Assembly (NCBI RefSeq): GCF_001040705.1 | Contig: NZ_CVQP01000001.1 | Location: 674,324 to 738,323 of the forward strand | Length of the DNA stretch: 64,000 bases | From: Rhodococcus sp. RD6.2 | GTDB taxonomy: Bacteria > Actinomycetota > Actinomycetes > Mycobacteriales > Mycobacteriaceae | Direction: 5' to 3' | Shown: piece after piece, positions 1 through 64,000 of the stretch | Numbering within the stretch: position 1 is the first letter of the stretch | Layout: every line of letters starts with the position of its first letter | Translations under genes and position numbers: made by a program | The notes under the pieces: model-generated | The model's input: only the letters and a program-made list of their open reading frames with translations | Database searches by the model: none | Told to the model about the DNA's origin: nothing

Positions 1-1310
1 GTGTCGGTGAGCATCAGCAGGATCAGGCCGCCGAGTGCCGCGAGCGTCAGCCAGCTCAGGTACGGGAAGCCCCACATCTTCACGGTCAACCTGCCTTCGG
101 CCTCGAGGCGTCGGCGCAGTCGCAGCTGCGCGACCACGATGAAGATCCACACCACCAGCAGTGCGGCGCCGACGGCGTTGAGCAGGATCTCGAGCAGCGA
201 GTCGGGCAGCAGCCAGTTCAGCAGCACCGACACGAAGCCGAAGAACACCGACACCAGCACCGCGTTGGTCGGCACGCCGGTCGGGGAGAGCTTGCCCAAC
301 GCGGACGGTCCGTCGCCGTCCCGGGAGAGGGCGAACGCCATCCGCGAGGTGCCGTACACGTTGGCGTTGAACGCCGAGAGCAACGCCACCACGACGACCA
401 GTTCCATGAACCCGGAGACGTACGGGATGCTCGCCTCGTTCAGGACCGCGACGAACGGGCCGCTCTGCAACTGCTCGGAGTTCCACGGCAGCACGAGCAC
501 CATGATCGCGATGGAGCCGAGGTAGAAGACGCTGATCCGCCACACCACGCTGCGGACCGCCGACGCGATGGAGCGTTCCGGGTCCTTCGACTCCGCCGCG
601 GCGATGGTGACGATCTCGATTCCACCGAACGCGAACGCCACCACCAGAAGTCCCGCGGCGATACCCGCGACACCATTCGGCATGAAACCGCCCTCGCCGA
701 ACAGGTTGGTGGTGCCGACCGGGTCGGTGCCCGGGAGCAGTCCGAACACCAGCAGGACACCGATCACCAGGAAGGCGATGATGACGGTGACCTTCATTGC
801 GGCGAACCAGAATTCGAACTCGCCGAAGTTGCGGACCTTGGACAGGTTGACCACCGCGAAGAAGGTCACGAACACCAGTGCCACCACCCACTGCGGGAGG
901 CCGGGCAGCCAACTGTGCACGATCGCGGAGGCGCCGGTGATCTCGGCGCCGAGCACCATGATCAGCATGAACCAGTACAGCCATCCGAGGGTGAAGCCGG
1001 CCCATTCGCCGATGCCGATCCGGGCGTAGTGGCTGAACGAGCCGGACGCCGGGATCGCGGCGCCCATCTCGCCGAGCATCCGCATCACGGCGATCACGAT
1101 GATGCCCGCGATGACGTACGAGACGAGCACCGCCGGGCCCGCCTTGGCGATGCCGACGCCGGTGCCGAGGAACAGCCCCGCCCCGATCGCGGACCCGAGG
1201 CCCATCATCGTCAGATGGCGAACCTTGAGTCCGTGACCGAGGTGGGACGCATCCCCCTCCTCGGCTGTGGAACTGGCGGAGGACGGGGAGTGTTCCTGGG
1301 AGTGCTTCAT
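1..1310 (-). CDS. Amino-acid permease, APC superfamily (3' end cut by window edge)
   Basis: Inner-membrane proton-coupled amino-acid transporter. Reading the minus strand from the ATG at 1310 gives 436 codons before the left edge, so the C-terminus is missing. The N-terminus is a short polar tail followed by a glycine-rich first membrane helix (GLGSAIGAGLFLGTG), the hallmark of the AAT branch (GABA, aromatic and branched-chain permeases). About ten further hydrophobic helices follow, and a conserved SRMAFALSRDG loop lies between late helices. The substrate cannot be told from sequence. It lies 50 bp downstream of dapD in the same direction and may share its transcript. In M. tuberculosis the neighbour of dapD is, from memory, an MFS transporter, so this position appears variable. 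Confidence 0.9.
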   Translation of the reverse strand, partial: MKHSQEHSPSSASSTAEEGDASHLGHGLKVRHLTMMGLGSAIGAGLFLGTGVGIAKAGPAVLVSYVIAGIIVIAVMRMLGEMGAAIPASGSFSHYARIGIGEWAGFTLGWLYWFMLIMVLGAEITGASAIVHSWLPGLPQWVVALVFVTFFAVVNLSKVRNFGEFEFWFAAMKVTVIIAFLVIGVLLVFGLLPGTDPVGTTNLFGEGGFMPNGVAGIAAGLLVVAFAFGGIEIVTIAAAESKDPERSIASAVRSVVWRISVFYLGSIAIMVLVLPWNSEQLQSGPFVAVLNEASIPYVSGFMELVVVVALLSAFNANVYGTSRMAFALSRDGDGPSALGKLSPTGVPTNAVLVSVFFGFVSVLLNWLLPDSLLEILLNAVGAALLVVWIFIVVAQLRLRRRLEAEGRLTVKMWGFPYLSWLTLAALGGLILLMLTD

Positions 1311-1360
1311 GAATCCAGACGTTCGAATAGACAGCCGCCCGTGGTGACGGCCTGGGTGAA

Positions 1361-2314
1361 TCAGTCGTTCGCGTGCAGCGCCGCGTTCAGTTCGACACCG
1401 GTGCCGGACTTCGCGACCACCTCGACACCACCGGTGACCGAGTTGCGGCGGAAGAGCAGGTTCGACGTGCCGCTGAGCTCCTTCGCCTTGACGACGGTGC
1501 CGTCCGGGCCGGTGACCTTGGTGCCCGCGGTGACGTAGAGGCCCGCCTCGATGACGCAGTCGTCGCCGAGGGAGATACCCAGGCCGGAGTTCGCGCCGAG
1601 CAGGCAGCGCTTGCCGACGGAGATGACCTCCTTGCCGCCACCGGACAGGGTGCCCATGATCGAGGCGCCGCCGCCGACGTCGGAACCGTCGTCGACGACG
1701 ACGCCACCGGAGATGCGGCCCTCGACCATCGAATTGCCGAGGGTGCCCGCGTTGAAGTTGACGAAGCCCTCGTGCATGACGGTGGTGCCGGACGCGAGGT
1801 GGGCACCGAGGCGGACACGATCGGCATCACCGATGCGGACGCCCGACGGGACGACGTAGTCGACCATGCGGGGGAACTTGTCGACGCCGAAGACGGTGAC
1901 GGGACCGCGGGCGCGCAGCTTGGCGCGGACCAGCTCGAAGCCGTCGACGGCGCACGGGCCGTAGTTCGTCCACACGACGTTCGCGAGCAGGCCGAACACG
2001 CCGTCGAGGTTCAGGCCGTGCGGCTGCACGAGGCGGTGGGAGATCAGGTGCAGGCGAAGGTAGGCGTCGTGGGCGTCGACCGGTGCGGCGGACAGGTCCG
2101 CGATCGAGGTGCGGACAGCGACGCGGGTGACGCCGCGATCGGCGTCCTCTCCGGTCAGCGCCGCGAACTCGGCGGGCACATCGGCGCCGGTCAGGACGAC
2201 GGTGCCGGTCTCGGCGACCTCGCCGAGCGCGGGTTCCGGGTACCAGGTGTCGAGGACGACCCCGCCCGTGGTCACGTTGGCAATACCGACTGCGGTAGCT
2301 CCCTGAATGCTCAC
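1361..2314 (-). CDS. dapD: Tetrahydrodipicolinate N-succinyltransferase DapD
   Basis: Cytosolic enzyme that transfers succinyl from succinyl-CoA to tetrahydrodipicolinate in the succinylase branch of lysine/meso-diaminopimelate synthesis, feeding peptidoglycan. The product of 317 residues equals the length recalled for the mycobacterial enzyme. The C-terminal half is a left-handed beta-helix of imperfect hexapeptides (for example [15 protein letters not shown] and [16 protein letters not shown]), preceded by the actinobacterial N-terminal domain. The GTG at 2314 is chosen because the family's conserved N-terminus begins there and a TAACCT -10 hexamer lies 8 nt upstream. A longer open frame upstream has no family similarity. 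dapE, the next step but one of the pathway, lies about 2.4 kb away on the other strand. Confidence 0.95.
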
Positions 2315-2322
2315 GGGCGTCC

Positions 2323-2328
2323 AGGTTA
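2323..2328 (-). promoter_or_regulatory. Predicted -10 hexamer of dapD (leaderless)
   Basis: On the minus strand TAACCT ends 8 nt before the dapD GTG. This fits a leaderless actinobacterial promoter in which transcription begins at or next to the start codon. No Shine-Dalgarno sequence is visible. Confidence 0.45.
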
Positions 2329-2479
2329 CCGTCCGGCCAGGTGAACCTGTGTGGCCGCCTGTCTCGGCTGATGCCTGTGGGCTCGGTCGAGCGACGTTGT
2401 CGTGAGCGGGGACCAGGCAGCGCTGAACCTGTACCGACGGCGGTGAACAACGGTTCCGTCGAGCTTCGTCAGATGCCGA

Positions 2480-2509
2480 TTGACTTGACTTCCGCTGAAA
2501 CCAGATACA
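2480..2509 (+). promoter_or_regulatory. Possible promoter of the secreted protease
   Basis: TTGACT at 2480-2485 matches five of six bases of a -35 box, and a weak GATACA follows at 2504-2509. The stretch is more A/T-rich than its surroundings and sits 64 nt upstream of the protease start. The -10 match is poor, so this is tentative. Confidence 0.3.
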
Positions 2510-2572
2510 AACCAACCGCGTGGTTTACGGTCCGCGTTTGTAATGGCCGCACGAACGATCAAGGAGCACCAC

Positions 2573-3574
2573 GTGAAACGCACGATCCGGTACCTCACCG
2601 GTCTGCTTGCCGCTGCCAGTCTTGTCGCCAGTCTGGGCGTCGGTACTGCTCAAGCGGACGAAGTTCCCGCCTCGACCGCGAAGACGGTGATGCCGGGGAT
2701 GCGGATCACCTTCCTCGACCCGGTCACCTACCCTGACTATCAGGGATTGTGCACTCTCGGCGCGGTCGGCACCGACTCCGCTGGACGCAAAGTCGGTATC
2801 ACGGCTGGGCACTGCAACTCGCATCAGAAGTACAACGAAAATCCAGACAATCACGGGGACCCGACCTATGACGGTGCCCCGGTGCGGACCCATACCCTCA
2901 CCAACGACTACAAGGTGTGGGACTGGCGCGACCCAAATGGTGGCCCTATTGGATGGATCCGCTGGGTCTCCAATGACGGCAGGCAGACGAACAATGGATA
3001 CCTCGGGAAACTCGACTACATGGTGATCGAGTTCGCGCCCCATGTCGTTTTGTCGAGTCAATTGATGCGCGCACCGAAGTACTTCCAGGCATCCGACGGT
3101 AAACTCGACCGCAGCCAAATACTTGTTCCTGCTCAGCCTCTGCACAAGATCAACACGATCTACTCCAACTCCGCCGGAGTGGTGCAGATCCCGCCGGTCG
3201 GCTCCACCATCTGCAATATCGGTTCCACCACGAATGAAAGGTATGTTCAGACGGACTCGGCTTTCAACATGCAGTGTGGCCCCCTCAAGTTCATCAGCAC
3301 TGGTGGCGGGCTCCCGGCTCAGGGGACTGACGGACTTGTTACCCCTGGTGTGATGTTGGCTGATGTTTCCATGCCGGGCGGCGACTCCGGAGGTCCCGTA
3401 ATTGACAAGAGTCGCCCGAACGAGTGGGCCGGAATCACTTCCTGGCGGTACAGGAACTTCTGGGTGAACCCAACATTTTTCGAGTACGGTGCCGCCACCT
3501 CGGCCAAGACGATCCTCGATGACCTGAACCCGCGCGGCATCACAGGCAGCGGCTTCCAGATCACCAACAACTAG
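2573..3574 (+). CDS. Secreted trypsin-like (S1) serine protease
   Basis: Exported endopeptidase of the chymotrypsin fold, 333 residues. An N-terminal signal peptide (positive start, hydrophobic Ala/Leu core, cleavage after an AQA motif near residue 29) is followed by the histidine motif TAGHC, a plausible aspartate in KLDYMVIEF and the serine motif GGDSGGPV near the C-terminal third. Several cysteines could form disulfides outside the cell. The GTG at 2573 is chosen because AAGGAG at 2561-2566 sits 6 nt upstream and the signal peptide starts cleanly there; an in-frame ATG 30 bp upstream lacks a ribosome site. The gene uses visibly more A/T-ending codons than its neighbours and has no functional link to dapD or dapE, suggesting later acquisition. 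Substrate unknown. Confidence 0.88.
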   Translation: MKRTIRYLTGLLAAASLVASLGVGTAQADEVPASTAKTVMPGMRITFLDPVTYPDYQGLCTLGAVGTDSAGRKVGITAGHCNSHQKYNENPDNHGDPTYDGAPVRTHTLTNDYKVWDWRDPNGGPIGWIRWVSNDGRQTNNGYLGKLDYMVIEFAPHVVLSSQLMRAPKYFQASDGKLDRSQILVPAQPLHKINTIYSNSAGVVQIPPVGSTICNIGSTTNERYVQTDSAFNMQCGPLKFISTGGGLPAQGTDGLVTPGVMLADVSMPGGDSGGPVIDKSRPNEWAGITSWRYRNFWVNPTFFEYGAATSAKTILDDLNPRGITGSGFQITNN

Positions 3575-3594
3575 GCGAGACGTATCGCGTTCGT

Positions 3595-3630
3595 GCGTGG
3601 TTGGCGGGCTCGGGGACCTGCCAACCACGC
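3595..3630 (+). terminator. Predicted terminator after the secreted protease
   Basis: Perfect 11-bp inverted repeat GCGTGGTTGGC / GCCAACCACGC separated by 14 nt, beginning 20 bp after the protease stop. There is no T-tract, as is usual in high-GC actinobacteria. Confidence 0.7.
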
Positions 3631-3775
3631 GCGACCGGCGGAACCCGGGCTGAGCGGCAGGGGCGAATCGGTCATTGGCGTGCGGCGCAACCCCGCTCAG
3701 TTCGACGCCTGTGCCCGACGGTATTTCTGTGCAACGCTACGAAGGAGTCACCGCACCCGAAGGGACGTGGATTCC

Positions 3776-4684
3776 ATGCGCCGAGGTTCGATCGTCGCCG
3801 CTGCTCTGAGCGCGCTCGTCGTCACTGTCACCGCCACGATCACCACCCCGACCGCCGCTGCTGCGCCGGCCTGCCCGGATGCCCGGTCCCCGGTGCTCGT
3901 GGGCAGCGTCCCCGGCGCCATCCTCGAGGGCGCCGCCGTCGACGGCGCGGGCCGGATGTACGTCACCGACCTGATCTCCGGCCGCGTGTTCCGGCTCGAC
4001 CGGCCCGGTGCGCCTGCCGTCCCGATCGCGACGGTCCCCAGCGGCGGTGCGGGCGCGTTGGCGTGGGCGCGCGACGGGTCGCTGCTGGTCGGGTACGGCG
4101 CGGACGCGCGGGTCTTCACCGGCGATGTCACGCGCTCCGCGGGGATCGTGGCCGTCGACGTGAACACCGGCGCGGTCCGCCCGTTCGCGTCGGGGCTGAG
4201 CGCCGCCAACGGGCTCGCCGTCGCCCGCGACGGCACCGTGTACGCCACCAACGACTTCGGTTCGCTCGTCGGGCGGGTGCTGCCGAACGGCGTCGTCCAG
4301 CCGGACTGGGCGGTGTTGCCCAGCGCCAACGGCGCCGCACTGAGCGCCGACGACCGGTACCTCTACGTGTCGCGAACCTTCACCAACCCGGGTGTGAGCC
4401 GGATCCCGACGGCGAACCCCGGCGCCCCCGAATCGGTGGTCACCTTCACCGGCGGGGACGTGTTCGCCGCGCCCGACGGGCTGACCCTCGACCCGCAGGG
4501 CCGGCCGATCGTCCCGACCGACGTCTCGGGGCAGATCCTGCGCGTCGACGGCCCCGACCGGTACTGCGCGATCGCCTCCGGGCTGCCGATGTCGAGTGTC
4601 CTCACCCATGGCAACGGCGACGCCGGGTTCTCGACCGGACGACTCTTCCGCTCCGGCTTCGACGGCCAGATCTTCGAGGTGTAG
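3776..4684 (+). CDS. Secreted SMP-30/NHL-type beta-propeller protein
   Basis: Predicted exported protein of 302 residues. A signal peptide of about 35 residues (MRRGSIVAAALSAL, ending near an AAAAP site) precedes repeated blade motifs such as EGAAVDGAGRMYVTD, NGLAVARDGTVYATND and DGLTLDPQGRPIVP. These are typical of the SMP-30/gluconolactonase/NHL six-bladed propeller superfamily. Members are lactonases or metal-dependent sugar-binding proteins; no catalytic assignment can be made here. The ATG at 3776 is chosen because the signal peptide begins there and a GAAGGAG-type ribosome site at about 3741 is too far for any other visible start. It lies 24 bp upstream of dapE, but dapE has its own predicted promoter. 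Confidence 0.75.
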   Translation: MRRGSIVAAALSALVVTVTATITTPTAAAAPACPDARSPVLVGSVPGAILEGAAVDGAGRMYVTDLISGRVFRLDRPGAPAVPIATVPSGGAGALAWARDGSLLVGYGADARVFTGDVTRSAGIVAVDVNTGAVRPFASGLSAANGLAVARDGTVYATNDFGSLVGRVLPNGVVQPDWAVLPSANGAALSADDRYLYVSRTFTNPGVSRIPTANPGAPESVVTFTGGDVFAAPDGLTLDPQGRPIVPTDVSGQILRVDGPDRYCAIASGLPMSSVLTHGNGDAGFSTGRLFRSGFDGQIFEV

Positions 4685-4695
4685 GCGAAGCCGCA

Positions 4696-4701
4696 TAGTC
4701 T
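4696..4701 (+). promoter_or_regulatory. Predicted -10 hexamer of dapE (leaderless)
   Basis: TAGTCT lies 7 nt before the dapE GTG with no ribosome-binding site between, the pattern of a leaderless actinobacterial promoter. Confidence 0.55.
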
Positions 4702-4708
4702 TGGATGC

Positions 4709-5803
4709 GTGACTGCGCTGCCGTACCTGGACCTGCACGCCGACCCGATCGACCTGACCGCCGCACTCGTGGACATTCCGAGCGTGTCCCACGACGAGGC
4801 GCTCATCGCGGACGCCGTCGAATTGGCGTTGCGGGAGCAGACCATCGGGTTCGAGGTGATCCGCAGCGGCAACGCCGTCCTCGCCCGCACCGGCCTGGGA
4901 CTGCCGAGCCGGGTGATGCTCGCCGGGCACCTCGACACCGTCCCGATCGCCGACAACGTCCCCAGTCGCCGTGAGCGCGACTCCGCCGAAGGCGACGTGC
5001 TGCACGGCTGCGGCACCGTCGACATGAAGTCCGGTGACGCGGTGTTCCTCCACCTGGCGGCGACCGTGGAGGACCTGGCACACGATCTGACACTGGTGTT
5101 CTACGACTGCGAGGAGATCGCCGCGAAGTACAACGGGCTGGGTCGCATCGAGCGGGAGCTGCCCGACTGGCTGCGGGCCGACGTCGCGGTCCTCGGTGAA
5201 CCGTCCGGCGGATTCATCGAGGCCGGCTGCCAGGGCACGCTGCGCGTCCGGCTGTCGACGAGCGGAACCCGTGCGCACTCGGCGCGATCCTGGCTGGGGG
5301 ACAACGCGATCCACAAGTTCGCACCGCTGCTGCAGCGGTTGTCGGAGTATCAGCCGCGTTCCGTGGACATCGACGGCTGCGTCTACCGCGAGGGCCTGTC
5401 CGCGGTCCGCATCTCCGGCGGGGTCGCGGGCAACGTGGTCCCCGACGCGGCCGAGGTCGACGTGAACTTCCGCTTCGCGCCCGACCGCAGCGTCGCGCAG
5501 GCCGTCGACCACGTGCGGGAAGTCGTCGACGGACTGGGGCTCGGTTTCGAGGTCACCGACAGCTCGCCCGGCGCGCTGCCGGGCCTGTCCGCGCCCGCTG
5601 CCGCGGAACTCATCGCCGCGGCGGGTGGCCAGGTGCGGGCCAAGTACGGCTGGACCGACGTATCGCGATTCGCGGCGCTCGGCATTCCCGCGGTGAACTA
5701 CGGTCCCGGCGACCCCAACCTCGCCCACAAGCGCGACGAGCGCGTGCCGGTGCAGCAGATCACCGATGTCGCGGCGGTGCTGCGGGGCTACCTCAGCAAC
5801 TGA
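4709..5803 (+). CDS. dapE: Succinyl-diaminopimelate desuccinylase DapE
   Basis: Zinc-dependent M20 amidohydrolase that releases succinate from N-succinyl-LL-diaminopimelate in lysine and cell-wall synthesis. The 364-residue product shows the M20 metal motifs: GHLDTVP with H74 and D76, the bridging aspartate D105 in GTVDMKSGD, the catalytic/metal pair E135-E136 in YDCEEI, and a late histidine in NLAHKRDE. The central dimerisation domain contains GTRAHSA. The start is the GTG at 4709, directly downstream of a leaderless-type -10. With dapD nearby, the succinylase pathway is partly clustered. Confidence 0.93.
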
Positions 5804-5832
5804 CGGTTGCCCGCGGTCGAGCCGGCGGCCGA

Positions 5833-5838
5833 TAGCCT
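5833..5838 (+). promoter_or_regulatory. Predicted -10 hexamer of the first LOG gene (leaderless)
   Basis: TAGCCT ends 6 nt before the ATG at 5845 and no Shine-Dalgarno sequence is present. Confidence 0.5.
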
Positions 5839-5844
5839 GGCGGC

Positions 5845-6684
5845 ATGGCACCGGACAAGATTCCAGGCGGACCGCGCGGCACCGGAAAGCGGGGCAGCGC
5901 ATCCGCGGTGAAACATCGCGGACCGATCATGCTGCGGCGCGAGCGCAAGGCCGAGGTCGCCAACGCCGACCGCAGGTTGCTCGACCAGCGCGGACCCAGC
6001 GACTGGGTACACACCGACCCGTGGCGGGTACTGCGTATCCAGAGTGAGTTCATCGAGGGATTCGGGGCGCTCGCCGAGGTGCCGCGGGCGGTCACCGTGT
6101 TCGGGTCGGCGCGCACACCTGACGGGTCGCCCGAGTACGACGCCGCCCGGGAACTCGGTTCGGCCCTGGCGGCCGCGGGCTTCGCTGTCATCACCGGCGG
6201 CGGTCCCGGGATCATGGAGGGCGCCAACCGAGGGGCGGTCGAGAACGACGGCTACTCCATCGGCCTCGGCATCGAGCTACCCCACGAGCAGGGCCTCAAC
6301 GAGTGGGTCGACCTCGGTATCAACTTCCGCTACTTCTTCGCCCGCAAGACGATGTTCGTCAAGTACTCGCAGGCGTTCATCTGTTTGCCCGGCGGGTTCG
6401 GCACCCTCGACGAACTGTTCGAGGCACTCACCCTCGTCCAGACCGGCAAGGTGACCCGATTCCCGATCGTGCTGTTCGGCACCGAGTTCTGGGGTGGGCT
6501 CGTCGACTGGATCCGCACCACACTGGTCGCCACGGGGAAGATCTCCGCCACCGACGTCGACCTCCTGCACGTCACGGACAGCGTCGACGAGGCGGTGCGC
6601 ATCGTGGTGGAGTCGCAGAAATCGGCCGAGCCGGACGAACTCGACGAGTTCGACGAGGTCGGCGAGGGCGTGGAGGAATGGTGA
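5845..6684 (+). CDS. TIGR00730 Rossmann-fold (LOG-family) protein
   Basis: Cytosolic nucleotide-binding protein of 279 residues in the lysine-decarboxylase-like/LOG family, some members of which hydrolyse nucleoside monophosphates to free base and ribose 5-phosphate. The hallmark GGGPGIMEGANRG and PGGFGTLDELFE motifs are both present, with the PGGxGTxxE glutamate intact. A basic N-terminal extension (KRGSASAVKHRGP) is typical of the longer actinobacterial members. It overlaps the second, shorter LOG gene by 7 bp, so the two are co-translated. Whether it makes cytokinin-like bases or is a housekeeping phosphoribohydrolase cannot be told from sequence. Confidence 0.88.
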   Translation: MAPDKIPGGPRGTGKRGSASAVKHRGPIMLRRERKAEVANADRRLLDQRGPSDWVHTDPWRVLRIQSEFIEGFGALAEVPRAVTVFGSARTPDGSPEYDAARELGSALAAAGFAVITGGGPGIMEGANRGAVENDGYSIGLGIELPHEQGLNEWVDLGINFRYFFARKTMFVKYSQAFICLPGGFGTLDELFEALTLVQTGKVTRFPIVLFGTEFWGGLVDWIRTTLVATGKISATDVDLLHVTDSVDEAVRIVVESQKSAEPDELDEFDEVGEGVEEW

Positions 6685-7229
6685 CGCCGCGCCCGGTCGC
6701 GGTGTGCGTCTACTGCGCATCCGGACCCGTCGACGCGTCGTTCCTGTCGCTCGCCACGGAGGTCGGCGCCGAGATCGGTCGCCGCGGCATGACGCTGGTG
6801 TCCGGCGGCGGAAACGTGTCGATGATGGGCGCGGTCGCCGAATCGGCCCGACGGCACGGTGCCTGGACCGTCGGAGTCATCCCGAAGGCGCTGGTGCACC
6901 GGGAAGTCGCCGACGTCGACGCGGACGAGCTGATCGTCACGGACACCATGCGTCAACGCAAGAAGGTCATGGAGGACCGGGCGGATGCGTTCATCACCCT
7001 GCCCGGCGGCATCGGAACCCTCGAGGAACTCTTCGAGACGTGGACCGCCGGCTACCTGGGCATGCACGACAAGCCGATGGTTCTCCTCGACCCCGTCGGA
7101 CATTTCACCGGACTGCTGCAATGGCTGGACGGATTGCGGGAAGGCGGCTTCGTGCAGCAGCGGGCGCTGGATGCCCTCGTCGTCACCCAGGACGTCGGTC
7201 GGGCGCTCGACGCCTGCATGCCACTATGA
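6678..7229 (+). CDS. LOG-family nucleoside 5'-monophosphate phosphoribohydrolase (Rv1205-like)
   Basis: Product of 183 residues, the length of canonical LOG enzymes that cleave N6-modified AMP to the free base. It shows VCVYCASG at the N-terminus, SGGGNVSMMGAVA, and the active-site block PGGIGTLEELFETWT with conserved R and E. The recalled M. tuberculosis counterpart Rv1205 produces cytokinins in vitro. The ATG at 6678 overlaps the preceding LOG gene; a GTG at 6681 is possible because the GGAGG at 6672-6676 is very close. folP2 begins 4 bp after its stop, forming the operon LOG-LOG-folP2-gpgS. Confidence 0.87.
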   Translation: MVTPRPVAVCVYCASGPVDASFLSLATEVGAEIGRRGMTLVSGGGNVSMMGAVAESARRHGAWTVGVIPKALVHREVADVDADELIVTDTMRQRKKVMEDRADAFITLPGGIGTLEELFETWTAGYLGMHDKPMVLLDPVGHFTGLLQWLDGLREGGFVQQRALDALVVTQDVGRALDACMPL

Positions 7230-7233
7230 AGCC

Positions 7234-8148
7234 ATGATCGAGCTCACGTCCGGCACCGAGTCCGGGCACCGACCCGCGCCGGTGCCCTCGCCGACGCTGT
7301 GCGGTCGGCCCGTCGCGACGGACCGTGCGCTGGTGATGGCGATCGTCAACCGCACCCCCGATTCGTTCTACGACCAGGGGGCGACCTTCACGGACGAGGC
7401 CGCGATGGCTGCTGTGTCGCGGGCCGTCGACGAGGGCGCCGACCTCGTCGACATCGGTGGCGTCAAGGCCGGTCCGGGTGACGTCGTGGACGCTGCCGAG
7501 GAGATCCGCCGCGTCGTGCCGTTCGTCGAGGCGATCCGCAGCCGATACCCGGACCTCATCATCTCGGTCGACACCTGGCGTTCCGAGGTTGCACGGCTGG
7601 CGTGCGCGGTCGGCGGCAACCTGGTCAACGACACCTGGGCGGGCGCCGACCCGGACCTCGTCGCGGTCGCTGCGGAACTCGGCGCCGGCTACGTGTGCTC
7701 CCACACCGGGGGAGCGGTGCCGCGGACCCGGCCGCACCGCGTTCGGTACGCGGACGTGGTCGCCGACGTGGTCGCCGAGGTGGTTCCGGCGGCGGAACGG
7801 GCACTGGCACTCGGGGTGCCCCGCGACGGAATCCTCGTCGATCCGACCCACGATTTCGGGAAGAACACCTTCCACGGGCTCGAGTTGTTGCGTCGAATAG
7901 ACGATCTCGTAAAAACCGGGTGGCCAGTGCTGATGGCACTGAGCAACAAGGACTTCATCGGGGAGACTTTGGGTGTGGAACTCGCCGAGAGGTTGGAGGG
8001 CACGTTGGCAGCGACTGCATGGGCGGCATCGAACGGCGCCCGAGTTTTCCGCGTACACGAGGTCGCGTCCACGCGGCGCGTCGTCGACATGATCGCGGCG
8101 ATCACCGGCACCAGGGCCCCGGTCCGGACCGTACGGGGGCTGGCATGA
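7234..8148 (+). CDS. folP2: Dihydropteroate synthase-like protein FolP2
   Basis: TIM-barrel protein of 304 residues of the dihydropteroate synthase fold. Motifs seen are MAIVNRTPDSFYD, the DIGGVKAGPG loop, SVDTWR, NDTWAG, DPTHDFGKN and a C-terminal RVHEV. The loop reads DIGGVKAGPG where true synthases usually have DIGGESTRPG, as in the FolP2 paralogues of mycobacteria, for which synthase activity has not been supported. Its stop overlaps the gpgS start (ATGA) and it follows the LOG genes by 4 bp. Its real substrate is unknown; the conserved pairing with gpgS hints at a link to glucosylglycerate or methylglucose polysaccharide metabolism (inference). Confidence 0.87.
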   Translation: MIELTSGTESGHRPAPVPSPTLCGRPVATDRALVMAIVNRTPDSFYDQGATFTDEAAMAAVSRAVDEGADLVDIGGVKAGPGDVVDAAEEIRRVVPFVEAIRSRYPDLIISVDTWRSEVARLACAVGGNLVNDTWAGADPDLVAVAAELGAGYVCSHTGGAVPRTRPHRVRYADVVADVVAEVVPAAERALALGVPRDGILVDPTHDFGKNTFHGLELLRRIDDLVKTGWPVLMALSNKDFIGETLGVELAERLEGTLAATAWAASNGARVFRVHEVASTRRVVDMIAAITGTRAPVRTVRGLA

Positions 8149-9089
8149 GTGCACCGAGGATCGGGGAGCGGGTCTGGTCGGAGGCGAACAGCTGGGATCA
8201 CCCGGAGTGGACCGTCGCCGAGCTGGAGGCCGCCAAGGCGGGCCGCACGGTGTCGGTGGTGCTGCCCGCACTGAACGAGGAGAAGACCGTCGCAGCGGTG
8301 GTGGACAGCATCCACCCGCTGCTCGGTGGGCTCGTCGACGAGTTGATCGTGCTGGACTCCGGCTCGACCGACGAGACGGCGGACCGTGCGCGGGCGGCGG
8401 GGGCCACCGTCGTCAGTCGCGAGGAGGCGGTCCCCGAACTGACCCCGGTCGCGGGCAAGGGTGAGGTCCTGTGGCGGTCGATCGCCGCGTCCAGCGGCGA
8501 CATCATCGCGTTCGTCGACTCCGATCTGATCAACCCGGACCCGGCCTTCGTGCCGAAGCTCCTGGGCCCACTGCTCACCGTGGACGGCATCCACCTGGTC
8601 AAGGGCTACTACCGCAGGCCGCTGCGGGTCAGCGGCACCGAGGACGCGAACGGCGGCGGCCGGGTCACCGAACTCGTCGCGCGACCGCTCCTGTCGGCAC
8701 TGCGTCCGGAACTGACGTCGGTGCTGCAGCCGCTGGGCGGCGAGTACGCAGGCACCCGTGAACTGCTGTCCGCGGTCCCGTTCGCGCCCGGCTACGGGGT
8801 AGAGATCGGACTGCTGCTCGACACCTACGACCGGCTGGGGCTGAGTGCGATCGGGCAGGTCAACCTCGGTGTCCGCAAGCATCGCAACCGGCCGCTCGTC
8901 GAACTCGGCGTGATGAGCAGGCAGATCATCGGCACGATGCTGAACCGCTGCGGCGTGCCCGACTCCGGTGCGGGACTGACACAGTTCCGGTCGGAGGGGG
9001 ACACCTTCCTGCCCGTCACCACGGACGTCTCGCTCGCCGACCGGCCGGCGATGAACACACTTCGCCCTCGGAGCGCCGCCCGTCCATAG
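8145..9089 (+). CDS. gpgS: Glucosyl-3-phosphoglycerate synthase GpgS
   Basis: GT81-family glycosyltransferase that transfers glucose from a UDP/ADP-glucose donor to 3-phosphoglycerate, first step of glucosylglycerate and methylglucose lipopolysaccharide synthesis. The 314-residue product has PALNEEKTV at 41-49 for nucleotide binding, the metal-binding D125-S-D127 in FVDSDL, GGEYAGTRELL for acceptor binding, and RKHRNRPL near the C-terminus. Length and motifs match the mycobacterial enzyme (Rv1208). The start overlaps the folP2 stop by 4 bp, implying translational coupling. glgA/glgC, which make the related ADP-glucose polymers, lie about 2.3 kb downstream. Confidence 0.93.
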   Translation: MSAPRIGERVWSEANSWDHPEWTVAELEAAKAGRTVSVVLPALNEEKTVAAVVDSIHPLLGGLVDELIVLDSGSTDETADRARAAGATVVSREEAVPELTPVAGKGEVLWRSIAASSGDIIAFVDSDLINPDPAFVPKLLGPLLTVDGIHLVKGYYRRPLRVSGTEDANGGGRVTELVARPLLSALRPELTSVLQPLGGEYAGTRELLSAVPFAPGYGVEIGLLLDTYDRLGLSAIGQVNLGVRKHRNRPLVELGVMSRQIIGTMLNRCGVPDSGAGLTQFRSEGDTFLPVTTDVSLADRPAMNTLRPRSAARP

Positions 9090-9091
9090 GT

Positions 9092-9154
9092 CGACCGTGT
9101 CGGTGTCGTCCGCAGGGCGACCGTGTCGGTGTCGTCCGCAGGGCGACCGTGTCG
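9092..9154. repeat. 26-bp direct tandem repeat (about 2.4 copies)
   Basis: Two identical 26-bp units at 9092-9117 and 9118-9143, each starting CGACCGTGTCGGTG, then the first 11 bases of a third at 9144-9154. It fills most of the gap between gpgS and the DivIVA-like gene. No protein is encoded; it could be a slippage duplication. Confidence 0.9.
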
Positions 9155-9177
9155 CAGTGCCGTGACAGGATCGGGGC

Positions 9178-9546
9178 ATGCTCACCGTCCTCCTGTACCT
9201 GATCGTCATGGCTCTCGTCGGCGGCGCACTGTTCTTCGCGGCGTCCGTCGTGTTCGGACGCGGCGAGGAGATGGCGGCGTTGCCACCCGCGACCACGGTG
9301 ACGGCGCTGCCGTCGCATGGGGTGACGGGCGCGGACGTGCAGGAGCTTCGGTTCCAGCAGACGCTGCGCGGGTACAAGGCCAGTGAGGTGGACTGGGCGC
9401 TCGACCGGCTGGGAACCGAGATCGACGTGCTGCGCGCCCAGCTCGCCGAGGCCACCCGGGGCGCGGCGGGCATTCCGGTCGAAGGCAGCGCGGCCGCCGA
9501 CGTCGAGCCCGCGGGTGCGGCGACCACCCCGAAGGATCCGGCATGA
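9178..9546 (+). CDS. Small membrane protein with DivIVA-like domain
   Basis: Protein of 122 residues with one N-terminal transmembrane helix (residues 4-24), a short linker, then a DivIVA-type segment (DVQELRFQQTLRGYKASEVDWALDR in two overlapping motifs) that would form a coiled coil. The C-terminus is a low-complexity Ala/Pro tail. DivIVA-domain proteins in mycolata recruit cell-wall enzymes to poles. This gene sits between gpgS and tagA as in M. tuberculosis (Rv1209 position). It overlaps tagA by 4 bp (ATGA). Function unproven. Confidence 0.8.
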   Translation: MLTVLLYLIVMALVGGALFFAASVVFGRGEEMAALPPATTVTALPSHGVTGADVQELRFQQTLRGYKASEVDWALDRLGTEIDVLRAQLAEATRGAAGIPVEGSAAADVEPAGAATTPKDPA

Positions 9547-10109
9547 GCGAGGACCGGTTCCGGTGTCCGTGGGCCGTCGACGCGGCGGGCTCCACCCTGT
9601 ACCGCGACTACCACGACTACGAGTGGGGTGTTCCGCTTCACGGCCGGGACGCGCTGTTCGAGCGGATCTGCCTCGAGGCATTCCAGTCCGGGTTGGCGTG
9701 GATCACGGTGCTGCGCAAGAGGGAGGCGTTCCGGGCCGCGTTCTCGGGGTTCTCGGTGGACGCCGTTGCCGCGTTCGGGGAGGCGGACGTCGAGCGATTG
9801 CTCGCCGATGCGGGCATCGTTCGCAACCGGGCGAAGATCGAGGCCTCGATCTCGAATGCGCGTGCCGTGCTGGCTCTGGGGGACACCGATCTCGACTCCC
9901 TGCTGTGGTCGTTTGCGCCGCCGCCACGCCCGAGCCGGGTGACGTCCGTGCAGGAGGTGCCTGCCGTCACCGACGAGTCGGTTGCGCTCGCGAAGGAACT
10001 CAAGCGTCGCGGATTTCGATTCGTAGGCCCTACCACGGCGTATGCGCTGATGCAGGCGACGGGAATGGTCGACGATCACGTGGCCGACTGCTGGGTGCCG
10101 ACACGGTGA
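9543..10109 (+). CDS. tagA: DNA-3-methyladenine glycosylase I
   Basis: Base-excision-repair enzyme that removes 3-methyladenine from alkylated DNA. The 188-residue product has the Tag-family features CPWAVDAAGS at the N-terminus, YHDYEWGVP, ERICLEAFQSGLAWITVLRKRE and the late GFRFVGPTTAYALMQATGMVDDH with a zinc-binding histidine and a cysteine (DCW). Length equals the E. coli enzyme. It is translationally coupled to the DivIVA-like gene by a 4-bp ATGA overlap. Confidence 0.93.
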   Translation: MSEDRFRCPWAVDAAGSTLYRDYHDYEWGVPLHGRDALFERICLEAFQSGLAWITVLRKREAFRAAFSGFSVDAVAAFGEADVERLLADAGIVRNRAKIEASISNARAVLALGDTDLDSLLWSFAPPPRPSRVTSVQEVPAVTDESVALAKELKRRGFRFVGPTTAYALMQATGMVDDHVADCWVPTR

Positions 10110-10245
10110 TCACGGGTGCGTCCGGGCACGTCGCGGGCACCGAAATGGCGACTCCGGTTCCCGGCGATTTGGACGATAGGGAAGAATGAACGAGTGGACC
10201 CGGAAAAAGCCCGGGTCCGACGATGCAGATCTGGAGGGAGCAGGA

Positions 10246-10413
10246 ATGGCGGCCATGAAGCCCCGGACTGGGGACGGTCCCCTCGAAGCAACCAAAGAAG
10301 GACGGGGAATCGTCATGCGGGTTCCTCTCGAGGGCGGAGGTCGACTGGTCGTCGAGCTGACCCCGGAGGAAGCCGCTGCGCTCGGCGACGAGCTCAAGGG
10401 CGTCACCAGCTGA
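10246..10413 (+). CDS. Small conserved protein, DUF3117 family
   Basis: A 55-residue protein nearly invariant in actinobacteria, starting MAAMKPRTGDGP and ending with a short beta/alpha unit (LVVELTPEEAAALGDEL). The ATG at 10246 is chosen because the conserved family begins there and GGAGGGAG at 10233-10240 is correctly spaced; a longer frame from 10186 adds unconserved residues. Function unknown. It lies between tagA and the glycogen genes, as does Rv1211 in M. tuberculosis. A strong hairpin follows. Confidence 0.85.
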   Translation: MAAMKPRTGDGPLEATKEGRGIVMRVPLEGGGRLVVELTPEEAAALGDELKGVTS

Positions 10414-10437
10414 CCTCCCGCAGGGTTCGACCAACCT

Positions 10438-10469
10438 GGCCCCGCATCGCCACATCGGCGGGCGGGGCC
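10438..10469 (+). terminator. Predicted terminator after the DUF3117 gene
   Basis: Inverted repeat GGCCCCGC / GCGGGGCC with an inner CGCC / GGCG stem around a 5-nt loop, starting 24 bp after the stop codon. Confidence 0.75.
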
Positions 10470-10507
10470 CGGTGCTGAGATGACCCGGTGCTGAGATGAC
10501 CCGGTGC
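10468..10507. repeat. 16-bp direct tandem repeat (2.5 copies)
   Basis: CCCGGTGCTGAGATGA at 10468-10483 and 10484-10499, followed by eight bases of a third copy. It lies between the DUF3117 terminator and the methyltransferase gene. The terminator's right arm shares two bases with the first unit. Confidence 0.9.
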
Positions 10508-10539
10508 CTACACCCGAGAATCCGGAAGGAAGGCGGACG

Positions 10540-11373
10540 ATGCTCGCCGACGCCGTGACTCTGCTCGCCTGCCCGCACTGTGGTGCTCACCTCGACGAGG
10601 CCGACGCTGCCCTGCTCTGCGGCAGCGGGCACAGCTTCGACATCGCCCGCCAGGGCTACGTGAGTCTGCTGGCCGGGGCCTCGAAGATCACCGGGGACAG
10701 CGCCGAGATGATCGCCGCCCGGGCCGAGTTCCTCGACGCGGGTCACTTCGACGGGTTGCGCGCCGCGGTCGCCGACGCGACCGCTGCTGCCGGGGTGGAC
10801 GCCCCCGCAGTACTGGAGGTCGGCGCCGGAACCGGCCACTACCTCGCGACGGTTCTCGACGCCCTGCCCGGTGCGGTCGGCATCGGCGTGGACGTGTCCA
10901 AGGCGGCAGCGCGCCGACTCGCCCGCAGCCACCCCCGAGCAGCGGCGGTCGTCGCCGACGTCTGGACCCAGCTTCCCGTGCAGGACGGCGCGGTCAGCCA
11001 CGCGCTGTCGATCTTCGCTCCGCGTAATGCGGGCGAACTGCACCGTGTGCTCCGGGCGGACGGCGAACTCGTTGTCCTGACGCCGACGGACCGGCACCTG
11101 CACGAGCTGGTCGCCCACCTGTCGATGGTGCGGGTCGACGAGAACAAGACGGAACGTCTGGGTGCGGCCCTGGCCGGACACTTCGACCGGGTCTCGCGTG
11201 TCGCCGTCGAGTACCCGATGACGTTGTCGCACGCCGAGGCCCGGCACCTGGTCGGGATGGGTCCGTCGGCGCGGCATCTGGGGCCAGTGGCGCTCGCCGA
11301 CGCGATCGGCGAGCTCCCCGAACCGGTGACGGTGACGGCGTCGGTCACCGTGAGCCGCTATCGACCCCGGTAG
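10540..11373 (+). CDS. RlmA-type 23S rRNA (guanine-N1)-methyltransferase
   Basis: SAM-dependent methyltransferase of 277 residues. An N-terminal zinc-ribbon-like segment (CPHCGAHL and, after a spacer, CGSGHSF) followed by ARQGYVSLL is diagnostic of the RlmA/TlrB/MyrA group that methylates G745 or G748 of 23S rRNA. The SAM motif is LEVGAGTGHYL. Some family members give macrolide or lincosamide resistance; this cannot be decided here. The ATG at 10540 has a purine-rich GGAAGGAAGG at 10524-10533; a GTG at 10504 is possible. Its 3' end overlaps the end of glgA on the other strand by 16 bp. Confidence 0.85.
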   Translation: MLADAVTLLACPHCGAHLDEADAALLCGSGHSFDIARQGYVSLLAGASKITGDSAEMIAARAEFLDAGHFDGLRAAVADATAAAGVDAPAVLEVGAGTGHYLATVLDALPGAVGIGVDVSKAAARRLARSHPRAAAVVADVWTQLPVQDGAVSHALSIFAPRNAGELHRVLRADGELVVLTPTDRHLHELVAHLSMVRVDENKTERLGAALAGHFDRVSRVAVEYPMTLSHAEARHLVGMGPSARHLGPVALADAIGELPEPVTVTASVTVSRYRPR

Positions 11374-12536
11374 TCGTCGACGACGCTCTCGTAGACGCTG
11401 AGCGTCTGGCGGGCGATCTCGGCCCACGAGAACTCCGCGATCGCCCGCTTCCGTCCCGCGCGGCCCATCGCGGCGGCACCGGTGAGGTCCGCGCACACCG
11501 CGTTCACCGCGGCGGCGAGCGTCTCCTCGTACGCCTCCGGCTCGTACTCGTTGTAGTGCACGAGTCGCCCCGTCGATCCGTCCTCGACGACCTCGGGAAT
11601 GCCGCCGACATCGGACGCCACGACGGCCGTCTCGCAGGCCATCGCCTCGAGGTTCACGATTCCCAACGGCTCGTACACCGAAGGGCACACGAATGTGGTT
11701 GCAGCGGAGAGAATCTGACGGACCGATGCGGTCGGAAGCATCTCGCGAACCCAGTGGACGCCGTCGCGGGCGCCGCGCAACTCCTCGACGGTGCGCGCTG
11801 TCTCCGCACCGATCTCGGGGGTGTCCGGTGCTCCCGCGCACAGCACGAGCTGAATGTCCGGGTCGAACCGGTGCGCCGCCGCGACCAGGTGTCCGAGACC
11901 CTTCTGTCGGGTGATGCGGCCGACGAACACCGCCAGGGGCCGTCCCGGGTCCACGCCGAGGTCGCGCAGCACCTCGGACGCCCACGGGTCCTCCTCCGGG
12001 TACCAGACGTCGGTGTCGATTCCGTTGCGCACCACGTGTACTCGGCCGGGTTCGACGAAGGGGTAGGCGTCGAGCAGGTCGGATCGCATGCCCGCGCTGA
12101 CCGCGACGATCGCGTCCGCGTACTGGACAGCGTTGCGTTCGGACCAGGACGAGACCCGGTAGCCGCCTCCGAGTTGCTCGGCTTTCCACGGCCGCCGCGG
12201 TTCGAGGGAGTGCGCGGTGAGGACGTGTGGCAACCCGTGGAGCTGTCCGGCGAGGTGCCCGGCCAGGCCGGTGTACCAGGTGTGGGAGTGCACCACGTCG
12301 ACGCCCGCCGCGGCCGCTGCCATCCGCAGTTCCGCGGACAGCACGCCGAGCGATGGATTGGCCGATGCCAGTACCGGATCGGGGTCGTGTACCTGTGCGC
12401 CCTCGCGGGGCGCACCCATGCAGTGCACGTCAACTGTGCACAGTCGGGCGAGTTGTGCGACGAGTTCGGTGACGTGGACCCCCGCCCCGCCATAGATCTC
12501 CGGTGGGTACTCCCTGGTCATCATCGCCACACGCAC
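11358..12536 (-). CDS. glgA: Alpha-glucan glycosyltransferase GlgA/GlgM
   Basis: GT4-family retaining glycosyltransferase, 392 residues. The actinobacterial form (Rv1212c, GlgM) joins ADP-glucose to glucose 1-phosphate to make maltose 1-phosphate, feeding GlgE alpha-glucan; older annotation calls it glycogen synthase. It begins VRVAMMTREYPPEIYGGAGVHV, broken by the family's donor-loop glycines, and carries FVGRITRQKG and the catalytic EPLGIVNLEAMAC block (E-x7-E). The GTG at 12536 follows the conserved N-terminus. It is divergent from glgC, which makes its substrate, across a 108-bp gap with a leaderless-type promoter on each side. Confidence 0.92.
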   Translation of the reverse strand: MRVAMMTREYPPEIYGGAGVHVTELVAQLARLCTVDVHCMGAPREGAQVHDPDPVLASANPSLGVLSAELRMAAAAAGVDVVHSHTWYTGLAGHLAGQLHGLPHVLTAHSLEPRRPWKAEQLGGGYRVSSWSERNAVQYADAIVAVSAGMRSDLLDAYPFVEPGRVHVVRNGIDTDVWYPEEDPWASEVLRDLGVDPGRPLAVFVGRITRQKGLGHLVAAAHRFDPDIQLVLCAGAPDTPEIGAETARTVEELRGARDGVHWVREMLPTASVRQILSAATTFVCPSVYEPLGIVNLEAMACETAVVASDVGGIPEVVEDGSTGRLVHYNEYEPEAYEETLAAAVNAVCADLTGAAAMGRAGRKRAIAEFSWAEIARQTLSVYESVVDDYRGR

Positions 12537-12542
12537 GCGCCT

Positions 12543-12548
12543 AACGTA
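12543..12548 (-). promoter_or_regulatory. Predicted -10 hexamer of glgA (leaderless)
   Basis: TACGTT on the minus strand ends 6 nt before the glgA GTG, without a ribosome-binding site. Confidence 0.5.
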
Positions 12549-12632
12549 ACCGTCGGGCGGGTAACCGGCCACCGCACCGGGCACGCCCCCGAGTTGATCG
12601 TGGTTGCTGTGGCGGGGGCACCCCGGTGCCGA

Positions 12633-12638
12633 TAGGTT
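12633..12638 (+). promoter_or_regulatory. Predicted -10 hexamer of glgC (leaderless)
   Basis: TAGGTT ends 6 nt before the glgC GTG. Together with the opposing glgA hexamer it makes a compact divergent promoter region of about 108 bp. Confidence 0.5.
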
Positions 12639-12644
12639 GACAGG

Positions 12645-13859
12645 GTGAGGAGTCAGCCGCACGTGCTTGGAATAGTGCTCGCCGGCGGCGAGGGGAAGCG
12701 TCTGTATCCCCTGACAGCCGACCGGGCGAAGCCCGCCGTCCCGTTCGGTGGGGCCTATCGGCTCATCGATTTCGTGTTGAGCAACCTGGTGAACGCGGGC
12801 TACCTCCGGATCTGTGTTCTCACGCAGTACAAGTCGCACTCCCTCGATCGCCACATCTCGCAGACGTGGCGGCTGTCCGGGTTCGCGGGGGAGTACATCA
12901 CTCCGGTACCCGCGCAGCAGCGCCTCGGCCCTCGTTGGTACACGGGAAGCGCCGACGCGATCCTGCAGTCGTTGAACCTCGTCTACGACGAGGATCCCGA
13001 GTACATCGTCGTGTTCGGTGCCGACCACGTGTACCGGATGGACCCCGAGCAGATGGTCCGCCACCACATCGAGTCCGGGGCGGGAGTCACCGTCGCAGGC
13101 ATTCGCGTGCCGCGCAGCGAGGCATTCGCGTTCGGCTGCATCGACTCCGACGAGTCGGGCAGGATCACGCAGTTCCTCGAGAAGCCCGCGCACCCACCGG
13201 GAACTCCCGACGACCCCAACGTCACGTTCGCGTCGATGGGCAACTACGTCTTCACGACCAAGGTTCTCGTCGACGCGATCCGGGCGGATTCGGAGGACTC
13301 GGACTCCGACCACGACATGGGCGGCGACATCATCCCCAAACTCGTCCGCGAGGGCGCCGCGCACGTCTACGACTTCGCCGACAACATAGTCCCGGGTGCT
13401 ACCGACCGCGACCGTGGCTACTGGCGGGACGTCGGCACCATCGACGCGTTCTACGATGCGCACATGGACCTGGTGTCGGTGCACCCGGTGTTCAACCTCT
13501 ACAACCGTCGCTGGCCGATCCGAGGCGCGGCCGAGAACCTCGCCCCCGCCAAGTTCGTGAAGGGCGGCCTGGCTCAGGAGTCGATCGTCGGGTCGGGGTG
13601 CATCCTGTCCGCGGCGACGGTCCGGAACTCGGTCCTCAGTTCCAACGTGATGGTCGAGGACGGCGCGACGGTCGAAGGCAGCGTCCTGATGCCGGGCGTG
13701 CGTATCGGCAAGGGTGCCGTCGTCCGCCGCGCGATCCTGGACAAGAACGTCGTCGTGGGTGAGGGCGAGATCATCGGTGTCGACACCGAACGCGACAAGC
13801 AACGCTTCGCCGTCAGCAACGGCGGTGTCGTCACAGTCGGCAAGGGCGTCTGGATCTGA
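12645..13859 (+). CDS. glgC: Glucose-1-phosphate adenylyltransferase GlgC
   Basis: ADP-glucose pyrophosphorylase: ATP + glucose 1-phosphate to ADP-glucose + PPi, the committed step of alpha-glucan synthesis. The 404-residue product has the N-terminal pyrophosphorylase motif [13 protein letters not shown], the lysine of [11 protein letters not shown], the glucose-phosphate site region FLEKP, and a C-terminal left-handed beta-helix ([20 protein letters not shown]) that binds allosteric effectors. Length and motifs match actinobacterial GlgC. The GTG start lies just after a leaderless-type -10. Confidence 0.95.
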
Positions 13860-13871
13860 CCGCGCACCGCC

Positions 13872-15506
13872 CTAACGCAGGTCGCGGCGGCGGAAGGCGA
13901 GGAATCCCACCGCGATCAGGGTGGCCGCGATCGCGGTCAGCCAGAGCAGCGGAGTCGCGCTGAACTCGCCGCCGGGCAACTTCGGCGCGTGGCTGAAGGG
14001 TTCGAGGTTCAGCGCCCACTGCGGGAAGTCGGCGACGGAGCCGACCAGGAACACCGTCAGGAACGCGACCAGAACGCCCCACGCGACCGGGGCGAACCGG
14101 GGCACCAGACCGAACAGGGCGACCGTGACGCCCGCCAGCAGCCAGATCGCGGGCAGCTGCACCAGCGCCGCGCCGAGGATTCGCCACAGCACCGAACCGA
14201 TGTCGCCGACGGCGGCTCCGTATGCCAGTCCGGCGCCCAGTCCGGCCACGGTCATCGCCACCGCGGGACCGAGGATTGCGAAGAGTGTATGCCCTGCGGC
14301 CCAACGGATTCGGCCTACCGGTCCGGCCAGGACCGGTTCGATGCGCGCTGCGGACTCCTCGGAGTGCAGGCGCAACGCCGCGGAGATCGCGTAGGCGGAG
14401 CCGGCGATGCCGAGCATGACCATCGCGTACCCGATGAACGACAGCTCGAGCGACTCCGACCCCCCCATGCGCATGACCAGGTCGCGGATCGTCTCGCTGT
14501 CGCCGAGCTGGTCGCCGACGCCTTTCGCCGCGCCGCCGATCAGCAGTCCGTACAGCCCCAGCCCCGCGGTCCACGCGGCGAGGGTGCCGCGCTGCATGCG
14601 CCACGCCAGGCCGAGCGGTCCGGCGAGGGCGGGCGCAGCGTTGGGCGGGCCCAGTCGGGGCGCGATCATTCCCGCGCCGAGGTCACGCCGGTTGGCGAGC
14701 AGATATGCGAGTGCGGTGAGCCCGACCGCAGTGGCGAGCAGGGGCGTGACCACCCACCAGCGCTCGTCGGCATACGGGCGCATCCGAATTGCCCACCCGA
14801 GCGGTGAGAACCAGGACAGCGTCCCGTTGCCCGCGTCCCCCACCGCACGCAGGGCGAATGCGGTGCCGAGCGCCGCGAAGGCGATGCCCCGGGCGATCCG
14901 GGCGCTGGCACTGAGCTGGGCGGCCACCGCGGCAACCGAGGCGAACACCGCACCGGACAGCGCCAGTGACACACCGAATGCGACGGATCCGCCGACGGGC
15001 AGGCCCCTGGCCAGCAGCGCCGCAGTGCACAGCACACCGGTGACCACGCAGGCCCCGAACGTCATCACCAGTGTTGCCGTCAGGCCGGCGAACCGTCCGA
15101 TCGCGGTGGAGTCGAGCAGTTCGGCGCGTCCGGTCTCCTCCTCGGCGCGGGTGTGCCGGACCACCGTCAGGATCGTGGCGATCGCGATCAGCGTGAAGTA
15201 GGCGCTCGCCTTCCAGATTCCGACCGACCCGATGTCGGTGCCGAAGACCGGCCCGTACATCGCGAGCTGCGCGGGGCTGGCGTTCGTCGCGGCGGCGAAC
15301 CGGGCGAGCTCGGCCTGAGTGGTGTAGATCCCTTCGATACTGGCCACGTACAGCGACGGAGCGACGGCGAACAGCAGCACCCACAGGGGTAGGGAGATCC
15401 GGTCACGGCGCAGGTACAGGCGCAGCAGAGCGGTGGTACCGGTCAGGTCACGGGTGGTCGTGGTCGTGCGTGGCGGGGGAGCGGGGCGAGTCGCGGTGGT
15501 GGTCAT
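13872..15506 (-). CDS. ABC exporter permease (Rv1217c-like)
   Basis: Integral membrane subunit of 544 residues with about twelve predicted hydrophobic helices in two six-helix halves, such as [16 protein letters not shown] and ending with an FRRRDL terminal motif typical of tetronasin/polyketide-antibiotic exporters. It begins with a Thr-rich cytosolic tail ([17 protein letters not shown]). Its ATG overlaps the stop of the ATPase gene by 4 bp. As recalled, the homologous M. tuberculosis operon Rv1217c-Rv1218c, under the TetR regulator RaaS, exports lipids and drugs and affects long-term survival. The gene ends 12 bp from the end of glgC on the opposite strand. Confidence 0.88.
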
Positions 15507-16429
15507 GCCCTCACCCTCTCCGCTTCCGTGTCCCGCTCCGGGCCCGACTCGGTCCGATAGTGCTGCAGGAAGAGCTCTTCGAGCGTCGGCGGCGTGGAGA
15601 CGAGGCTGCGGACGCCGGTGTCGCCGAGTACCCGGATCAGTGCACCCAGGTTGTCGGCGTCGACCTGGCACCGCAGGGTGGTGCCGTCGAGGTGGACGTC
15701 GGCGACCCCGGGGAGCCGGTCGAGATCGCCTGGATCGCCAAGCAATTCGGCGGTGATGGAGGTGCGCCGCAGATGCCGCATGTCTGCGAGCGATCCGGAT
15801 TCGACGGTGGTGCCCGCGCGGATGATCGTCACCCGCTCACAGAGCGCCTCGACCTCGGAAAGTATGTGACTCGACAGCAGTACGGTCGCGCCGCGGCCGC
15901 GAGCCTCGGCGATGCATTCGCGAAAGACCTCTTCCTTCAATGGATCCAGGCCCGAGGTCGGCTCGTCCAGCAGCAGCAGGCGGGCATGCGACGAGAACGC
16001 GGACACCAGCGCGACCTTCTGCCGGTTGCCCTTCGAGTAGGCACGGGCCTTCTTCGTCGGGTCGAGTTCGAATCGCGCGATCAGGTCGGCGCGTCTGGCG
16101 GTGTCGAGGCCGCCGCGCATCCGGCCGAGCAGGTCGACGGTCTCGCCGCCGGTCAACGACGGCCACAGCGTCACGTCACCGGGCACGTACGCGAGGTCGC
16201 GGTGCAGGTCGACAGCGTCGGACCACGGATCACGTCCGAACACGGTCGCCGTTCCGGACGTCGCGCGCAGACTGCCGAGCAGGATCCGGATGGTGGTCGA
16301 CTTCCCCGAGCCGTTCGGGCCGAGGAATCCGTGCACCTCGCCCTCACCGACGTTCAGGTCCAGGCCGTCGAGTGCGCGGGTGCGCCCGAAGTGCTTGTGC
16401 AGGTTACGGACTTCGATGATTCCGGTCAT
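15503..16429 (-). CDS. ABC exporter ATP-binding subunit (Rv1218c-like)
   Basis: Cytosolic nucleotide-binding domain of 308 residues powering the adjacent permease. It has Walker [10 protein letters not shown] (about residues 39-47), the unusual signature YSKGNRQK characteristic of the multidrug/antibiotic subfamily, Walker [14 protein letters not shown] and the switch histidine in LLSSHILSE. The last 90 residues form the C-terminal domain common to drug-export ATPases. Both ends overlap neighbours by 4 bp, so TetR, ATPase and permease are coupled. Confidence 0.92.
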
Positions 16430-17124
16430 CGAAACTCCTCGTGGTTGGTGTCGCCGGCGTTGTCGGGACGCTGGGCGACGATCGTGTCCAGGAAGGTGGT
16501 GTCGGTGAAGAGGCCCTCGGTGTAGAGCTCGAGGGCCGGGAGCATGACCTCGTCCGTGAGTTCGCGGAGGGCGCGGCCCCAGTCGACGGGGCCGTCCTGT
16601 TCTCCGCGCATCTGCAGGAAGAGCATGGTGCTGCCCAACGACTGCATGGTGAGGTACCGGGCACGAGCCGCCGGATCGCGGCTCGGTCTGAGGGTTCCGG
16701 CGGTGACGCCCTCCTCGAGGTACTGCTCGGTGTTGGCGACGAGGTGGTCGAACATGGTTCGGGCCAGATCACCGCCCGACTGGTAGCTGCGGACGAGGTA
16801 GGCGACCAGGGGGGCGTACTCCTCGATGTCGGCGAGCTGATGGAGGAGTCCGGCGGCGCTGGGCCGGGTCAGTGTCTCCGTCTTGGCCGCCCGGATCGCT
16901 CCGAGGACGTACTCGTCACAGGCCTCGCGGAGGCCGTTCTTGGATCCGAAATGGTGGTTGACGAGGCCCGGCGACACCCCGGCGGCGGCCGCAACCTCCC
17001 GCACACCGGTGCGGAAGCCGCGGTCGCCGAACACGACGATCGCTGCGTCCCTGATCCGGGCCCGAGTGGTCAGGTCCGGGTCCGGTGTGCCGATGGCGGT
17101 GTATCCGTTCAGGCTTGAACGCAT
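16426..17124 (-). CDS. raaS: TetR-family repressor, RaaS-like
   Basis: Transcriptional regulator of 232 residues. The N-terminal helix-turn-helix covers roughly residues 19-68 ([21 protein letters not shown], then [18 protein letters not shown]); the remainder is an all-helical ligand-binding domain. It is the first gene of the operon, with a 4-bp overlap into the ATPase gene, and matches by position and type M. tuberculosis Rv1219c (RaaS). A palindrome 12 bp upstream of its start is a likely autoregulatory operator. The ligand is unknown from sequence. Confidence 0.88.
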
Positions 17125-17135
17125 GTTCAGGACGT

Positions 17136-17149
17136 TAAACGAGCGTTCA
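17136..17149. promoter_or_regulatory. Predicted TetR operator before the exporter operon
   Basis: TAAACGAGCGTTCA is an inverted repeat with 6-bp arms (five of six matching) around a 2-bp centre, 12 bp upstream of the raaS-like start. A second GTTCA-N4-TGAAC repeat lies just inside the gene at 17107-17120. Both are the size and position of a TetR-family autoregulatory site. Confidence 0.55.
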
Positions 17150-17194
17150 GCCCAGGGGAAGGGTTCGCCGCGTCAAGATGTCGTCAACGTGTTG

Positions 17195-17908
17195 TCAGCC
17201 TCGTGATGCGCAGAGCAGGCCGTCGCCTACGGGCAGCAGCACCTTGGTGAGCCGGTCGTCCTCGGCGATGGCGCGCGCCGCGGCCCGCACGGCGAGCGTG
17301 ACGGCGTCGCGTGCTGCGGGGTCCGCGACCCTCCCGCCGAGAAGCGCGTTGTGGAACACGATCACCCCGCCCGGACGCAGCAGGCGCACACCCTGCTCGA
17401 CGTAGAGCGGATGGTCGGCGGGCACCGTGTCGACGAACACCAGGTCGTAGGAGCTGTCGGCGAGCCGTGGCAGCACGTCGAGCCCCCAGCCGTTGATGAG
17501 ACGCGTGCGGCCCGTCGCGATCGACGCGGACCGGAACGCCTCCTTCGCGGCGCGCTGATGCTCCGGTTCGGGGTCGATGGTGGTGAGTACGCCGTCAGGA
17601 CGCATCCCGTCGAGCAGCCACAGCCCGCTCACACCTGCGCCGGTCCCGATCTCGACGACGGTCCGCGCGGACAGCATCTGCGCGAACAGGCTCAGCAGCG
17701 CGCCTACCGACGGGGGTACCGGGTCGGCACCGAGGTCTTCGGCCCGCTCACGTGCGGAAACGAGAACGTCGTCCTCCAGGACGGACTCCTCGGTGTGGGC
17801 CAGCATCTGGTCGCCGTTGGTGTACACGAGCACGAGGTTATCGCTGTCGAGGTTCGGGCGTGTCGAGGCGCGCATGCTCGCGCTGCTGGACGGGACGTGC
17901 GGCCGCAC
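17195..17908 (-). CDS. SAM-dependent O-methyltransferase (Rv1220c-like)
   Basis: Class I methyltransferase of the catechol/caffeoyl-CoA O-methyltransferase type, up to 237 residues. SAM-binding motifs are VEIGTGAGVSGLWLL and TTIDPEPEH; the metal/acceptor region is YDLVFVDTVPADHPLY, where the usual second aspartate position (FIDA/FVDA) reads FVDT. It ends with LLPVGDGLLC. The substrate is unknown. The GTG at 17908 gives the longest form; an ATG at 17875 is equally plausible and neither has a clear ribosome site. It is divergent from sigE, the same arrangement as Rv1220c/sigE in M. tuberculosis. Confidence 0.85.
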   Translation of the reverse strand: MRPHVPSSSASMRASTRPNLDSDNLVLVYTNGDQMLAHTEESVLEDDVLVSARERAEDLGADPVPPSVGALLSLFAQMLSARTVVEIGTGAGVSGLWLLDGMRPDGVLTTIDPEPEHQRAAKEAFRSASIATGRTRLINGWGLDVLPRLADSSYDLVFVDTVPADHPLYVEQGVRLLRPGGVIVFHNALLGGRVADPAARDAVTLAVRAAARAIAEDDRLTKVLLPVGDGLLCASRG

Positions 17909-18023
17909 ATTCTCAGCCGGAACTCAGGTTGCTCACACGTCCCACATACGCCGGTCGACAACAGTGAGGGCACACGCTGATCAGCACACCCGCCGATCGG
18001 CAGACAGCAGGAATCGCAGCGCC

Positions 18024-18050
18024 GGGAACAAAACGGACACTCCAGGAGTT
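18024..18050 (+). promoter_or_regulatory. Predicted ECF-type (SigE/SigH-like) promoter of sigE
   Basis: GGGAAC at 18024-18029, an 18-nt spacer and GTT at 18048-18050 match the general -35/-10 pattern recognised by SigE and SigH in mycolata. It lies about 70 bp before the sigE ATG and suggests autoregulation or control by a related stress sigma factor. Confidence 0.55.
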
Positions 18051-18120
18051 GTCAGGTCACGTAGCGCGACGCCCGCGCATTTCGCTTCCAGCTGTCCCGA
18101 GCAGGAGGTCATCCATCTCG

Positions 18121-18801
18121 ATGGTCAACGCCCCGTCCGACGTCGACACCACATCCGCCGACATCGACTCCGAGGTCCTGAGCAGCACCGCCGCTGAGTT
18201 CCTGAGCAGCACCGCCGGTGAGGTCCTCAGCGGCACCGCCGCGTTCGACGCCAGCGGAGACCAGTCGGCGATGCCGTCCTGGGACGACCTCGTTCGCGAA
18301 CACGGAGACCGTGTGTACCGGCTGGCCTACCGGCTGTCCGGCAACGCCCAGGACGCCGAGGATCTGACCCAGGACACCTTCATCAGGGTGTTCCGTTCGC
18401 TGTCCAACTACCAGGCGGGCACCTTCGAGGGGTGGTTGCACCGCATCACGACGAACCTGTTCCTGGACATGGTTCGGCGCCGCAACCGCATCAGGATGGA
18501 GGCGCTGCCCGAGGATTACGAGCGGGTGCCGTCTCAGAACCCGAACCCCGAGCAGGTCTACCACGACGCCCGGCTCGACCCCGACCTGCAGGCCGCACTG
18601 GACTCCCTCGCGCCGGAGTTCCGCGCCGCGGTCGTACTGTGTGACGTCGAAGGCCTGTCCTACGAGGAGATCGGTGCCACACTGGGCGTCAAGCTCGGGA
18701 CCGTGCGCAGCCGGATCCACCGCGGCCGCCAGGCGCTGCGGGACCACCTGTCCGCGGCGCAGGTGGCGCGCGAACTCGAGGCAGGGACGACAGTCGCGTG
18801 A
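18121..18801 (+). CDS. sigE: ECF sigma factor SigE
   Basis: RNA polymerase sigma factor for surface and envelope stress, 226 residues. Region 2 spans about residues 60-130 ([26 protein letters not shown], then [18 protein letters not shown]) and region 4 about 160-210 ([25 protein letters not shown]). The long N-terminal extension before MPSWDDLV is typical of SigE and here contains three tandem 8-residue repeats. The ATG at 18121 has AGGAGG at 18103-18108, rather far at 12 nt. A TTG at 18049 would lie inside the predicted promoter and could only be used from a more distal start. It is followed by its anti-sigma factor and htrA, reproducing the sigE-rseA-htrA-tatB stress locus. Confidence 0.95.
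18172..18243 (+). repeat. Three 24-bp tandem repeats inside sigE
   Basis: Units 18172-18195, 18196-18219 and 18220-18243 encode [16 protein letters not shown] and EVLSGTAA in the N-terminal extension of SigE, ahead of region 2. The copies differ at a few bases, so they are not a very recent duplication. Confidence 0.9.
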
Positions 18802-18818
18802 GTGTGCAGGAGGAGCGG

Positions 18819-19169
18819 ATGACGCAGGGCCGCGGGCCGCGCCGGTTCGGTTCGACAGAACATCTGGCCAGCGAGGCCGTTGCCGCGTACGTCGACGGCG
18901 AGTTGCAGATGAACGCCTACCTCCGGGCCTCCCAGCACCTGTCCGAGTGCGCGGAGTGCGCGGCTGCGGTCGATGCCCAGCAACATGCCCGGGTCGCGCT
19001 CCGGCAGTCCGGCGAGATCACGATGCCGGTGTCCCTGCTCGGTGTTCTCAGCCGGATTCCGACCTGCCAGCCCGCCGACGAACCGGCCGCCGATGCCGCC
19101 CGGACCAGGCGCCGCGCGGGGTTCACCGCATCCTCCTATTCGCTGCCGACGTGGCGTCGGCGCCGCTGA
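18819..19169 (+). CDS. rseA: Zinc-type anti-sigma factor RseA
   Basis: Soluble anti-sigma factor of 116 residues that would bind SigE. The ZAS motif is visible as HLSECAEC (H-x3-C-x2-C) within an AAYVDGELQMNAYLRASQHL helix, and the N-terminal RFGSTEHLASEAV matches mycobacterial RseA. The C-terminus is short and basic (RRRAG, WRRRR) with no membrane helix, as in M. tuberculosis. The ATG at 18819 is chosen for the strong AGGAGGAG at 18808-18815; a GTG at 18798 overlaps the sigE stop and would add seven residues. Confidence 0.88.
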   Translation: MTQGRGPRRFGSTEHLASEAVAAYVDGELQMNAYLRASQHLSECAECAAAVDAQQHARVALRQSGEITMPVSLLGVLSRIPTCQPADEPAADAARTRRRAGFTASSYSLPTWRRRR

Positions 19170-20771
<1,602 letters not shown>

Positions 20772-20841
20772 CACCCCGGGCGTCGGCTGTGACTCTCCGG
20801 TGAATTCCGGGTTCGGGGGTACGTCCGGGCCGGGTGGCACG

Positions 20842-20847
20842 TAGTCT
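20842..20847 (+). promoter_or_regulatory. Predicted -10 hexamer of tatB (leaderless)
   Basis: TAGTCT ends 6 nt before the tatB GTG, identical to the dapE hexamer, with no ribosome-binding site in the gap. Confidence 0.55.
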
Positions 20848-20853
20848 GGTCAC

Positions 20854-21261
20854 GTGTTTGGCAATATCGGCTGGGGCGAGTTCATGATCCTGCTCGTCGC
20901 TGCGCTCGTGATCCTCGGACCCGAGCGCCTTCCTGGCGCCATTTCCTGGGTCAGCAAGGCGCTGCGTCAGGTGCGCGATTACGCAGGCGGCGCCACGGCG
21001 CAGCTGAAGGACGAACTCGGTCCCGAGTTCGACGACCTGCGCAAGCCGCTCTCCGAACTGAACCAGCTGCGCGGTATGACGCCGCGCGCAGCCATCACCA
21101 AGCATCTCCTCGACGGTGACGACTCGATCTTCACCGGGAACTTCGACGACACGAAGTCGTCCGGTACGTCGTCCGGAGGATCGGGATCCGCGCCGAAGCA
21201 GAAGCCGACGACTCCGCTCGCCGAGGGCGACACGCCCCCCATCGACGTCGACGCCACCTGA
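20854..21261 (+). CDS. tatB: Sec-independent protein translocase subunit TatB
   Basis: Component of the twin-arginine translocase receptor, 135 residues. It has the classic TatA/B layout: a short N-terminal transmembrane helix ([21 protein letters not shown], split by the E and the conserved GPERLP hinge), an amphipathic helix ([15 protein letters not shown]) and a long charged, flexible C-terminus. The glutamate in the helix and the length favour TatB over TatA. It closes the sigE-rseA-htrA-tatB locus as in mycobacteria. Confidence 0.93.
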
Positions 21262-21273
21262 CGGCGTCCCGCG

Positions 21274-21322
21274 ACATGCGACGAGCCCCGCCCGGGCAAC
21301 CGGGACGGGGCTCGTCGCATGT
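21274..21322. terminator. Bidirectional terminator between tatB and the small exported protein
   Basis: Near-perfect palindrome with 22-bp arms beginning ACATGCGACGAGCCCCG and a GCAA tetraloop, one unpaired base on the right arm. It lies 12 bp after the tatB stop and 6 bp after the stop of the converging gene, so it can serve both. Confidence 0.9.
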
Positions 21323-21328
21323 TGGGGA

Positions 21329-21772
21329 TCAGGAGCCGAACAGCTGCTCGATCAGGCCCGGCTCGCCGACCCAGCCGCTACCAGTGTCGAGCGAGCCGAA
21401 GAGCGGACGGACTTCCGCGGGGGCGACCAGGTCGCGGTAGGTGATCGTGTAGACCACCTCGTCGTCCACGGTGCACACGTGCCGAACCTCGTAGGTGCCG
21501 TCAGGCACGCCGCCCCACGAGTACCCCTGCCAGCCGTCGTCACCCGGGGAGGTGGGCGCCACGTCCTCGACGACGTTCCCGGTGGTCTGATCGAACAGCG
21601 TCGCGCCGCACAGGGTGCCCAGCGGAACACCCTCGACCGATGCGGTCACGTCGTTCTCGATCACGTCGGCGGTCGAGGTGATCGACGCGGCCGACGCGGC
21701 GCCGGTGGAGAGCAGGAGCAAGGGTGCGGCCGCGGCTGCGGTGAGAGCCGTGCGCACGAGGAGTGTCGTCAT
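21329..21772 (-). CDS. Small exported protein of unknown function
   Basis: Protein of 147 residues with a clear signal peptide (MTTLLVRTALTAAAAAPLL, cleavage near an ASA motif at about residue 28). The mature part of about 118 residues is acidic and has two cysteines (TLCGATL and RHVCTVDD) that could form a disulfide. Repeated aromatic/Gly stretches (GWQGYSWGGVPDGTY) suggest a small beta-domain. The family is not recognised. The ATG at 21772 begins the signal peptide. It shares a bidirectional terminator with tatB. Confidence 0.7.
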   Translation of the reverse strand: MTTLLVRTALTAAAAAPLLLLSTGAASAASITSTADVIENDVTASVEGVPLGTLCGATLFDQTTGNVVEDVAPTSPGDDGWQGYSWGGVPDGTYEVRHVCTVDDEVVYTITYRDLVAPAEVRPLFGSLDTGSGWVGEPGLIEQLFGS

Positions 21773-21941
21773 ACCCGATCCGTTCCTTGTCGCTGGATGT
21801 CGCGATCGCCGCGACACCGTGGAGTGAACCATCGACCGATGGTTCGGAACAGAAGGTAACAATGACGATGATTCGCAGGGAGCGAATCGGACATTTGTCG
21901 GTGTCGAGAGGTAACAGTTTCTCGGGATATCAGGTTTCGGG

Positions 21942-23078
21942 CTACAGGTGCCGGGTGGTGTCGATGCCGAGGGACATGCCCGCCAGGCCGCGGGCGCGGA
22001 CGGACAACTTGTCCGCGATGCTGCGCAGTGCGGCGCCCGCGGCGGAGTCGGGTTCCGACAGAACGATCGGGACGCCGGCGTCGCCGCCTTCACGTACGGA
22101 CTGCTCCAGCGGAATCTGACCGAGCAGCGGCACCTGCGCGCCGACCGCGCGGGTGAGGCGATCGGCGACGGTCTGACCTCCTCCGGACCCGAACACGTCC
22201 ATGCGGGTGCCGTCCGGCAGCTCCATCCAGGACATGTTCTCCACGACACCGACGATCCGCTGACGGGTCTGCAGCGCGATCGAACCCGCCCGCTCGGCAA
22301 CCTCGGCGGCCGCCTGCTGCGGCGTGGTGACCACGAGGATCTCGGCGCCGGGGATGAGCTGCGCGACGGAGATCGCGACGTCGCCGGTACCCGGCGGCAG
22401 GTCGAGCAGGAGGACGTCGAGGTCGCCCCAGAACACGTCGGCGAGGAACTGCTGCAGCGCGCGGTGCAGCATGGGTCCGCGCCACACGACGGGGGTGTTG
22501 CCCTGCGTGAACTGCGCGATCGAGATCATCTTCACGTCGTGCGCGATGGGCGGCATGATCATCCGCTCGACCTGGGTCGGCTTCGCATCGGTGCCGAGCA
22601 TGCGGGGGATCGAGTGACCGTAGATGTCCGCGTCGAGGACGCCGACGGACAGGCCCTTGGCGGCCATCGCGGCGGCGAGGTTGACGGTGACCGACGACTT
22701 GCCGACACCGCCCTTGCCGGACGCCACCGCGTAGACGCGGGTGAGCGATCCGGGCTGCGCGAACGGGATGACCGGCTCGGTCGACTCCCCGCGCAGCGAC
22801 TTGCGTAGTTCGGTGCGCTGCTCGTCGTTCATCACGTCGAGTTCGACGCGGATCGCGCCGACGCCCGCGACGTCCGCGACGGCCTTCGTCACCCGTTCGG
22901 TGATCTCGGTGCGCATCGGGCAGCCCGCAGTGGTCAGGTAGATGACGATGTCGACGCTGCCGTCGTCCTCGAGCGTGACGCTCTTGACCATGCCCAGTTC
23001 GGTGATGGGCTTGCGGATCTCCGGGTCGAGCACCTTGGCGAGGGCACCACGAACGTCGGACTCGGTCACTGCAGACAT
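21942..23078 (-). CDS. mrp: Mrp/NBP35-family Fe-S cluster carrier ATPase
   Basis: Cytosolic P-loop protein implicated in iron-sulfur cluster assembly or transfer, 378 residues. The N-terminal MIP18/DUF59 domain covers about residues 5-90 (LAKVLDPEIRKPITELGM); the ATPase domain has the deviant Walker A GKGGVGKS at 121-128 with VTVNLAAAMA after it and DLPPGTGD as switch II. The length is that of the usual actinobacterial two-domain Mrp. It starts at ATG 23078, 7 nt after a leaderless-type -10, and lies 26 bp downstream of the transglycosylase gene. Confidence 0.92.
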   Translation of the reverse strand: MSAVTESDVRGALAKVLDPEIRKPITELGMVKSVTLEDDGSVDIVIYLTTAGCPMRTEITERVTKAVADVAGVGAIRVELDVMNDEQRTELRKSLRGESTEPVIPFAQPGSLTRVYAVASGKGGVGKSSVTVNLAAAMAAKGLSVGVLDADIYGHSIPRMLGTDAKPTQVERMIMPPIAHDVKMISIAQFTQGNTPVVWRGPMLHRALQQFLADVFWGDLDVLLLDLPPGTGDVAISVAQLIPGAEILVVTTPQQAAAEVAERAGSIALQTRQRIVGVVENMSWMELPDGTRMDVFGSGGGQTVADRLTRAVGAQVPLLGQIPLEQSVREGGDAGVPIVLSEPDSAAGAALRSIADKLSVRARGLAGMSLGIDTTRHL

Positions 23079-23085
23079 GCCACCA

Positions 23086-23091
23086 ATGGTA
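23086..23091 (-). promoter_or_regulatory. Predicted -10 hexamer of mrp (leaderless)
   Basis: TACCAT on the minus strand ends 7 nt before the mrp ATG. It implies mrp has its own transcript besides any readthrough from the transglycosylase genes. Confidence 0.5.
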
Positions 23092-23103
23092 GGTGCCGCC
23101 CTC

Positions 23104-23946
23104 TCAGTGGATTCGCGGCAGGTCGGCCGAGCTCGGGTTGACGCCCGTCGAGTAGGCGAGTGACCAGGCGGTCACGTTCGCGACGTAGGCCATCGAGTTG
23201 TTGTAGCGCAGGATCGCCTTGGTGGCCGACACGATGTCGCGCATGTTGGTTCCGCCGTCGCACAGGTAGGTGGCGGTGGACGCGGCCGCGTCGTAGAGGT
23301 TCTGGGGGTCGGCGACGCCGTCACCGTTGCCGTCGGTGCCGTAGAGGGCCCACGTGGACGGAATGAATTGGGTGGGGCCGACTGCGCGGTCGTAGACGGT
23401 GTCGCCGTCGAGCGCGCCACCGTCGGTGTCCATGATGACGGCCTGGCCGGGGAGGCTGCCGTCGAGGGGCAGGCCGATGATGGGTTCGATCAGGTTGCCG
23501 CGCTCGTCGGCCTTGCCGCCGTTCGCGTGGCTCGACTCGACCCGGCCGACGCCGGCGACCTGCATCCAGGAGATGCCGCACGTGGGGTTGCGTTCGGCGA
23601 GTACGCGTTCCGCCGACCGATAGGCGTCGTAGTTGATCGCGGGGATTCCCAGCGGGCCCTCCGGCAGCGGTTCGGGCGCGGCTGCCGGGGCGGGCGCGGG
23701 AGCGGCGGCGAATGCGGGAGTCGCGGTAGCGGGCTCCGGAACGATGGCCTCCGGCTCCGGTGCCGGTGCTTGTTCCGCGGGAGCGTCGGTCAGTGGCGAC
23801 GCCTTCGCTGTCGTGAGGAACGGCAGGGTGATGGTCGCGCCGCCGGCATTGGCCGCCGTGACCAGTCCGGTCGGGACGAGTCCGGCGAGTGCGATGACCG
23901 AGTTGCGTTTTGCCTTCGACTCCGTCGGTTTGGTGTGGCGACCCAC
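23104..23946 (-). CDS. Exported lytic transglycosylase-like protein (Rv1230c-like)
   Basis: Probable periplasmic or wall-associated muramidase, 280 residues. After a basic start (VGRHTKPTESKAKR) comes a hydrophobic segment and an Ala/Pro-rich linker, then a soluble transglycosylase/MltB-like domain: GVGRVESSHANGG with the putative catalytic glutamate, DRAVGPTQFIPSTWALYG and a DGNGDGVADPQNLYDAA calcium-like loop. The GTG at 23946 is chosen because AGGAGG is 6 nt upstream. It is similar in plan to the next gene upstream and probably arose from the same ancestor. It precedes mrp in the same direction. Confidence 0.85.
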   Translation of the reverse strand: MGRHTKPTESKAKRNSVIALAGLVPTGLVTAANAGGATITLPFLTTAKASPLTDAPAEQAPAPEPEAIVPEPATATPAFAAAPAPAPAAAPEPLPEGPLGIPAINYDAYRSAERVLAERNPTCGISWMQVAGVGRVESSHANGGKADERGNLIEPIIGLPLDGSLPGQAVIMDTDGGALDGDTVYDRAVGPTQFIPSTWALYGTDGNGDGVADPQNLYDAAASTATYLCDGGTNMRDIVSATKAILRYNNSMAYVANVTAWSLAYSTGVNPSSADLPRIH

Positions 23947-24155
23947 GTCGTACCTCCTGGGGCTCCCGCAGGTACGGGGCCAGTCGTTGGTGAACGCAGG
24001 CGACGCTACCCGATTCGCAACATTGCCGTTATGTAGTCGTGACCTTTCCGCGCGGAATTTCGCCACGAATCTCCAGGTTGAGACGGTAAAAACTAGGGTC
24101 TCAAAATTATCTCGACACGCGCGTTTCCGATGACGCAGAGATTACGACGTCGTCG

Positions 24156-25226
<1,071 letters not shown>

Positions 25227-25265
25227 TCGCAATCCCCCGGGTCTCGTCGCGCCGGGCACCCCACC

Positions 25266-25291
25266 CGTTATGTGACCGAGGTTACATAACG
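25266..25291. promoter_or_regulatory. CRP/GlxR-like operator upstream of a transglycosylase gene
   Basis: A 26-bp palindrome with 10-bp arms (nine matching) whose core TGTGACCGAGGTTACA fits the TGTGA-N6-TCACA consensus of cAMP-receptor-type regulators with one mismatch. It is 40 bp upstream of the transglycosylase start. Confidence 0.6.
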
Positions 25292-25331
25292 GAAACGTTG
25301 CTCGCCGGACGTTCGGGCGAAGCCTCGGGGT

Positions 25332-25847
25332 TCACCGGCTCGGCCGGGGCTCCTCGTCGTCGTCGCGTGCGGCGAGGAGCGACTTGATCTCTTCCAGCTC
25401 GCGGCGCAGGTAGTCGCGGGTCGCGACTTCCCCGACCGCGAGGCGAAGCGACGCCAGCTCGCGCGCCAGGAACTCCGTGTCCGCCTTCGTCTGCTCGGCC
25501 CGCGCCCGGTCCTCCTCCAGCGAGACACGGTCCCGGTTCTCCTGCCGGTTCTGTGCCAGCAGGATCAGCGGCGCCGCGTACGCCGCCTGCGTGGAGAACG
25601 CGAGGTTCAGCAGGATGAACGGGTACGGGTCCCACTGCAGGCCGATCGCCGCGACGTTGAGAATGATCCAGACGATCACTACCACCGTCTGGATCAGCAG
25701 GTACTTGCCCGTGCCGAGGAATCGGGCGATGGATTCGCTGACGCGGCCCACGGCCTCGACGTCGATGTGGAACCCGCGCCAGCCCCCGCCCGGTGTCTCG
25801 AGGCGGGCCCGGGCGCTCTGCGACGCGGACGGACGCTTGTCACTCAT
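25332..25847 (-). CDS. DUF1003 membrane protein
   Basis: Inner-membrane protein of 171 residues with two closely spaced transmembrane helices (KYLLIQTVVVIVWIILNVAA and PFILLNLAFSTQAAYAAPLIL, separated by a short QWDPY loop) and the family signature QNRQENRDR after them. A charged, probably coiled-coil C-terminus follows. Function unknown. It overlaps the start region of the next gene's end by 8 bp and corresponds in position to Rv1231c. Confidence 0.9.
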   Translation of the reverse strand: MSDKRPSASQSARARLETPGGGWRGFHIDVEAVGRVSESIARFLGTGKYLLIQTVVVIVWIILNVAAIGLQWDPYPFILLNLAFSTQAAYAAPLILLAQNRQENRDRVSLEEDRARAEQTKADTEFLARELASLRLAVGEVATRDYLRRELEEIKSLLAARDDDEEPRPSR

Positions 25848-27111
25848 CGACGCTCTCCTCCTCGCGCCAGTCCTCCGGCAGCAGGTGGTCCAGGACGTCG
25901 TCGACGGCGACGGCGCCGAGGAGGTGGCCCTCGTCGTCGACCACGGGCCCACAGACGAGGTTGTAACGCGCGAAGTAGCGCGTCACCTGTGCCAGGGGAT
26001 CCTCGGGGGAGAGTCGGATCAGGTCGGTGTCGAGCAGCCCGCCGACCAGCGACGCGGGCGGTTCTCGCAGTAACCGCTGTATGTGCACGCAGCCGAGATA
26101 GCGTCCGGTCGGGGTGGAGATCGGCGGGCGCACCACGAACGCCATGCTCGCCAGCGCGGGCGTCAGGTCGGGGTGGCGTGCCCTGGCCAACGCCTCCGCG
26201 ACCGTCGTCGCGGGGGTGAGGATCACCGGCTCCGGGGTCATCAGGCCGCCCGCGGTGTCGGGGGAGTGCTCGAGCAGCCTGCGCACCGGCTCCGAGTCCT
26301 CCGGGTCCATCAACTGCAGCAGCGATTCGGCTTCGGTCTCCGGAAGTTCACCGAGCAGGTCGGCCGCGTCGTCCGGGTCCATCGCCTCGAGGACGTCGGC
26401 GGCGCGTTCGACTTCGAGGTGTGTCAGCAGGTCGGTCTGGTCGTCCGTGGGGAGCTCCTGCAGCACGTCCGCGAGGCGCTCGTCGTCGAGTGCGAGTGCG
26501 ACCTCGTGCTTGCGCTTGTCGGGCAGGTCCCGCATCGCGTTCGCCACGTCCGCCGGGCGCATGCCCTCGAACTGCGCGAGTAGTTGTGACACTCCTTGCC
26601 CCGGGAGGTCGAGTTGCGAGTTAGTCAGGCCCTGGACGTGCTGCCACGCGACGACGTGGATCGGTGAGCGTCGGGCCAGCCCGGCTCTCGGCTTGCGGAC
26701 GGCGACGCGGTTGACCACCCAGTCGCGGGTTCGCGTCAGCTCGATGCCGAGGTCGACGACGAGAACGTCGACGCCGGCGAGATCGTCGAGTTCGGGGTCG
26801 TCGACGCGGACCCTGGTGTCGACGACCTGGGCGAGCGCGAGGACCTCACCGGGCTTCTGCGTGAACTTGCGAAGGCTGACGCTGCCGGTCAGCGTGACGG
26901 ATCCGGGTTCGACGGCGGTGACACGCAGCATCGGGACGAAGATGCGACGCCTCGTCACCAGTTCGACGACCAGCCCGAGTACCCGGGGCTGCTGGCGTCC
27001 GACGCGGATGGTGATGACGACATCGCGGACGCGGCCGATGGATTCGCCGTCGGGTCCGAGCACGACCAGGCCTGCGAGCCTGGCTGCGAAGACCTTGTTG
27101 ACTGCTGCCAT
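25840..27111 (-). CDS. PRC-barrel / MgtE-N / CBS domain protein (Rv1232c-like)
   Basis: Cytosolic protein of 423 residues. An N-terminal PRC-barrel-like segment (LAGLVVLGPDGESIGRVRDVV) is followed by a middle region, then an MgtE-type N domain of helical repeats (MRPADVANAMRDLPD, ADVLEAMDPDDAADLLGEL) and two CBS motifs (GGLMTPEPVILTPATTV and YNLVCGPVVDDEGHLLGAV). It lacks the five-helix transport domain of MgtE, so it is not a Mg2+ channel itself; it resembles that channel's Mg2+-sensing cytosolic part. A CorA-type Mg2+/Co2+ transporter is encoded 3.4 kb away. Role unproven. Confidence 0.85.
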   Translation of the reverse strand: MAAVNKVFAARLAGLVVLGPDGESIGRVRDVVITIRVGRQQPRVLGLVVELVTRRRIFVPMLRVTAVEPGSVTLTGSVSLRKFTQKPGEVLALAQVVDTRVRVDDPELDDLAGVDVLVVDLGIELTRTRDWVVNRVAVRKPRAGLARRSPIHVVAWQHVQGLTNSQLDLPGQGVSQLLAQFEGMRPADVANAMRDLPDKRKHEVALALDDERLADVLQELPTDDQTDLLTHLEVERAADVLEAMDPDDAADLLGELPETEAESLLQLMDPEDSEPVRRLLEHSPDTAGGLMTPEPVILTPATTVAEALARARHPDLTPALASMAFVVRPPISTPTGRYLGCVHIQRLLREPPASLVGGLLDTDLIRLSPEDPLAQVTRYFARYNLVCGPVVDDEGHLLGAVAVDDVLDHLLPEDWREEESVDE

Positions 27112-27187
27112 GATGACAAGGCTAATTGGCGCGGTGTCCGATCGTGGGATCGCGGACGCTGCCACGGTTCACGGTCGGAGGTCCACG

Positions 27188-28144
27188 ATGGTGCAGGCAC
27201 GTCCGCGGCGATCGGTACTCGCCGTTCCCGGCAGCAGTCGCAAGATGATCGAGAAGGCGAAGGGCCTGCCCGCCGACGAGGTGTTCCTCGACCTCGAGGA
27301 CGCGGTGTCGCCGCTCGCAAAGGCGCAGGCGCGCACCGAGATCGCGGACGCGCTCGCGTCGGACGGGTGGGGCTCCCAGATCAAGGTGGTGCGCGTCAAC
27401 GACTGGACGACGCAGTGGACCCACCGCGACGTGGTCGACGTGGTGTCGGCGGCCGGTGCGCACGTCGACGCGATCCTGCTGCCGAAGGTGGTCGACGCCA
27501 GCCACGTACAGGCACTCGACCTGCTGCTGACCCAGGTGGAGAAGGAGAACGGTCTCGAGGTCGGACGAATCGGGATCGAGGCGCAGATCGAGAACGCGAT
27601 CGGCCTGACCAACATCAACCGGATCGCGACCGCGAGCCCGCGGGTGCAGACGCTGGTGTTCGGACCCGCCGACTTCATGGCGAGCATCAACATGCGCACC
27701 CTCGTCGTAGGCGAGCAGCCCGAGGGCTACGACACCGGTGACGCGTACCACCACATCCTCATGACGATTCTCATGGCGGCCCGGGCACACGGCCTCGAGG
27801 CGATCGATGGTCCCTACCTGCAGATTCGTGATGTCGATGCGTTCCGGCGGGCCGCTGCCCGGTCGGCCGCGCTCGGCTTCGACGGCAAGTGGGTGCTGCA
27901 TCCCACGCAGATCGACGCCGCCAACGAGGTCTTCAGTCCGCGTCAGGAGGACTACGACAAGGCCGAGATGATCCTGGAAGCGTACGAGTTCCACACCTCC
28001 GCCGCGGGTGGTGCGCGCGGTGCCGCCATGCTCGGCGACGAGATGATCGACGAGGCGAGCGCGAAGATGGCTCAGGTGATCGCTGCGAAAGGCCGCGCCG
28101 CCCGGATGACACGCACGACGCGATTCGATCCGGAATCTCCGTAA
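27188..28144 (+). CDS. HpcH/HpaI-family CoA-ester lyase (CitE-like)
   Basis: TIM-barrel lyase or thioesterase acting on acyl-CoA esters such as citramalyl-, malyl- or methylmalyl-CoA, 318 residues. Motifs are RSVLAVPGSSRKMIEKA, the metal-site FLDLEDAVSP, KVVRVND with the conserved Arg, IGIEAQIENAIGL with the metal glutamate, FGPADFMAS and KWVLHPTQI. It lacks citrate-lyase alpha and gamma partners nearby, so it is a stand-alone lyase rather than part of citrate fermentation. The ATG at 27188 has GGAGG at 27177-27181. Confidence 0.87.
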   Translation: MVQARPRRSVLAVPGSSRKMIEKAKGLPADEVFLDLEDAVSPLAKAQARTEIADALASDGWGSQIKVVRVNDWTTQWTHRDVVDVVSAAGAHVDAILLPKVVDASHVQALDLLLTQVEKENGLEVGRIGIEAQIENAIGLTNINRIATASPRVQTLVFGPADFMASINMRTLVVGEQPEGYDTGDAYHHILMTILMAARAHGLEAIDGPYLQIRDVDAFRRAAARSAALGFDGKWVLHPTQIDAANEVFSPRQEDYDKAEMILEAYEFHTSAAGGARGAAMLGDEMIDEASAKMAQVIAAKGRAARMTRTTRFDPESP

Positions 28145-28199
28145 ACTGGACATGGGCACGCCCGCCGGGGTGTGTCCGCCCGGACGAAAGCAGGAGTCG

Positions 28200-28691
28200 A
28201 TGCCCAATCCACTCGGAACGCCGAATCAGCCCGGACGGGGCGGACTTCCGACGCCGCCCACGGGCTGGCCGATCGGCTCCTATCCCACGTACGCAGAGGC
28301 GCAGCGCGCCGTCGACTACCTGTCGGATCAGCAGTTCTCGGTCGAGGATGTGACCATCGTCGGTGTCGACCTGATGCAGGTCGAGCGGGTGCTCGGGCGC
28401 CTCAGCTGGGCGAAAGTCATTGGTGGCGGCATCGTTTCGGGTGCCTGGCTCGGCGTGTTCCTCGGCCTGCTTCTCGGCCTGTTCACCGACAACCTGCTCG
28501 GTCCGCTGATCGCGGGCATCCTCGGCGGCATCGTGTTCGGTGTCATCTCGACGACCATCCCGTACGCGGCGACGCGGGGCACCCGCGACTTCGCCTCGAC
28601 CATGCAACTGGTGGCGGGACGCTACGACGTGCTCTGTGAACCGAAGACGGCGGAACGGGCCCGCGACATGCTGGCCAAGCTGGCGCTCTGA
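28200..28691 (+). CDS. Glycine-zipper membrane protein, general-stress-protein-17M N-domain type (Rv1234-like)
   Basis: Protein of 163 residues with an N-terminal domain of the GSP17M kind (PIGSYPTYAEAQRAVDYL, FSVEDVTIVGVDL) followed by two glycine-rich hydrophobic helices (VIGGGIVSGAWLGVFLGLLLG and LLGPLIAGILGGIVFGVI, each shortened here) and a short cytosolic tail ending in a second mixed domain. Probably an inner-membrane stress-associated protein. AGGAG at 28192-28196 supports the ATG at 28200. Confidence 0.8.
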   Translation: MPNPLGTPNQPGRGGLPTPPTGWPIGSYPTYAEAQRAVDYLSDQQFSVEDVTIVGVDLMQVERVLGRLSWAKVIGGGIVSGAWLGVFLGLLLGLFTDNLLGPLIAGILGGIVFGVISTTIPYAATRGTRDFASTMQLVAGRYDVLCEPKTAERARDMLAKLAL

Positions 28692-28709
28692 CGGCGCGTG
28701 GGGAGCGGC

Positions 28710-29810
28710 GTGCGGACCACACTCGACGTCCGTGAGTTGGGTCGAGCGACCCTCGCGCGGCAGTACCTGCTCGAACCGACGGACACGCCGGTCGAGAAGG
28801 TGGTGCGGCACCTGTACGGCCTGCAGGCACAGTCGCCGACCGCGCCGTACTTCGCGTTGTGGGCGCGGGTGGCGGGTTTCCGCCCCGAGCAGCTGTCGGG
28901 GTTGATCGAGGACCGCGCGGTCGTGCGCATGGTGTCGATGCGCGGGACGGTGCACGCGCTGACGGCAGCGGATGCACTGGAACTGCGGCCCTGGACGCAG
29001 CCGATCATGGACCGCGACCTCAGGACGAACACGCAGCACTCCAAGGCCCTGGCCGGTTTCGACCGCGAGGCACTGGAGTCCTGGTCGCGGGCACTGCTGG
29101 AGGAGACCCCGTCGACGCTGGCGGCCCTGCGGCCGCAACTCGCGCAGCGGTGGCCGGACCGCGACCCGGCGGCGCTTGCCCACGCCGTGCGGGATGTGCT
29201 CCCGCTGGTGCAGGTTCCGCCGCGCGGACTGTGGGGTCGGTCGGGGCAGCCGGCCTGCACGACGTTGGAGCATTGGACGGGATCTGTTCTCGCCGAACCG
29301 GATCCGGAGCGGATCGTGCTCCGCTACCTCGCGTCGTACGGTCCGGCATCGGTGGCCGATGCGCAGGCGTGGTCGGGTCTGACGCGTCTCGGTGAGGTTT
29401 TCGACAGGTTACGTGCCCGGCTGCGGATGTTCGGCGGCCCGGACGGTGCCGAACTGTTCGACCTGCCCGACGCGCCGCGTCCGGGCGGGGACGTTCCCGC
29501 GCCGGTCCGGATTCTCGCACCGTTCGACAGTCTGCTGCTCTCGCACGCGAACCGTTCCCGGGTGTTCGACGACGCGTACCGTCGGGTTCTGTTCACCGTC
29601 AACGGCATCGTGAAACCGACGTTGCTCGTGGACGGCAGCGTCGCCGGCCACGTCACGCTGAGCGCGAACCGGAGCAGTGCGGCCGTCGACGTCACGCCCC
29701 TGCGGTCGTTGTCGGCGCGGGTGGTGGCGTCGGTCGAAGCAGAGGCGTTGCGTTTGCTCGCGTTCGCCCATCCGGGGCTCGATCACGAGGTGCGCGTGGG
29801 TTCGGTATGA
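28710..29810 (+). CDS. Winged-helix DNA-binding (HTH_42) family protein
   Basis: Product of 366 residues of the family annotated as winged-helix DNA-binding domain protein, whose better-known relatives (AlkZ/YcaQ) are DNA glycosylases for bulky or cross-linked lesions. Seen here: LGRATLARQYLLEP, the HLYGLQAQSPTAPYFALWAR block, VRMVSMRGTVHAL, and PFDSLLLSHANRSRVF near the C-terminus. The QxQ element of AlkZ enzymes appears as GLQAQ. A glycosylase role is an inference. The GTG at 28710 is preferred over 28698 because GGGGAG precedes it. Confidence 0.75.
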   Translation: MRTTLDVRELGRATLARQYLLEPTDTPVEKVVRHLYGLQAQSPTAPYFALWARVAGFRPEQLSGLIEDRAVVRMVSMRGTVHALTAADALELRPWTQPIMDRDLRTNTQHSKALAGFDREALESWSRALLEETPSTLAALRPQLAQRWPDRDPAALAHAVRDVLPLVQVPPRGLWGRSGQPACTTLEHWTGSVLAEPDPERIVLRYLASYGPASVADAQAWSGLTRLGEVFDRLRARLRMFGGPDGAELFDLPDAPRPGGDVPAPVRILAPFDSLLLSHANRSRVFDDAYRRVLFTVNGIVKPTLLVDGSVAGHVTLSANRSSAAVDVTPLRSLSARVVASVEAEALRLLAFAHPGLDHEVRVGSV

Positions 29811-29892
29811 CCTCACGTGCCGGCCGCCTCGCTGTGAGATGCGGGTCACACCGCCCGTGAGCGGGCAAAACGGTCACCGGGTGTTAGATGGG

Positions 29893-30483
29893 ATGGTGAT
29901 CGACAACGTCCTGACCTCAGTGCGCGCTCACCTGGTCGAGAGCTTCGGTGGACCCGAGCCGTCCGCGGCCTCGGTGACGTTCCTCGGCCTCGAACCGCTC
30001 GAGGTGCTCCGGTTCCCCGCCGATTCCGAGGACGTCGTCCGCTATGCCACCCTCGGCTGCTCCCGGCACCCGATGGCCGATCCCAGTGACCTGGTCGCCG
30101 ATCCGGTACGCGGCCCGAGGGCCGAGTTGGTCCTGACCCTGCGCGGCGGACTCGACGTGGCGTCGGGTGTGCACCGGTCCCTCGCCATACTCGCCGCGGC
30201 GCCTGCGGTGGAGGGTGTCGTCCTCGCCGTCGACGGGCTCCTCGACCTCGGCGAGCCGCTGTGGAAGGGCGCCCCCTTCACCGCAATTTTGTTGGGGGAC
30301 AGTGGTGTCGAACCGCTTTCCCTGCCGGAGCCTGCGGACCCGGTGCAGTTCCTGGACGCGGTGCCGATCACGGGAACCGAGGCGGCATGGGTTCGGTTGC
30401 GCGGTGCGGCGGCGCTCCGCGACGCATGGGCAGAAGCGGGGATCGACGTCCGCGATCCGCGACGTGGCCAGGCGTCCCTATAG
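29893..30483 (+). CDS. Suppressor-of-fused-like domain protein
   Basis: Small cytosolic protein of 196 residues resembling bacterial members of the suppressor-of-fused domain family: HLVESFGGPEPSAASVTF, YATLGCSRHPMADPS, RAELVLTLRG, and VQFLDAVPITGTEAAW. Bacterial members are often immunity- or toxin-associated or of unknown role; here it stands alone. Start ATG 29893 or GTG 29896. Its last six bases overlap the end of corA on the opposite strand. Confidence 0.7.
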   Translation: MVIDNVLTSVRAHLVESFGGPEPSAASVTFLGLEPLEVLRFPADSEDVVRYATLGCSRHPMADPSDLVADPVRGPRAELVLTLRGGLDVASGVHRSLAILAAAPAVEGVVLAVDGLLDLGEPLWKGAPFTAILLGDSGVEPLSLPEPADPVQFLDAVPITGTEAAWVRLRGAAALRDAWAEAGIDVRDPRRGQASL

Positions 30484-31596
30484 CCAGTTGTTGCGCCGAA
30501 AGGTGACGAACAGTCCGATGCACGACGCGGCGATGATCGTCAGGATCGCGGGATAGCCCAGCGTCCACCCCAACTCCGGCATGTGCTCGAAGTTCATGCC
30601 GTAGATACCCGCGAGCATCGTCGGGACCGCCGCGATCGCAACCCATGCCGAGATCTTGCGCATGTCGGTGTTCTGCTGCACCGCGACCTTCGCGAGCGCC
30701 GCCTCCACCAGGGTGCTCAGAATCTCGTCGAACTCCGAAACCCGCTCGGCGACGATCGTGTGGTGGTCCTGCACGTCGCGCAGGTATCGCCGAACCTCCT
30801 TCGGCACACCGAGACTCGGTTCCTGACTCAGTCGCTGCAGTGGTGTGCCGAGCGGTGTGACCGACTTGCGCAACTCGACGATCTCCCGCTTGAGGAGGTA
30901 GATCGAATCGACGTCGATCTGGCGGACGCTGAACACGTCCTCCTCCAGGAGGTCGACGTCGTGTTCGACGAGATCGGTGACGGCCAGGTAGCTGTCGACG
31001 ACGTGGTCGGCGATCGCGTGCAGGACGGCGCTCGGGCCACGGGAGAGCCGGGACGGATCCGCGTCCATCGCGGCGCGCACCCCCGCTAGCCCGGAATGGT
31101 CGCCGTGCCGGACGGTGACGACGAAGTCGCGACCGAGGAAGATCATGATCTCCCCGGTTTCGACGATCTCCCGGGCCGTGGAGATGGAGTCGTGCTCGAC
31201 GTAGTTCACGGTGCGCAACACCAGGAACAGCACATCGTCGTACACCTCGAGCTTGGGTCGCTGGTGGGCGTGCACCGCATCCTCGACCATCAGCTCGTGC
31301 AGTCCGAAAACCTCTGCGACGGAATTCATCTGGTGCACATCGGGAGCATGCAGGCCGACCCAGACGAAGCCGGCTCTGCGCTCACGCACCTCCGCGAGCG
31401 CGGCCGAGTGGGTGAACCGTCCGGGCAGGCGGTGTCCGTCGACGTAGACCCCGCAGTCCACGATGGCGCGGGCGGCGGGAACGCGGATGGCGGGCAGGGG
31501 AGGACGCGCTGCGCTGCGCGACGACCGGAGCGACGAGATCGGCGGCATGGACGGCACGGGCGGCACCTCCCGGTCGCGGGGATTGTTGCTGCTCAT
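30478..31596 (-). CDS. corA: CorA-family Mg2+/Co2+ transporter
   Basis: Pentameric inner-membrane divalent-cation channel, 372 residues. The large N-terminal cytosolic domain is followed by a long stalk helix and two C-terminal transmembrane helices. The selectivity motif GMN is present in IYGMNFEHMPELGW between them, and the C-terminus ends with basic residues (FRRNNWL). The start ATG at 31596 gives a basic, Ser/Pro-rich N-terminal tail of about 45 residues; a shorter start cannot be excluded. It corresponds in position to Rv1239c and is divergent from the PHP gene. Confidence 0.92.
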   Translation of the reverse strand: MSSNNPRDREVPPVPSMPPISSLRSSRSAARPPLPAIRVPAARAIVDCGVYVDGHRLPGRFTHSAALAEVRERRAGFVWVGLHAPDVHQMNSVAEVFGLHELMVEDAVHAHQRPKLEVYDDVLFLVLRTVNYVEHDSISTAREIVETGEIMIFLGRDFVVTVRHGDHSGLAGVRAAMDADPSRLSRGPSAVLHAIADHVVDSYLAVTDLVEHDVDLLEEDVFSVRQIDVDSIYLLKREIVELRKSVTPLGTPLQRLSQEPSLGVPKEVRRYLRDVQDHHTIVAERVSEFDEILSTLVEAALAKVAVQQNTDMRKISAWVAIAAVPTMLAGIYGMNFEHMPELGWTLGYPAILTIIAASCIGLFVTFRRNNWL

Positions 31597-31663
31597 CCTA
31601 TGTCGCGCAGTGTCGCGGTGCGGCGCCGGGCGGCCGGGCCGACCGGCCTGGAACAATGGCGGG

Positions 31664-32518
31664 GTGCGTATCGACCTCCACACCCATTCGACCGCTTCGG
31701 ACGGCACGGACAGCCCCGCCGAGGTGGTTCGCGGTGCCGCGGAGGCAGGGTTGGCCGTGGTCGCGCTGACGGATCACGACACCACCGCCGGATGGGCCGA
31801 GGCGGCTGCGGCCCTCCCGTCGGGAGTCGCCCTGGTTCGGGGCATGGAGATGTCCTGCACGGGACGCGGCGAGGACGGCAGGCCGGTCGCCGTGCACCTG
31901 CTGGCATACCTGTTCGACCCCACGAACGACGCGTTCGCCCGGGAACGTGAGCGGCTCCGCGCCGAGCGGACCTCGCGGCTGCGCGCGATGGCCGAGAAGA
32001 TGGCGGCGGACGGACTGCCGATCGACCCGGCCGCGGTGATGGCCGCCGCGGGCCCGGCGGTGGGGCGCCCGCACCTGGCCCGTGCGCTGGTCGACGCGGG
32101 TGTCGTCGGGTCCGTCGACGAGGCGTTCGCCGACCTGCTGCGGACCGGTGGCCGGTATTACGTGCACAAGGACGACACCCCGCTGCGGGACGCGGTCCGG
32201 ATGGTCGCGCAGGCAGGCGGCGTCAGCGTCCTTGCCCACCCGCGGGCGTCGTCACGCGGCAGGCTGATGGACATGGACCAGATCGGCGAACTCGTCGCCG
32301 ACGGGCTCGGCGGGGTGGAGATCGCGCACCACGACCACGGTGCCGCGGACCAGCGGATTCTGCGCGGCATCGCGGCCGACCTGGACCTGATCGTGACCGG
32401 TTCCTCGGACTACCACGGCCGTAACAAGTCGGTGGTCCTCGGTGAGTTCGTCACCGACCCCGACCAGTACGACCGGATCGTGACGTCGGCGTCCGGGGTC
32501 GACGTGGTGACCGGATGA
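31664..32518 (+). CDS. PHP-domain phosphoesterase
   Basis: Trinuclear-metal phosphoesterase of the polymerase-and-histidinol-phosphatase fold, 284 residues. All four family motifs are visible: DLHTHSTASDGT, LTDHDTTAGW, a central VSVLAHPRA and the terminal TGSSDYHG. Stand-alone relatives such as YciV/RnaseAM hydrolyse 3'-phosphoadenosine phosphates or short RNAs; the precise substrate here is unknown. The GTG at 31664 begins directly at the conserved strand. It overlaps the next gene by 4 bp. Confidence 0.88.
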   Translation: MRIDLHTHSTASDGTDSPAEVVRGAAEAGLAVVALTDHDTTAGWAEAAAALPSGVALVRGMEMSCTGRGEDGRPVAVHLLAYLFDPTNDAFARERERLRAERTSRLRAMAEKMAADGLPIDPAAVMAAAGPAVGRPHLARALVDAGVVGSVDEAFADLLRTGGRYYVHKDDTPLRDAVRMVAQAGGVSVLAHPRASSRGRLMDMDQIGELVADGLGGVEIAHHDHGAADQRILRGIAADLDLIVTGSSDYHGRNKSVVLGEFVTDPDQYDRIVTSASGVDVVTG

Positions 32519-32904
32519 ACGGGTACCGGGTCGACGAGTACGACCCCGACCGCGAGCCGCCGACAGATGTCATTCGCACCCCCGGACGGCCTGCGCCGGG
32601 CCGGGCCGGGGGCGGGGCGCGTCGACGCAGTGGCCCGGCCCGCGCACTGCAGGGGCTCAGCGGCTCGGTCGCGGCGGGCGTCGTGGTGCTCGCACTGGTG
32701 GTCGTGGTGACGGCCTGGCTGGGCCCGCGTCGCGGGTTTCCGGGGCCGGGCACGGAGTCGGTGGTCGCGCACGTCGTCGCGGCGGCCACGGTCGTCGTGG
32801 CCCAGCGGTACGCCGACCATCGCCGGGGTGGCGTGGCCGTCATCGGGTCACTGCTGGTGTTCTTGGTCACAGGGGCCCTGCTGTGGACGCAGTGGTGGGG
32901 TTAG
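32515..32904 (+). CDS. Small membrane protein of unknown function
   Basis: Protein of 129 residues: an Arg/Pro-rich cytosolic N-terminus (residues 1-50) and three hydrophobic segments (SVAAGVVVLALVVVVTAWLG, VVAHVVAAATVVVAQRY, GVAVIGSLLVFLVTGALLW). The ATGA overlap with the PHP gene means it is co-translated. No family recognised. Confidence 0.72.
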   Translation: MNGYRVDEYDPDREPPTDVIRTPGRPAPGRAGGGARRRSGPARALQGLSGSVAAGVVVLALVVVVTAWLGPRRGFPGPGTESVVAHVVAAATVVVAQRYADHRRGGVAVIGSLLVFLVTGALLWTQWWG

Positions 32905-33238
32905 CTCACCGAATTCCGTGTTCACCAGTGAGATTTGCCAGCGGTGAGCAGTCGATGGCAGACTTGTTGCACCCCAGAGCCGGTGCCACCGCCCGGCGGG
33001 GGCGCGAAGTCGATTTCAACAAGCAGCAGATTTCAGTACCCGAGCCCACCCCGCTCGGCGTCATCGAACCTCACTGGCGCGTGCCCATCCAGTAGACCGA
33101 TCGGGCTCCGATCATGCACCCTCTGAGCGTTCACCAGAAAGTACGAAAACCTGCGGCTGCGTCGAAAAACACCCTTCGCCGCTGCTACTTCCCAGTAACC
33201 CGCCCCCGAGTGGTGGCGCCGTAAGTAGGAGTGTCATC
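32905..33238. other. Intergenic region upstream of malic enzyme
   Basis: A 334-bp stretch with no convincing gene. A 46-codon open frame from an ATG at about 32955 (MADLLHPRAG start, stop near 33095) has no good ribosome site and mixed third-position usage, so it is left uncalled. AGGAG at 33227-33231, 7 nt before the GTG at 33239, serves malic enzyme. No clear promoter box was found. Confidence 0.5.
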
Positions 33239-34435
33239 GTGTCTCTCGTGACTGAAGCAACCACCCCGGCCAAGGTTGAGCTGACCGACGAAGAGATCTT
33301 CTCCGGCCATGTCGGCGGCAAGCTCTCGGTCGAGACGACTGCCCCCCTCGACACCCAGCGCGCGCTGTCGATCGCGTACACCCCGGGCGTCGCCCAGGTG
33401 AGCCGCGCCATCGCCGCGGACGAGACGCTCGCCGACCGCTACACGTGGACCAACCGCCTCGTGGTGGTCGTGAGCGACGGCTCCGCCGTCCTCGGCCTCG
33501 GCGACATCGGTCCTCGCGCGTCGCTGCCGGTCATGGAGGGCAAGTCGGCCCTGTTCAAGAACTTCGCGGGCCTGAACTCCATCCCCCTCGTCCTCGACAC
33601 CAAGGATCCCGACGAGATCGTCGAGACCCTGATCCGGTTGCGCCCGAGCTTCGGCGCCGTCAACCTCGAGGACATCTCCGCTCCGCGTTGCTTCGAGATC
33701 GAGAAGCGCGTCATCGAGGCACTCGACTGCCCCGTCATGCACGACGACCAGCACGGCACCGCGATCGTCGCGCTCGCCGCACTCAAGGGTGCGGCCAGGG
33801 TCCAGGGCCGTGACATCACGAAGCTGCGCGTCGTCATCTCCGGCGCAGGTGCAGCCGGTGTGGCCTGCGCGAACATCCTGCTCCTCGCCGGGATCGCCGA
33901 CATCACGGTGCTGGACTCGAAGGGCATCGTCTCGAGCGGTCGCGACGACCTGAACGAGATCAAGGCGGACCTCGCGGCTCGCACCAACCCGGCAGGCCGC
34001 ACCGGTGGCATCGTCGAGGCCCTCGACGGCGCCGACGTGTTCCTCGGTGTCTCCGCGGGCACCGTGCCCGAGGAGATCATCGCGACGATGGCCGACGACG
34101 CCATCATCTTTGCGATGTCCAACCCGGACCCGGAGATCCACCCCGACATCGCGCGCAAGCACGCCGCGATCGTCGCGACCGGCCGCAGCGACTTCCCGAA
34201 CCAGATCAACAACGTGCTGGCCTTCCCCGGCGTGTTCAAGGGCGCCCTGGATGCAGGCGCTCGCCGGATCACCGAGGGCATGAAGCTCGCCGCCGCCGAG
34301 GCGATCCTGTCCGTTGTCGCGGACGAGCTCGCCGTCGACAAGATCGTCCCGAGCCCGCTCGACCCGCGGGTCGCTCCGGCGGTCGCCGAGGCCGTCGCGA
34401 AGGCGGCCCGCGACGAGGGTGTCGCCGCGCAGTAG
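33239..34435 (+). CDS. NAD(P)-dependent malic enzyme, short form
   Basis: Oxidative decarboxylation of malate to pyruvate, 398 residues. Seen are SIAYTPGVAQVSR with the catalytic tyrosine, VVSDGSAVLGLGDIG, the KSALFKNFAG lysine, FGAVNLEDISAPRCFEIE for metal binding, VMHDDQHGTA, the nucleotide-binding VISGAGAAGVACANILL and FAMSNPDPEI. It has no C-terminal phosphotransacetylase domain. The coenzyme cannot be assigned. It occupies the place where M. tuberculosis has malate dehydrogenase (Rv1240) after corA, as recalled. Confidence 0.93.
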   Translation: MSLVTEATTPAKVELTDEEIFSGHVGGKLSVETTAPLDTQRALSIAYTPGVAQVSRAIAADETLADRYTWTNRLVVVVSDGSAVLGLGDIGPRASLPVMEGKSALFKNFAGLNSIPLVLDTKDPDEIVETLIRLRPSFGAVNLEDISAPRCFEIEKRVIEALDCPVMHDDQHGTAIVALAALKGAARVQGRDITKLRVVISGAGAAGVACANILLLAGIADITVLDSKGIVSSGRDDLNEIKADLAARTNPAGRTGGIVEALDGADVFLGVSAGTVPEEIIATMADDAIIFAMSNPDPEIHPDIARKHAAIVATGRSDFPNQINNVLAFPGVFKGALDAGARRITEGMKLAAAEAILSVVADELAVDKIVPSPLDPRVAPAVAEAVAKAARDEGVAAQ

Positions 34436-34474
34436 CACTTCCAGGGTGCGCCCGGTTCCGGCGCAACCACACGA

Positions 34475-34521
34475 TGAGGGGAATCCTCGTCCGGCGTGAT
34501 CCGGGTCGAGGATTCCCCTCA
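34475..34521 (+). terminator. Predicted terminator after malic enzyme
   Basis: Perfect 15-bp inverted repeat TGAGGGGAATCCTCG / CGAGGATTCCCCTCA around a 17-nt loop, 39 bp after the stop codon. Confidence 0.85.
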
Positions 34522-34554
34522 CTCGTCGGTGCATGCGGCATCAGGATGGTTGTC

Positions 34555-35475
34555 ATGCGCGAGATCACCCTCGATCTGGACGCCGTCCGTCTCCGCGCCC
34601 TCACCTGGGGCCCCGAGACGGGGCGCCTGGTCGTCCTGCTCCACGGCTTCCCGGACACCGCGCACACCTGGCGGCACCTGGGCCCTGCGCTGGCCGACGC
34701 GGGCCGGCGGGTGGTGGCCCCCTTCACCCGCGGCTACGCACCCTCGGCGGTGCCTGCCGACCGCAGCGGACACATCGCCGCGCTGATGGACGACGCCGCG
34801 TCGATCCATGCGCATCTCGGTGGCGGAACCGATGCGGTGGTCGTCGGCCACGACTGGGGTGCGATCACCGCGAATGCGCTTGCCGCACACCCCGATTCGC
34901 CGTTCGTGGCATCGGTGGCGCTCGCGGTCCCGCCGTTCGAATCGCTGCGGAAGAGGGCCGCGCTGCCGATGCTTCCGCGGCAGGTGCGCAACAGCTGGTA
35001 CACGCTGTTCAACCAGATCCCGGTACTTCCCGAACGCTACGCGCAACCGTTGATTCGCCGGCTGTGGTCGGACTGGTCGCCGGGCTACGACGCATGCGCC
35101 GATCTGCCCGCGGTCATGGCGGCGATCGACGACGCCGCCCACCGCCGCGCGGTCATCGGCTACTACCGGTGCGTGGCGCGGCCGCTGCCTCGGGTTCCCG
35201 CGCGCTACCGGCGCTGGGCCGGTGCGGAGATGCGGCTCCCGGTGGTCCCGACCCTCTACCTGCACGGAGCCGACGACGGTTGCATCGATCCCCGATTCGC
35301 GGCGCTCGTCGGCGAATCGCTCCCGGCAGGCAGCCAGGTTCACCTCGTTCGCGGAGCGGGTCACTTCCTGCACCTGGAGCAGCCGGGGGCGGTCAACGAA
35401 CGCATACTGGCGTTTCTCGCAGAGCAGGCGCGGTGCGACGATGGTGGGCGAGCAGAGCGACGGGACCCGGGGTAG
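34555..35475 (+). CDS. Alpha/beta-hydrolase, epoxide-hydrolase-like
   Basis: Cytosolic hydrolase of 306 residues. The oxyanion-hole motif LLHGFPDTAHTWRHLG, the nucleophile elbow VVGHDWGAITA (aspartate nucleophile D within GHDWG, as in epoxide hydrolases and dehalogenases), GADDGCIDPRF for the acid, and GAGHFLHLEQP for the histidine are all present. A cap domain lies between. The substrate is unknown. Start uncertain: ATG 34555 has AGGA 8 nt upstream, ATG 34546 is nearly equal. It is separated from malic enzyme by a terminator, so it has its own promoter. Confidence 0.85.
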   Translation: MREITLDLDAVRLRALTWGPETGRLVVLLHGFPDTAHTWRHLGPALADAGRRVVAPFTRGYAPSAVPADRSGHIAALMDDAASIHAHLGGGTDAVVVGHDWGAITANALAAHPDSPFVASVALAVPPFESLRKRAALPMLPRQVRNSWYTLFNQIPVLPERYAQPLIRRLWSDWSPGYDACADLPAVMAAIDDAAHRRAVIGYYRCVARPLPRVPARYRRWAGAEMRLPVVPTLYLHGADDGCIDPRFAALVGESLPAGSQVHLVRGAGHFLHLEQPGAVNERILAFLAEQARCDDGGRAERRDPG

Positions 35476-35510
35476 GACCGCGCACGGTGACGAGAGGGGC
35501 GTGACGGACG

Positions 35511-36116
35511 GTGGAGATGCGGGCGTTGAGTGTGGTGGTGGGGGCGCTGGTCGTGGCGGCGGCCGTCGCCGGGTGCTCCGGCAGTGCGCTCACCGACGAC
35601 CCAGCGCCGGGTTCGATCACCGTCGGCTCCGGCGAGTCCGCCGAGAGCAGGGTCCTCGCCGAGATCTACGCCGGCGTGCTGCGGGGGACCGGTTCGCCGG
35701 TGCAGACCCGGCTCGGCCTCGGCGACGAGGAGACCCTAGCACTGCTGGACTCCGGGGAGGTGACGCTGGTGCCCGAGTACACCGGGTCGCTGCTCCTGCA
35801 GTTGAATCCGTCCGCTACCGTGACCGACCCCGACGACGTGTTCGACGAGCTGAACAGGTCTCTTCCCCAGGGGGTTTCGGTGTCGGACTACGGACTGGCG
35901 GAGGATCCCTCGGTGACCGGCGAGGTGGGGGACCGGGCGGCGGAGAACGTCGTACCACTGATGCGGACCGGTGCGCTGACGACGACGCAGATCAAGGCGC
36001 TCAATGTCGTTGCGGGAGAGCTGACGTCGACGGACCTCGCCGACATGGGTGACGAGGTCCGCGGCGGCGAGCGCAGCCCCGGCCAGGTGGCCGGTGACTG
36101 GCTCGCCGCGCGCTGA
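35511..36116 (+). CDS. Lipoprotein with abbreviated OpuAC (osmoprotectant-binding) domain
   Basis: Predicted lipoprotein of 201 residues with a lipobox VAGC at about residue 22. The mature part starts like glycine-betaine/choline binding proteins (ITVGSGESAESRVLAEIYAGVL, then LGLGDEETLALLDSGEVTLVPEYTG) and ends like the same family (VVPLMRTGALTTTQIKALN, then AGELTSTDLADMGDEV). About 90-100 residues that normally form lobe 2 between these segments are missing, and the frame is intact. No ABC transporter genes adjoin it. Start GTG 35511 or ATG 35517. Whether it still binds a ligand is unknown. Confidence 0.75.
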   Translation: MEMRALSVVVGALVVAAAVAGCSGSALTDDPAPGSITVGSGESAESRVLAEIYAGVLRGTGSPVQTRLGLGDEETLALLDSGEVTLVPEYTGSLLLQLNPSATVTDPDDVFDELNRSLPQGVSVSDYGLAEDPSVTGEVGDRAAENVVPLMRTGALTTTQIKALNVVAGELTSTDLADMGDEVRGGERSPGQVAGDWLAAR

Positions 36117-36120
36117 TCCG

Positions 36121-37023
36121 TCAGACGGGCTGGGACGCGAGCCGGGTCCGGAGGAAGTCGCCCATCTCGTGCACCGCCTCCGCGGCCTCTCGGACCAGGG
36201 ACGCCTGCAGATGCGCAACGTGCCACAGCGTCGGGTACTCGGTGAACTCGACGGCTGTTCCCGCCGCCCGCATCTTGGCGACGAGTTCGACGACCTGCGG
36301 GTACAGCACCTCGGTTGTGCCGACGTGGATGATCGTCGGCGGTAGTCCGGACAGGTCTCCGAGCAGTGGCGCGTACCCGGGGTCGGTGGCGTCACCGCCG
36401 CCGAGGTAGGCCTCCGCTGCCTTGTATGACCATCCCGTGTTGATGACGGTGTCGCGGTCGAACGGGGCATCGCGCGCACCGGGATCGACCCACGGCGCGA
36501 TCAGGCCGAGGGCCGCGGGCTTCACCGTGTACCGGTCCACGAGTCGCCTCGCGGTGGCGAGCGTGAGTCCGCCGCCTGCCGAATCCCCGGCGATCGCAAG
36601 GGTGTCCGGCGTGAAGCCGTGCTCGCCGAGCAGCTCGAGGTAGGCGGCGACCGCGTCCTCGAGACCGGCCGGGAACGGATTCTCGGGTGCGAGCCGGTAT
36701 TCGAGAACGAAGACCGCCGCACCCGATTCCTTCGCGAGGTGCGCGGCCCCCGACCGGTGCGTCGCGAGCGATCCGAGGGTGTACCCGCCGCCGTGCAGGT
36801 AGAGGATCGCGGAGCGACGTTCCGTCGCGCCGACCGTGATCCGCTCTGCGGGCCTACCCGCAAGGGTCAGCTTCCGGACCACCGTGTCCCGCGGCAGGGC
36901 CTGCAGCGCCGAACCGGCATCGATGACGCGTCGCGCCGCCGTAGCGGGGAGCGACGGGTGCAGTGCGAGCCGGTAGAACGGCGCGAGCGAGGCGGCCACC
37001 AGCGGCAACGGCAGATACACCAT
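36121..37023 (-). CDS. HSL-type alpha/beta-hydrolase (esterase/lipase)
   Basis: Carboxylester hydrolase of the hormone-sensitive-lipase family, 300 residues. The HGGGY oxyanion motif is at 77-81, the nucleophile elbow GDSAGGG at 146-152 with S148, and a C-terminal WHVAH supplies the histidine. It starts with a hydrophobic segment (MVYLPLPLVAASLAPFY) that may be membrane-associated. It follows the SDR gene by 3 bp, and the three genes BVMO-SDR-esterase form an operon: oxidation of a ketone to an ester followed by hydrolysis is a plausible joint pathway (inference). Confidence 0.88.
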   Translation of the reverse strand: MVYLPLPLVAASLAPFYRLALHPSLPATAARRVIDAGSALQALPRDTVVRKLTLAGRPAERITVGATERRSAILYLHGGGYTLGSLATHRSGAAHLAKESGAAVFVLEYRLAPENPFPAGLEDAVAAYLELLGEHGFTPDTLAIAGDSAGGGLTLATARRLVDRYTVKPAALGLIAPWVDPGARDAPFDRDTVINTGWSYKAAEAYLGGGDATDPGYAPLLGDLSGLPPTIIHVGTTEVLYPQVVELVAKMRAAGTAVEFTEYPTLWHVAHLQASLVREAAEAVHEMGDFLRTRLASQPV

Positions 37024-37026
37024 CGC

Positions 37027-37857
37027 CTATCGTCCCTTCGGCATGACGCGTCCCGCGATGTCGGCGACGATCCGCTGGTAGCCGGAGCCGACCAGACGCA
37101 CCCACGCGTCGAGCAATTTGGCGTCGGCACCGATCAGCACCCGCGCCTTGCCCCTGCGCACGCCGTTGACGATGACGTTCGCCGCCTCCTCCGGGGAGGT
37201 GCGCGCGAGCTTGCGATCGAAGAACTCGGAGAACGTCGCGAGATCCTCGCCCGGGCCCGCGATCGCGTTCCGGGCGATGGCCGTCTTGATGCCGCCCGGG
37301 TGCACGCAAGTCACCTTGACGGGGTTCTTCGCGATGAGCATCTCCTGGCGCAATGACTCGGTGAATCCGCGGACCGCGAACTTCGCGGCGTTGTACGCGC
37401 TCTGACCCGGCATGCCGAGCAGGCCGAACAGGCTGGAGACGTTGACGACGTGACCGTCGCCGGATGCGATCAGGTGCGGCAGGAAGGCCTTGGTGCCGTT
37501 GACGACTCCCCAGAAGTCGACGTCCATGACGCGTTCGATGTCCTTGAACTCGGACTTGACGAACTCGCCGTGGTACGCGATGCCCGCGTTGTTGTAGATC
37601 TGGTTGACCTTGCCGAAGTGTGCCATGACCGCGTCCGCGTACTCCAGGACGGCTTCGCGTTGGGTGACGTCGAGGTGATCGGCCTTGACGTCGGCGCCCA
37701 ATGCCTTGACCTGCGTGACGGTCTCGGCGAGTCCGACGCTGTTCTGGTCGGACAGGGCCAGCTTCGCGCCCTGCTTCGCCAGATTCAGCGCGAGCGCCCG
37801 GCCGATGCCGGATCCGGCGCCGGTGATGACGACGACCTTGCCTGCGAACTCACTCAT
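37027..37857 (-). CDS. Short-chain dehydrogenase/reductase (Rv1245c-like)
   Basis: NAD(P)-dependent oxidoreductase, 276 residues. The cofactor motif TGAGSGIGRAL is at about 13-23, NNAG at 88-91, the catalytic Ser in NVSSLFG, YNAAK with Y and K, and PGGIKT afterwards. A C-terminal extension ends in MPKGR. Its ATG overlaps the BVMO stop by 4 bp. From memory it closely resembles M. tuberculosis Rv1245c, which sits at the same distance before kgd. Substrate unknown, probably an alcohol/ketone pair handled with the neighbouring monooxygenase. Confidence 0.9.
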   Translation of the reverse strand: MSEFAGKVVVITGAGSGIGRALALNLAKQGAKLALSDQNSVGLAETVTQVKALGADVKADHLDVTQREAVLEYADAVMAHFGKVNQIYNNAGIAYHGEFVKSEFKDIERVMDVDFWGVVNGTKAFLPHLIASGDGHVVNVSSLFGLLGMPGQSAYNAAKFAVRGFTESLRQEMLIAKNPVKVTCVHPGGIKTAIARNAIAGPGEDLATFSEFFDRKLARTSPEEAANVIVNGVRRGKARVLIGADAKLLDAWVRLVGSGYQRIVADIAGRVMPKGR

Positions 37858-39434
37858 TGGACACTCACCTTGTCGTCGTCGTTGTCGGATGCGGTCGGCA
37901 CCGCGACCGGGGAGGGGGCGGGAAGGTCGGCCACGTTGACGCTGTCGTACGCCTCGAGGTCGAACTTCCGTGTGATGTTGCGGAATTCGAAGGTGAACCC
38001 GGGCCAGAGCGTGGTGTTGTTGCCGTGCTTGTCGAGGTACCAGCTGGCGCAGCCCCCGTTGTTCCACACGCTGGATCCGAGCTTGTCCTGGACCTCGCGG
38101 TTGTAGCGGTCCTGCGCGTCCTGGCGCACCTCGATCGTGCCGATGTCGTTGCGCTCGATGACGTTGATCGCGTCGACGACGTAGTTCAGCTGCGACTCGA
38201 TCATGAACACCATCGAGGAGTGGCCCAGGCCGGTGTTCGGGCCGACCAGGAAGAACATGTTGGGGAAGTTCGCGATGCTCGACCCCTTGTAGCCCTGCTG
38301 GCCGGTGGCGTCGAAGACCTCGGCGAGCGAGCGGCCGTCCCGGCCGAAGATCCCTGCGAACGTGGGCGAGTCCGTCACGTGGAAGCCGGTCGCGACCACG
38401 ATCGCGTCCACTTCGCGGGTGCGGCCGGTGCCGTCGATGACGCCGGTGGCGGTCACCTCGGTGATGCCGTCGGTGACGAGGTCGACGTTGGGCTGCGCGA
38501 GCGCCGGGTAGTAGTTGTTCGAGATCAGCATGCGCTTGCAACCGATCTGGAAGTTCGGGGTCACCTTGCGCCGCAGTGTCTTGTCCTTGATCTGCTTGCG
38601 CAGGTGCTGCTCCGCCGCGATCTGCAGCGGCTTCATGAACACCGGGGCCTTCGCCAGTCCGACGACCTGCGTCTCGCGCATCAGGTAGATGCCGAGGCGC
38701 GACAGGCGCTGGAAGCCGGGCACGTACTTGAACGCGAACTTCTCGACGGCGGTGTACTCGCGGTCGGCACGCGGCAGGATCCACGGCGCGGTGCGCTGAT
38801 AGACGTCGAGCTGGCCGACCTTGGCCGCCAGCTGCGGGACGATCTGGATGGCGGATGCACCGGTGCCGATGACGGCGACGCGCTTGCCGGTGAGGTCGTA
38901 GTCGTGGTTCCACTGAGCGGAGTGGAAGATCTCGCCGGTGAAGCCCTCGATGCCCTTGATGTCGGGCAGGGACGGCTCGCACAGCGCACCGACGGCACTG
39001 ACCACGATCTTCGCCGAGAAGGTGCCCTTCGACGTCTCGACGACCCACCGCGCTGTGTCCGCGTTCCAGATCGCGGACCGCACGTCGCAGTTGAAGACGT
39101 GCTTGTCGAGCACGTTGTACTTGCGGGAAACCGACTCGATGTAGCGCTGGATCTCGGGCTGCGGCGAGAAGGAGCGCGTCCAGTCCGGGTTGAGCGCGAA
39201 CGAGTAGGAGTACAGGTGCGACGGGACGTCGCAGGCTGCGCCGGGGTACGTGTTGTCGCGCCAGGTGCCGCCGACGTCCGAGCCCCGTTCGAGGACGAGG
39301 AAGTTCGTCTTGCCCTCCTGGCTGAGCTTGACGGCGGCGCCGAGGCCGGCGAATCCGCTGCCGATGATCAGAGTGTCGACCTCGCGCGGTGTGGTCTCCG
39401 GCGTCGCGGCAGTACCTGTAACTGGAAGACTCAT
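37854..39434 (-). CDS. Baeyer-Villiger-type flavin monooxygenase
   Basis: FAD- and NADPH-dependent monooxygenase, 526 residues. The FAD motif GSGFAG is at 25-30, the family fingerprint FTGEIFHSAQW at 165-175 (FxGxxxHxxxW), and the NADP motif IGTGASA at about 189-195. ATGFH near residue 350 is also typical. Relatives such as EthA convert ketones to esters or lactones and activate thioamide drugs. It is first in an operon with the SDR and the esterase, and divergent from a TetR regulator across 72 bp with repeated operator-like sites. Confidence 0.92.
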   Translation of the reverse strand: MSLPVTGTAATPETTPREVDTLIIGSGFAGLGAAVKLSQEGKTNFLVLERGSDVGGTWRDNTYPGAACDVPSHLYSYSFALNPDWTRSFSPQPEIQRYIESVSRKYNVLDKHVFNCDVRSAIWNADTARWVVETSKGTFSAKIVVSAVGALCEPSLPDIKGIEGFTGEIFHSAQWNHDYDLTGKRVAVIGTGASAIQIVPQLAAKVGQLDVYQRTAPWILPRADREYTAVEKFAFKYVPGFQRLSRLGIYLMRETQVVGLAKAPVFMKPLQIAAEQHLRKQIKDKTLRRKVTPNFQIGCKRMLISNNYYPALAQPNVDLVTDGITEVTATGVIDGTGRTREVDAIVVATGFHVTDSPTFAGIFGRDGRSLAEVFDATGQQGYKGSSIANFPNMFFLVGPNTGLGHSSMVFMIESQLNYVVDAINVIERNDIGTIEVRQDAQDRYNREVQDKLGSSVWNNGGCASWYLDKHGNNTTLWPGFTFEFRNITRKFDLEAYDSVNVADLPAPSPVAVPTASDNDDDKVSVQ

Positions 39435-39456
39435 GTATCGAAGGATATGGGGCTAC

Positions 39457-39491
39457 TGAGCGTTGGTCAACAGTCTGTTGAGCATTGTTCA
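39457..39491. promoter_or_regulatory. TetR-type operator cluster between BVMO and TetR genes
   Basis: Two copies of TGAGC-N-TTG-N-TCA, at 39457-39469 and 39479-39491, are 22 bp apart (two DNA turns). Between them, overlapping both, is the perfect palindrome TCAACAGTCTGTTGA at 39467-39481. This lies centrally in the divergent region. Confidence 0.6.
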
Positions 39492-39492
39492 G

Positions 39493-39498
39493 TAGGAT
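39493..39498 (+). promoter_or_regulatory. Predicted -10 hexamer of the TetR gene (leaderless)
   Basis: TAGGAT ends 8 nt before the ATG at 39507, directly adjacent to the operator cluster, so bound repressor would block it. Confidence 0.45.
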
Positions 39499-39506
39499 TC
39501 TGCGTC

Positions 39507-40115
39507 ATGGAGGCGATCAAGCGCACGCGCATGAGCCCGGACGAGCGGCGTGCCCAGCTCCTCGACCTCGGCGCCCGGATGCTCGCGGAGCGGCCGCTCG
39601 AACAGATCTCGGTCGAGGAGATCGCCGACCAGGCAGGTGTGTCACGCGGACTGCTGTTCCACTACTTCTCCTCCAAGCACGACTTCCACCTGGCGATCGT
39701 CCGGTACACCAGCGCCGACATGCTCGCTCACACCGAACCCGACCCCACACTCGAACCGATGGACATGCTTCGCGGCGCCGTCACGGCCTACGTCGACTAC
39801 GTCACCGAGAACCGCGGCACCTACGTCTCGATGCTGCGGGGCAGCGCGAGCGGCGACGAGGCGATGCGCGAGGAGTTCGAGAACACCCGCGCCGTGATGG
39901 CTGAGCGCATCGTCACCCACCTGCCGCGACTCGGTATCGAACCCGACGCCCGCATCGTCCTCGCTGTGCGCGGCTGGATCGCCTTCGTGGAGGAGGCCAC
40001 CATCAGTTGGCTTCGAGACCCGCGGATTCCGCGCGACGAACTGATCGATCTGCACGTCGCCGCGTTACCCGCCGTCGCGCTCGGTGCCTCGGCGGCGATC
40101 GGACTCCTCGGCTGA
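39507..40115 (+). CDS. TetR-family regulator of the BVMO operon
   Basis: Repressor-type protein of 202 residues. The helix-turn-helix covers about residues 9-57 (RRAQLLDLGARMLAERPLEQ, then VEEIADQAGVSRGLLFHYFSS) and the C-terminal domain is all-helical. Its divergence from the BVMO-SDR-esterase operon and the symmetric sites between them suggest it controls both itself and that operon, probably in response to a hydrophobic substrate. The ATG at 39507 follows a leaderless-type promoter. Confidence 0.88.
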   Translation: MEAIKRTRMSPDERRAQLLDLGARMLAERPLEQISVEEIADQAGVSRGLLFHYFSSKHDFHLAIVRYTSADMLAHTEPDPTLEPMDMLRGAVTAYVDYVTENRGTYVSMLRGSASGDEAMREEFENTRAVMAERIVTHLPRLGIEPDARIVLAVRGWIAFVEEATISWLRDPRIPRDELIDLHVAALPAVALGASAAIGLLG

Positions 40116-40172
40116 GTTGTCGGACGACTCCGCTACGTTGCGGGAGTTCGCCGAACCGAGCCGAGGAGTGGT

Positions 40173-40691
40173 GTGTTGACCGACTGGGAGTCCTCCAGCA
40201 TGGCGCGGGTGCTGCCGCCCGCCCGTCCCCGGACGTTGGCGAAGGTGCCCTTCGTCGAACTCGCCGACGGACGTCTGCAGGGGGTCGTGTCGAGTGGTTC
40301 GGACATTGGACGGGTCTACGTCTCGTCGGTGTCCGCCGGCAGTTACGAATTCGCGTGCAGTACCAACAACAATCGACCCTGTGGTGGGGCCCGGGGCACC
40401 TTCTGCAAGCACATCGCGACCCTGATCGACGAGGCCGCGCTCCAGTACGGCGTCGACCGGGTGGCGCGTTACCTGCGAGTCGACGTCACCGGCGACGTGT
40501 CCGGCGAGCAGCCGACCGGCCGGGACATCGCCGAGCGGATGCGTGACGCGGGCCCGGCTCGCGCCGACGGCACTGCCGCTGCCGCAGTGTTCAGCCAGTT
40601 CCTGCGTCACCTCACCTACCTGGAACACCCGCCGACCACCACGCCGGTGCCGGAACTGCACTGGTTCCCGACGGCCGGGGCGGTGCGCTGA
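40173..40691 (+). CDS. SWIM zinc-finger protein of a MoxR-vWA operon (YehQ-like role)
   Basis: Protein of 172 residues with a SWIM-type zinc-binding motif: C62, C70, C78 and H80 (ACSTNNNRPCGG, then TFCKHI). SWIM domains bind nucleic acid or protein. The start is GTG 40173 with GAGGAG about 6 nt upstream. The last base of its stop is the first base of the next gene's ATG (TGATG), so all five genes to 47276 are translationally linked. In E. coli the SWIM protein YehQ is encoded with MoxR ATPase YehL and vWA protein YehP; this gene appears to be the counterpart, though much shorter. Confidence 0.8.
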   Translation: MLTDWESSSMARVLPPARPRTLAKVPFVELADGRLQGVVSSGSDIGRVYVSSVSAGSYEFACSTNNNRPCGGARGTFCKHIATLIDEAALQYGVDRVARYLRVDVTGDVSGEQPTGRDIAERMRDAGPARADGTAAAAVFSQFLRHLTYLEHPPTTTPVPELHWFPTAGAVR

Positions 40692-42073
40692 TGCGCGCCG
40701 ACCTCCTCGCCGTCGCGGGTCTGGACGACGCACTGGCTGTCGTCGACGCCGTCGATCGGGTGCTCGTCGCCGGTCTGCTGCGGCCCCAGCCCGCGCAGGC
40801 CGCCGACCTCACCCGGCTCGCCGCGAGTGTCGCCGGAACGCCGCTGGCCGCACGCGTCGCGGAGGCAGCGGACAAGGCCGCGGCGGGCACCGCGGGCCCG
40901 GAACACCTTCTCGCGCTTGCCGCCGCGCGTACCGCGCTGCTCGGCTCCGTCCACGACGCGCTGACGGACAGGGTCGCTGCCGCAATCGGCAGGGTGGTGG
41001 GCGAGTGGGAGTCCGCACCCCCCGCCGCGGCCATCCCGTCGAATCTGCAGGACGCCGCCTGCGCGTGGCTGTCCGACCTGGCGCGCACCGGTTGGCAGGG
41101 CATCGACTCCGATCTCGTCGCGGGCGCGACGCCGGTCGTCAGCGCGATGCTGCCGGACCCGGCACTGCGACGACTCGCCACTGTCCTCGACGGTTTCGCC
41201 GGCGAACTCGCAGCCTCGTGTCCGGGGGCGTCGCTGGATCGGATTCCGGCCCGCCGGTGGGGCGACCTGTGGTCCCGGGCGATGCTCCTGACCCGGTCCG
41301 GTGTCGCCGACTCGCCCGCCGCAGGAACGGTCTCGGGCCGTCTCCTCCCGCTCGGCGTCGACCTGCAGGAGCACGCGACGGCGGCGCAGGCCCAGGTTCA
41401 CGCGGTGTTCGAACCCGCAGACGGGGGCGCACCGCGACTGGTGCGGGCGAGCGTGTCGGTGCCGAAACCGGAAACGGTCGTCGGTGCCGGTGTGTGGCAA
41501 CTGCTCCGGCCGCACCTGTCCCTGCTCGCCGCTGCCGGCGACCACCACGCGGTCGAGGTCGCGGACATGCCGATCACCGCGGAGGGGGACCTGCTCTGGC
41601 AGGACGAGTTGGCCACGCGCGGCGCCGCCGCCGATCCGTTCGCCACGGCCCGGCTCGTCCTGCCCACCGCCACCGCGGCGGCGGTCGCGCCGCTCGACCG
41701 GCACCCCGCGCGGATCGCGGAGCCGGTCTTCCTGGACGGCTACACCGTGGACGGTGAACCGGAGGAACTGACATTCGCCGTTGCCGGACAACGGATTCCG
41801 GTCGACACGGATCGCATTCCCGCGGCGAGCCCGCTGACGCCCTCGGCGGTCGCGGCGTCGACCGCGTGCATCGGTCTTCTCCGGTGGGACGACGGTTCGT
41901 TCGTGGTGCAACCGCTGGCCGTCCTCGCCGTAGTGAAGCGCAAGACGGTCGCCGTCCACGCAGGCGCCTGGGCCGCGGGCACCACCGACAAGGTGGGTGC
42001 GAAGGCGGAGAAGGCCGCCACTGCAGCGGTCGACGCGCTCCGCGAGCGGGCCGGAAAGCTGCTGCGCGCATGA
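40691..42073 (+). CDS. Uncharacterised protein of the MoxR-vWA operon
   Basis: Protein of 460 residues, not recognised. It has no signal peptide, no membrane helix and no evident catalytic motif. The N-terminal 230 residues are Ala/Leu-rich and probably helical; the C-terminal half has more strand-like segments (LVRASVSVPKPETVV, HHAVEVADMPITAEGDLLW) and a charged C-terminal helix. It is flanked by the SWIM gene (1-nt overlap) and the vWA gene (4-nt ATGA overlap), which makes it an integral part of the system and probably a structural or adaptor subunit (inference). Confidence 0.8.
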   Translation: MRADLLAVAGLDDALAVVDAVDRVLVAGLLRPQPAQAADLTRLAASVAGTPLAARVAEAADKAAAGTAGPEHLLALAAARTALLGSVHDALTDRVAAAIGRVVGEWESAPPAAAIPSNLQDAACAWLSDLARTGWQGIDSDLVAGATPVVSAMLPDPALRRLATVLDGFAGELAASCPGASLDRIPARRWGDLWSRAMLLTRSGVADSPAAGTVSGRLLPLGVDLQEHATAAQAQVHAVFEPADGGAPRLVRASVSVPKPETVVGAGVWQLLRPHLSLLAAAGDHHAVEVADMPITAEGDLLWQDELATRGAAADPFATARLVLPTATAAAVAPLDRHPARIAEPVFLDGYTVDGEPEELTFAVAGQRIPVDTDRIPAASPLTPSAVAASTACIGLLRWDDGSFVVQPLAVLAVVKRKTVAVHAGAWAAGTTDKVGAKAEKAATAAVDALRERAGKLLRA

Positions 42074-43356
42074 CCGCCGACGACAATCGCCGTCAGGTTC
42101 TCTACTGGCGCCTGCTCTCCCGGCTCTTCGACCCCGAGGAGCAGGCGTCGCTCGAATCGGCGAGCCTCGCCGTCGTCGACGACATCGGTCTGCCGGCCGC
42201 CCTGCTCGACCCACAGGCGTCCGTGGACTCCGTGGTGCAGCGTCACCCGGACCTGGCCACCGAGTTCGACGGGCTGATGGTCGCGGACACCGACACCGAG
42301 CGGGACGGGGAGGCCGAGGTGCGCCGCGCCGCGCTGGTGTCGAAGGTGCTCCTGAACGTCTTCGCGACCGGGTCCGGCAACGTCACCGCACAGCAACTGG
42401 GCCGGTGGCAGTCCGATGCCGGGTGGCTCCAGCGCGCGCTCGGAGCGGCGCCCGGCGACCGCGGCGGTCCGCTCGGACCCGAATTGGGTTCCCTCGAGGC
42501 CGATCTGGTGAATCGGATGCAGCTGCGCGAGGTGCTCGCCGACCCTGCCCTCGCCGCGAGGCTGACACCGAGCATGTCGCTGATCGAGCAGTTGCTGCGG
42601 GACAAGAGCAACCTGTCCGGTGTCGCGCTGGCCAACGCGAAGTCCCTCATCCGCCGGTATGTCGACGAGGTCGCCGAGGTGCTTCGCAACGAGGTCGAGA
42701 GTGCGACGGTGGGCACGATCGACCGCTCGATCCCACCCAAACGCGTCTACCGCAATCTCGATCTCGACCGCACCGTGTGGAAGAACCTCCCGAACTGGAG
42801 CCCGGAGGACGAGCGGCTGTACGTCGACCGCCTCTACTACCGTCACACGTCCCGGCGGACGACGCCGCAACGGCTGATCGTGGTCGTCGACCAGTCCGGG
42901 TCGATGGTCGACTCGATGGTCAACTGCGCGATCCTCGCGTCGATCTTCGCGGGTCTGCCGAAGGTGGACGTGCACCTGATCGCATACGACACGCAGGCAC
43001 TCGACCTCACCCCGTGGGTGCGCGACCCGTTCGAGATGTTGTTGCGCACCAAACTCGGTGGCGGAAACGACGGCATGGTCGCGATGTCGCTGACCCAGCC
43101 GAAGATCGCCGAACCGCGCAACACGGTCGTGGTGTGGATCTCCGATTTCTACGAGACCAGGGTCGAGCAACTCTTCGAGTCCATGGCCGCGATCCACCGC
43201 TCCGGCGCCAAGTTCATCCCGGTCGGCTCGGTCACCAGCGGGGGCCGCGGCAACGTCAACCCGTGGTTCCGGGACCGGTTCAAGGACCTCGGTGCCCCGG
43301 TCGTCTCCGGCCACATCGGCAAGCTCGTCCACGAGCTCAAGACTTTCCTGACCTAG
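42070..43356 (+). CDS. vWA-domain protein of the MoxR-vWA operon (YehP-like)
   Basis: Cytosolic protein of 428 residues. The first 260 residues are helical; the C-terminal von Willebrand A domain starts at about residue 268 and has an intact MIDAS: D274-x-S276-x-S278 in VVDQSGSM, the Gly/Asn/Asp loop GGGNDGM near 330-336 and ISDFYE with D359. Such vWA proteins are paired with MoxR ATPases, which remodel or load metal-dependent complexes. It is coupled by a 4-bp overlap to the preceding gene and separated by 12 bp with a ribosome site (AAAGG) from the ATPase. Confidence 0.88.
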   Translation: MTADDNRRQVLYWRLLSRLFDPEEQASLESASLAVVDDIGLPAALLDPQASVDSVVQRHPDLATEFDGLMVADTDTERDGEAEVRRAALVSKVLLNVFATGSGNVTAQQLGRWQSDAGWLQRALGAAPGDRGGPLGPELGSLEADLVNRMQLREVLADPALAARLTPSMSLIEQLLRDKSNLSGVALANAKSLIRRYVDEVAEVLRNEVESATVGTIDRSIPPKRVYRNLDLDRTVWKNLPNWSPEDERLYVDRLYYRHTSRRTTPQRLIVVVDQSGSMVDSMVNCAILASIFAGLPKVDVHLIAYDTQALDLTPWVRDPFEMLLRTKLGGGNDGMVAMSLTQPKIAEPRNTVVVWISDFYETRVEQLFESMAAIHRSGAKFIPVGSVTSGGRGNVNPWFRDRFKDLGAPVVSGHIGKLVHELKTFLT

Positions 43357-43368
43357 AAAGGCAACGAC

Positions 43369-44481
43369 ATGTCCGACCTGCTGCGCGCCCCCGCCGAGCA
43401 CAAATACGCCGAGGAGCTGGACTGGCTCGAGTCCATCGACACCGGCCCCAAACCGTTCGCGTGGCGACTGTCCCCGAAGATGGTGCGGCTGTTCGTCCTC
43501 GGCTCCGACCGTTCCGACGGACTGGATCGCGAGATCGCCCAGAAGTGGTTCGGTGACCGCAGTTTCGTCGAGCGCGCCATCGTCACCCTCGCGTCCGACC
43601 GTGGACTGCTGCTGATCGGCGACCCGGGCACCGGAAAGAGCTGGCTCGCCGAGTTGTTGGCCGCCGCGATCAGCCGCAACTCGACGCTCGTGGTGCAGGG
43701 CACCGCGGGCACCACCGAGGATCAGATCAAGTACTCGTGGAACGTGTCGATGGTCATCGCGAAGGGACAGTCACGGGAGTCGATGATCCCGTCGCCGATC
43801 ATGACCGCGATGGAGACCGGCGCGATCGGCCGGTTCGAGGAGCTCACCCGTTCCACCAGCGACGTGCAGGACGCCCTCATCTCGATCCTGTCGGAGAAGT
43901 ACATCTCGGTGCCGGAACTCGACAGCGACAACATCGTCTTCGCCAAGCCCGGCTTCTCGATCATCGCGACCGCCAACAGTCGCGACCGCGGCGTCAACGA
44001 CCTTTCGTCGGCCCTCAAGCGGCGCTTCAACTTCGTCCGGATCCCGGTGGTGACCAACAAGAAGAGCGAAACCGAGATCGTCCGCTTCCGTACCGAGGAG
44101 CTCCTGCGCCGCCACGAGATCGAACTCGACGTTCCTCCGACGCTCCTCGACGTGCTGCTGCGTAGCTTCGCCGACCTGCGTGCCGCCGCGACCGCCGCGG
44201 GCAGCGACGACGAGAAGTTGGAGTCCGCGCTGTCCACCGCCGAGCAGATCGGCGTCCTCGAGGACGCGATCCTGCACAGCAACTTCTTCGGCGACAGCGA
44301 GTTGTCCGCCCGCACACTGGCGTCATCGCTCGTCGGGTCGCTGGCCCGGCGCCAGCCGGAGGATCTCGCGATCCTCAACAAGTACCTGCACGGGGTGGTG
44401 GAGCCGCGTAGCAAGGACGAGGGCGGTCAGTGGCCGGAGTTCCTCGAAGGCGGCCGCGACACCATCGCCACTCTGTCGTGA
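43369..44481 (+). CDS. MoxR-type AAA+ ATPase (YehL-like)
   Basis: ATPase of 370 residues. Walker A GDPGTGKS is at 84-91, Walker B is RFEEL around 155-159 (the usual DE appears as EE), sensor 1 is TANSRD at 201-206 and the arginine finger lies in ALKRRFNF at 215-222. The C-terminal lid is helical. The layout fits the MoxR branch called YehL rather than RavA or CGN. It likely forms hexamers that act on the vWA partner and other operon proteins. Its stop overlaps the next start (GTGA). Confidence 0.9.
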   Translation: MSDLLRAPAEHKYAEELDWLESIDTGPKPFAWRLSPKMVRLFVLGSDRSDGLDREIAQKWFGDRSFVERAIVTLASDRGLLLIGDPGTGKSWLAELLAAAISRNSTLVVQGTAGTTEDQIKYSWNVSMVIAKGQSRESMIPSPIMTAMETGAIGRFEELTRSTSDVQDALISILSEKYISVPELDSDNIVFAKPGFSIIATANSRDRGVNDLSSALKRRFNFVRIPVVTNKKSETEIVRFRTEELLRRHEIELDVPPTLLDVLLRSFADLRAAATAAGSDDEKLESALSTAEQIGVLEDAILHSNFFGDSELSARTLASSLVGSLARRQPEDLAILNKYLHGVVEPRSKDEGGQWPEFLEGGRDTIATLS

Positions 44482-47276
44482 CCGGGTCGATCGACGTTCC
44501 GGACGTTCGGGGGGAGTTCGATGCGCTCCGCACCCAGTTACGGAGCGCTGCAGACGCTTTCGCGGGAGGTTCCGATGCACTGTCCGGAATCCTCCTCGGC
44601 ATCGTCGACGACGTCGACCGGGCGGTCGCGGAGCCCCTGGAGATCTTTCCGGTCTGTCACCACTCACCGGCCTCGGCCATCGCGATGGCGCGGCGTCTGC
44701 GGGAGAAGCAGCCGAAGGTGGTGTACCTGGAGCTGTGCGAGGACATGGCGCCGCTGCTGACGGAACTGCGCAACTGCCGGCTGCCGGTCGCGGTGCAGGC
44801 CTTCGCGACCGAGGTCGTGGGGTTCCCGCAGGACTGGGCGCCGCTGTCGGTGGTTGCCCCCATCACCGAGGCGTCGGCCGAGTACCAGGCGATCGCCTAC
44901 GCACTCGACACCCCTGGCGTCGAACTGGTGCTGGTGGACCGATCGTCCGACCACGTCTTCCAGTGGGGCCCCCGCGACACTCCGCCGGAGGAGAGCGCCG
45001 AATCGGACCCCGACGCAGCGCCGCCCGAGGAGGAGGCGGTCCTGCACGGCGATGCGATCGGTATCGAGATCGGCGACCTGCGACCGCGTTTCGCGGAACT
45101 CGAGGAGCACCTGCTGCGGCACGGGAAGGTGCGGCACTGGTCGGAGTGGTGGCACCAGTACGTGGAGGTGCCGCTCGGGGACAGTGACCACGACACGTAC
45201 CGGCAGGTCATGACGCTGATCGGCAGCCTGTTCCGGCGCCTCGCCCCCGGTGACGCGCGCAGCGTCCGGGTCGACGAGGACCGGGAACGGTACATGTGGA
45301 CGCGGATGCGCGAGCACCTCGCCGCGACGGGCACCGACCCCGCGGACTGCCTGTACGTGTGCGGCGCCTTCCACGCCGCCAGCAGGGTGGCCGAGTTCGG
45401 CGTCGAGGGCACCGACACCTTCGAGATCTCCCCGCCGAGCGGAAGCGTGTGGCAGCACGGACTCATCCCGTCGAGTCACGCCGCGATCGAGGCGCAGTTC
45501 GGCCTCGCGGGCGGCTCGGTGTCGATCGCCGCGACCGAGTGGGCGAAGAACGTGAAGCGAACGCGCGTCCGTCCGTTCCGCCTCGATGGGCAGGCGGGGA
45601 CGAAACGTGTTCCGCAGAAGGAGCTTCCGGCTCCGATCCCGGACGCGGTCCCCGCGGATGCGCTCACCGGGTTCCTGCAGCGTCCGCCGGCGCTCGACCA
45701 TCTCGACGAGACCGAACTGCTCGGCTGGTCGGTCGAGATCGTGCGCGCCGCACGTCGCAACGGCTATCTGGCATCCACGGCGGACGCCATCGCGGTGTTC
45801 GAGACGTCGATCCTGTTGGCCGGTATGCGTGACCGCGCGAAGCCGACGCCGTACGACTTCCAGGACGCGGCGATCACCTGCATCGAGAAGGATGTGGTTC
45901 CCGGGCGCCGCGACGTGCGGCGACTCGTCGAGATCATGATGGGCGGCGACCGGGTCGGCCGGGTCGGCTACGACGCGCTGCCGCCGCTCGCCCGGGACGT
46001 TCACGACAGGTTGGCCCCGCTGAACCTGCCGCTGCAGCAGCGCGGAGTGCGCCGGGCCCTGCTCGACATCGCCGCGAACCCGCAGCTGGAACGGTGCTCG
46101 GACCTGCTCTGGATGCTCCGGTACCTGATGCCGCACGGAGCGGCCCGCCCGATCATGGGCGAGCGGAGGCTGGGGGAGCGGCCGATTCAGGAGTCCTGGG
46201 ATCTGGCGCTCGGTACCCACCAGCGGGCACTGATCGAACTCGGCTACGAGGGTGTCAGCATCGAACAGGTGCTGGAGCAGCGGCTGCGGCGCACGGCCCA
46301 CGACCCCCGCGCGACCGCTGCGGTGGTTCTGGGGACGGTCGAGGACGCGACGCTGTACCTGCGAAGTCCCCGTCTCGCCGGTGAGCTGGGCGCCCGCGCG
46401 CTCGAGGCGCTGTCCACGGAACGCGGGGTGGAGGGCGCGCCGGAGGTGTTGGTTCGGATCCGGCGTCTGCTCGCGTACCACCGCACGGCCGACCCCGTGC
46501 TTCCGGCGTGGATCGAGGCGTTCGTCAAGGCCGGTTACGCGCACTACTGCACCCTGTTGCCGACCGCTTTCACCGATGAGGACGCCACCGCACCGCAGGT
46601 GGCCGCGATGCTCGGCTTCCTGTTCGGCATGGAGTCGCTCGCCCTCTCCCTCGGCTGCGACCGCAGCCAGCTGGAACTGGCTGTCCGGCAGTCGCATCCG
46701 GATGAGCCGAGCCGGATCGCCCTGCTGTGGGCGGCACAGATTCAGCTGGGTGAGCTGACCCGCGCGGAGCTGCGTGACCGATGTGACGACCTGCTGGCCA
46801 ATCTGTTGACGCTGCCCGCGTATCCGCGCTACCTCAGTGGATTCGTCCACGCACTCGACCCGGTCCCCGGTCTCGTCGACTTCGTGGTCGAAGCCGTCTC
46901 CACCGCCTTCGCGCGGCTGCCCGACGGTGTGCTGATCCCGTGGTTGCCCACCCTGATCACCACTCTCCGGAAGAGCGGGACGCACCTGGCGCCCCGGCTC
47001 ACCCGCGAGGCAGCCCGCACGTTCCCCGCCGCACTACCCGCGCTCGACGCGTGGATTCCGCCGTGGTTGCAGAGCGAGGCCGTCCCGGTGCGCGCCGCGG
47101 CGGGGGAGAGGGTGGCCCTGCTCGCGGCACACCCCGCGACGTGCGACGCTGCCGCGGATTTGCTCGGCTACGACGGCGCGTGGGCGCAGGACTCCGAACC
47201 GTCCCGCAGCGTCGGCCTCCTCACCGAGCACCCCGCGACGGCCGCGGCACTGGAGGCGCTCCTGGCCGCGCGGTGA
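44478..47276 (+). CDS. DUF5682-like large protein of the MoxR-vWA operon (YehM-like)
   Basis: Protein of 932 residues, the largest of the operon. The N-terminal region of about 380 residues contains HHSPAS at 61-66 and YLELCEDM at 83-90, then GAFHAASR near 305, a histidine/acid pattern reminiscent of TraB/ChaN/EreA-type hydrolases. The remaining 550 residues are a long series of helices resembling HEAT-like repeats. No membrane segment is seen. It starts at GTG 44478 overlapping the ATPase stop. Assignment to DUF5682 is by recognition of the N-terminal motifs and context; the molecular function is unknown. Confidence 0.78.
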   Translation: MTGSIDVPDVRGEFDALRTQLRSAADAFAGGSDALSGILLGIVDDVDRAVAEPLEIFPVCHHSPASAIAMARRLREKQPKVVYLELCEDMAPLLTELRNCRLPVAVQAFATEVVGFPQDWAPLSVVAPITEASAEYQAIAYALDTPGVELVLVDRSSDHVFQWGPRDTPPEESAESDPDAAPPEEEAVLHGDAIGIEIGDLRPRFAELEEHLLRHGKVRHWSEWWHQYVEVPLGDSDHDTYRQVMTLIGSLFRRLAPGDARSVRVDEDRERYMWTRMREHLAATGTDPADCLYVCGAFHAASRVAEFGVEGTDTFEISPPSGSVWQHGLIPSSHAAIEAQFGLAGGSVSIAATEWAKNVKRTRVRPFRLDGQAGTKRVPQKELPAPIPDAVPADALTGFLQRPPALDHLDETELLGWSVEIVRAARRNGYLASTADAIAVFETSILLAGMRDRAKPTPYDFQDAAITCIEKDVVPGRRDVRRLVEIMMGGDRVGRVGYDALPPLARDVHDRLAPLNLPLQQRGVRRALLDIAANPQLERCSDLLWMLRYLMPHGAARPIMGERRLGERPIQESWDLALGTHQRALIELGYEGVSIEQVLEQRLRRTAHDPRATAAVVLGTVEDATLYLRSPRLAGELGARALEALSTERGVEGAPEVLVRIRRLLAYHRTADPVLPAWIEAFVKAGYAHYCTLLPTAFTDEDATAPQVAAMLGFLFGMESLALSLGCDRSQLELAVRQSHPDEPSRIALLWAAQIQLGELTRAELRDRCDDLLANLLTLPAYPRYLSGFVHALDPVPGLVDFVVEAVSTAFARLPDGVLIPWLPTLITTLRKSGTHLAPRLTREAARTFPAALPALDAWIPPWLQSEAVPVRAAAGERVALLAAHPATCDAAADLLGYDGAWAQDSEPSRSVGLLTEHPATAAALEALLAAR

Positions 47277-47320
47277 TCCGGCCGGTCTACGGTCGGGATG
47301 GGAGAGTTTTCGACAGGGCC

Positions 47321-47347
47321 GGTCGATTCGGCCGGATCTCGTTCGTC
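47321..47347 (+). promoter_or_regulatory. Possible ECF42-type promoter
   Basis: GGTCGA at 47321-47326, a 17-nt spacer and CGTC resemble the TGTCGA / CGA-TC elements reported for ECF42 sigma factors, with one mismatch in the first element. It lies 54 bp before the DGPF-domain gene. Confidence 0.3.
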
Positions 47348-47400
47348 GTCATGGTGTACGGCAACCGCCGCACGCTCACGGACACGACAGGAGTCGAACC

Positions 47401-47760
47401 ATGAAGTACCTGATGCTCATCAACGCAGCCGCCGATCAGATCGACGAGCAGGCTGGCGGCTCGGCCGACTGCACGCCCGCGGACTGGATGGCCTACGACA
47501 AGCAGGTCCACGACGCGGGGATTTTCGTCTCCGGTGAATCCCTCGCCGACCTCGTCACGGCCACCGCCGTTCGGGTCGACGCGTCGGGGGAGCGCACGAT
47601 CACGACGGACGGGCCGTTCGCCGAGTCCCGCGAGGTGCTCGGTGGGTTCTACGTCATCGACGTCCCCGATCTCGACGTCGCGTTGGACTGGGCGGCGCGC
47701 TGCCCGGGTGCCCGTGGCGGCGGCACCGTCGTCGTCCGTCCGGTCGCCGACTTCGGCTGA
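47401..47760 (+). CDS. DGPF/YCII-domain protein
   Basis: Small protein of 119 residues with the YCII fold, ferredoxin-like. The start MKYLMLIN and the DGPFAESREVLGGFYVIDV block give the DGPF signature. This family is the standard neighbour of ECF42 sigma factors, as here, where the sigma gene follows after 4 bp. Its role is unclear; a sensor or target of the sigma factor has been proposed for relatives. AGGAG at 47389-47393 supports the ATG. Confidence 0.9.
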   Translation: MKYLMLINAAADQIDEQAGGSADCTPADWMAYDKQVHDAGIFVSGESLADLVTATAVRVDASGERTITTDGPFAESREVLGGFYVIDVPDLDVALDWAARCPGARGGGTVVVRPVADFG

Positions 47761-47764
47761 CCCG

Positions 47765-49021
47765 ATGGCCGAGCAGACGCGGGCGCGGGCATCCGTGGAA
47801 GCCGTCTTCCGTGAGGAGTACGGCAGGCTGCTCGCGACCCTCGTCCGCAGGTTCGGTGACCTCGACCTGGCGGAGGAGGTCGCGTCCGACGCGCTCGAGG
47901 TCGCGTTGGTGCGGTGGCCGGTCGACGGCGTCCCCACCAAGCCCGGTGCCTGGCTGGTGACCACGGCGAGGCGTCGGGCCGTCGACCGGTTGCGCCGCGA
48001 CCAGACCTACGCGGCGCGGCTGGCGGTGCTGCAGGTCGAGGCGGACCGCGCCGATCCGGCGCCGCCTGCCGATGCCGACGGGGGCCTGCCCGACGAGCGG
48101 CTTCAACTGTTCTTCACCTGCGCTCATCCCGCACTCCCCGAGGAGGATCGCGGCGCCCTGACCCTGCGGTGCCTCGCGGGGTTGACGACTCCGGAGGTCG
48201 CTCGGGCGTATCTGGTTCCCGCAGCGACGATGGCGCAGCGAATCGTGCGGGCGAAGAAGAAAATTCGGCTCGCGCGAATACCCTTCCGGGTGCCGGGAGC
48301 GGACGAGCTGCCCGGTCGGCTTCCGGGGGTGTTGCGGGTCCTCTACTCCATCTTCACCGAGGGGTACGTCGCCAGTGCGGGACCGGACCTGCAGCGCCCC
48401 GACGTCGCGGAGGAGGCGATCCGGCTGACGCGGATCCTGCACCGCCTGCTCCCCGAGGAAGGCGAGGTGACGGGACTGCTCGCGCTGATGTTGCTCATCC
48501 ACGCCAGGAGGGAGGCCCGCACCGGGAGCGGCGGCGAACTCGTGCTGCTGGCGGACCAGGACCGGGGCCGCTGGGATCGCGCGATGATCGACGAGGGTGC
48601 CGGGCTGGTGGTCACCGCACTGACCGGTCGTCCGGCCGGGCAGTATGGGGTACAGGCCGCGATCGCCGCCCTGCACGACGAGGCGCCCGACGTCCCCGGC
48701 ACGGACTGGCCGCAGATCGTCGCGCTGTACGACGTGCTGCGCACGCTGGCGCCGTCGCCGATCGTCGAGCTGAACCGCGCGGTCGCGGTGGCGATGCAGG
48801 ACGGGCCCGAGGCCGGGCTGGAGCTGCTCGACACGTTGGCAGGGGACGCGCAGCTGCGCGGCCACCACCCGTACCCGGCGGCCCGAGCGGAGCTGCTGGC
48901 CCGGCTCGGCCGGAACACCGAGGCCGCCGTGGCCTACCGAGACGCCCTCGAACTGGCAGGCACCGACCCAGAGCGGGACCACCTGCGAGTGCGTCTGCGG
49001 GAGGTCGAGCGCGGTGACTGA
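47765..49021 (+). CDS. ECF42-type RNA polymerase sigma factor with C-terminal extension
   Basis: Sigma factor of 418 residues. Sigma region 2 (VFREEYGRLLATLVRRFGDLDLAEEV) and region 4 (LAGLTTPEVARAYLVPAATMAQRIVRAKKKI) occupy the first 180 residues. The rest is the large helical, TPR-like extension that defines ECF42 (for example VLYSIFTEGYVAS and LLALMLLIHARREAR). No anti-sigma gene is present; the extension is thought to control activity in relatives. It is 4 bp after the DGPF gene, with which it forms an operon. Confidence 0.92.
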   Translation: MAEQTRARASVEAVFREEYGRLLATLVRRFGDLDLAEEVASDALEVALVRWPVDGVPTKPGAWLVTTARRRAVDRLRRDQTYAARLAVLQVEADRADPAPPADADGGLPDERLQLFFTCAHPALPEEDRGALTLRCLAGLTTPEVARAYLVPAATMAQRIVRAKKKIRLARIPFRVPGADELPGRLPGVLRVLYSIFTEGYVASAGPDLQRPDVAEEAIRLTRILHRLLPEEGEVTGLLALMLLIHARREARTGSGGELVLLADQDRGRWDRAMIDEGAGLVVTALTGRPAGQYGVQAAIAALHDEAPDVPGTDWPQIVALYDVLRTLAPSPIVELNRAVAVAMQDGPEAGLELLDTLAGDAQLRGHHPYPAARAELLARLGRNTEAAVAYRDALELAGTDPERDHLRVRLREVERGD

Positions 49022-49172
49022 CCTGGATTGGTCCGAGTACACGACTCGTCGGGCGGATATCGGGTAGTCCGCTACTCGCGCCCGGCCGACGACCCCGGAG
49101 CAGAGTCGGAAGGGCACGACGGACCGGCGTCGGCACACGGCGCGGCGCTCGTGCTCGAAGGAGTGCGACATC

Positions 49173-50312
49173 ATGCGAACCGGAATCGTGGAAATGGGGC
49201 TTCACCCGCGGGGAGCTCCGGACTCCCTGCTGCGCGCGAGCCGACTGCTCGCTACGGCGGCGGGCGCCGATTCGATGTGGCTTCCGGACCATCTGATCGG
49301 AATCGTGCCCGCGTCGATCTGGGCACCACGGCACATGGCCGTCGCCCGCGTGGTGCAGCGCGGCGACGGCTACTACGAGCCGTGGACCGCGCTCGGATAC
49401 CTGGCGGCGCGCAACCGACTTTCACGGCTGAGACTGGGGGTGGGCGTCACCGACAGCGGTCGCCGCAATCCGGCGGTGACCGCCCAGGCCGCCGCGACCC
49501 TGCATCTGCTGACCCGTGGCCGGGCCATTCTCGGCATCGGACCGGGAGAGCGGGAGGGAAACCAGCCCTACGGAGTCGAATGGTCGAAGCCGGTTGCCCG
49601 GTTCGAGGAGGCGTTGGCGACGATTCGGCTGCTGTGGGATTCCGGTGGACGGCCGGTGAGCCGGGACTCGGACTTCTTCCCACTGCGCGACGCGGTGTTC
49701 GACGTCCCGCCGCACCGCGGGACCCGGCCCCAGATCTGGATCGGCGCGCACGGCTCCCGGATGCTCCGGTCTGTGGGCCGGTATGCGGACGCGTGGTTCC
49801 CGGGGTTTCCGCAGCGACCCAAGGACTACGGCGCGAAGCTGACGCGGATACGGACGGCCGCATCGGATGCGGGGCGGTCCCCGGACGCGATCACGCCTGC
49901 GGGATGGTTCGCGGTCGCCCCGGCACGTTCCCGCGCCGAGGCCGACGAGATGCTCGGGTCCGTGGGCGCAAGGGTCCTCGCGCTGTGCGTCTCCGCCGAC
50001 GTGTGGGCTCGGCACGGCGCCGAGCATCCGATGGGTGCGAATTTCAGTGGCGTGCAGGATCTCCTGCCGCAGACGTTGAGCGAGGAGCAGGCGCTCGCCT
50101 GTGCGAACCAGGTTCCGGAATCGCTGCTTCGGGAGTGCGCCATCTGCGGGACGCCTGCCGACATCCTCGACCAGTTCGCGGAATGGCACGATCACGGACT
50201 GCGCTACCCCGTCCTGCTGAACGCCGGGCCGATGTGCCACACGAGCGTGCGCGCCGGCATGCTCACGGCGGGTCCGTTCCTGAAGGTGTTGCGGGCGCTC
50301 AAGCGGCTGTGA
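49173..50312 (+). CDS. LLM-class oxidoreductase resembling phthiodiolone ketoreductase
   Basis: Luciferase-like TIM-barrel oxidoreductase, F420- or flavin-dependent, 379 residues. From memory the segments TDSGRRNPAVTAQAAATLHL, TRGRAILGIGPGEREGNQPY and GVEWSKPVARFEEALATIR are almost identical to M. tuberculosis Rv2951c, which reduces phthiodiolone in the synthesis of virulence lipids. The C-terminal WARHGAEHPMGANFSGVQDL and HDHGLRYPVLLN segments also match. No polyketide synthase or DIM genes are near. AAGGAG at 49158-49163 supports the ATG. The physiological substrate is unknown. Confidence 0.87.
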   Translation: MRTGIVEMGLHPRGAPDSLLRASRLLATAAGADSMWLPDHLIGIVPASIWAPRHMAVARVVQRGDGYYEPWTALGYLAARNRLSRLRLGVGVTDSGRRNPAVTAQAAATLHLLTRGRAILGIGPGEREGNQPYGVEWSKPVARFEEALATIRLLWDSGGRPVSRDSDFFPLRDAVFDVPPHRGTRPQIWIGAHGSRMLRSVGRYADAWFPGFPQRPKDYGAKLTRIRTAASDAGRSPDAITPAGWFAVAPARSRAEADEMLGSVGARVLALCVSADVWARHGAEHPMGANFSGVQDLLPQTLSEEQALACANQVPESLLRECAICGTPADILDQFAEWHDHGLRYPVLLNAGPMCHTSVRAGMLTAGPFLKVLRALKRL

Positions 50313-50321
50313 CGGGTCGCG

Positions 50322-51032
50322 TCACAGGTGCCGCAGGAAGCGATCCGGCGCGTCGAGGAACGACCGCCAGCTCCGGACCAGGTCGAGTTCCGGCCAGGCT
50401 GCGTGCTCGATGCCGTCCTCGGTCAGCTCCCATATCTCGGCTCCGGGGCAGGCCGCGAGGACTGGGGAGTGCGTTGCCATGATCACCTGTGAGCCCTCCG
50501 CGACGAGGTCGCCGATGACGCCGAGCAACGCCAGGCAGGACTGGAACGACAGCGCTGCCTCGGGTTCGTCGAGGATCCACAGGCCCACGCCGACCGGCCG
50601 CTCGGCGACGTAGTGCAGGAATGACTGCCCGTGCGACAGCTCGTTGAAGCCCTGATCGGAGACACGGATGCGGTTGGCGTCCGCGGCGGAGAACATCGCG
50701 TGCATGGACTCGGCCCTCAGGAAGCAGCCGCCGTGCGGACGTGGTCGGGCGCCGACGCACCGCAGGTGCCACGGCAGGTCGGTGTCCTCGGCGCTGCCAC
50801 CCGCCGACCACATCAAGTCCTGCGCACCGGTGAACCCGGCCTGCCATGCGCCGGCGACGGCCTCGACCAGGGTCGACTTCCCGGCCCCGTTCTCGCCGAC
50901 GATCACCGTCACCGGACTGGTGAATTCGATGCCGCGACGGCACAGTTCGGCGATCGCGGGGACCTCCAGATACCACGAAGCCGGGTCGAACCGCTCCTGT
51001 GGAGCGAACTCGACCCGGCTCAGTGGAAGCAC
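50322..51032 (-). CDS. AAA ATPase, ABC/SMC-like, stand-alone
   Basis: Cytosolic P-loop ATPase of 236 residues. Walker A GENGAGKS is at 46-53, an ABC-like signature LSHGQ at 132-136, Walker B LWILDEPEAAL at 151-161 and the switch histidine in MATHSPVLA. This is the predicted-ATPase group with no transmembrane partner, sharing the head fold of SMC, RecF and OLD proteins without the coiled coil. It lies 16 bp downstream of kgd on the same strand, possibly in its transcript. Role unknown. Confidence 0.88.
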   Translation of the reverse strand: MLPLSRVEFAPQERFDPASWYLEVPAIAELCRRGIEFTSPVTVIVGENGAGKSTLVEAVAGAWQAGFTGAQDLMWSAGGSAEDTDLPWHLRCVGARPRPHGGCFLRAESMHAMFSAADANRIRVSDQGFNELSHGQSFLHYVAERPVGVGLWILDEPEAALSFQSCLALLGVIGDLVAEGSQVIMATHSPVLAACPGAEIWELTEDGIEHAAWPELDLVRSWRSFLDAPDRFLRHL

Positions 51033-51048
51033 TGGATCACTCAGGCGT

Positions 51049-54000
51049 TCAGCGGAACGCCTCGTCGATGATCTCCTGCTGCTCGACGGCGTGCACCTTG
51101 CTCGAACCCGACGACGGCGCCGACATGGCGCGACGCGAGATCCGCTTGATGCCGCTCAGCACCTCGGGAAGCAGCTCCGGAAGGGCCAGGCCGAACAGCG
51201 GCCACGCACCCTGGTTCGCCGGCTCCTCCTGGACCCAGCGGAACTCGGTGGCGTTCGGGTACTGCTTGAGGGTCTCGCGCAGACGGCGGGCGGGCAGCGG
51301 GTACAGCTGCTCGATCCGCACGATCGCGACGTCGTCGCGGCCGTCCTTCTGCTTGCGTGCCAGCAGCTCCCAGTACAGCTTGCCGCTGACCAGCAGCACC
51401 CGCTTGACCGCGTTGCGGTCGCCGCCGCCGGTCTCGTAGGTGGGCTCCTCGAACACCGAGCGGAACTTGCCGGTCGTGAAGTCCGCGAGGTCCGAGACCG
51501 CGGCCTTGTTGCGCAGCATCGACTTCGGCGTGAACACGATCAGCGGACGACGGATGCCGTCGAGGTGGTGGCGACGCAGCAGGTGGAAGTACGACGCCGG
51601 GGTGGACGGCACCGCCACCGTCATCGAGCCCTCCGCGCACAGCTGCAGGAAGCGCTCGATGCGGCCGGAGGTGTGGTCCGGGCCCTGACCCTCGTGACCG
51701 TGCGGCAGCAGCAGCACGACGTCGGACAGCTGACCCCACTTGGCCTCGCCGGACGAGATGAACTCGTCGATGATGGTCTGCGCGCCGTTGACGAAGTCGC
51801 CGAACTGCGCCTCCCACAGCACCAGGGCGTCGGGGTTGCCGACCGAGTAGCCGTACTCGAAGCCCACACCGGCGTACTCGGTGAGTGCGGAGTCGTAGAC
51901 CATGTACTTGCCGCCATTGTCGGCGTCCGCCGCGACCCGGGAGATCGGGTTGTACTCGTCGCCCGTCTTGCGGTCGATCAGCACCGAGTGCCGCTGCGTG
52001 AACGTGCCGCGACGCGAGTCCTGCCCGGCCAGACGGACGAGCGCACCCTGCTCGACCAGCGAGCCGAATGCCAGCAGTTCCGCGAACGCCCAGTCGATCT
52101 TGCCCTCGCGGGACATCTCCTGGCGCTTCTCGATGACCGGCTTGACGCGCGGGTGCACGGTGAAACCCTCGGGGACGTTGACGAACGCGTCGCCGATCCG
52201 GGCGAGCGTCTCCTTGTCGACGGAGGTCTGCAGACGCGCGGGCGGGGTCTGGTCGAGCTCGACCGACTCCGACGGCTCCGGCTTGAACTTCTCGAGTTCA
52301 CGGACCTCGTTGAACACCCGCTCCAGCTGACCCTGGTAGTCGCGCAGGGCGTCTTCGGCTTCCTTGAGCGAGATGTCGCCGCGACCGATCAGGTTCTCGG
52401 TGTAGCTCTTGCGGACGCTGCGCTTGGTGTCGATCAGGTCGTACATCGCCGGCTGCGTCATCGACGGGTCGTCGCCCTCGTTGTGGCCGCGGCGGCGGTA
52501 GCAGATCATGTCGATGACGACGTCCTTGTTGAACTTCTGACGGAAGTCCACGGCCAGCTGGGCAACCCACACACAGGCCTCGGGATCGTCACCGTTCACG
52601 TGGAACACCGGTGCCGCGATCATCTTCGCGACGTCCGTGCAGTACTCGGACGAACGCGAGTGTTCCGGCGCCGTGGTGAAGCCGACCTGGTTGTTGACGA
52701 CGATGTGCACGGTGCCGCCGGTGCGGTAGCCGCGCAGCAGCGACAGGTTCAGCGTCTCCGCGACGACACCCTGGCCCGCGAATGCCGCATCGCCGTGCAG
52801 CATCAGCGGCAGGACGGTGAAACCGCCCTCGCCCTTGTCGAGGATGTCCTGCTTGGCGCGGACCAGACCCTCGAGGACCGGGTCGACCGCCTCGAGGTGC
52901 GACGGGTTCGCGGTGAGCGAGACCTTGATGTCGTTGTCGCCGAACATCTGGATGTAGGTGCCCTCGGCGCCGAGGTGGTACTTCACGTCGCCGGAGCCGT
53001 GGGCGGCCGCCGGGTTCATGTTGCCCTCGAACTCGGTGAAGATCTTCGAGTACGGCTTGCCGACGATGTTCGCGAGCACGTTGAGGCGACCGCGGTGCGG
53101 CATGCCGATGACGACCTCGTCGAGTGCGTGCTCGGCGGACTGGTCGATGACGGCGTCCATCATCGGGATCACGGACTCGGCGCCCTCGAGCGAGAAGCGC
53201 TTCTGGCCGACGTACTTGGTCTGCAGGAAGGTTTCGAAGGCCTCGGCGGCGTTGAGCTTGCTCAGCACGTACTTCTGCTGCGCGACCGTCGGCTTGACGT
53301 GCTTGGCCTCGACCCGCTCCTGCAGCCACTTCATCTGCTCGGGGTCGAGCATGTGCGTGTACTCGACACCGATGTGGCGGCAGTACGCATCGCGCAGGAT
53401 CGACAGCACGTCCCGCAGCTTCATGCGGTCCTTGCCGTTGAAGCCGCCGACGTTGAACTCCCGGTCGAGGTCCCACAGCGTCAGGTCGTGGGTGGTGACG
53501 TCGAGGTCGGGGTGGCTGCGGAACTTGTCCTTGACGAACTGCAGCGGGTCCGTGTCGGCCATCAGGTGGCCGCGGTGACGGTACGCCGCGATCAGCTCGA
53601 GTACGCGGGTGCTCTTGTCGACCGAGCCCTCCGGCACGTCCTGACGCCAGCGGACCGGCTCGTAGGGGATGTGCAGCGAGTGGAAGATCTCGTCGTAGAA
53701 CTCGTCGCTGATCAGCAGGTTGTGGATGGTGCGCAGGAAATCGCCGGACTCGGCGCCCTGGATGATCCGGTGGTCGTAGGTCGACGTCAGGGTCATCAGC
53801 TTGCCGACGCCCATCTCGGCGATCTTCTCGTTGCTCGACCCCTGGAACTCGGCCGGGTACTCCATCGCGCCGGCACCGATGATCGCGCCCTGGCCCTGCA
53901 TGAGGCGCGGCACGGAGTGCACGGTGCCGATGCCGCCGGGGTTGGTCAGCGAGATCGTGACGCCGGACATGTCCTCGGCGGTCAGCTTGCCGTCGCGGGC

Positions 54001-54792
54001 ACGGCGGACGATGTCCTCGTACGCGCCGTAGAACTGCACGAAGTTCATCTCGTCGGTGCCCTTGATGGCGGCGACGGCCAGCGCGCGGCTGCCGTCCTTG
54101 CCGGGCAGGTCGATCGCCAGACCGAGGTTCGTGTGCGCGGGGGTGACGACGTTCGGCTTGCCGTCGATCTCGGCGAAGTGCCGATTCATGTTCGGGAACG
54201 CCTTGACCGCCTGCACGATCGCGTAGCCGAGCAGGTGGGTGAACGAGATCTTGCCGCCGCGCGTGCGGGCGAGGTGGTTGTTGATGACGATCCGGTTGTC
54301 GAACATCAGCTTCGCGGGGATGGCGCGCACGCTGGTGGCGGTGGGGATCGCGAGCGAGGCGGACATGTTGCGCGCGACCGCGGCGGCAGCGCCACGCAGG
54401 ACCTTCGAGTCGGGCTCGGAGGCGGTGGTCGCGGGCTTCGCGGCGGCGGGCTTCGCGGCCGGTGCCGGAGCCACGACGGGCTTGGCAGCCGCGGGGGCCG
54501 GGGGAGTCGGGGCCGGAGCGGGCGGCGGAGTCGCAGCGGGCGTGGCGACCGGCGGGGCGGCGGCCGGCGCCGGTGCGGTGACGGCACCGTTGGTGGCGGA
54601 TCCGTTGCTGGTGGTGGTAGCGGCGGCGGTCACGGGGATCTGCCCGTTCGCGGCCGGCGCTTCCGGCTTGTAGTCGGTGAGGAACTCGTGCCAGCTCGCG
54701 TCCACGGATGAGGGATCATCCTGGAAGCGCTGGTACATCTCGTCGACAAGCCACTGGTTCTGTCCGAATTGTGACGTAGAACTGCTGCTCAC
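51049..54792 (-). CDS. kgd: Multifunctional 2-oxoglutarate dehydrogenase/decarboxylase Kgd (SucA)
   Basis: Central tricarboxylic-acid-cycle enzyme, 1247 residues (about 1230 in M. tuberculosis). The N-terminus ([15 protein letters not shown]) is followed by an Ala/Pro linker, then an E2-like succinyltransferase domain (about 110-350: [34 protein letters not shown]) fused to the thiamine-diphosphate E1 domain ([52 protein letters not shown]). It decarboxylates 2-oxoglutarate and can form succinyl-CoA with E2/E3 partners or 2-hydroxy-3-oxoadipate. In mycolata it is inhibited by unphosphorylated GarA/OdhI. The GTG at 54792 matches the conserved N-terminus. Confidence 0.97.
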
Positions 54793-54922
54793 GGCAGGTG
54801 TTCGCCTCGTTTCTCTCTTGTCCCCGAACGGCGCATGTACTTCGAGGCTAGTCCCCCGGCGTGACGCCTGCGCACCGGGCGCGATACGAGTGAGCTGCGT
54901 CACTGGGGCACATTCAGCTCTC

Positions 54923-57900
54923 CTATTCGAGGACAGCTTCGGCGACACGTTTATTCCCCACGCGGTCGAGCGTCGCCTGCCACAGTTCCTCGTACGGTCC
55001 GCCGGTGTGACGCAGTGCCGAGTGCGATCCGATCTCGACGATGCGTCCGCGGTCGACCACCATGACGACGTCCGCGCGTGCCGCGGTGGCGAGACGGTGC
55101 GCCACCACCACCGCGGTGCGCCTGCGGGTCAGCCTGCTCCCGGCGTCCAGCACGGTGCGCTCGGTGGCGGGATCGAGGGTCGCGGTCGCCTCGTCGAGAA
55201 GCAGCAGGTCGGGGTCGACGAGTTCGGCGCGGGCGAGCGCGACGAGCTGCCGCTGCCCCGCGGACAGCCCCTGCCCGCGCTCGCCGATCGGCGTGAGCAT
55301 TCCGCCGGGCAGCGCTGCGATGGTGTCGAGGGCGCCGACGGCGCGGGCGGCGGCGGTGATGTCGTCCCGGGTGGCGTCCGGCCGGCCGTACGCGATGTTC
55401 GAGGCGACGTCCCCCGAGAACAGGTGTGCTTCCTGCGGAACCACCCCGAGTCGGCCGCGGTACTCGTGGAGGGGGTAACGCCGCAGGTCGACGCCGTCGA
55501 CCCGGACTTCGCCCGCGGTGGGGTCGTAGAAGCGGGCGAGGAGTTTGACGACCGTGGACTTGCCCGCGCCGGTGCGGCCGACCAGGGCGACGGTGGTGCC
55601 CGGCTCGATTCGCAATCTCACGGCGTCCAGTGCATCGGTGTCAGCACCTTGATACCGAAACGTCACAGTGTCGAAATCGACCGTTCCCGCCAGATGGCCT
55701 TCGATCGCCGTCGCGTCGGTGCTTGCGGCGGTCTCGATCGAGCTCGGGGTGCGCAGCAGATCGCCGATCCGACGCAACCCGACGCGGGCCTGCTGGTACC
55801 CGTCGAACACCTGGGAGAGCTGCTGGATCGGACCGAACAGCAACCCGAGGTACAGCACGAACGCCACCAGGACTCCGGCCGTGGTGTGGCCGTCCGCGAT
55901 CTGCGTCGCGCCGACGTACACCACCGCCGCGAGGGCAAGATCGGACAGCAGCGTGATCAGCGGGAAGTACAGGGAGATGGCGGTCTGGGAGCGCATCCTG
56001 GCCCGGCGGTAGTCGTCCGCGCGTTCCGCGAACCGCTGCGCCGCGAAGTCCTCCCTGCGGTAGGCCTGGGCCGCCCGCAGTCCGGTGACGTTCTCCTGGA
56101 AGTCGGCGTTGACCACCGAGATCCTCTCCCTCGACACCGTGTACGCGGTCGACGACACCTTCCGGAACACCAGCGTCGCCACCGCGAGGGGTGGCACGGC
56201 CGCGAGTGCGACGAGCGCGAGCACCGCGTCCGTCAGCAGCAGCGCCACCGAGATCCCGACCACGGTCAACACACTGACGACGGCGGTTGACAGACCCGTT
56301 TGCAGGAACGTCGACAGCGCGTCGACGTCTGTCGTCATGCGGGTCATGATCCGGCCGGACAGTTCGCGCTCGTAGTAGTCGAGGCCGAGTCGTTGCAGGT
56401 GCGCGTAGCTGCGCACGCGCAGTCCGTAGAGCACCTTCTCACCGGCGCGTGCGGTGATCACGGTCATGACCGCGACGACCGCCCAGCCGACCGCGACCAG
56501 GCCGACTCCGGCCGCCGTCGCCGACCAGAGTGCGGCGGGATCATCGGGCGTGACGCCGTGGTCGATCGCGAAGCGGACGATCGACGGGAACGCGATGCCG
56601 ATGAGCGAGTCGACGGCCAGGCACGCCATGACCGCGACGAGGATCCAGCGCACAGGTCGCAGGATCGACGTCAGCCTGAATTCCGTGTGAGGGCGACGCA
56701 ATTCGGCGTCGTCGAGGCCCGGTTGTTCCGTGGCGGGTGGCAGCTCGGCGACTGCGGCGCGCAGTTCCGGAGTGGCGGCGACGTCTCCCATCGTCGTCGG
56801 TCCACCACGGCCGCCGAGTCCGCCGCCGCGGCCGGCCCCCGCGGTGAGACTCCGGTTCGGCACCGCGTCGGTGACGACGGCGTCGAACGCGAAGCCGGGG
56901 ACGGTGTCCGGCCACAGTCGCGACGGGTCCGGTTCCGCCGCGGGCATCGGGGCAGGCACGGGCTCGGGTTCGGCGTCGACCTCGGGGTCGGCGAGCAGTT
57001 CCCGGAAGAGGGAACAGCGGTCGTCGAGTTCCGCGACGGTGCCGGTGTCGATGACGCGGCCCCCGTCGAGTACCGCGACCCGGTCGGCGAGCGAGAGCGT
57101 CGAACGGCGGTGCGCCAGGATCAGGGTGGTGCGGTCCCGGCGGTCCCGAAGAGCGTCGAAGATCGCGGCCTCGGTGGCGGCGTCGACCGCGGACGTCGCG
57201 TCGTCGAGGATCAGCAGGCGCGGATCGACGAGCAGCGCCCGGGCCAGTGCGACACGTTGCCGCTGCCCGCCCGAGAGTGTCAGGCCCCGTTCGCCGACAA
57301 CCGTGTCGTAGCCGTCGGAGAGGCCCGCGATGAACTCGTCGGCCTGGGCCATCCGTGCCGCGGTCCGGATCTCCTCGGCGCTCGCGTCGGGCCTACCAAG
57401 TGCGATGTTCGCGGAGACGGTGTCGGAGAACAGGAACGGCTCGTCGAACACGAGCCCGACGGCCTCGCGCAGCTGATCGGCACTCAGCGTCGCGAGGTCG
57501 TGGGCGCGACCACCGACGGTGAGCGCGACGCTGCCCGCGCTCGGTGCGTAGAACCGTGGCAGCAGCAGCGACAGCGTGGTCTTGCCGGATCCGGCGCGGC
57601 CGACGACGGCGAGGGTTTCGCCCGGTGCGATGTCGAGGTCGAACCCGTCCAGTACGCGGCGGTCCGCGTCGAATCCGAAGGTGACATCGCGCATCCGGAC
57701 ACCGAGCGGTCCGTCCGGCAGCGGTGTCGGGTGTGGTGGATCCGCGACACCGGGTTCGGTGTCGATCACCTCGTGGACCCGCTCGACGGCGGCCCTCGTC
57801 ATCTGCGCGGTGATCACGACCGACGACAGCAACCGCGTCACGCTCGACATGGTCGAGACGTAGGTGGCGAACGCGAGGAACGTGCCGATCGTGATGACGC

Positions 57901-58717
57901 CGTTCAGTGCGAGTACCCCGCCGAGCGCGATGACCCCGACCAGCCCCAACTGCGGCAGCGCCGCCATCGTCGGGGTGAAGCGGGCATTGATGCGCGCGGC
58001 CCGCATGCGCTCCGCGTAGAGGGTGCGACCGAGTGTCTCGAGCCTGCCGACGGCGCGGGTCTCCTGCCCGAACCCCTTGACGACGCGCACACCCGTCACC
58101 GTCTCCTCGACGTGCTGGGCGAGGTCGGCGGCACGCTGCTGCGACGACCAGGTCGCGGCGAACAGGGTCGGTCGAATCCGCCACACCACCAGCGACACAG
58201 CAGGCACGACGAGGAGCGCGACGACGGTGAGCAGCGGCGACAGCCAGGCCATCACGACCAGCGTGAGCACGAACTGCAGCAGCGCCCCCGCCGACAGCGG
58301 CACCATCGCGAGGAGGCCCTGGACGAGTTGCAGGTCGGTGATGGAGCGCGAGACCACCTGGCCGGTGCGGATCTGGTCCTGGCCGGCGCCGTCGAGTCGC
58401 TGCAGAGACGCGAGCAGTCCGAGCCGAAGGTCGTGCTGGACGTCGAGGGACAGCCGGCCCGCGAGCATTCGCCGTCCGAACTGGCAGCCGAAGCGGACTA
58501 CACCGAGGGCGGCGATGGTGGCCGCGATCGCGGCGATGCCGTCGGTGATGCCCGCGCTCGCGTCGTCGACGGCCGTCCGCGTCAGCAACGGGAAGGTGAT
58601 GTCGATGACCGCCGCCACCATGGTGACCGCCAGGGCACCGAGTGTCAGTGATCGGTGCCGCCAGCACTCGGCGGTCAGCCGCCGGATCCAGCCGGGGTGA
58701 TTCGTGGTGGAAGCCAT
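54923..58717 (-). CDS. Fused ABC exporter, two half-transporters in one chain
   Basis: Inner-membrane efflux pump of 1264 residues in the order TMD-NBD-TMD-NBD, like M. tuberculosis Rv0194. NBD1 has Walker A GRAGSGKT at 373-380, LSGGQ at 481-485, Walker [10 protein letters not shown] where the catalytic glutamate is aspartate (D506), and H536. NBD2 has GRTGAGKS, signature LSAGQ instead of LSGGQ, Walker [13 protein letters not shown] and AHRLAT. So one ATP site is degenerate and one canonical. Between the halves is a Pro/Gly/Ala linker of about 130 residues. The ATG at 58717 begins the first TMD. Substrate unknown; probably drugs or lipids. Confidence 0.93.
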
Positions 58718-58758
58718 TGCTTCCCACCGTAAACCTCGTGTCGGACGCCCCGACGGAG

Positions 58759-59517
58759 TCAGGTGATGTCGCGGCGCCTCGTCGTCCACCAACCCAGCCC
58801 CACGGCGGCGGCCGTCCACACGGCCAGCCCGACCAGCGATGCCTGCCACGGCGGCAACCACTCGATCCCGGCGGGGAAGGTCAGCGTCGACAGGGTCAGT
58901 GCCCCGGGTAGCCAGCCGACGGTGTCCTCGGCGCCGACGTTGCGCAGGATCGCTCCCGCGATCAGTTCCCCGACGGGGAACCAGGCGAGCAGTGTCACCG
59001 ATGCCGCGGTGGACGACGCGAACAGCAGGCTCAGGCCCGCCCCGATCAGGGCCCAGAGGGCGGTGACCACGGCGGCGACTGGGAGCAGCGCGAGGATCTC
59101 CGAACCGATGCTGACGTTGTCGCCGCCGAAGACGAGCATGCAGGCGACGGTGACGATTTCGACCGCGACGGCGTAGCCGAATCCGAACAGGGCGGTCACG
59201 CCGAGTTTCGCGGCGAGAACCGAATCGCGTCCGCGGGTGGTCAGGAAGGTGGGGGTGAAGGTGTGGTGACGAAACTCGGTGCCCGCGTTGACCGCACCGA
59301 ACACCGCGGCGGCCAGCGAGGTGGCCATCATCGCGATCATCAGGGCGATCGTCGCGGCGGCGACCGGGTCCGACGAGTCGAGCGAATCGAGACCTTCGGC
59401 GACGGTGCCGTAGATCGCCCCCGTGAAGAGGGCGATGAACAGGGGCGGCAACGCGAGCGCCCACCAGAAGCGCAGCGTCAGGACCTTGCGAAGTTCGGAG
59501 GTGACCAGGGTGCTCAT
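58759..59517 (-). CDS. ABC transporter permease (ABC-2 type)
   Basis: Membrane subunit of 252 residues with about six helices (ALALPPLFIALFTGAIYG, AATIALMIAMMATSLAAAVF, then four more) and the C-terminal WWTTRRRDIT. The conserved EFRHHTFTPTFL after helix 2 is typical of ABC-2 permeases. It overlaps the ATPase gene by 4 bp and together they form a bacitracin/lantibiotic-type exporter; substrate unknown. It lies 41 bp before the fused exporter gene. Confidence 0.87.
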   Translation of the reverse strand: MSTLVTSELRKVLTLRFWWALALPPLFIALFTGAIYGTVAEGLDSLDSSDPVAAATIALMIAMMATSLAAAVFGAVNAGTEFRHHTFTPTFLTTRGRDSVLAAKLGVTALFGFGYAVAVEIVTVACMLVFGGDNVSIGSEILALLPVAAVVTALWALIGAGLSLLFASSTAASVTLLAWFPVGELIAGAILRNVGAEDTVGWLPGALTLSTLTFPAGIEWLPPWQASLVGLAVWTAAAVGLGWWTTRRRDIT

Positions 59518-60581
59518 CGAGGACCTCCGGGATGGGTGGTGGGCGGGTACTGGCCGGGTGGCGGCCCCTGAGTCGGGTAGCCGGGAGGCGGCACCTGCGG
59601 ATATCCGCCAGGCGGGGACTGTGCGGGTGGGAACTGTGCGGGTGGGAACTGGGTGGGTGCCGCGAACTGCTGCGCCGCGTACTGTCCCGACGTCATCGCG
59701 AGAAAGACCTGTTCGAGGTCGACGTTCTCGGTGTCGGCACCGAACACCGTCACCCCCGCCGAGACCGCGACGGCGGCGATCGTCGGGACCGGCGCTCCCC
59801 GGACCGCCAGCCGGCCGTCGGGCATCATCTGCGCGTCGGTGAGGCCCTGCGAGGCGAGCGCGAGTGCCAGTGCCGACGGATCGGAGCTGGTGACGAACAC
59901 CCGCGCGCTGTGGCGTGCCCGCAGTTCCTCCATCTCGCCCTGGTAGACGAGCGAACCGCGGTTGACGATCACCAGGCGATCCACCGACTGTTCGAGTTCT
60001 CGCAGCAGGTGGCTCGACACCAGCACGGTGCGGCCGGCAGCGGCGAAGGCGCGCATGAACTCGCGCAGCCAGGCCATCCCCTCGGGGTCGAGGCCGTTGG
60101 CGGGTTCGTCGAGGACGAGAATCTGCGGGTCGCCGAGCAGTGCCGTCGCGAGCGCGAGTCGCTGCCGCATGCCGAGGGAATGCGTCGCCACCTTCTGGTG
60201 CGCGGCGGAGGCGAGTCCGACCAGCGACAGCACCTCGTGGGCCCGCCCGTCGGGGACGCCGATCGCCGCCGCATAGATGAGGAGGTGGTCGAGCGCGGTG
60301 CGCTTGGGGTGCACGCTCAGGGAGTCGAGCACCGCACCGAGTGTTCGCGCCGGGTGAGTCAGGTCTCGGAACGGGACGCCGCCGATCGTGGCGTGGCCCG
60401 AGGTGGGTGCGACGAGACCGAGCAGTATCCGCAGGGTCGTCGTCTTCCCGGCACCGTTCGGGCCGACGAACCCGGTGATCGACCCGGCGGGAACCTGGAA
60501 ACTGAGGTTCGAGACCGCATGCGAGGGGCCGAACTGTTTCGTCAGGCCCACGGCCTCGATGGCCGGAACTCCAGCATTCAT
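59514..60581 (-). CDS. ABC transporter ATP-binding protein with Pro/Gln-rich tail
   Basis: ATPase of 355 residues. Walker A GPNGAGKTT is at about 41-49, signature LGMRQR (non-canonical, as in the lantibiotic/bacitracin-immunity class), Walker B ILVLDEPANGLDP and H-loop VSSHLLRE. After residue 300 it has an unusual tail rich in Pro, Gln and Gly (QFPPAQFPPAQ, QYPPTTHPGGPR), encoded in part by 15-bp near-perfect repeats at 59625-59654. The tail's function is unknown. The ATG at 60581 follows the LLM gene by 41 bp. Confidence 0.9.
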   Translation of the reverse strand: MNAGVPAIEAVGLTKQFGPSHAVSNLSFQVPAGSITGFVGPNGAGKTTTLRILLGLVAPTSGHATIGGVPFRDLTHPARTLGAVLDSLSVHPKRTALDHLLIYAAAIGVPDGRAHEVLSLVGLASAAHQKVATHSLGMRQRLALATALLGDPQILVLDEPANGLDPEGMAWLREFMRAFAAAGRTVLVSSHLLRELEQSVDRLVIVNRGSLVYQGEMEELRARHSARVFVTSSDPSALALALASQGLTDAQMMPDGRLAVRGAPVPTIAAVAVSAGVTVFGADTENVDLEQVFLAMTSGQYAAQQFAAPTQFPPAQFPPAQSPPGGYPQVPPPGYPTQGPPPGQYPPTTHPGGPR

Positions 60582-60622
60582 GCCAGAACCCTAATGTGTC
60601 CGGCCGGGTCGATCGGCGCTGG

Positions 60623-61480
60623 TTACCCGCGCAGGCCCAGTGCGGTGGCGAGTTCGCCGAGCGGGGGCAGCGCGTCACCGGTGGGCGGAAGCGACTGCAC
60701 GCAGACATGATCGGCGCCCGCGTCGAGGTGGTCGTGCATTCGGGCGGCGACGGTGACGGCGTCACCGTGCGCGACGAGGGCGTCGATGACGGCGTCGCTG
60801 CCGCCGTTCGCGACATCCGCGTCGGTGAAGCCGAGGCGCTTGAGGTTGTTGACGTAGTTGCGCAGGTGCAGGTACGGATTGGCCACCGGCGGGCGGCCGA
60901 CCTCGCGGGCCGCGACCGGATCGGTGTCGAGCACGAACTTCTGCTCGGGTGCGAGCAGGACACCGGGACCGAGGAGTTCGCGGGCTTCCCGGGTGTGCTG
61001 CGGCGTGGTCAGGTAGGGGTGTGCGCCCGCCGAGCGGTCGGCGGCGAGTCTCAGCATGCGGGGACCGAGGGCGGCCAGGACGCGGCGCGACGCTGGAACG
61101 CCCGCGTCGTCGAGGACGTCGAGGTACTCGACCACCGCGTCGTAGGGCTTGCGGTAGACGTCCTGCGACGCCTCCGGGTGGCCGACGCCGATGCCGAGGA
61201 GGAATCGGCCGGGGTGCTTGGCCTCGAGTCGGTGGAAGGACTCGGCGACCTCGGCCGCTGGCGCGGTCCAGATGTTGGTGATGCCGGTGGCGACGACGAG
61301 TGTGCTGGACGCGTCGAGGACCTGCTCGGGGATCTTCAGATCCGCGGGCGGTGATCCGCCGAGCCAGAAGGTGCCGTAGCCGAAGCTCTCGAGGGTCGAC
61401 ACGAAATCGGGTGTCAGGCCGTAGGCGTGGCGCCAGACGCCGAATCGTCCGAGGTCGGGTGTTGGTGTGGTGGTGGTCAC
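60623..61480 (-). CDS. LLM-class F420-dependent oxidoreductase
   Basis: TIM-barrel oxidoreductase of 285 residues in the F420-dependent actinobacterial subfamily (TIGR03620-like). Seen are LGRFGVWRHAYGLTPDF, GYGTFWLGGSPP, AAEVAESFHRLEAKHPGRF, LLGIGVGHPEA and TTPQHTREARELLGPG, with a terminal DHVCVQ. Typical members hydrogenate diverse substrates with F420H2. Start uncertain: GTG 61480 is used, GTG 61486 adds two residues. It is divergent from an MFS permease gene across 54 bp, with which it may be co-regulated. Confidence 0.85.
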   Translation of the reverse strand: MTTTTPTPDLGRFGVWRHAYGLTPDFVSTLESFGYGTFWLGGSPPADLKIPEQVLDASSTLVVATGITNIWTAPAAEVAESFHRLEAKHPGRFLLGIGVGHPEASQDVYRKPYDAVVEYLDVLDDAGVPASRRVLAALGPRMLRLAADRSAGAHPYLTTPQHTREARELLGPGVLLAPEQKFVLDTDPVAAREVGRPPVANPYLHLRNYVNNLKRLGFTDADVANGGSDAVIDALVAHGDAVTVAARMHDHLDAGADHVCVQSLPPTGDALPPLGELATALGLRG

Positions 61481-61521
61481 GATCACTTGTAACCGCCGTC
61501 GGCCGAAACTCATTCCGGTCG

Positions 61522-61527
61522 TAGCGT
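61522..61527 (+). promoter_or_regulatory. Predicted -10 hexamer of the MFS gene (leaderless)
   Basis: TAGCGT ends 7 nt before the ATG at 61535, with no Shine-Dalgarno sequence; it supports that start over an internal ATG at 61550. Confidence 0.45.
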
Positions 61528-61534
61528 GTGACGA

Positions 61535-62683
61535 ATGGTCGAGGCTGGCATGCGTGATCGGTTCGTGGTGGCGCGGGCGTTCGTCGCGCTGTCGGTGGCG
61601 ATGGGATTGGGTCGGTTCGCCTTCACTCCGATCCTGCCGCTGATGCTCGACCAGGCGGGCCTGAGTCCCGAGTCGGCCGCGACGCTGGCCACCGCGAACT
61701 ACCTCGGCTACCTGGCGGGCGCGGTCGCCGCCATCGCGGTGCACCGCATCGCGCAGTCCGTGCTGTCGCTTCGGATCTCGCTGGTGACGCTGGTCGCCAC
61801 GATCGCCGTGATGGCGGCCACCGAGTCGGTGACGGCGTGGCTGGTGCTGCGGTTCGTGGCGGGCGCGGCGAGTGCCGCGGTGTTCGTGTTCACGACCCGG
61901 GTCGCGCACCAACGGGTCCGCGCCGACGGCGACGGGGTCGGGTGGGTGTTCGGCGGTGTCGGCGGCGGAATCGTGCTGTCGGCGGCAGCGGTCCTGGTGT
62001 TGGGGGAGACCGCGGACTGGCGGGTCGCGTGGCTGGTGTCGGCCGTCCTCGCGGCTGTCCTCGCTGTCGCTGCCTGGACGTTGCCGGGGGAACCTCGGAC
62101 GGTGGAGCACACGGCGGCGCCGCGGCCCGCGGAGTCCCGGGCCGGGCGGCGCGGCTTCGTGTGGTTGACCGCGGCCTACTTCTGCGAAGGCATGGGATAC
62201 ATCGTGTCCGCGACGTTCCTGGTCGCCGCGGTCGCCGCCTCCGGATCGGCGCACTGGCTCGGGTCGGCGGTGTGGATCGCGGTCGGTGTCGCGGTGGTGC
62301 CCTCGTGCGTGTTGTGGATGCGGTTGGCCCGCAGGTACTCGCCCGCGTCGATGATGACGGTGGCACTGGTCGTGCAGGCCGCGGCGGTCGCGGTGTCCGC
62401 GGTGATCGGCGACGGCGCGGTCCAGATGGTCGCCGCCCTGTGCTTCGGCGGCACCATGATCGCGATCGTGATGCTCGCGCTGGGGGAGGGTGCGCGACTG
62501 GCCGGACCGCGTGCTGCCGCGATCCTCACCTCTGTCTACGGGCTCGGGCAGGTGCTCGGGCCGTTGGCCGTCGCGCCCCTGCTCGGTGGCGGCTATGCCG
62601 CCGCGCTCGGCCTCGCGGCGGCGGTGATCGCGGCGGGAGCCCTCTGCATGATTCCGGTGTTGCGAGCCGATCGCGCGGTGTAG
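61535..62683 (+). CDS. MFS transporter, YbfB/YjiJ family
   Basis: Twelve-helix major-facilitator permease of 382 residues. The YbfB/YjiJ family signature in the first helix region (GLGRFAFTPILPLMLDQ) and NYLGYLAGA in the second are clear. A central cytosolic loop (EPRTVEHTAAPRPAESRAGRRG) divides the two halves. The transported compound is unknown. It is divergently arranged with the LLM oxidoreductase gene. Confidence 0.9.
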   Translation: MVEAGMRDRFVVARAFVALSVAMGLGRFAFTPILPLMLDQAGLSPESAATLATANYLGYLAGAVAAIAVHRIAQSVLSLRISLVTLVATIAVMAATESVTAWLVLRFVAGAASAAVFVFTTRVAHQRVRADGDGVGWVFGGVGGGIVLSAAAVLVLGETADWRVAWLVSAVLAAVLAVAAWTLPGEPRTVEHTAAPRPAESRAGRRGFVWLTAAYFCEGMGYIVSATFLVAAVAASGSAHWLGSAVWIAVGVAVVPSCVLWMRLARRYSPASMMTVALVVQAAAVAVSAVIGDGAVQMVAALCFGGTMIAIVMLALGEGARLAGPRAAAILTSVYGLGQVLGPLAVAPLLGGGYAAALGLAAAVIAAGALCMIPVLRADRAV

Positions 62684-62733
62684 GCGCTGGTCGCAGGGAT
62701 TTCGGCCGACCCCTGGATTTGAATGAAACTAGC

Positions 62734-62746
62734 AGTTACAGTTACT
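62734..62746. promoter_or_regulatory. Imperfect palindrome upstream of the diiron oxygenase gene
   Basis: AGTTACAGTTACT has 6-bp arms (five matching) around one base, 54 bp before the ATG at 62801 in an A/T-richer stretch. It could be a regulator site or promoter element. Confidence 0.3.
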
Positions 62747-62800
62747 CGTGTTGCGGGCCACCGGCCCATCCACTGCTCGGCACCACACACGGGAGTAGCG

Positions 62801-63787
62801 ATGACACTGTCTACGACTCGGAACGACCTCGACCAGGCCGATTACGACGACGTCCTGCGTCGGCTGTCCGAGGCATCCGTGGACAAGCACTTCGACCCCT
62901 ACGTCGACATCGCCTGGGACTCGCCCGAGTTCGCGGTCACCCCGAACGACCCGCGCTGGATCCTCAACCCGCAGGACGATCCTCTCGGCTCGCACCCCTG
63001 GTACCAGGCCCTGCCCGACGAGAAGAAGATCGAGATCGGCATGTGGCGGCAGGCCAACGTCGCGAAGGTCGGTCTGCAGTTCGAGAACATCCTCATTCGC
63101 GGCATGACCCAGTACGTCTTCTCCCTGCCCAACGGTTCCGCCGAGTACCGGTACTGCACCCACGAGTGCATCGAAGAGGGCAACCACACCCTGATGTTCC
63201 AGGAGATGGTCAACCGCATCGGCGTCGACGCCCCCGGAATGGGTCCGGTGCTTCGGGGCCTGTCCCCGTTCATCCCGCTCGCGGCGGGACCTCTGCCCGA
63301 GCTGTTCTTCGTCGGCGTCCTCGCCGGTGAAGAGCCCATCGACCACATCCAGAAGACGTTCCTGCGTGGCAGCGGGAACATGCATCCGATCATGAAGAGC
63401 GTGATGGCGATCCACGTCGCCGAAGAGGCTCGCCACATCTCGTTCGCCCATCAGTACCTGAATCGCCGGGTGCCGCAGATGTCCCGCGTCGGACGTTTCG
63501 CGCTCTCCATCGCGATGCCGATCACGATGCGTATCCTCTGCGACGCGATCGTGGTGCCGCCGAAGTCGTTCTGGAAGCGGTTCGACATCCCGAAGTCGGT
63601 GCGGAAGGAACTCTTCTGGGGCAGCCCCGAGACCCGGGCGATGTTGCGCAACTACTTCGGCGACGTGCGCATGCTCGCGCAGGACGCAGGGTTGATGAAC
63701 CGCTTCTCGAAGCGGGTGTGGAAGGCCTGCAAGATCGACGGCGACGTCTCGCGCTTCCGCAGCGAACCGGTCCGCCGCGCGGCCTGA
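62801..63787 (+). CDS. AurF-like non-haem diiron oxygenase
   Basis: Protein of 328 residues in the AurF/p-aminobenzoate N-oxygenase superfamily. All seven ligand positions of a diiron centre can be matched by spacing: E95 (QFEN), E126 and H129 (E-x-x-H in EEGNH), E178 (GEEP), H205, E209 and H212 (H-x3-E-x2-H in HVAEEARH). Members oxidise aromatic amines or lipids. GGGAG at 62791-62795 supports the start. Next, 42 bp downstream, is an FprB-like reductase, a plausible electron donor. Confidence 0.85.
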   Translation: MTLSTTRNDLDQADYDDVLRRLSEASVDKHFDPYVDIAWDSPEFAVTPNDPRWILNPQDDPLGSHPWYQALPDEKKIEIGMWRQANVAKVGLQFENILIRGMTQYVFSLPNGSAEYRYCTHECIEEGNHTLMFQEMVNRIGVDAPGMGPVLRGLSPFIPLAAGPLPELFFVGVLAGEEPIDHIQKTFLRGSGNMHPIMKSVMAIHVAEEARHISFAHQYLNRRVPQMSRVGRFALSIAMPITMRILCDAIVVPPKSFWKRFDIPKSVRKELFWGSPETRAMLRNYFGDVRMLAQDAGLMNRFSKRVWKACKIDGDVSRFRSEPVRRAA

Positions 63788-63829
63788 CCGCCCGCCGCAC
63801 CCGACCACACCAGATCGGAACACCTCGCC

Positions 63830-64000
63830 ATGCCCCACGTCGTCACCCAGTCCTGCTGCAGCGACGCTTCGTGCGTCTACGCCTGCCCGGTCAACTGCAT
63901 CCACCCGACGCCGGACGAACCCGACTTCCTCACGGCCGAGATGCTGCACATCGACCCGGCCGCGTGCGTTGACTGCGGTGCCTGCGTGTCGGCATGCCCG
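63830..64000 (+). CDS. fprB: Ferredoxin-fused NADP reductase, FprB-like (5' part only)
   Basis: The first 57 codons before the window ends. They form a two-cluster [Fe-S] ferredoxin domain: SCCSDASCVYACPVNCIHP with the first cysteine set, then DPAACVDCGACVSACP with a second. The first residues MPHVVTQSCC match, from memory, FprB of M. tuberculosis, an adrenodoxin-reductase-type flavoprotein fused to ferredoxin. The reductase domain would lie beyond the edge. Placed 42 bp after the AurF-like gene, it may supply electrons to it. Confidence 0.82.
   Translation, partial: MPHVVTQSCCSDASCVYACPVNCIHPTPDEPDFLTAEMLHIDPAACVDCGACVSACP

Follow-up and report, generated by a model that had tools for sequence, protein, structure and literature searches.

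The yehL, yehM, yehP and yehQ genes of E. coli form a single operon encoding, in that order, a MoxR ATPase, a DUF5682 protein, a vWA protein and a SWIM protein. The literature searched gave no settled function for either DUF5682 or YehL-type MoxR operons, and no paper in it mentioned DUF5682. Actinobacteria carry a sister operon arranged SWIM-DUF5691-MoxR-DUF5682-vWA. RavA-ViaA, CoxD-CoxE, NorQ-NorD, GvpN and other MoxR-vWA chaperones probably share with the locus described here a biochemical principle in which a ring ATPase and a vWA adaptor remodel a client; they differ from it in MoxR subfamily, clients and operons. A MoxR and vWA core with further proteins is also found in the 'ternary' conflict systems, as set out in the portion of PMC7159879 covered here, but the variable effectors of those systems are absent from our operon. 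PafBC acts at DNA-damage promoters (PMC5656591, PMC8223512, PMC6789036, PMC11804915, each in the part covered), where the RecA-NDp/PafBC consensus is tTGTCRgtg-N8-TannnT (PMC5656591).

The window, a 64,000-nucleotide stretch of the Rhodococcus sp. RD6.2 genome, contains a five-gene block at 40176-47276 on the + strand. ORF calls place the genes exactly where the sequence-only reading had put them: three of the four junctions are overlaps, of 1, 4 and 4 bp, and the fourth is a 12-bp gap.

40117..40139, + strand: predicted RecA-NDp/PafBC-type promoter, TTGTCGGAC-N8-TACGTT (sequence; conserved in orthologues)
40163..40168, + strand: GAGGAG, likely ribosome-binding site, 7 nt 5' of the TTG (sequence)
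40176..40691, + strand: gene A, SWIM-like protein, 171 aa from the TTG (ORF, alignment)
40356..40412, + strand: SWIM-like zinc ligands of gene A, C53, C61, C69 and H71, numbered from the ATG at 40200
40691..42073, + strand: gene B, 460-aa orphan (ORF; profile searches without a relative)
42070..43356, + strand: gene C, CoxE/YehP-like vWA protein, 428 aa (Pfam PF05762, 1.6e-27; 33% identical to E. coli YehP, 2.7e-42)
43369..44481, + strand: gene D, YehL-like MoxR AAA+ ATPase, 370 aa (Pfam AAA_5, 2.3e-37; 41% identical to E. coli YehL over 340 aa, 7.8e-83)
44478..47276, + strand: gene E, DUF5682 (YehM-like) protein, 932 aa (PF18934 match of an orthologue; profile comparison)

Gene A more likely starts at the TTG at 40176 than at the GTG at 40173. 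A loose pattern found start codons at 77 of 100 orthologous loci, partly from the same genomes, with TTG in 70 and GTG in 7.

The window operon and E. coli yeh encode the same kinds of domain, and the kinship proposed from sequence is borne out for YehL and YehP by pairwise identity and for YehM by a profile match. Gene order is different, being SWIM-B-vWA-MoxR-DUF5682 in the window, and the single 614-aa YehQ is replaced by a small, atypical SWIM part and the separate orphan B. The window type also lacks the DUF4132 neighbour of yeh and has a damage-type promoter. Its MoxR protein is 42–50% identical to that of the sister operon, which has the same DUF5682, vWA and SWIM partners but a canonical SWIM protein of ~430 aa, another gene order, and DUF5691 (fused to SWIM in L044) in place of B. 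In three g22 genomes a second MoxR, of the 46–48% kind, adjoins the window type.

Genes C and D supply the parts of a MoxR-vWA machine, in keeping with the ATP-driven machine first suggested. By pairwise identity and linkage to a YehP-like vWA protein, the gene D product is close to the YehL subfamily of MoxR rather than outside it; the best NCBIfam model, GvpN, falls short of its cut-off (47.1 bits, with 266.8 required). Its AAA+ motifs are intact: the Walker A motif GDPGTGKS (43618-43641), the R and EE of RFEE, ATAN and SALKRRF are invariant in 84/84 aligned rows, and the Phe of RFEE is present in 82. The description of gene C as MIDAS-complete holds for DxSxS and the second Asp (84/84 rows) but not for the Thr position, which is Asn333 in the window protein (Thr in 53 of the 84 rows, Asn in 31). 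None of the VMAP, iSTAND, FtsH or beta-propeller third components of conflict systems exceeds its cut-off in the five proteins, and bpMoxR matches only at E=0.023, below its cut-off.

Four putative zinc ligands of the gene A protein are invariant in 82/82 rows. Their spacing, C-x7-C-x7-C-x-H, does not follow the SWIM pattern CxC...CxH, and a Pfam search gave no SWIM (PF04434) match at E<=1; we therefore call the protein SWIM-like only. Gene B is the least conserved of the five and is still the orphan it was first taken to be: Pfam, NCBIfam, PADLOC and homologue searches found no relatives outside operons of this type, and profile comparison gave no match to YehQ, the sister-operon SWIM protein or DUF5691. 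An apparent hhalign match of B to DUF5682 (98.9%, 29 columns) was an artefact that disappeared once gappy columns were removed. The lengths of A and B (171+460 aa against 614 aa), and the placing of B like the second half of YehQ, are grounds for regarding the pair as a split YehQ, and in Iodobacter YehQ lies in two overlapping ORFs. We do not claim such a split, because hhalign comparisons of A or B with YehQ, the sister SWIM protein and DUF5691 were not significant; for B against YehQ, nothing rose above six shuffles.

Gene E is DUF5682 by profile comparison, although Pfam misses the window copy. The length and family given by the sequence-only reading stand, but the window protein has no Pfam match at E<=1. 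An orthologue 67% identical to it (L034) matches PF18934 at 3.2e-30 (105.6 bits, cut-off 26), another (L079) has no PF18934 match at E<=10, and a relative in NZ_CP023408 is annotated 'DUF5682 family protein'. Profile-profile alignment with DUF5682 gave 99.4% over 459 columns, with three shuffles at or below 0.3%. This figure comes from a cleaned template; runs with the uncleaned template were set aside, one spanning 703 columns and another discarded because its high value came from a single aligned column. The invariant residues CHHS (60–63), E85, E88-D89 and CGAFHA (295–300) include N-terminal His, Glu and Asp that resemble active-site residues, and their order is like that of motifs which we take to be typical of EreA/TraB/ChaN-like hydrolases. 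Assignment to an EreA/TraB-type hydrolase is nevertheless not established. Comparison with erythromycin esterases by hhalign was not significant (probability 0.4–0.6 with DUF5682 rows, 0.1 for the window type alone), and TraB was reached by only 1 of 16 gene E N-termini, at E=0.055. No TraB profile could be made, since PF01963 was absent from 118 genomes of the class.

The five genes travel as a unit. All five occur in one order at 78/80 loci, the remaining two being contig ends, and at 20/20 sampled Streptomyces-like loci, an arrangement far beyond chance that agrees with the gene grouping first noted. There is no constant sixth gene across the 80 loci, where the most widespread neighbour cluster is found at 18. 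The upstream TetR gene was excluded because it is present in all 6 tested genomes of the genus, including 4 without the operon. The alkylation-repair genes Ada-AlkA, Ogt and AlkB were likewise rejected as constant partners: Ada-AlkA and Ogt lie near the operon at 4/20 sampled loci and 3/80 loci, with one genome common to both sets. The block is 79–81% identical to that of Streptomyces-like genomes against 67–68% to that of the window genome's own family, while the housekeeping gene Kgd has the opposite pattern. The operon is carried by 22 of 101 Streptomyces-like genomes and, within the window's genus, by 2 of the 6 tested. The block is patchy and horizontally acquired, as the mobility or lineage-specific retention proposed earlier would have it.

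The best functional clue is a new point missed by the earlier reading: by sequence and conservation, the operon family bears a RecA-NDp/PafBC-type promoter. A conserved upstream block emerged from an open search; each of its halves fits the published consensus, as does the spacing between them. Mismatches to TTGTCRGTG-N8-TAnnnT number none in 73 of 103 upstreams, one in 24, two in 4 and three in 2; after removal of six doubly fetched loci, the corresponding counts for the 97 distinct upstreams are 69, 23, 4 and 1 (at most one mismatch in 92/97). Among 2000 control stretches of 300 bp, none has 0–1 mismatch and 12 have two. All 20 sampled loci have a site with at most one mismatch, 104–222 bp upstream (17 of them at 104–118), and 398,019 bp of control regions have none. 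The exact core TGTCRG-N10-TAnnnT is present at 83/97 distinct loci, the window included, and in 15/20,000 controls. Patterns for SigR, SigE, LexA and HrdB promoters were found in 0 or 1 of 68 upstreams.

The window site closely follows the TetR stop codon and lies 37–59 bp 5' of the TTG. It deviates at 2 of the 12 full-pattern positions and that of its congener (G095) at 3, all of them weak (lower-case) positions, and this genus has the weakest sites of the whole set. The window site is not significant singly, with 4 such sites in the window against 1.94 expected and as many in 15/100 shuffles. Among sister operons, 19/34 carry the exact core, always at 28–30 bp, and 20/33 have at least three mismatches to the full pattern.

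Horizontal transfer, the conserved damage-type promoter and the MoxR-vWA families together lead us to favour the operon being a mobile, DNA-damage-inducible YehL/MoxR-vWA remodelling machine, a reading we consider probable, with induction and target as its inferred parts. DNA damage would expose single-stranded DNA and activate PafBC, which with the housekeeping RNA polymerase would start the operon at 40117-40139. The five proteins, whose genes overlap, would be made together. By analogy with other MoxR-vWA pairs, D may form an ATP-driven ring with C as its vWA adaptor; the zinc site of A, perhaps with B, would recognise a target, for which a DNA-bound or DNA-repair complex is the likeliest candidate; and the ring would remodel or activate E, or act on the target through E.

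A more specific form of this scheme is possible but tentative. Here the operon would be a transferable and so far unrecognised arm of the PafBC response of actinobacteria, in which the SWIM-like protein and the MoxR-vWA ring remodel recombination or replication complexes and DUF5682 is a hydrolytic effector. Remodelling on damaged DNA has an analogy in the SWIM-containing Shu complex, which works on RAD51. The promoter consensus and its position are common to the PafBC regulon and this operon family; in the portions of the sources covered, we found no MoxR-vWA-DUF5682 operon named among regulon members. A table in PMC5656591 gives MoxR1, MoxR2 and one von Willebrand protein as lower in an M. 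smegmatis pafBC mutant, which for the window-type operon is a lead only. In the portions of the literature retrieved by yeh names, domain sets and PafBC, we recognised no description of this operon.

The foreign-element target suggested earlier is not supported. As an anti-phage or anti-plasmid system, the operon would set a threshold through MoxR-vWA, sense foreign nucleic acid through the SWIM-like protein and B, and use E as effector, with the promoter arming it on infection damage. Patchy horizontal transfer would suit such a role, as would a position within 15% of the contig end in 8/11 chromosome-sized Streptomyces-like contigs and the MoxR-vWA conflict systems described elsewhere (PMC7159879, in part). 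On a mobilizable plasmid of Iodobacter, a canonical yeh operon adjoins a type I restriction system, and the NZ_CP023408 copy lies near an N-6 DNA methylase gene. Defence-island enrichment was not seen: at E<=1e-10, neighbours gave 18 PADLOC protein-model matches among 148/165 called genes, against 24 among 134/134 in control regions. Apart from weak generic matches (best, mad8 at 6.7e-7 to the AAA domain and TerY at 0.0011 to the vWA), the five genes fit none of the PADLOC models, and neither phage records nor, by two peptide patterns, viral contigs gave a match. Moreover, the proteins are strikingly conserved (mean identity to the window proteins 92% for D and 79% for E), and a variable effector is absent. 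We regard a defence role as unlikely.

That the operon encodes a housekeeping-type assembly or metal-insertion chaperone, comparable to CoxD/CoxE or RavA/ViaA, with E or an enzyme encoded elsewhere as client and stress control incidental, we judge improbable. Gene C is CoxE-like, several MoxR-vWA pairs mature metal enzymes or complexes (PMC7159879, PMC3893208, in the parts covered), and the invariant His/Glu/Asp of gene E could hold a metal, yet no enzyme gene is constantly linked to the operon, the unit is dispensable and patchy, and a damage-class promoter precedes both operon types. Least probable of all is that the upstream element is a conserved signal of some other kind and that what the operon does is unrelated to DNA damage: the promoter assignment comes purely from sequence, the window site has its two mismatches and 15/34 sister operons lack the exact core, but the openly found block fits the consensus throughout and 0/2000 control stretches match as well as 97/103 upstreams.

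The window-type operon is a predicted five-gene protein-remodelling machine passed between soil actinobacteria, with a related machine unexplained in E. coli too. A damage-type promoter before two divergent versions of the operon turns 'function unknown' into a directly testable role. If the operon does belong to the PafBC response, kinship would suggest the same role for the E. coli yehLMPQ operon.

The five genes assigned to one operon by the sequence-only reading form a single block, whose overlaps and one 12-bp gap are borne out by the ORF coordinates; gene A is placed at a TTG start. Junctions from A to E are, in order, an overlap of 1 bp, an overlap of 4 bp, the 12-bp gap and an overlap of 4 bp.

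40117-40139, RecA-NDp/PafBC-type site (RecA-independent DNA-damage promoter class) before the operon; mismatched at two positions, each lower-case in the consensus
40176 (TTG) to 40691, + strand, gene A, SWIM-like
40691-42073, + strand, gene B, orphan
42070-43356, + strand, gene C, vWA
43369-44481, + strand, gene D, MoxR
44478-47276, + strand, gene E, DUF5682

Querying genome contigs with E gave 571 pattern matches, 534 relatives among them, of which the best 80 (mostly Streptomyces and Amycolatopsis) were kept. A-B-C-D-E lie in this order on a single strand in 78 of these best 80 of 534, the remaining two being contig ends, and in 20/20 loci sampled from the Streptomyces-like group g34, so the neighbourhood check upholds the claim that the genes stay together in relatives. 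The genes around them vary by clade, the widest neighbour cluster covering 18 of the best 80 of 534 loci. At L121 and L140, straight read-through meets an in-frame stop inside the E match region, a possible frameshift or decay.

Among the five proteins, C and D alone are named above cut-off in Pfam, NCBIfam and PADLOC, as a CoxE-like vWA protein (1.6e-27) and AAA_5 (2.3e-37), respectively. In E. coli K-12, D matches YehL (41% over 340 aa, 7.8e-83), which agrees with the YehL group proposed for the ATPase, C matches YehP (33%, 2.7e-42) and the N terminus of E matches YehM (1.9e-4); A and B have no significant match there. The DUF5682-like nature of the fifth protein also holds, though neither the window's own E nor its orthologue L079 matched PF18934 in the Pfam search: the family model gives 105.6 bits (cut-off 26) with an orthologue of 67% identity, and profile-profile comparison of E with DUF5682 gives 99.4% over 459 columns (three shuffled controls, at most 0.3%). 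A copy 77% identical carries the annotation 'DUF5682 family protein'. CHHS, E85, E88, D89 and CGAFHA of E are kept in 84/84 rows, and H62, D154, E270 and H299 stay invariant once distant DUF5682 proteins join the alignment (38 rows).

Two of the earlier assignments stand in part. The zinc ligands of A (C53, C61, C69 and H71) are invariant in 82/82 rows, but their spacing departs from the SWIM pattern. The vWA protein, described as MIDAS-complete, keeps DxSxS and the second Asp in 84/84 rows but has Asn at the Thr position (Thr in 53 and Asn in 31 of 84 rows). The motifs of D are intact. Relatives of B outside the window-type operon were looked for and none was found. C (42070-43353) matches phrog_31592 (2.6e-38, function unknown), so a YehP-like protein is present in some phage-derived records.

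The machine occurs in three versions: the canonical yehI-L-M-P-Q order, seen too in L043 and L047; SWIM-DUF5691-MoxR-DUF5682-vWA (type 2), the common form in the window's family among inspected loci; and the window type, A-B-C-D-E. SWIM and DUF5691 share one reading frame in L044, a natural fusion, and in L041, seen as an ORF only. On the mobilizable Iodobacter plasmid pl1 (L203), a canonical DUF4132-MoxR-DUF5682-vWA-SWIM operon, its SWIM protein split over two overlapping ORFs, adjoins a type I restriction-modification system.

An open word-pair search over 68 non-redundant upstream regions found pairs at the coding start and in a block before it, GTTG+TCAG in 52/68 and TGTC-N15-GTTC in 51/68, against a shuffled maximum of 14 for any pair. 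By its sequence, the upstream block matches the RecA-independent actinobacterial DNA-damage promoter, quoted in a passage of PMC5656591 as 'tTGTCRgtg - 8 nt - TannnT' and linked in passages of PMC8223512, PMC6789036, PMC11804915 and PMC5087735 to PafBC, single-stranded DNA and a UV-inducible Streptomyces gene. Across 103 upstreams the full pattern has 0, 1, 2 and 3 mismatches in 73, 24, 4 and 2 cases (69, 23, 4 and 1 of 97 distinct loci, six fetched twice being counted once). Neither 2000 control stretches of 300 bp nor 1030 shuffles held a site with 0-1 mismatch, and two mismatches occurred in 12 and 3, respectively. All 20 sampled g34 loci have a site with at most one mismatch 104-222 bp upstream (17/20 at 104-118); control regions of those genomes, 398,019 bp in total, contain no such site.

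The sites in the window's genus rank among the weakest found: two mismatches in the window and, in G095, a genome of the same genus, three, also at lower-case positions. Taken alone, the window site is unremarkable (4 such sites in the window against 1.94 expected); it stands where orthologues carry theirs. Another RecA-NDp-like site, this one with a single mismatch, lies at 21895-21917 (+). The exact core TGTCRG-N10-TAnnnT is present in 89/103 window-type loci (83/97 distinct), including the window, G095 and three genomes of the same-family group g22, and in 15/20,000 control stretches. It also lies 28-30 bp from the SWIM gene in 19/34 type-2 loci (L037-L052, L247-L266), and this short distance suggests that type-2 operons may yield leaderless damage-induced transcripts. 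For type 2 (n=33) the full pattern has 1, 2, 3 and more mismatches in 6, 7, 17 and 3 loci, with 9, 45 and 301 of 3000 controls at 1, 2 and 3.

Window-type E was found in 6/396 genomes sampled across the phylum and 22/101 Streptomyces-like genomes. Window-type MoxR (at least 88% identity) occurs in 5/151 family and 2/6 genus genomes; 42 other family genomes carry solely MoxR versions of 42-50% identity. The window's E is 79-81% identical to that of six Streptomyces-like genomes and 67-68% to that of three g22 genomes, whereas a 600-aa piece of the housekeeping protein Kgd gives 60-62% and 80-82%, taking the best copy per genome and leaving out second, weaker copies (55-61%). This reversed order of identities shows horizontal acquisition. 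FastTree joins the window with G095 (100%) within an unresolved Pseudonocardiaceae/Streptomyces group and sets g22 on a separate branch (100%), weaker evidence than the identities because its 80 loci were chosen as best matches to the window.

Insertion into a conserved backbone, as first proposed, fits the TetR-side flank, found in 6/6 genus genomes tested, and G081, a single genome in which the stretch that starts at 49050 in the window, shortly ahead of the third gene on the operon's right, follows 58 bases past that flank; the operon and its neighbours were therefore inserted or lost at that place. The right-hand genes (47400-50312) sit elsewhere in relatives, which makes both flanks of the site variable. 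These genes include what we take to be, from their sequence, an ECF sigma ORF and an LLM-type oxidoreductase. The host genome is 5.57 Mb. Five records of a plasmid collection carry E; two are ~0.95 Mb long and the other three range from 3.1 to 11.9 Mb. Searches for E in phage records, and in viral contigs with two peptide patterns, found none.

A foreign element had also been suggested as the target. With genes called by a simple codon model, PADLOC protein-model matches (E<=1e-10) within 4.6 kb number 18 (148/165 called genes) against 24 in matched controls (134/134), so the neighbourhood lends a defence role no support. Single operon copies lie beside restriction or methylase genes. Ada-AlkA and Ogt genes lie upstream of the operon in Streptomyces-like loci L130, L133, L135, L211, L213, L216 and L218 (L213 and L133 being one genome), with AlkB at all except L211. 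Elsewhere in the window, ARAGORN starred a 786-base tmRNA with an odd tag at 29601-30386 (-), probably a false positive.

Beyond promoter, family and operon structure, what the operon does can only be inferred. In section 8 of PMC7159879, MoxR-vWA pairs catch a client via the vWA protein and remodel it with ATP. Eukaryotic SWIM proteins work with RAD51 (PMC12167799, PMC6180034), a parallel that serves as a lead only, as does a table in PMC5656591 in which MoxR1, MoxR2 and a von Willebrand protein are lower in an M. smegmatis pafBC mutant. Predicted damage induction, together with a SWIM-type zinc protein and a large DUF5682 protein, makes the likeliest reading a damage-induced MoxR-vWA machine that, with these two partners, would remodel a DNA-repair or DNA-bound complex.
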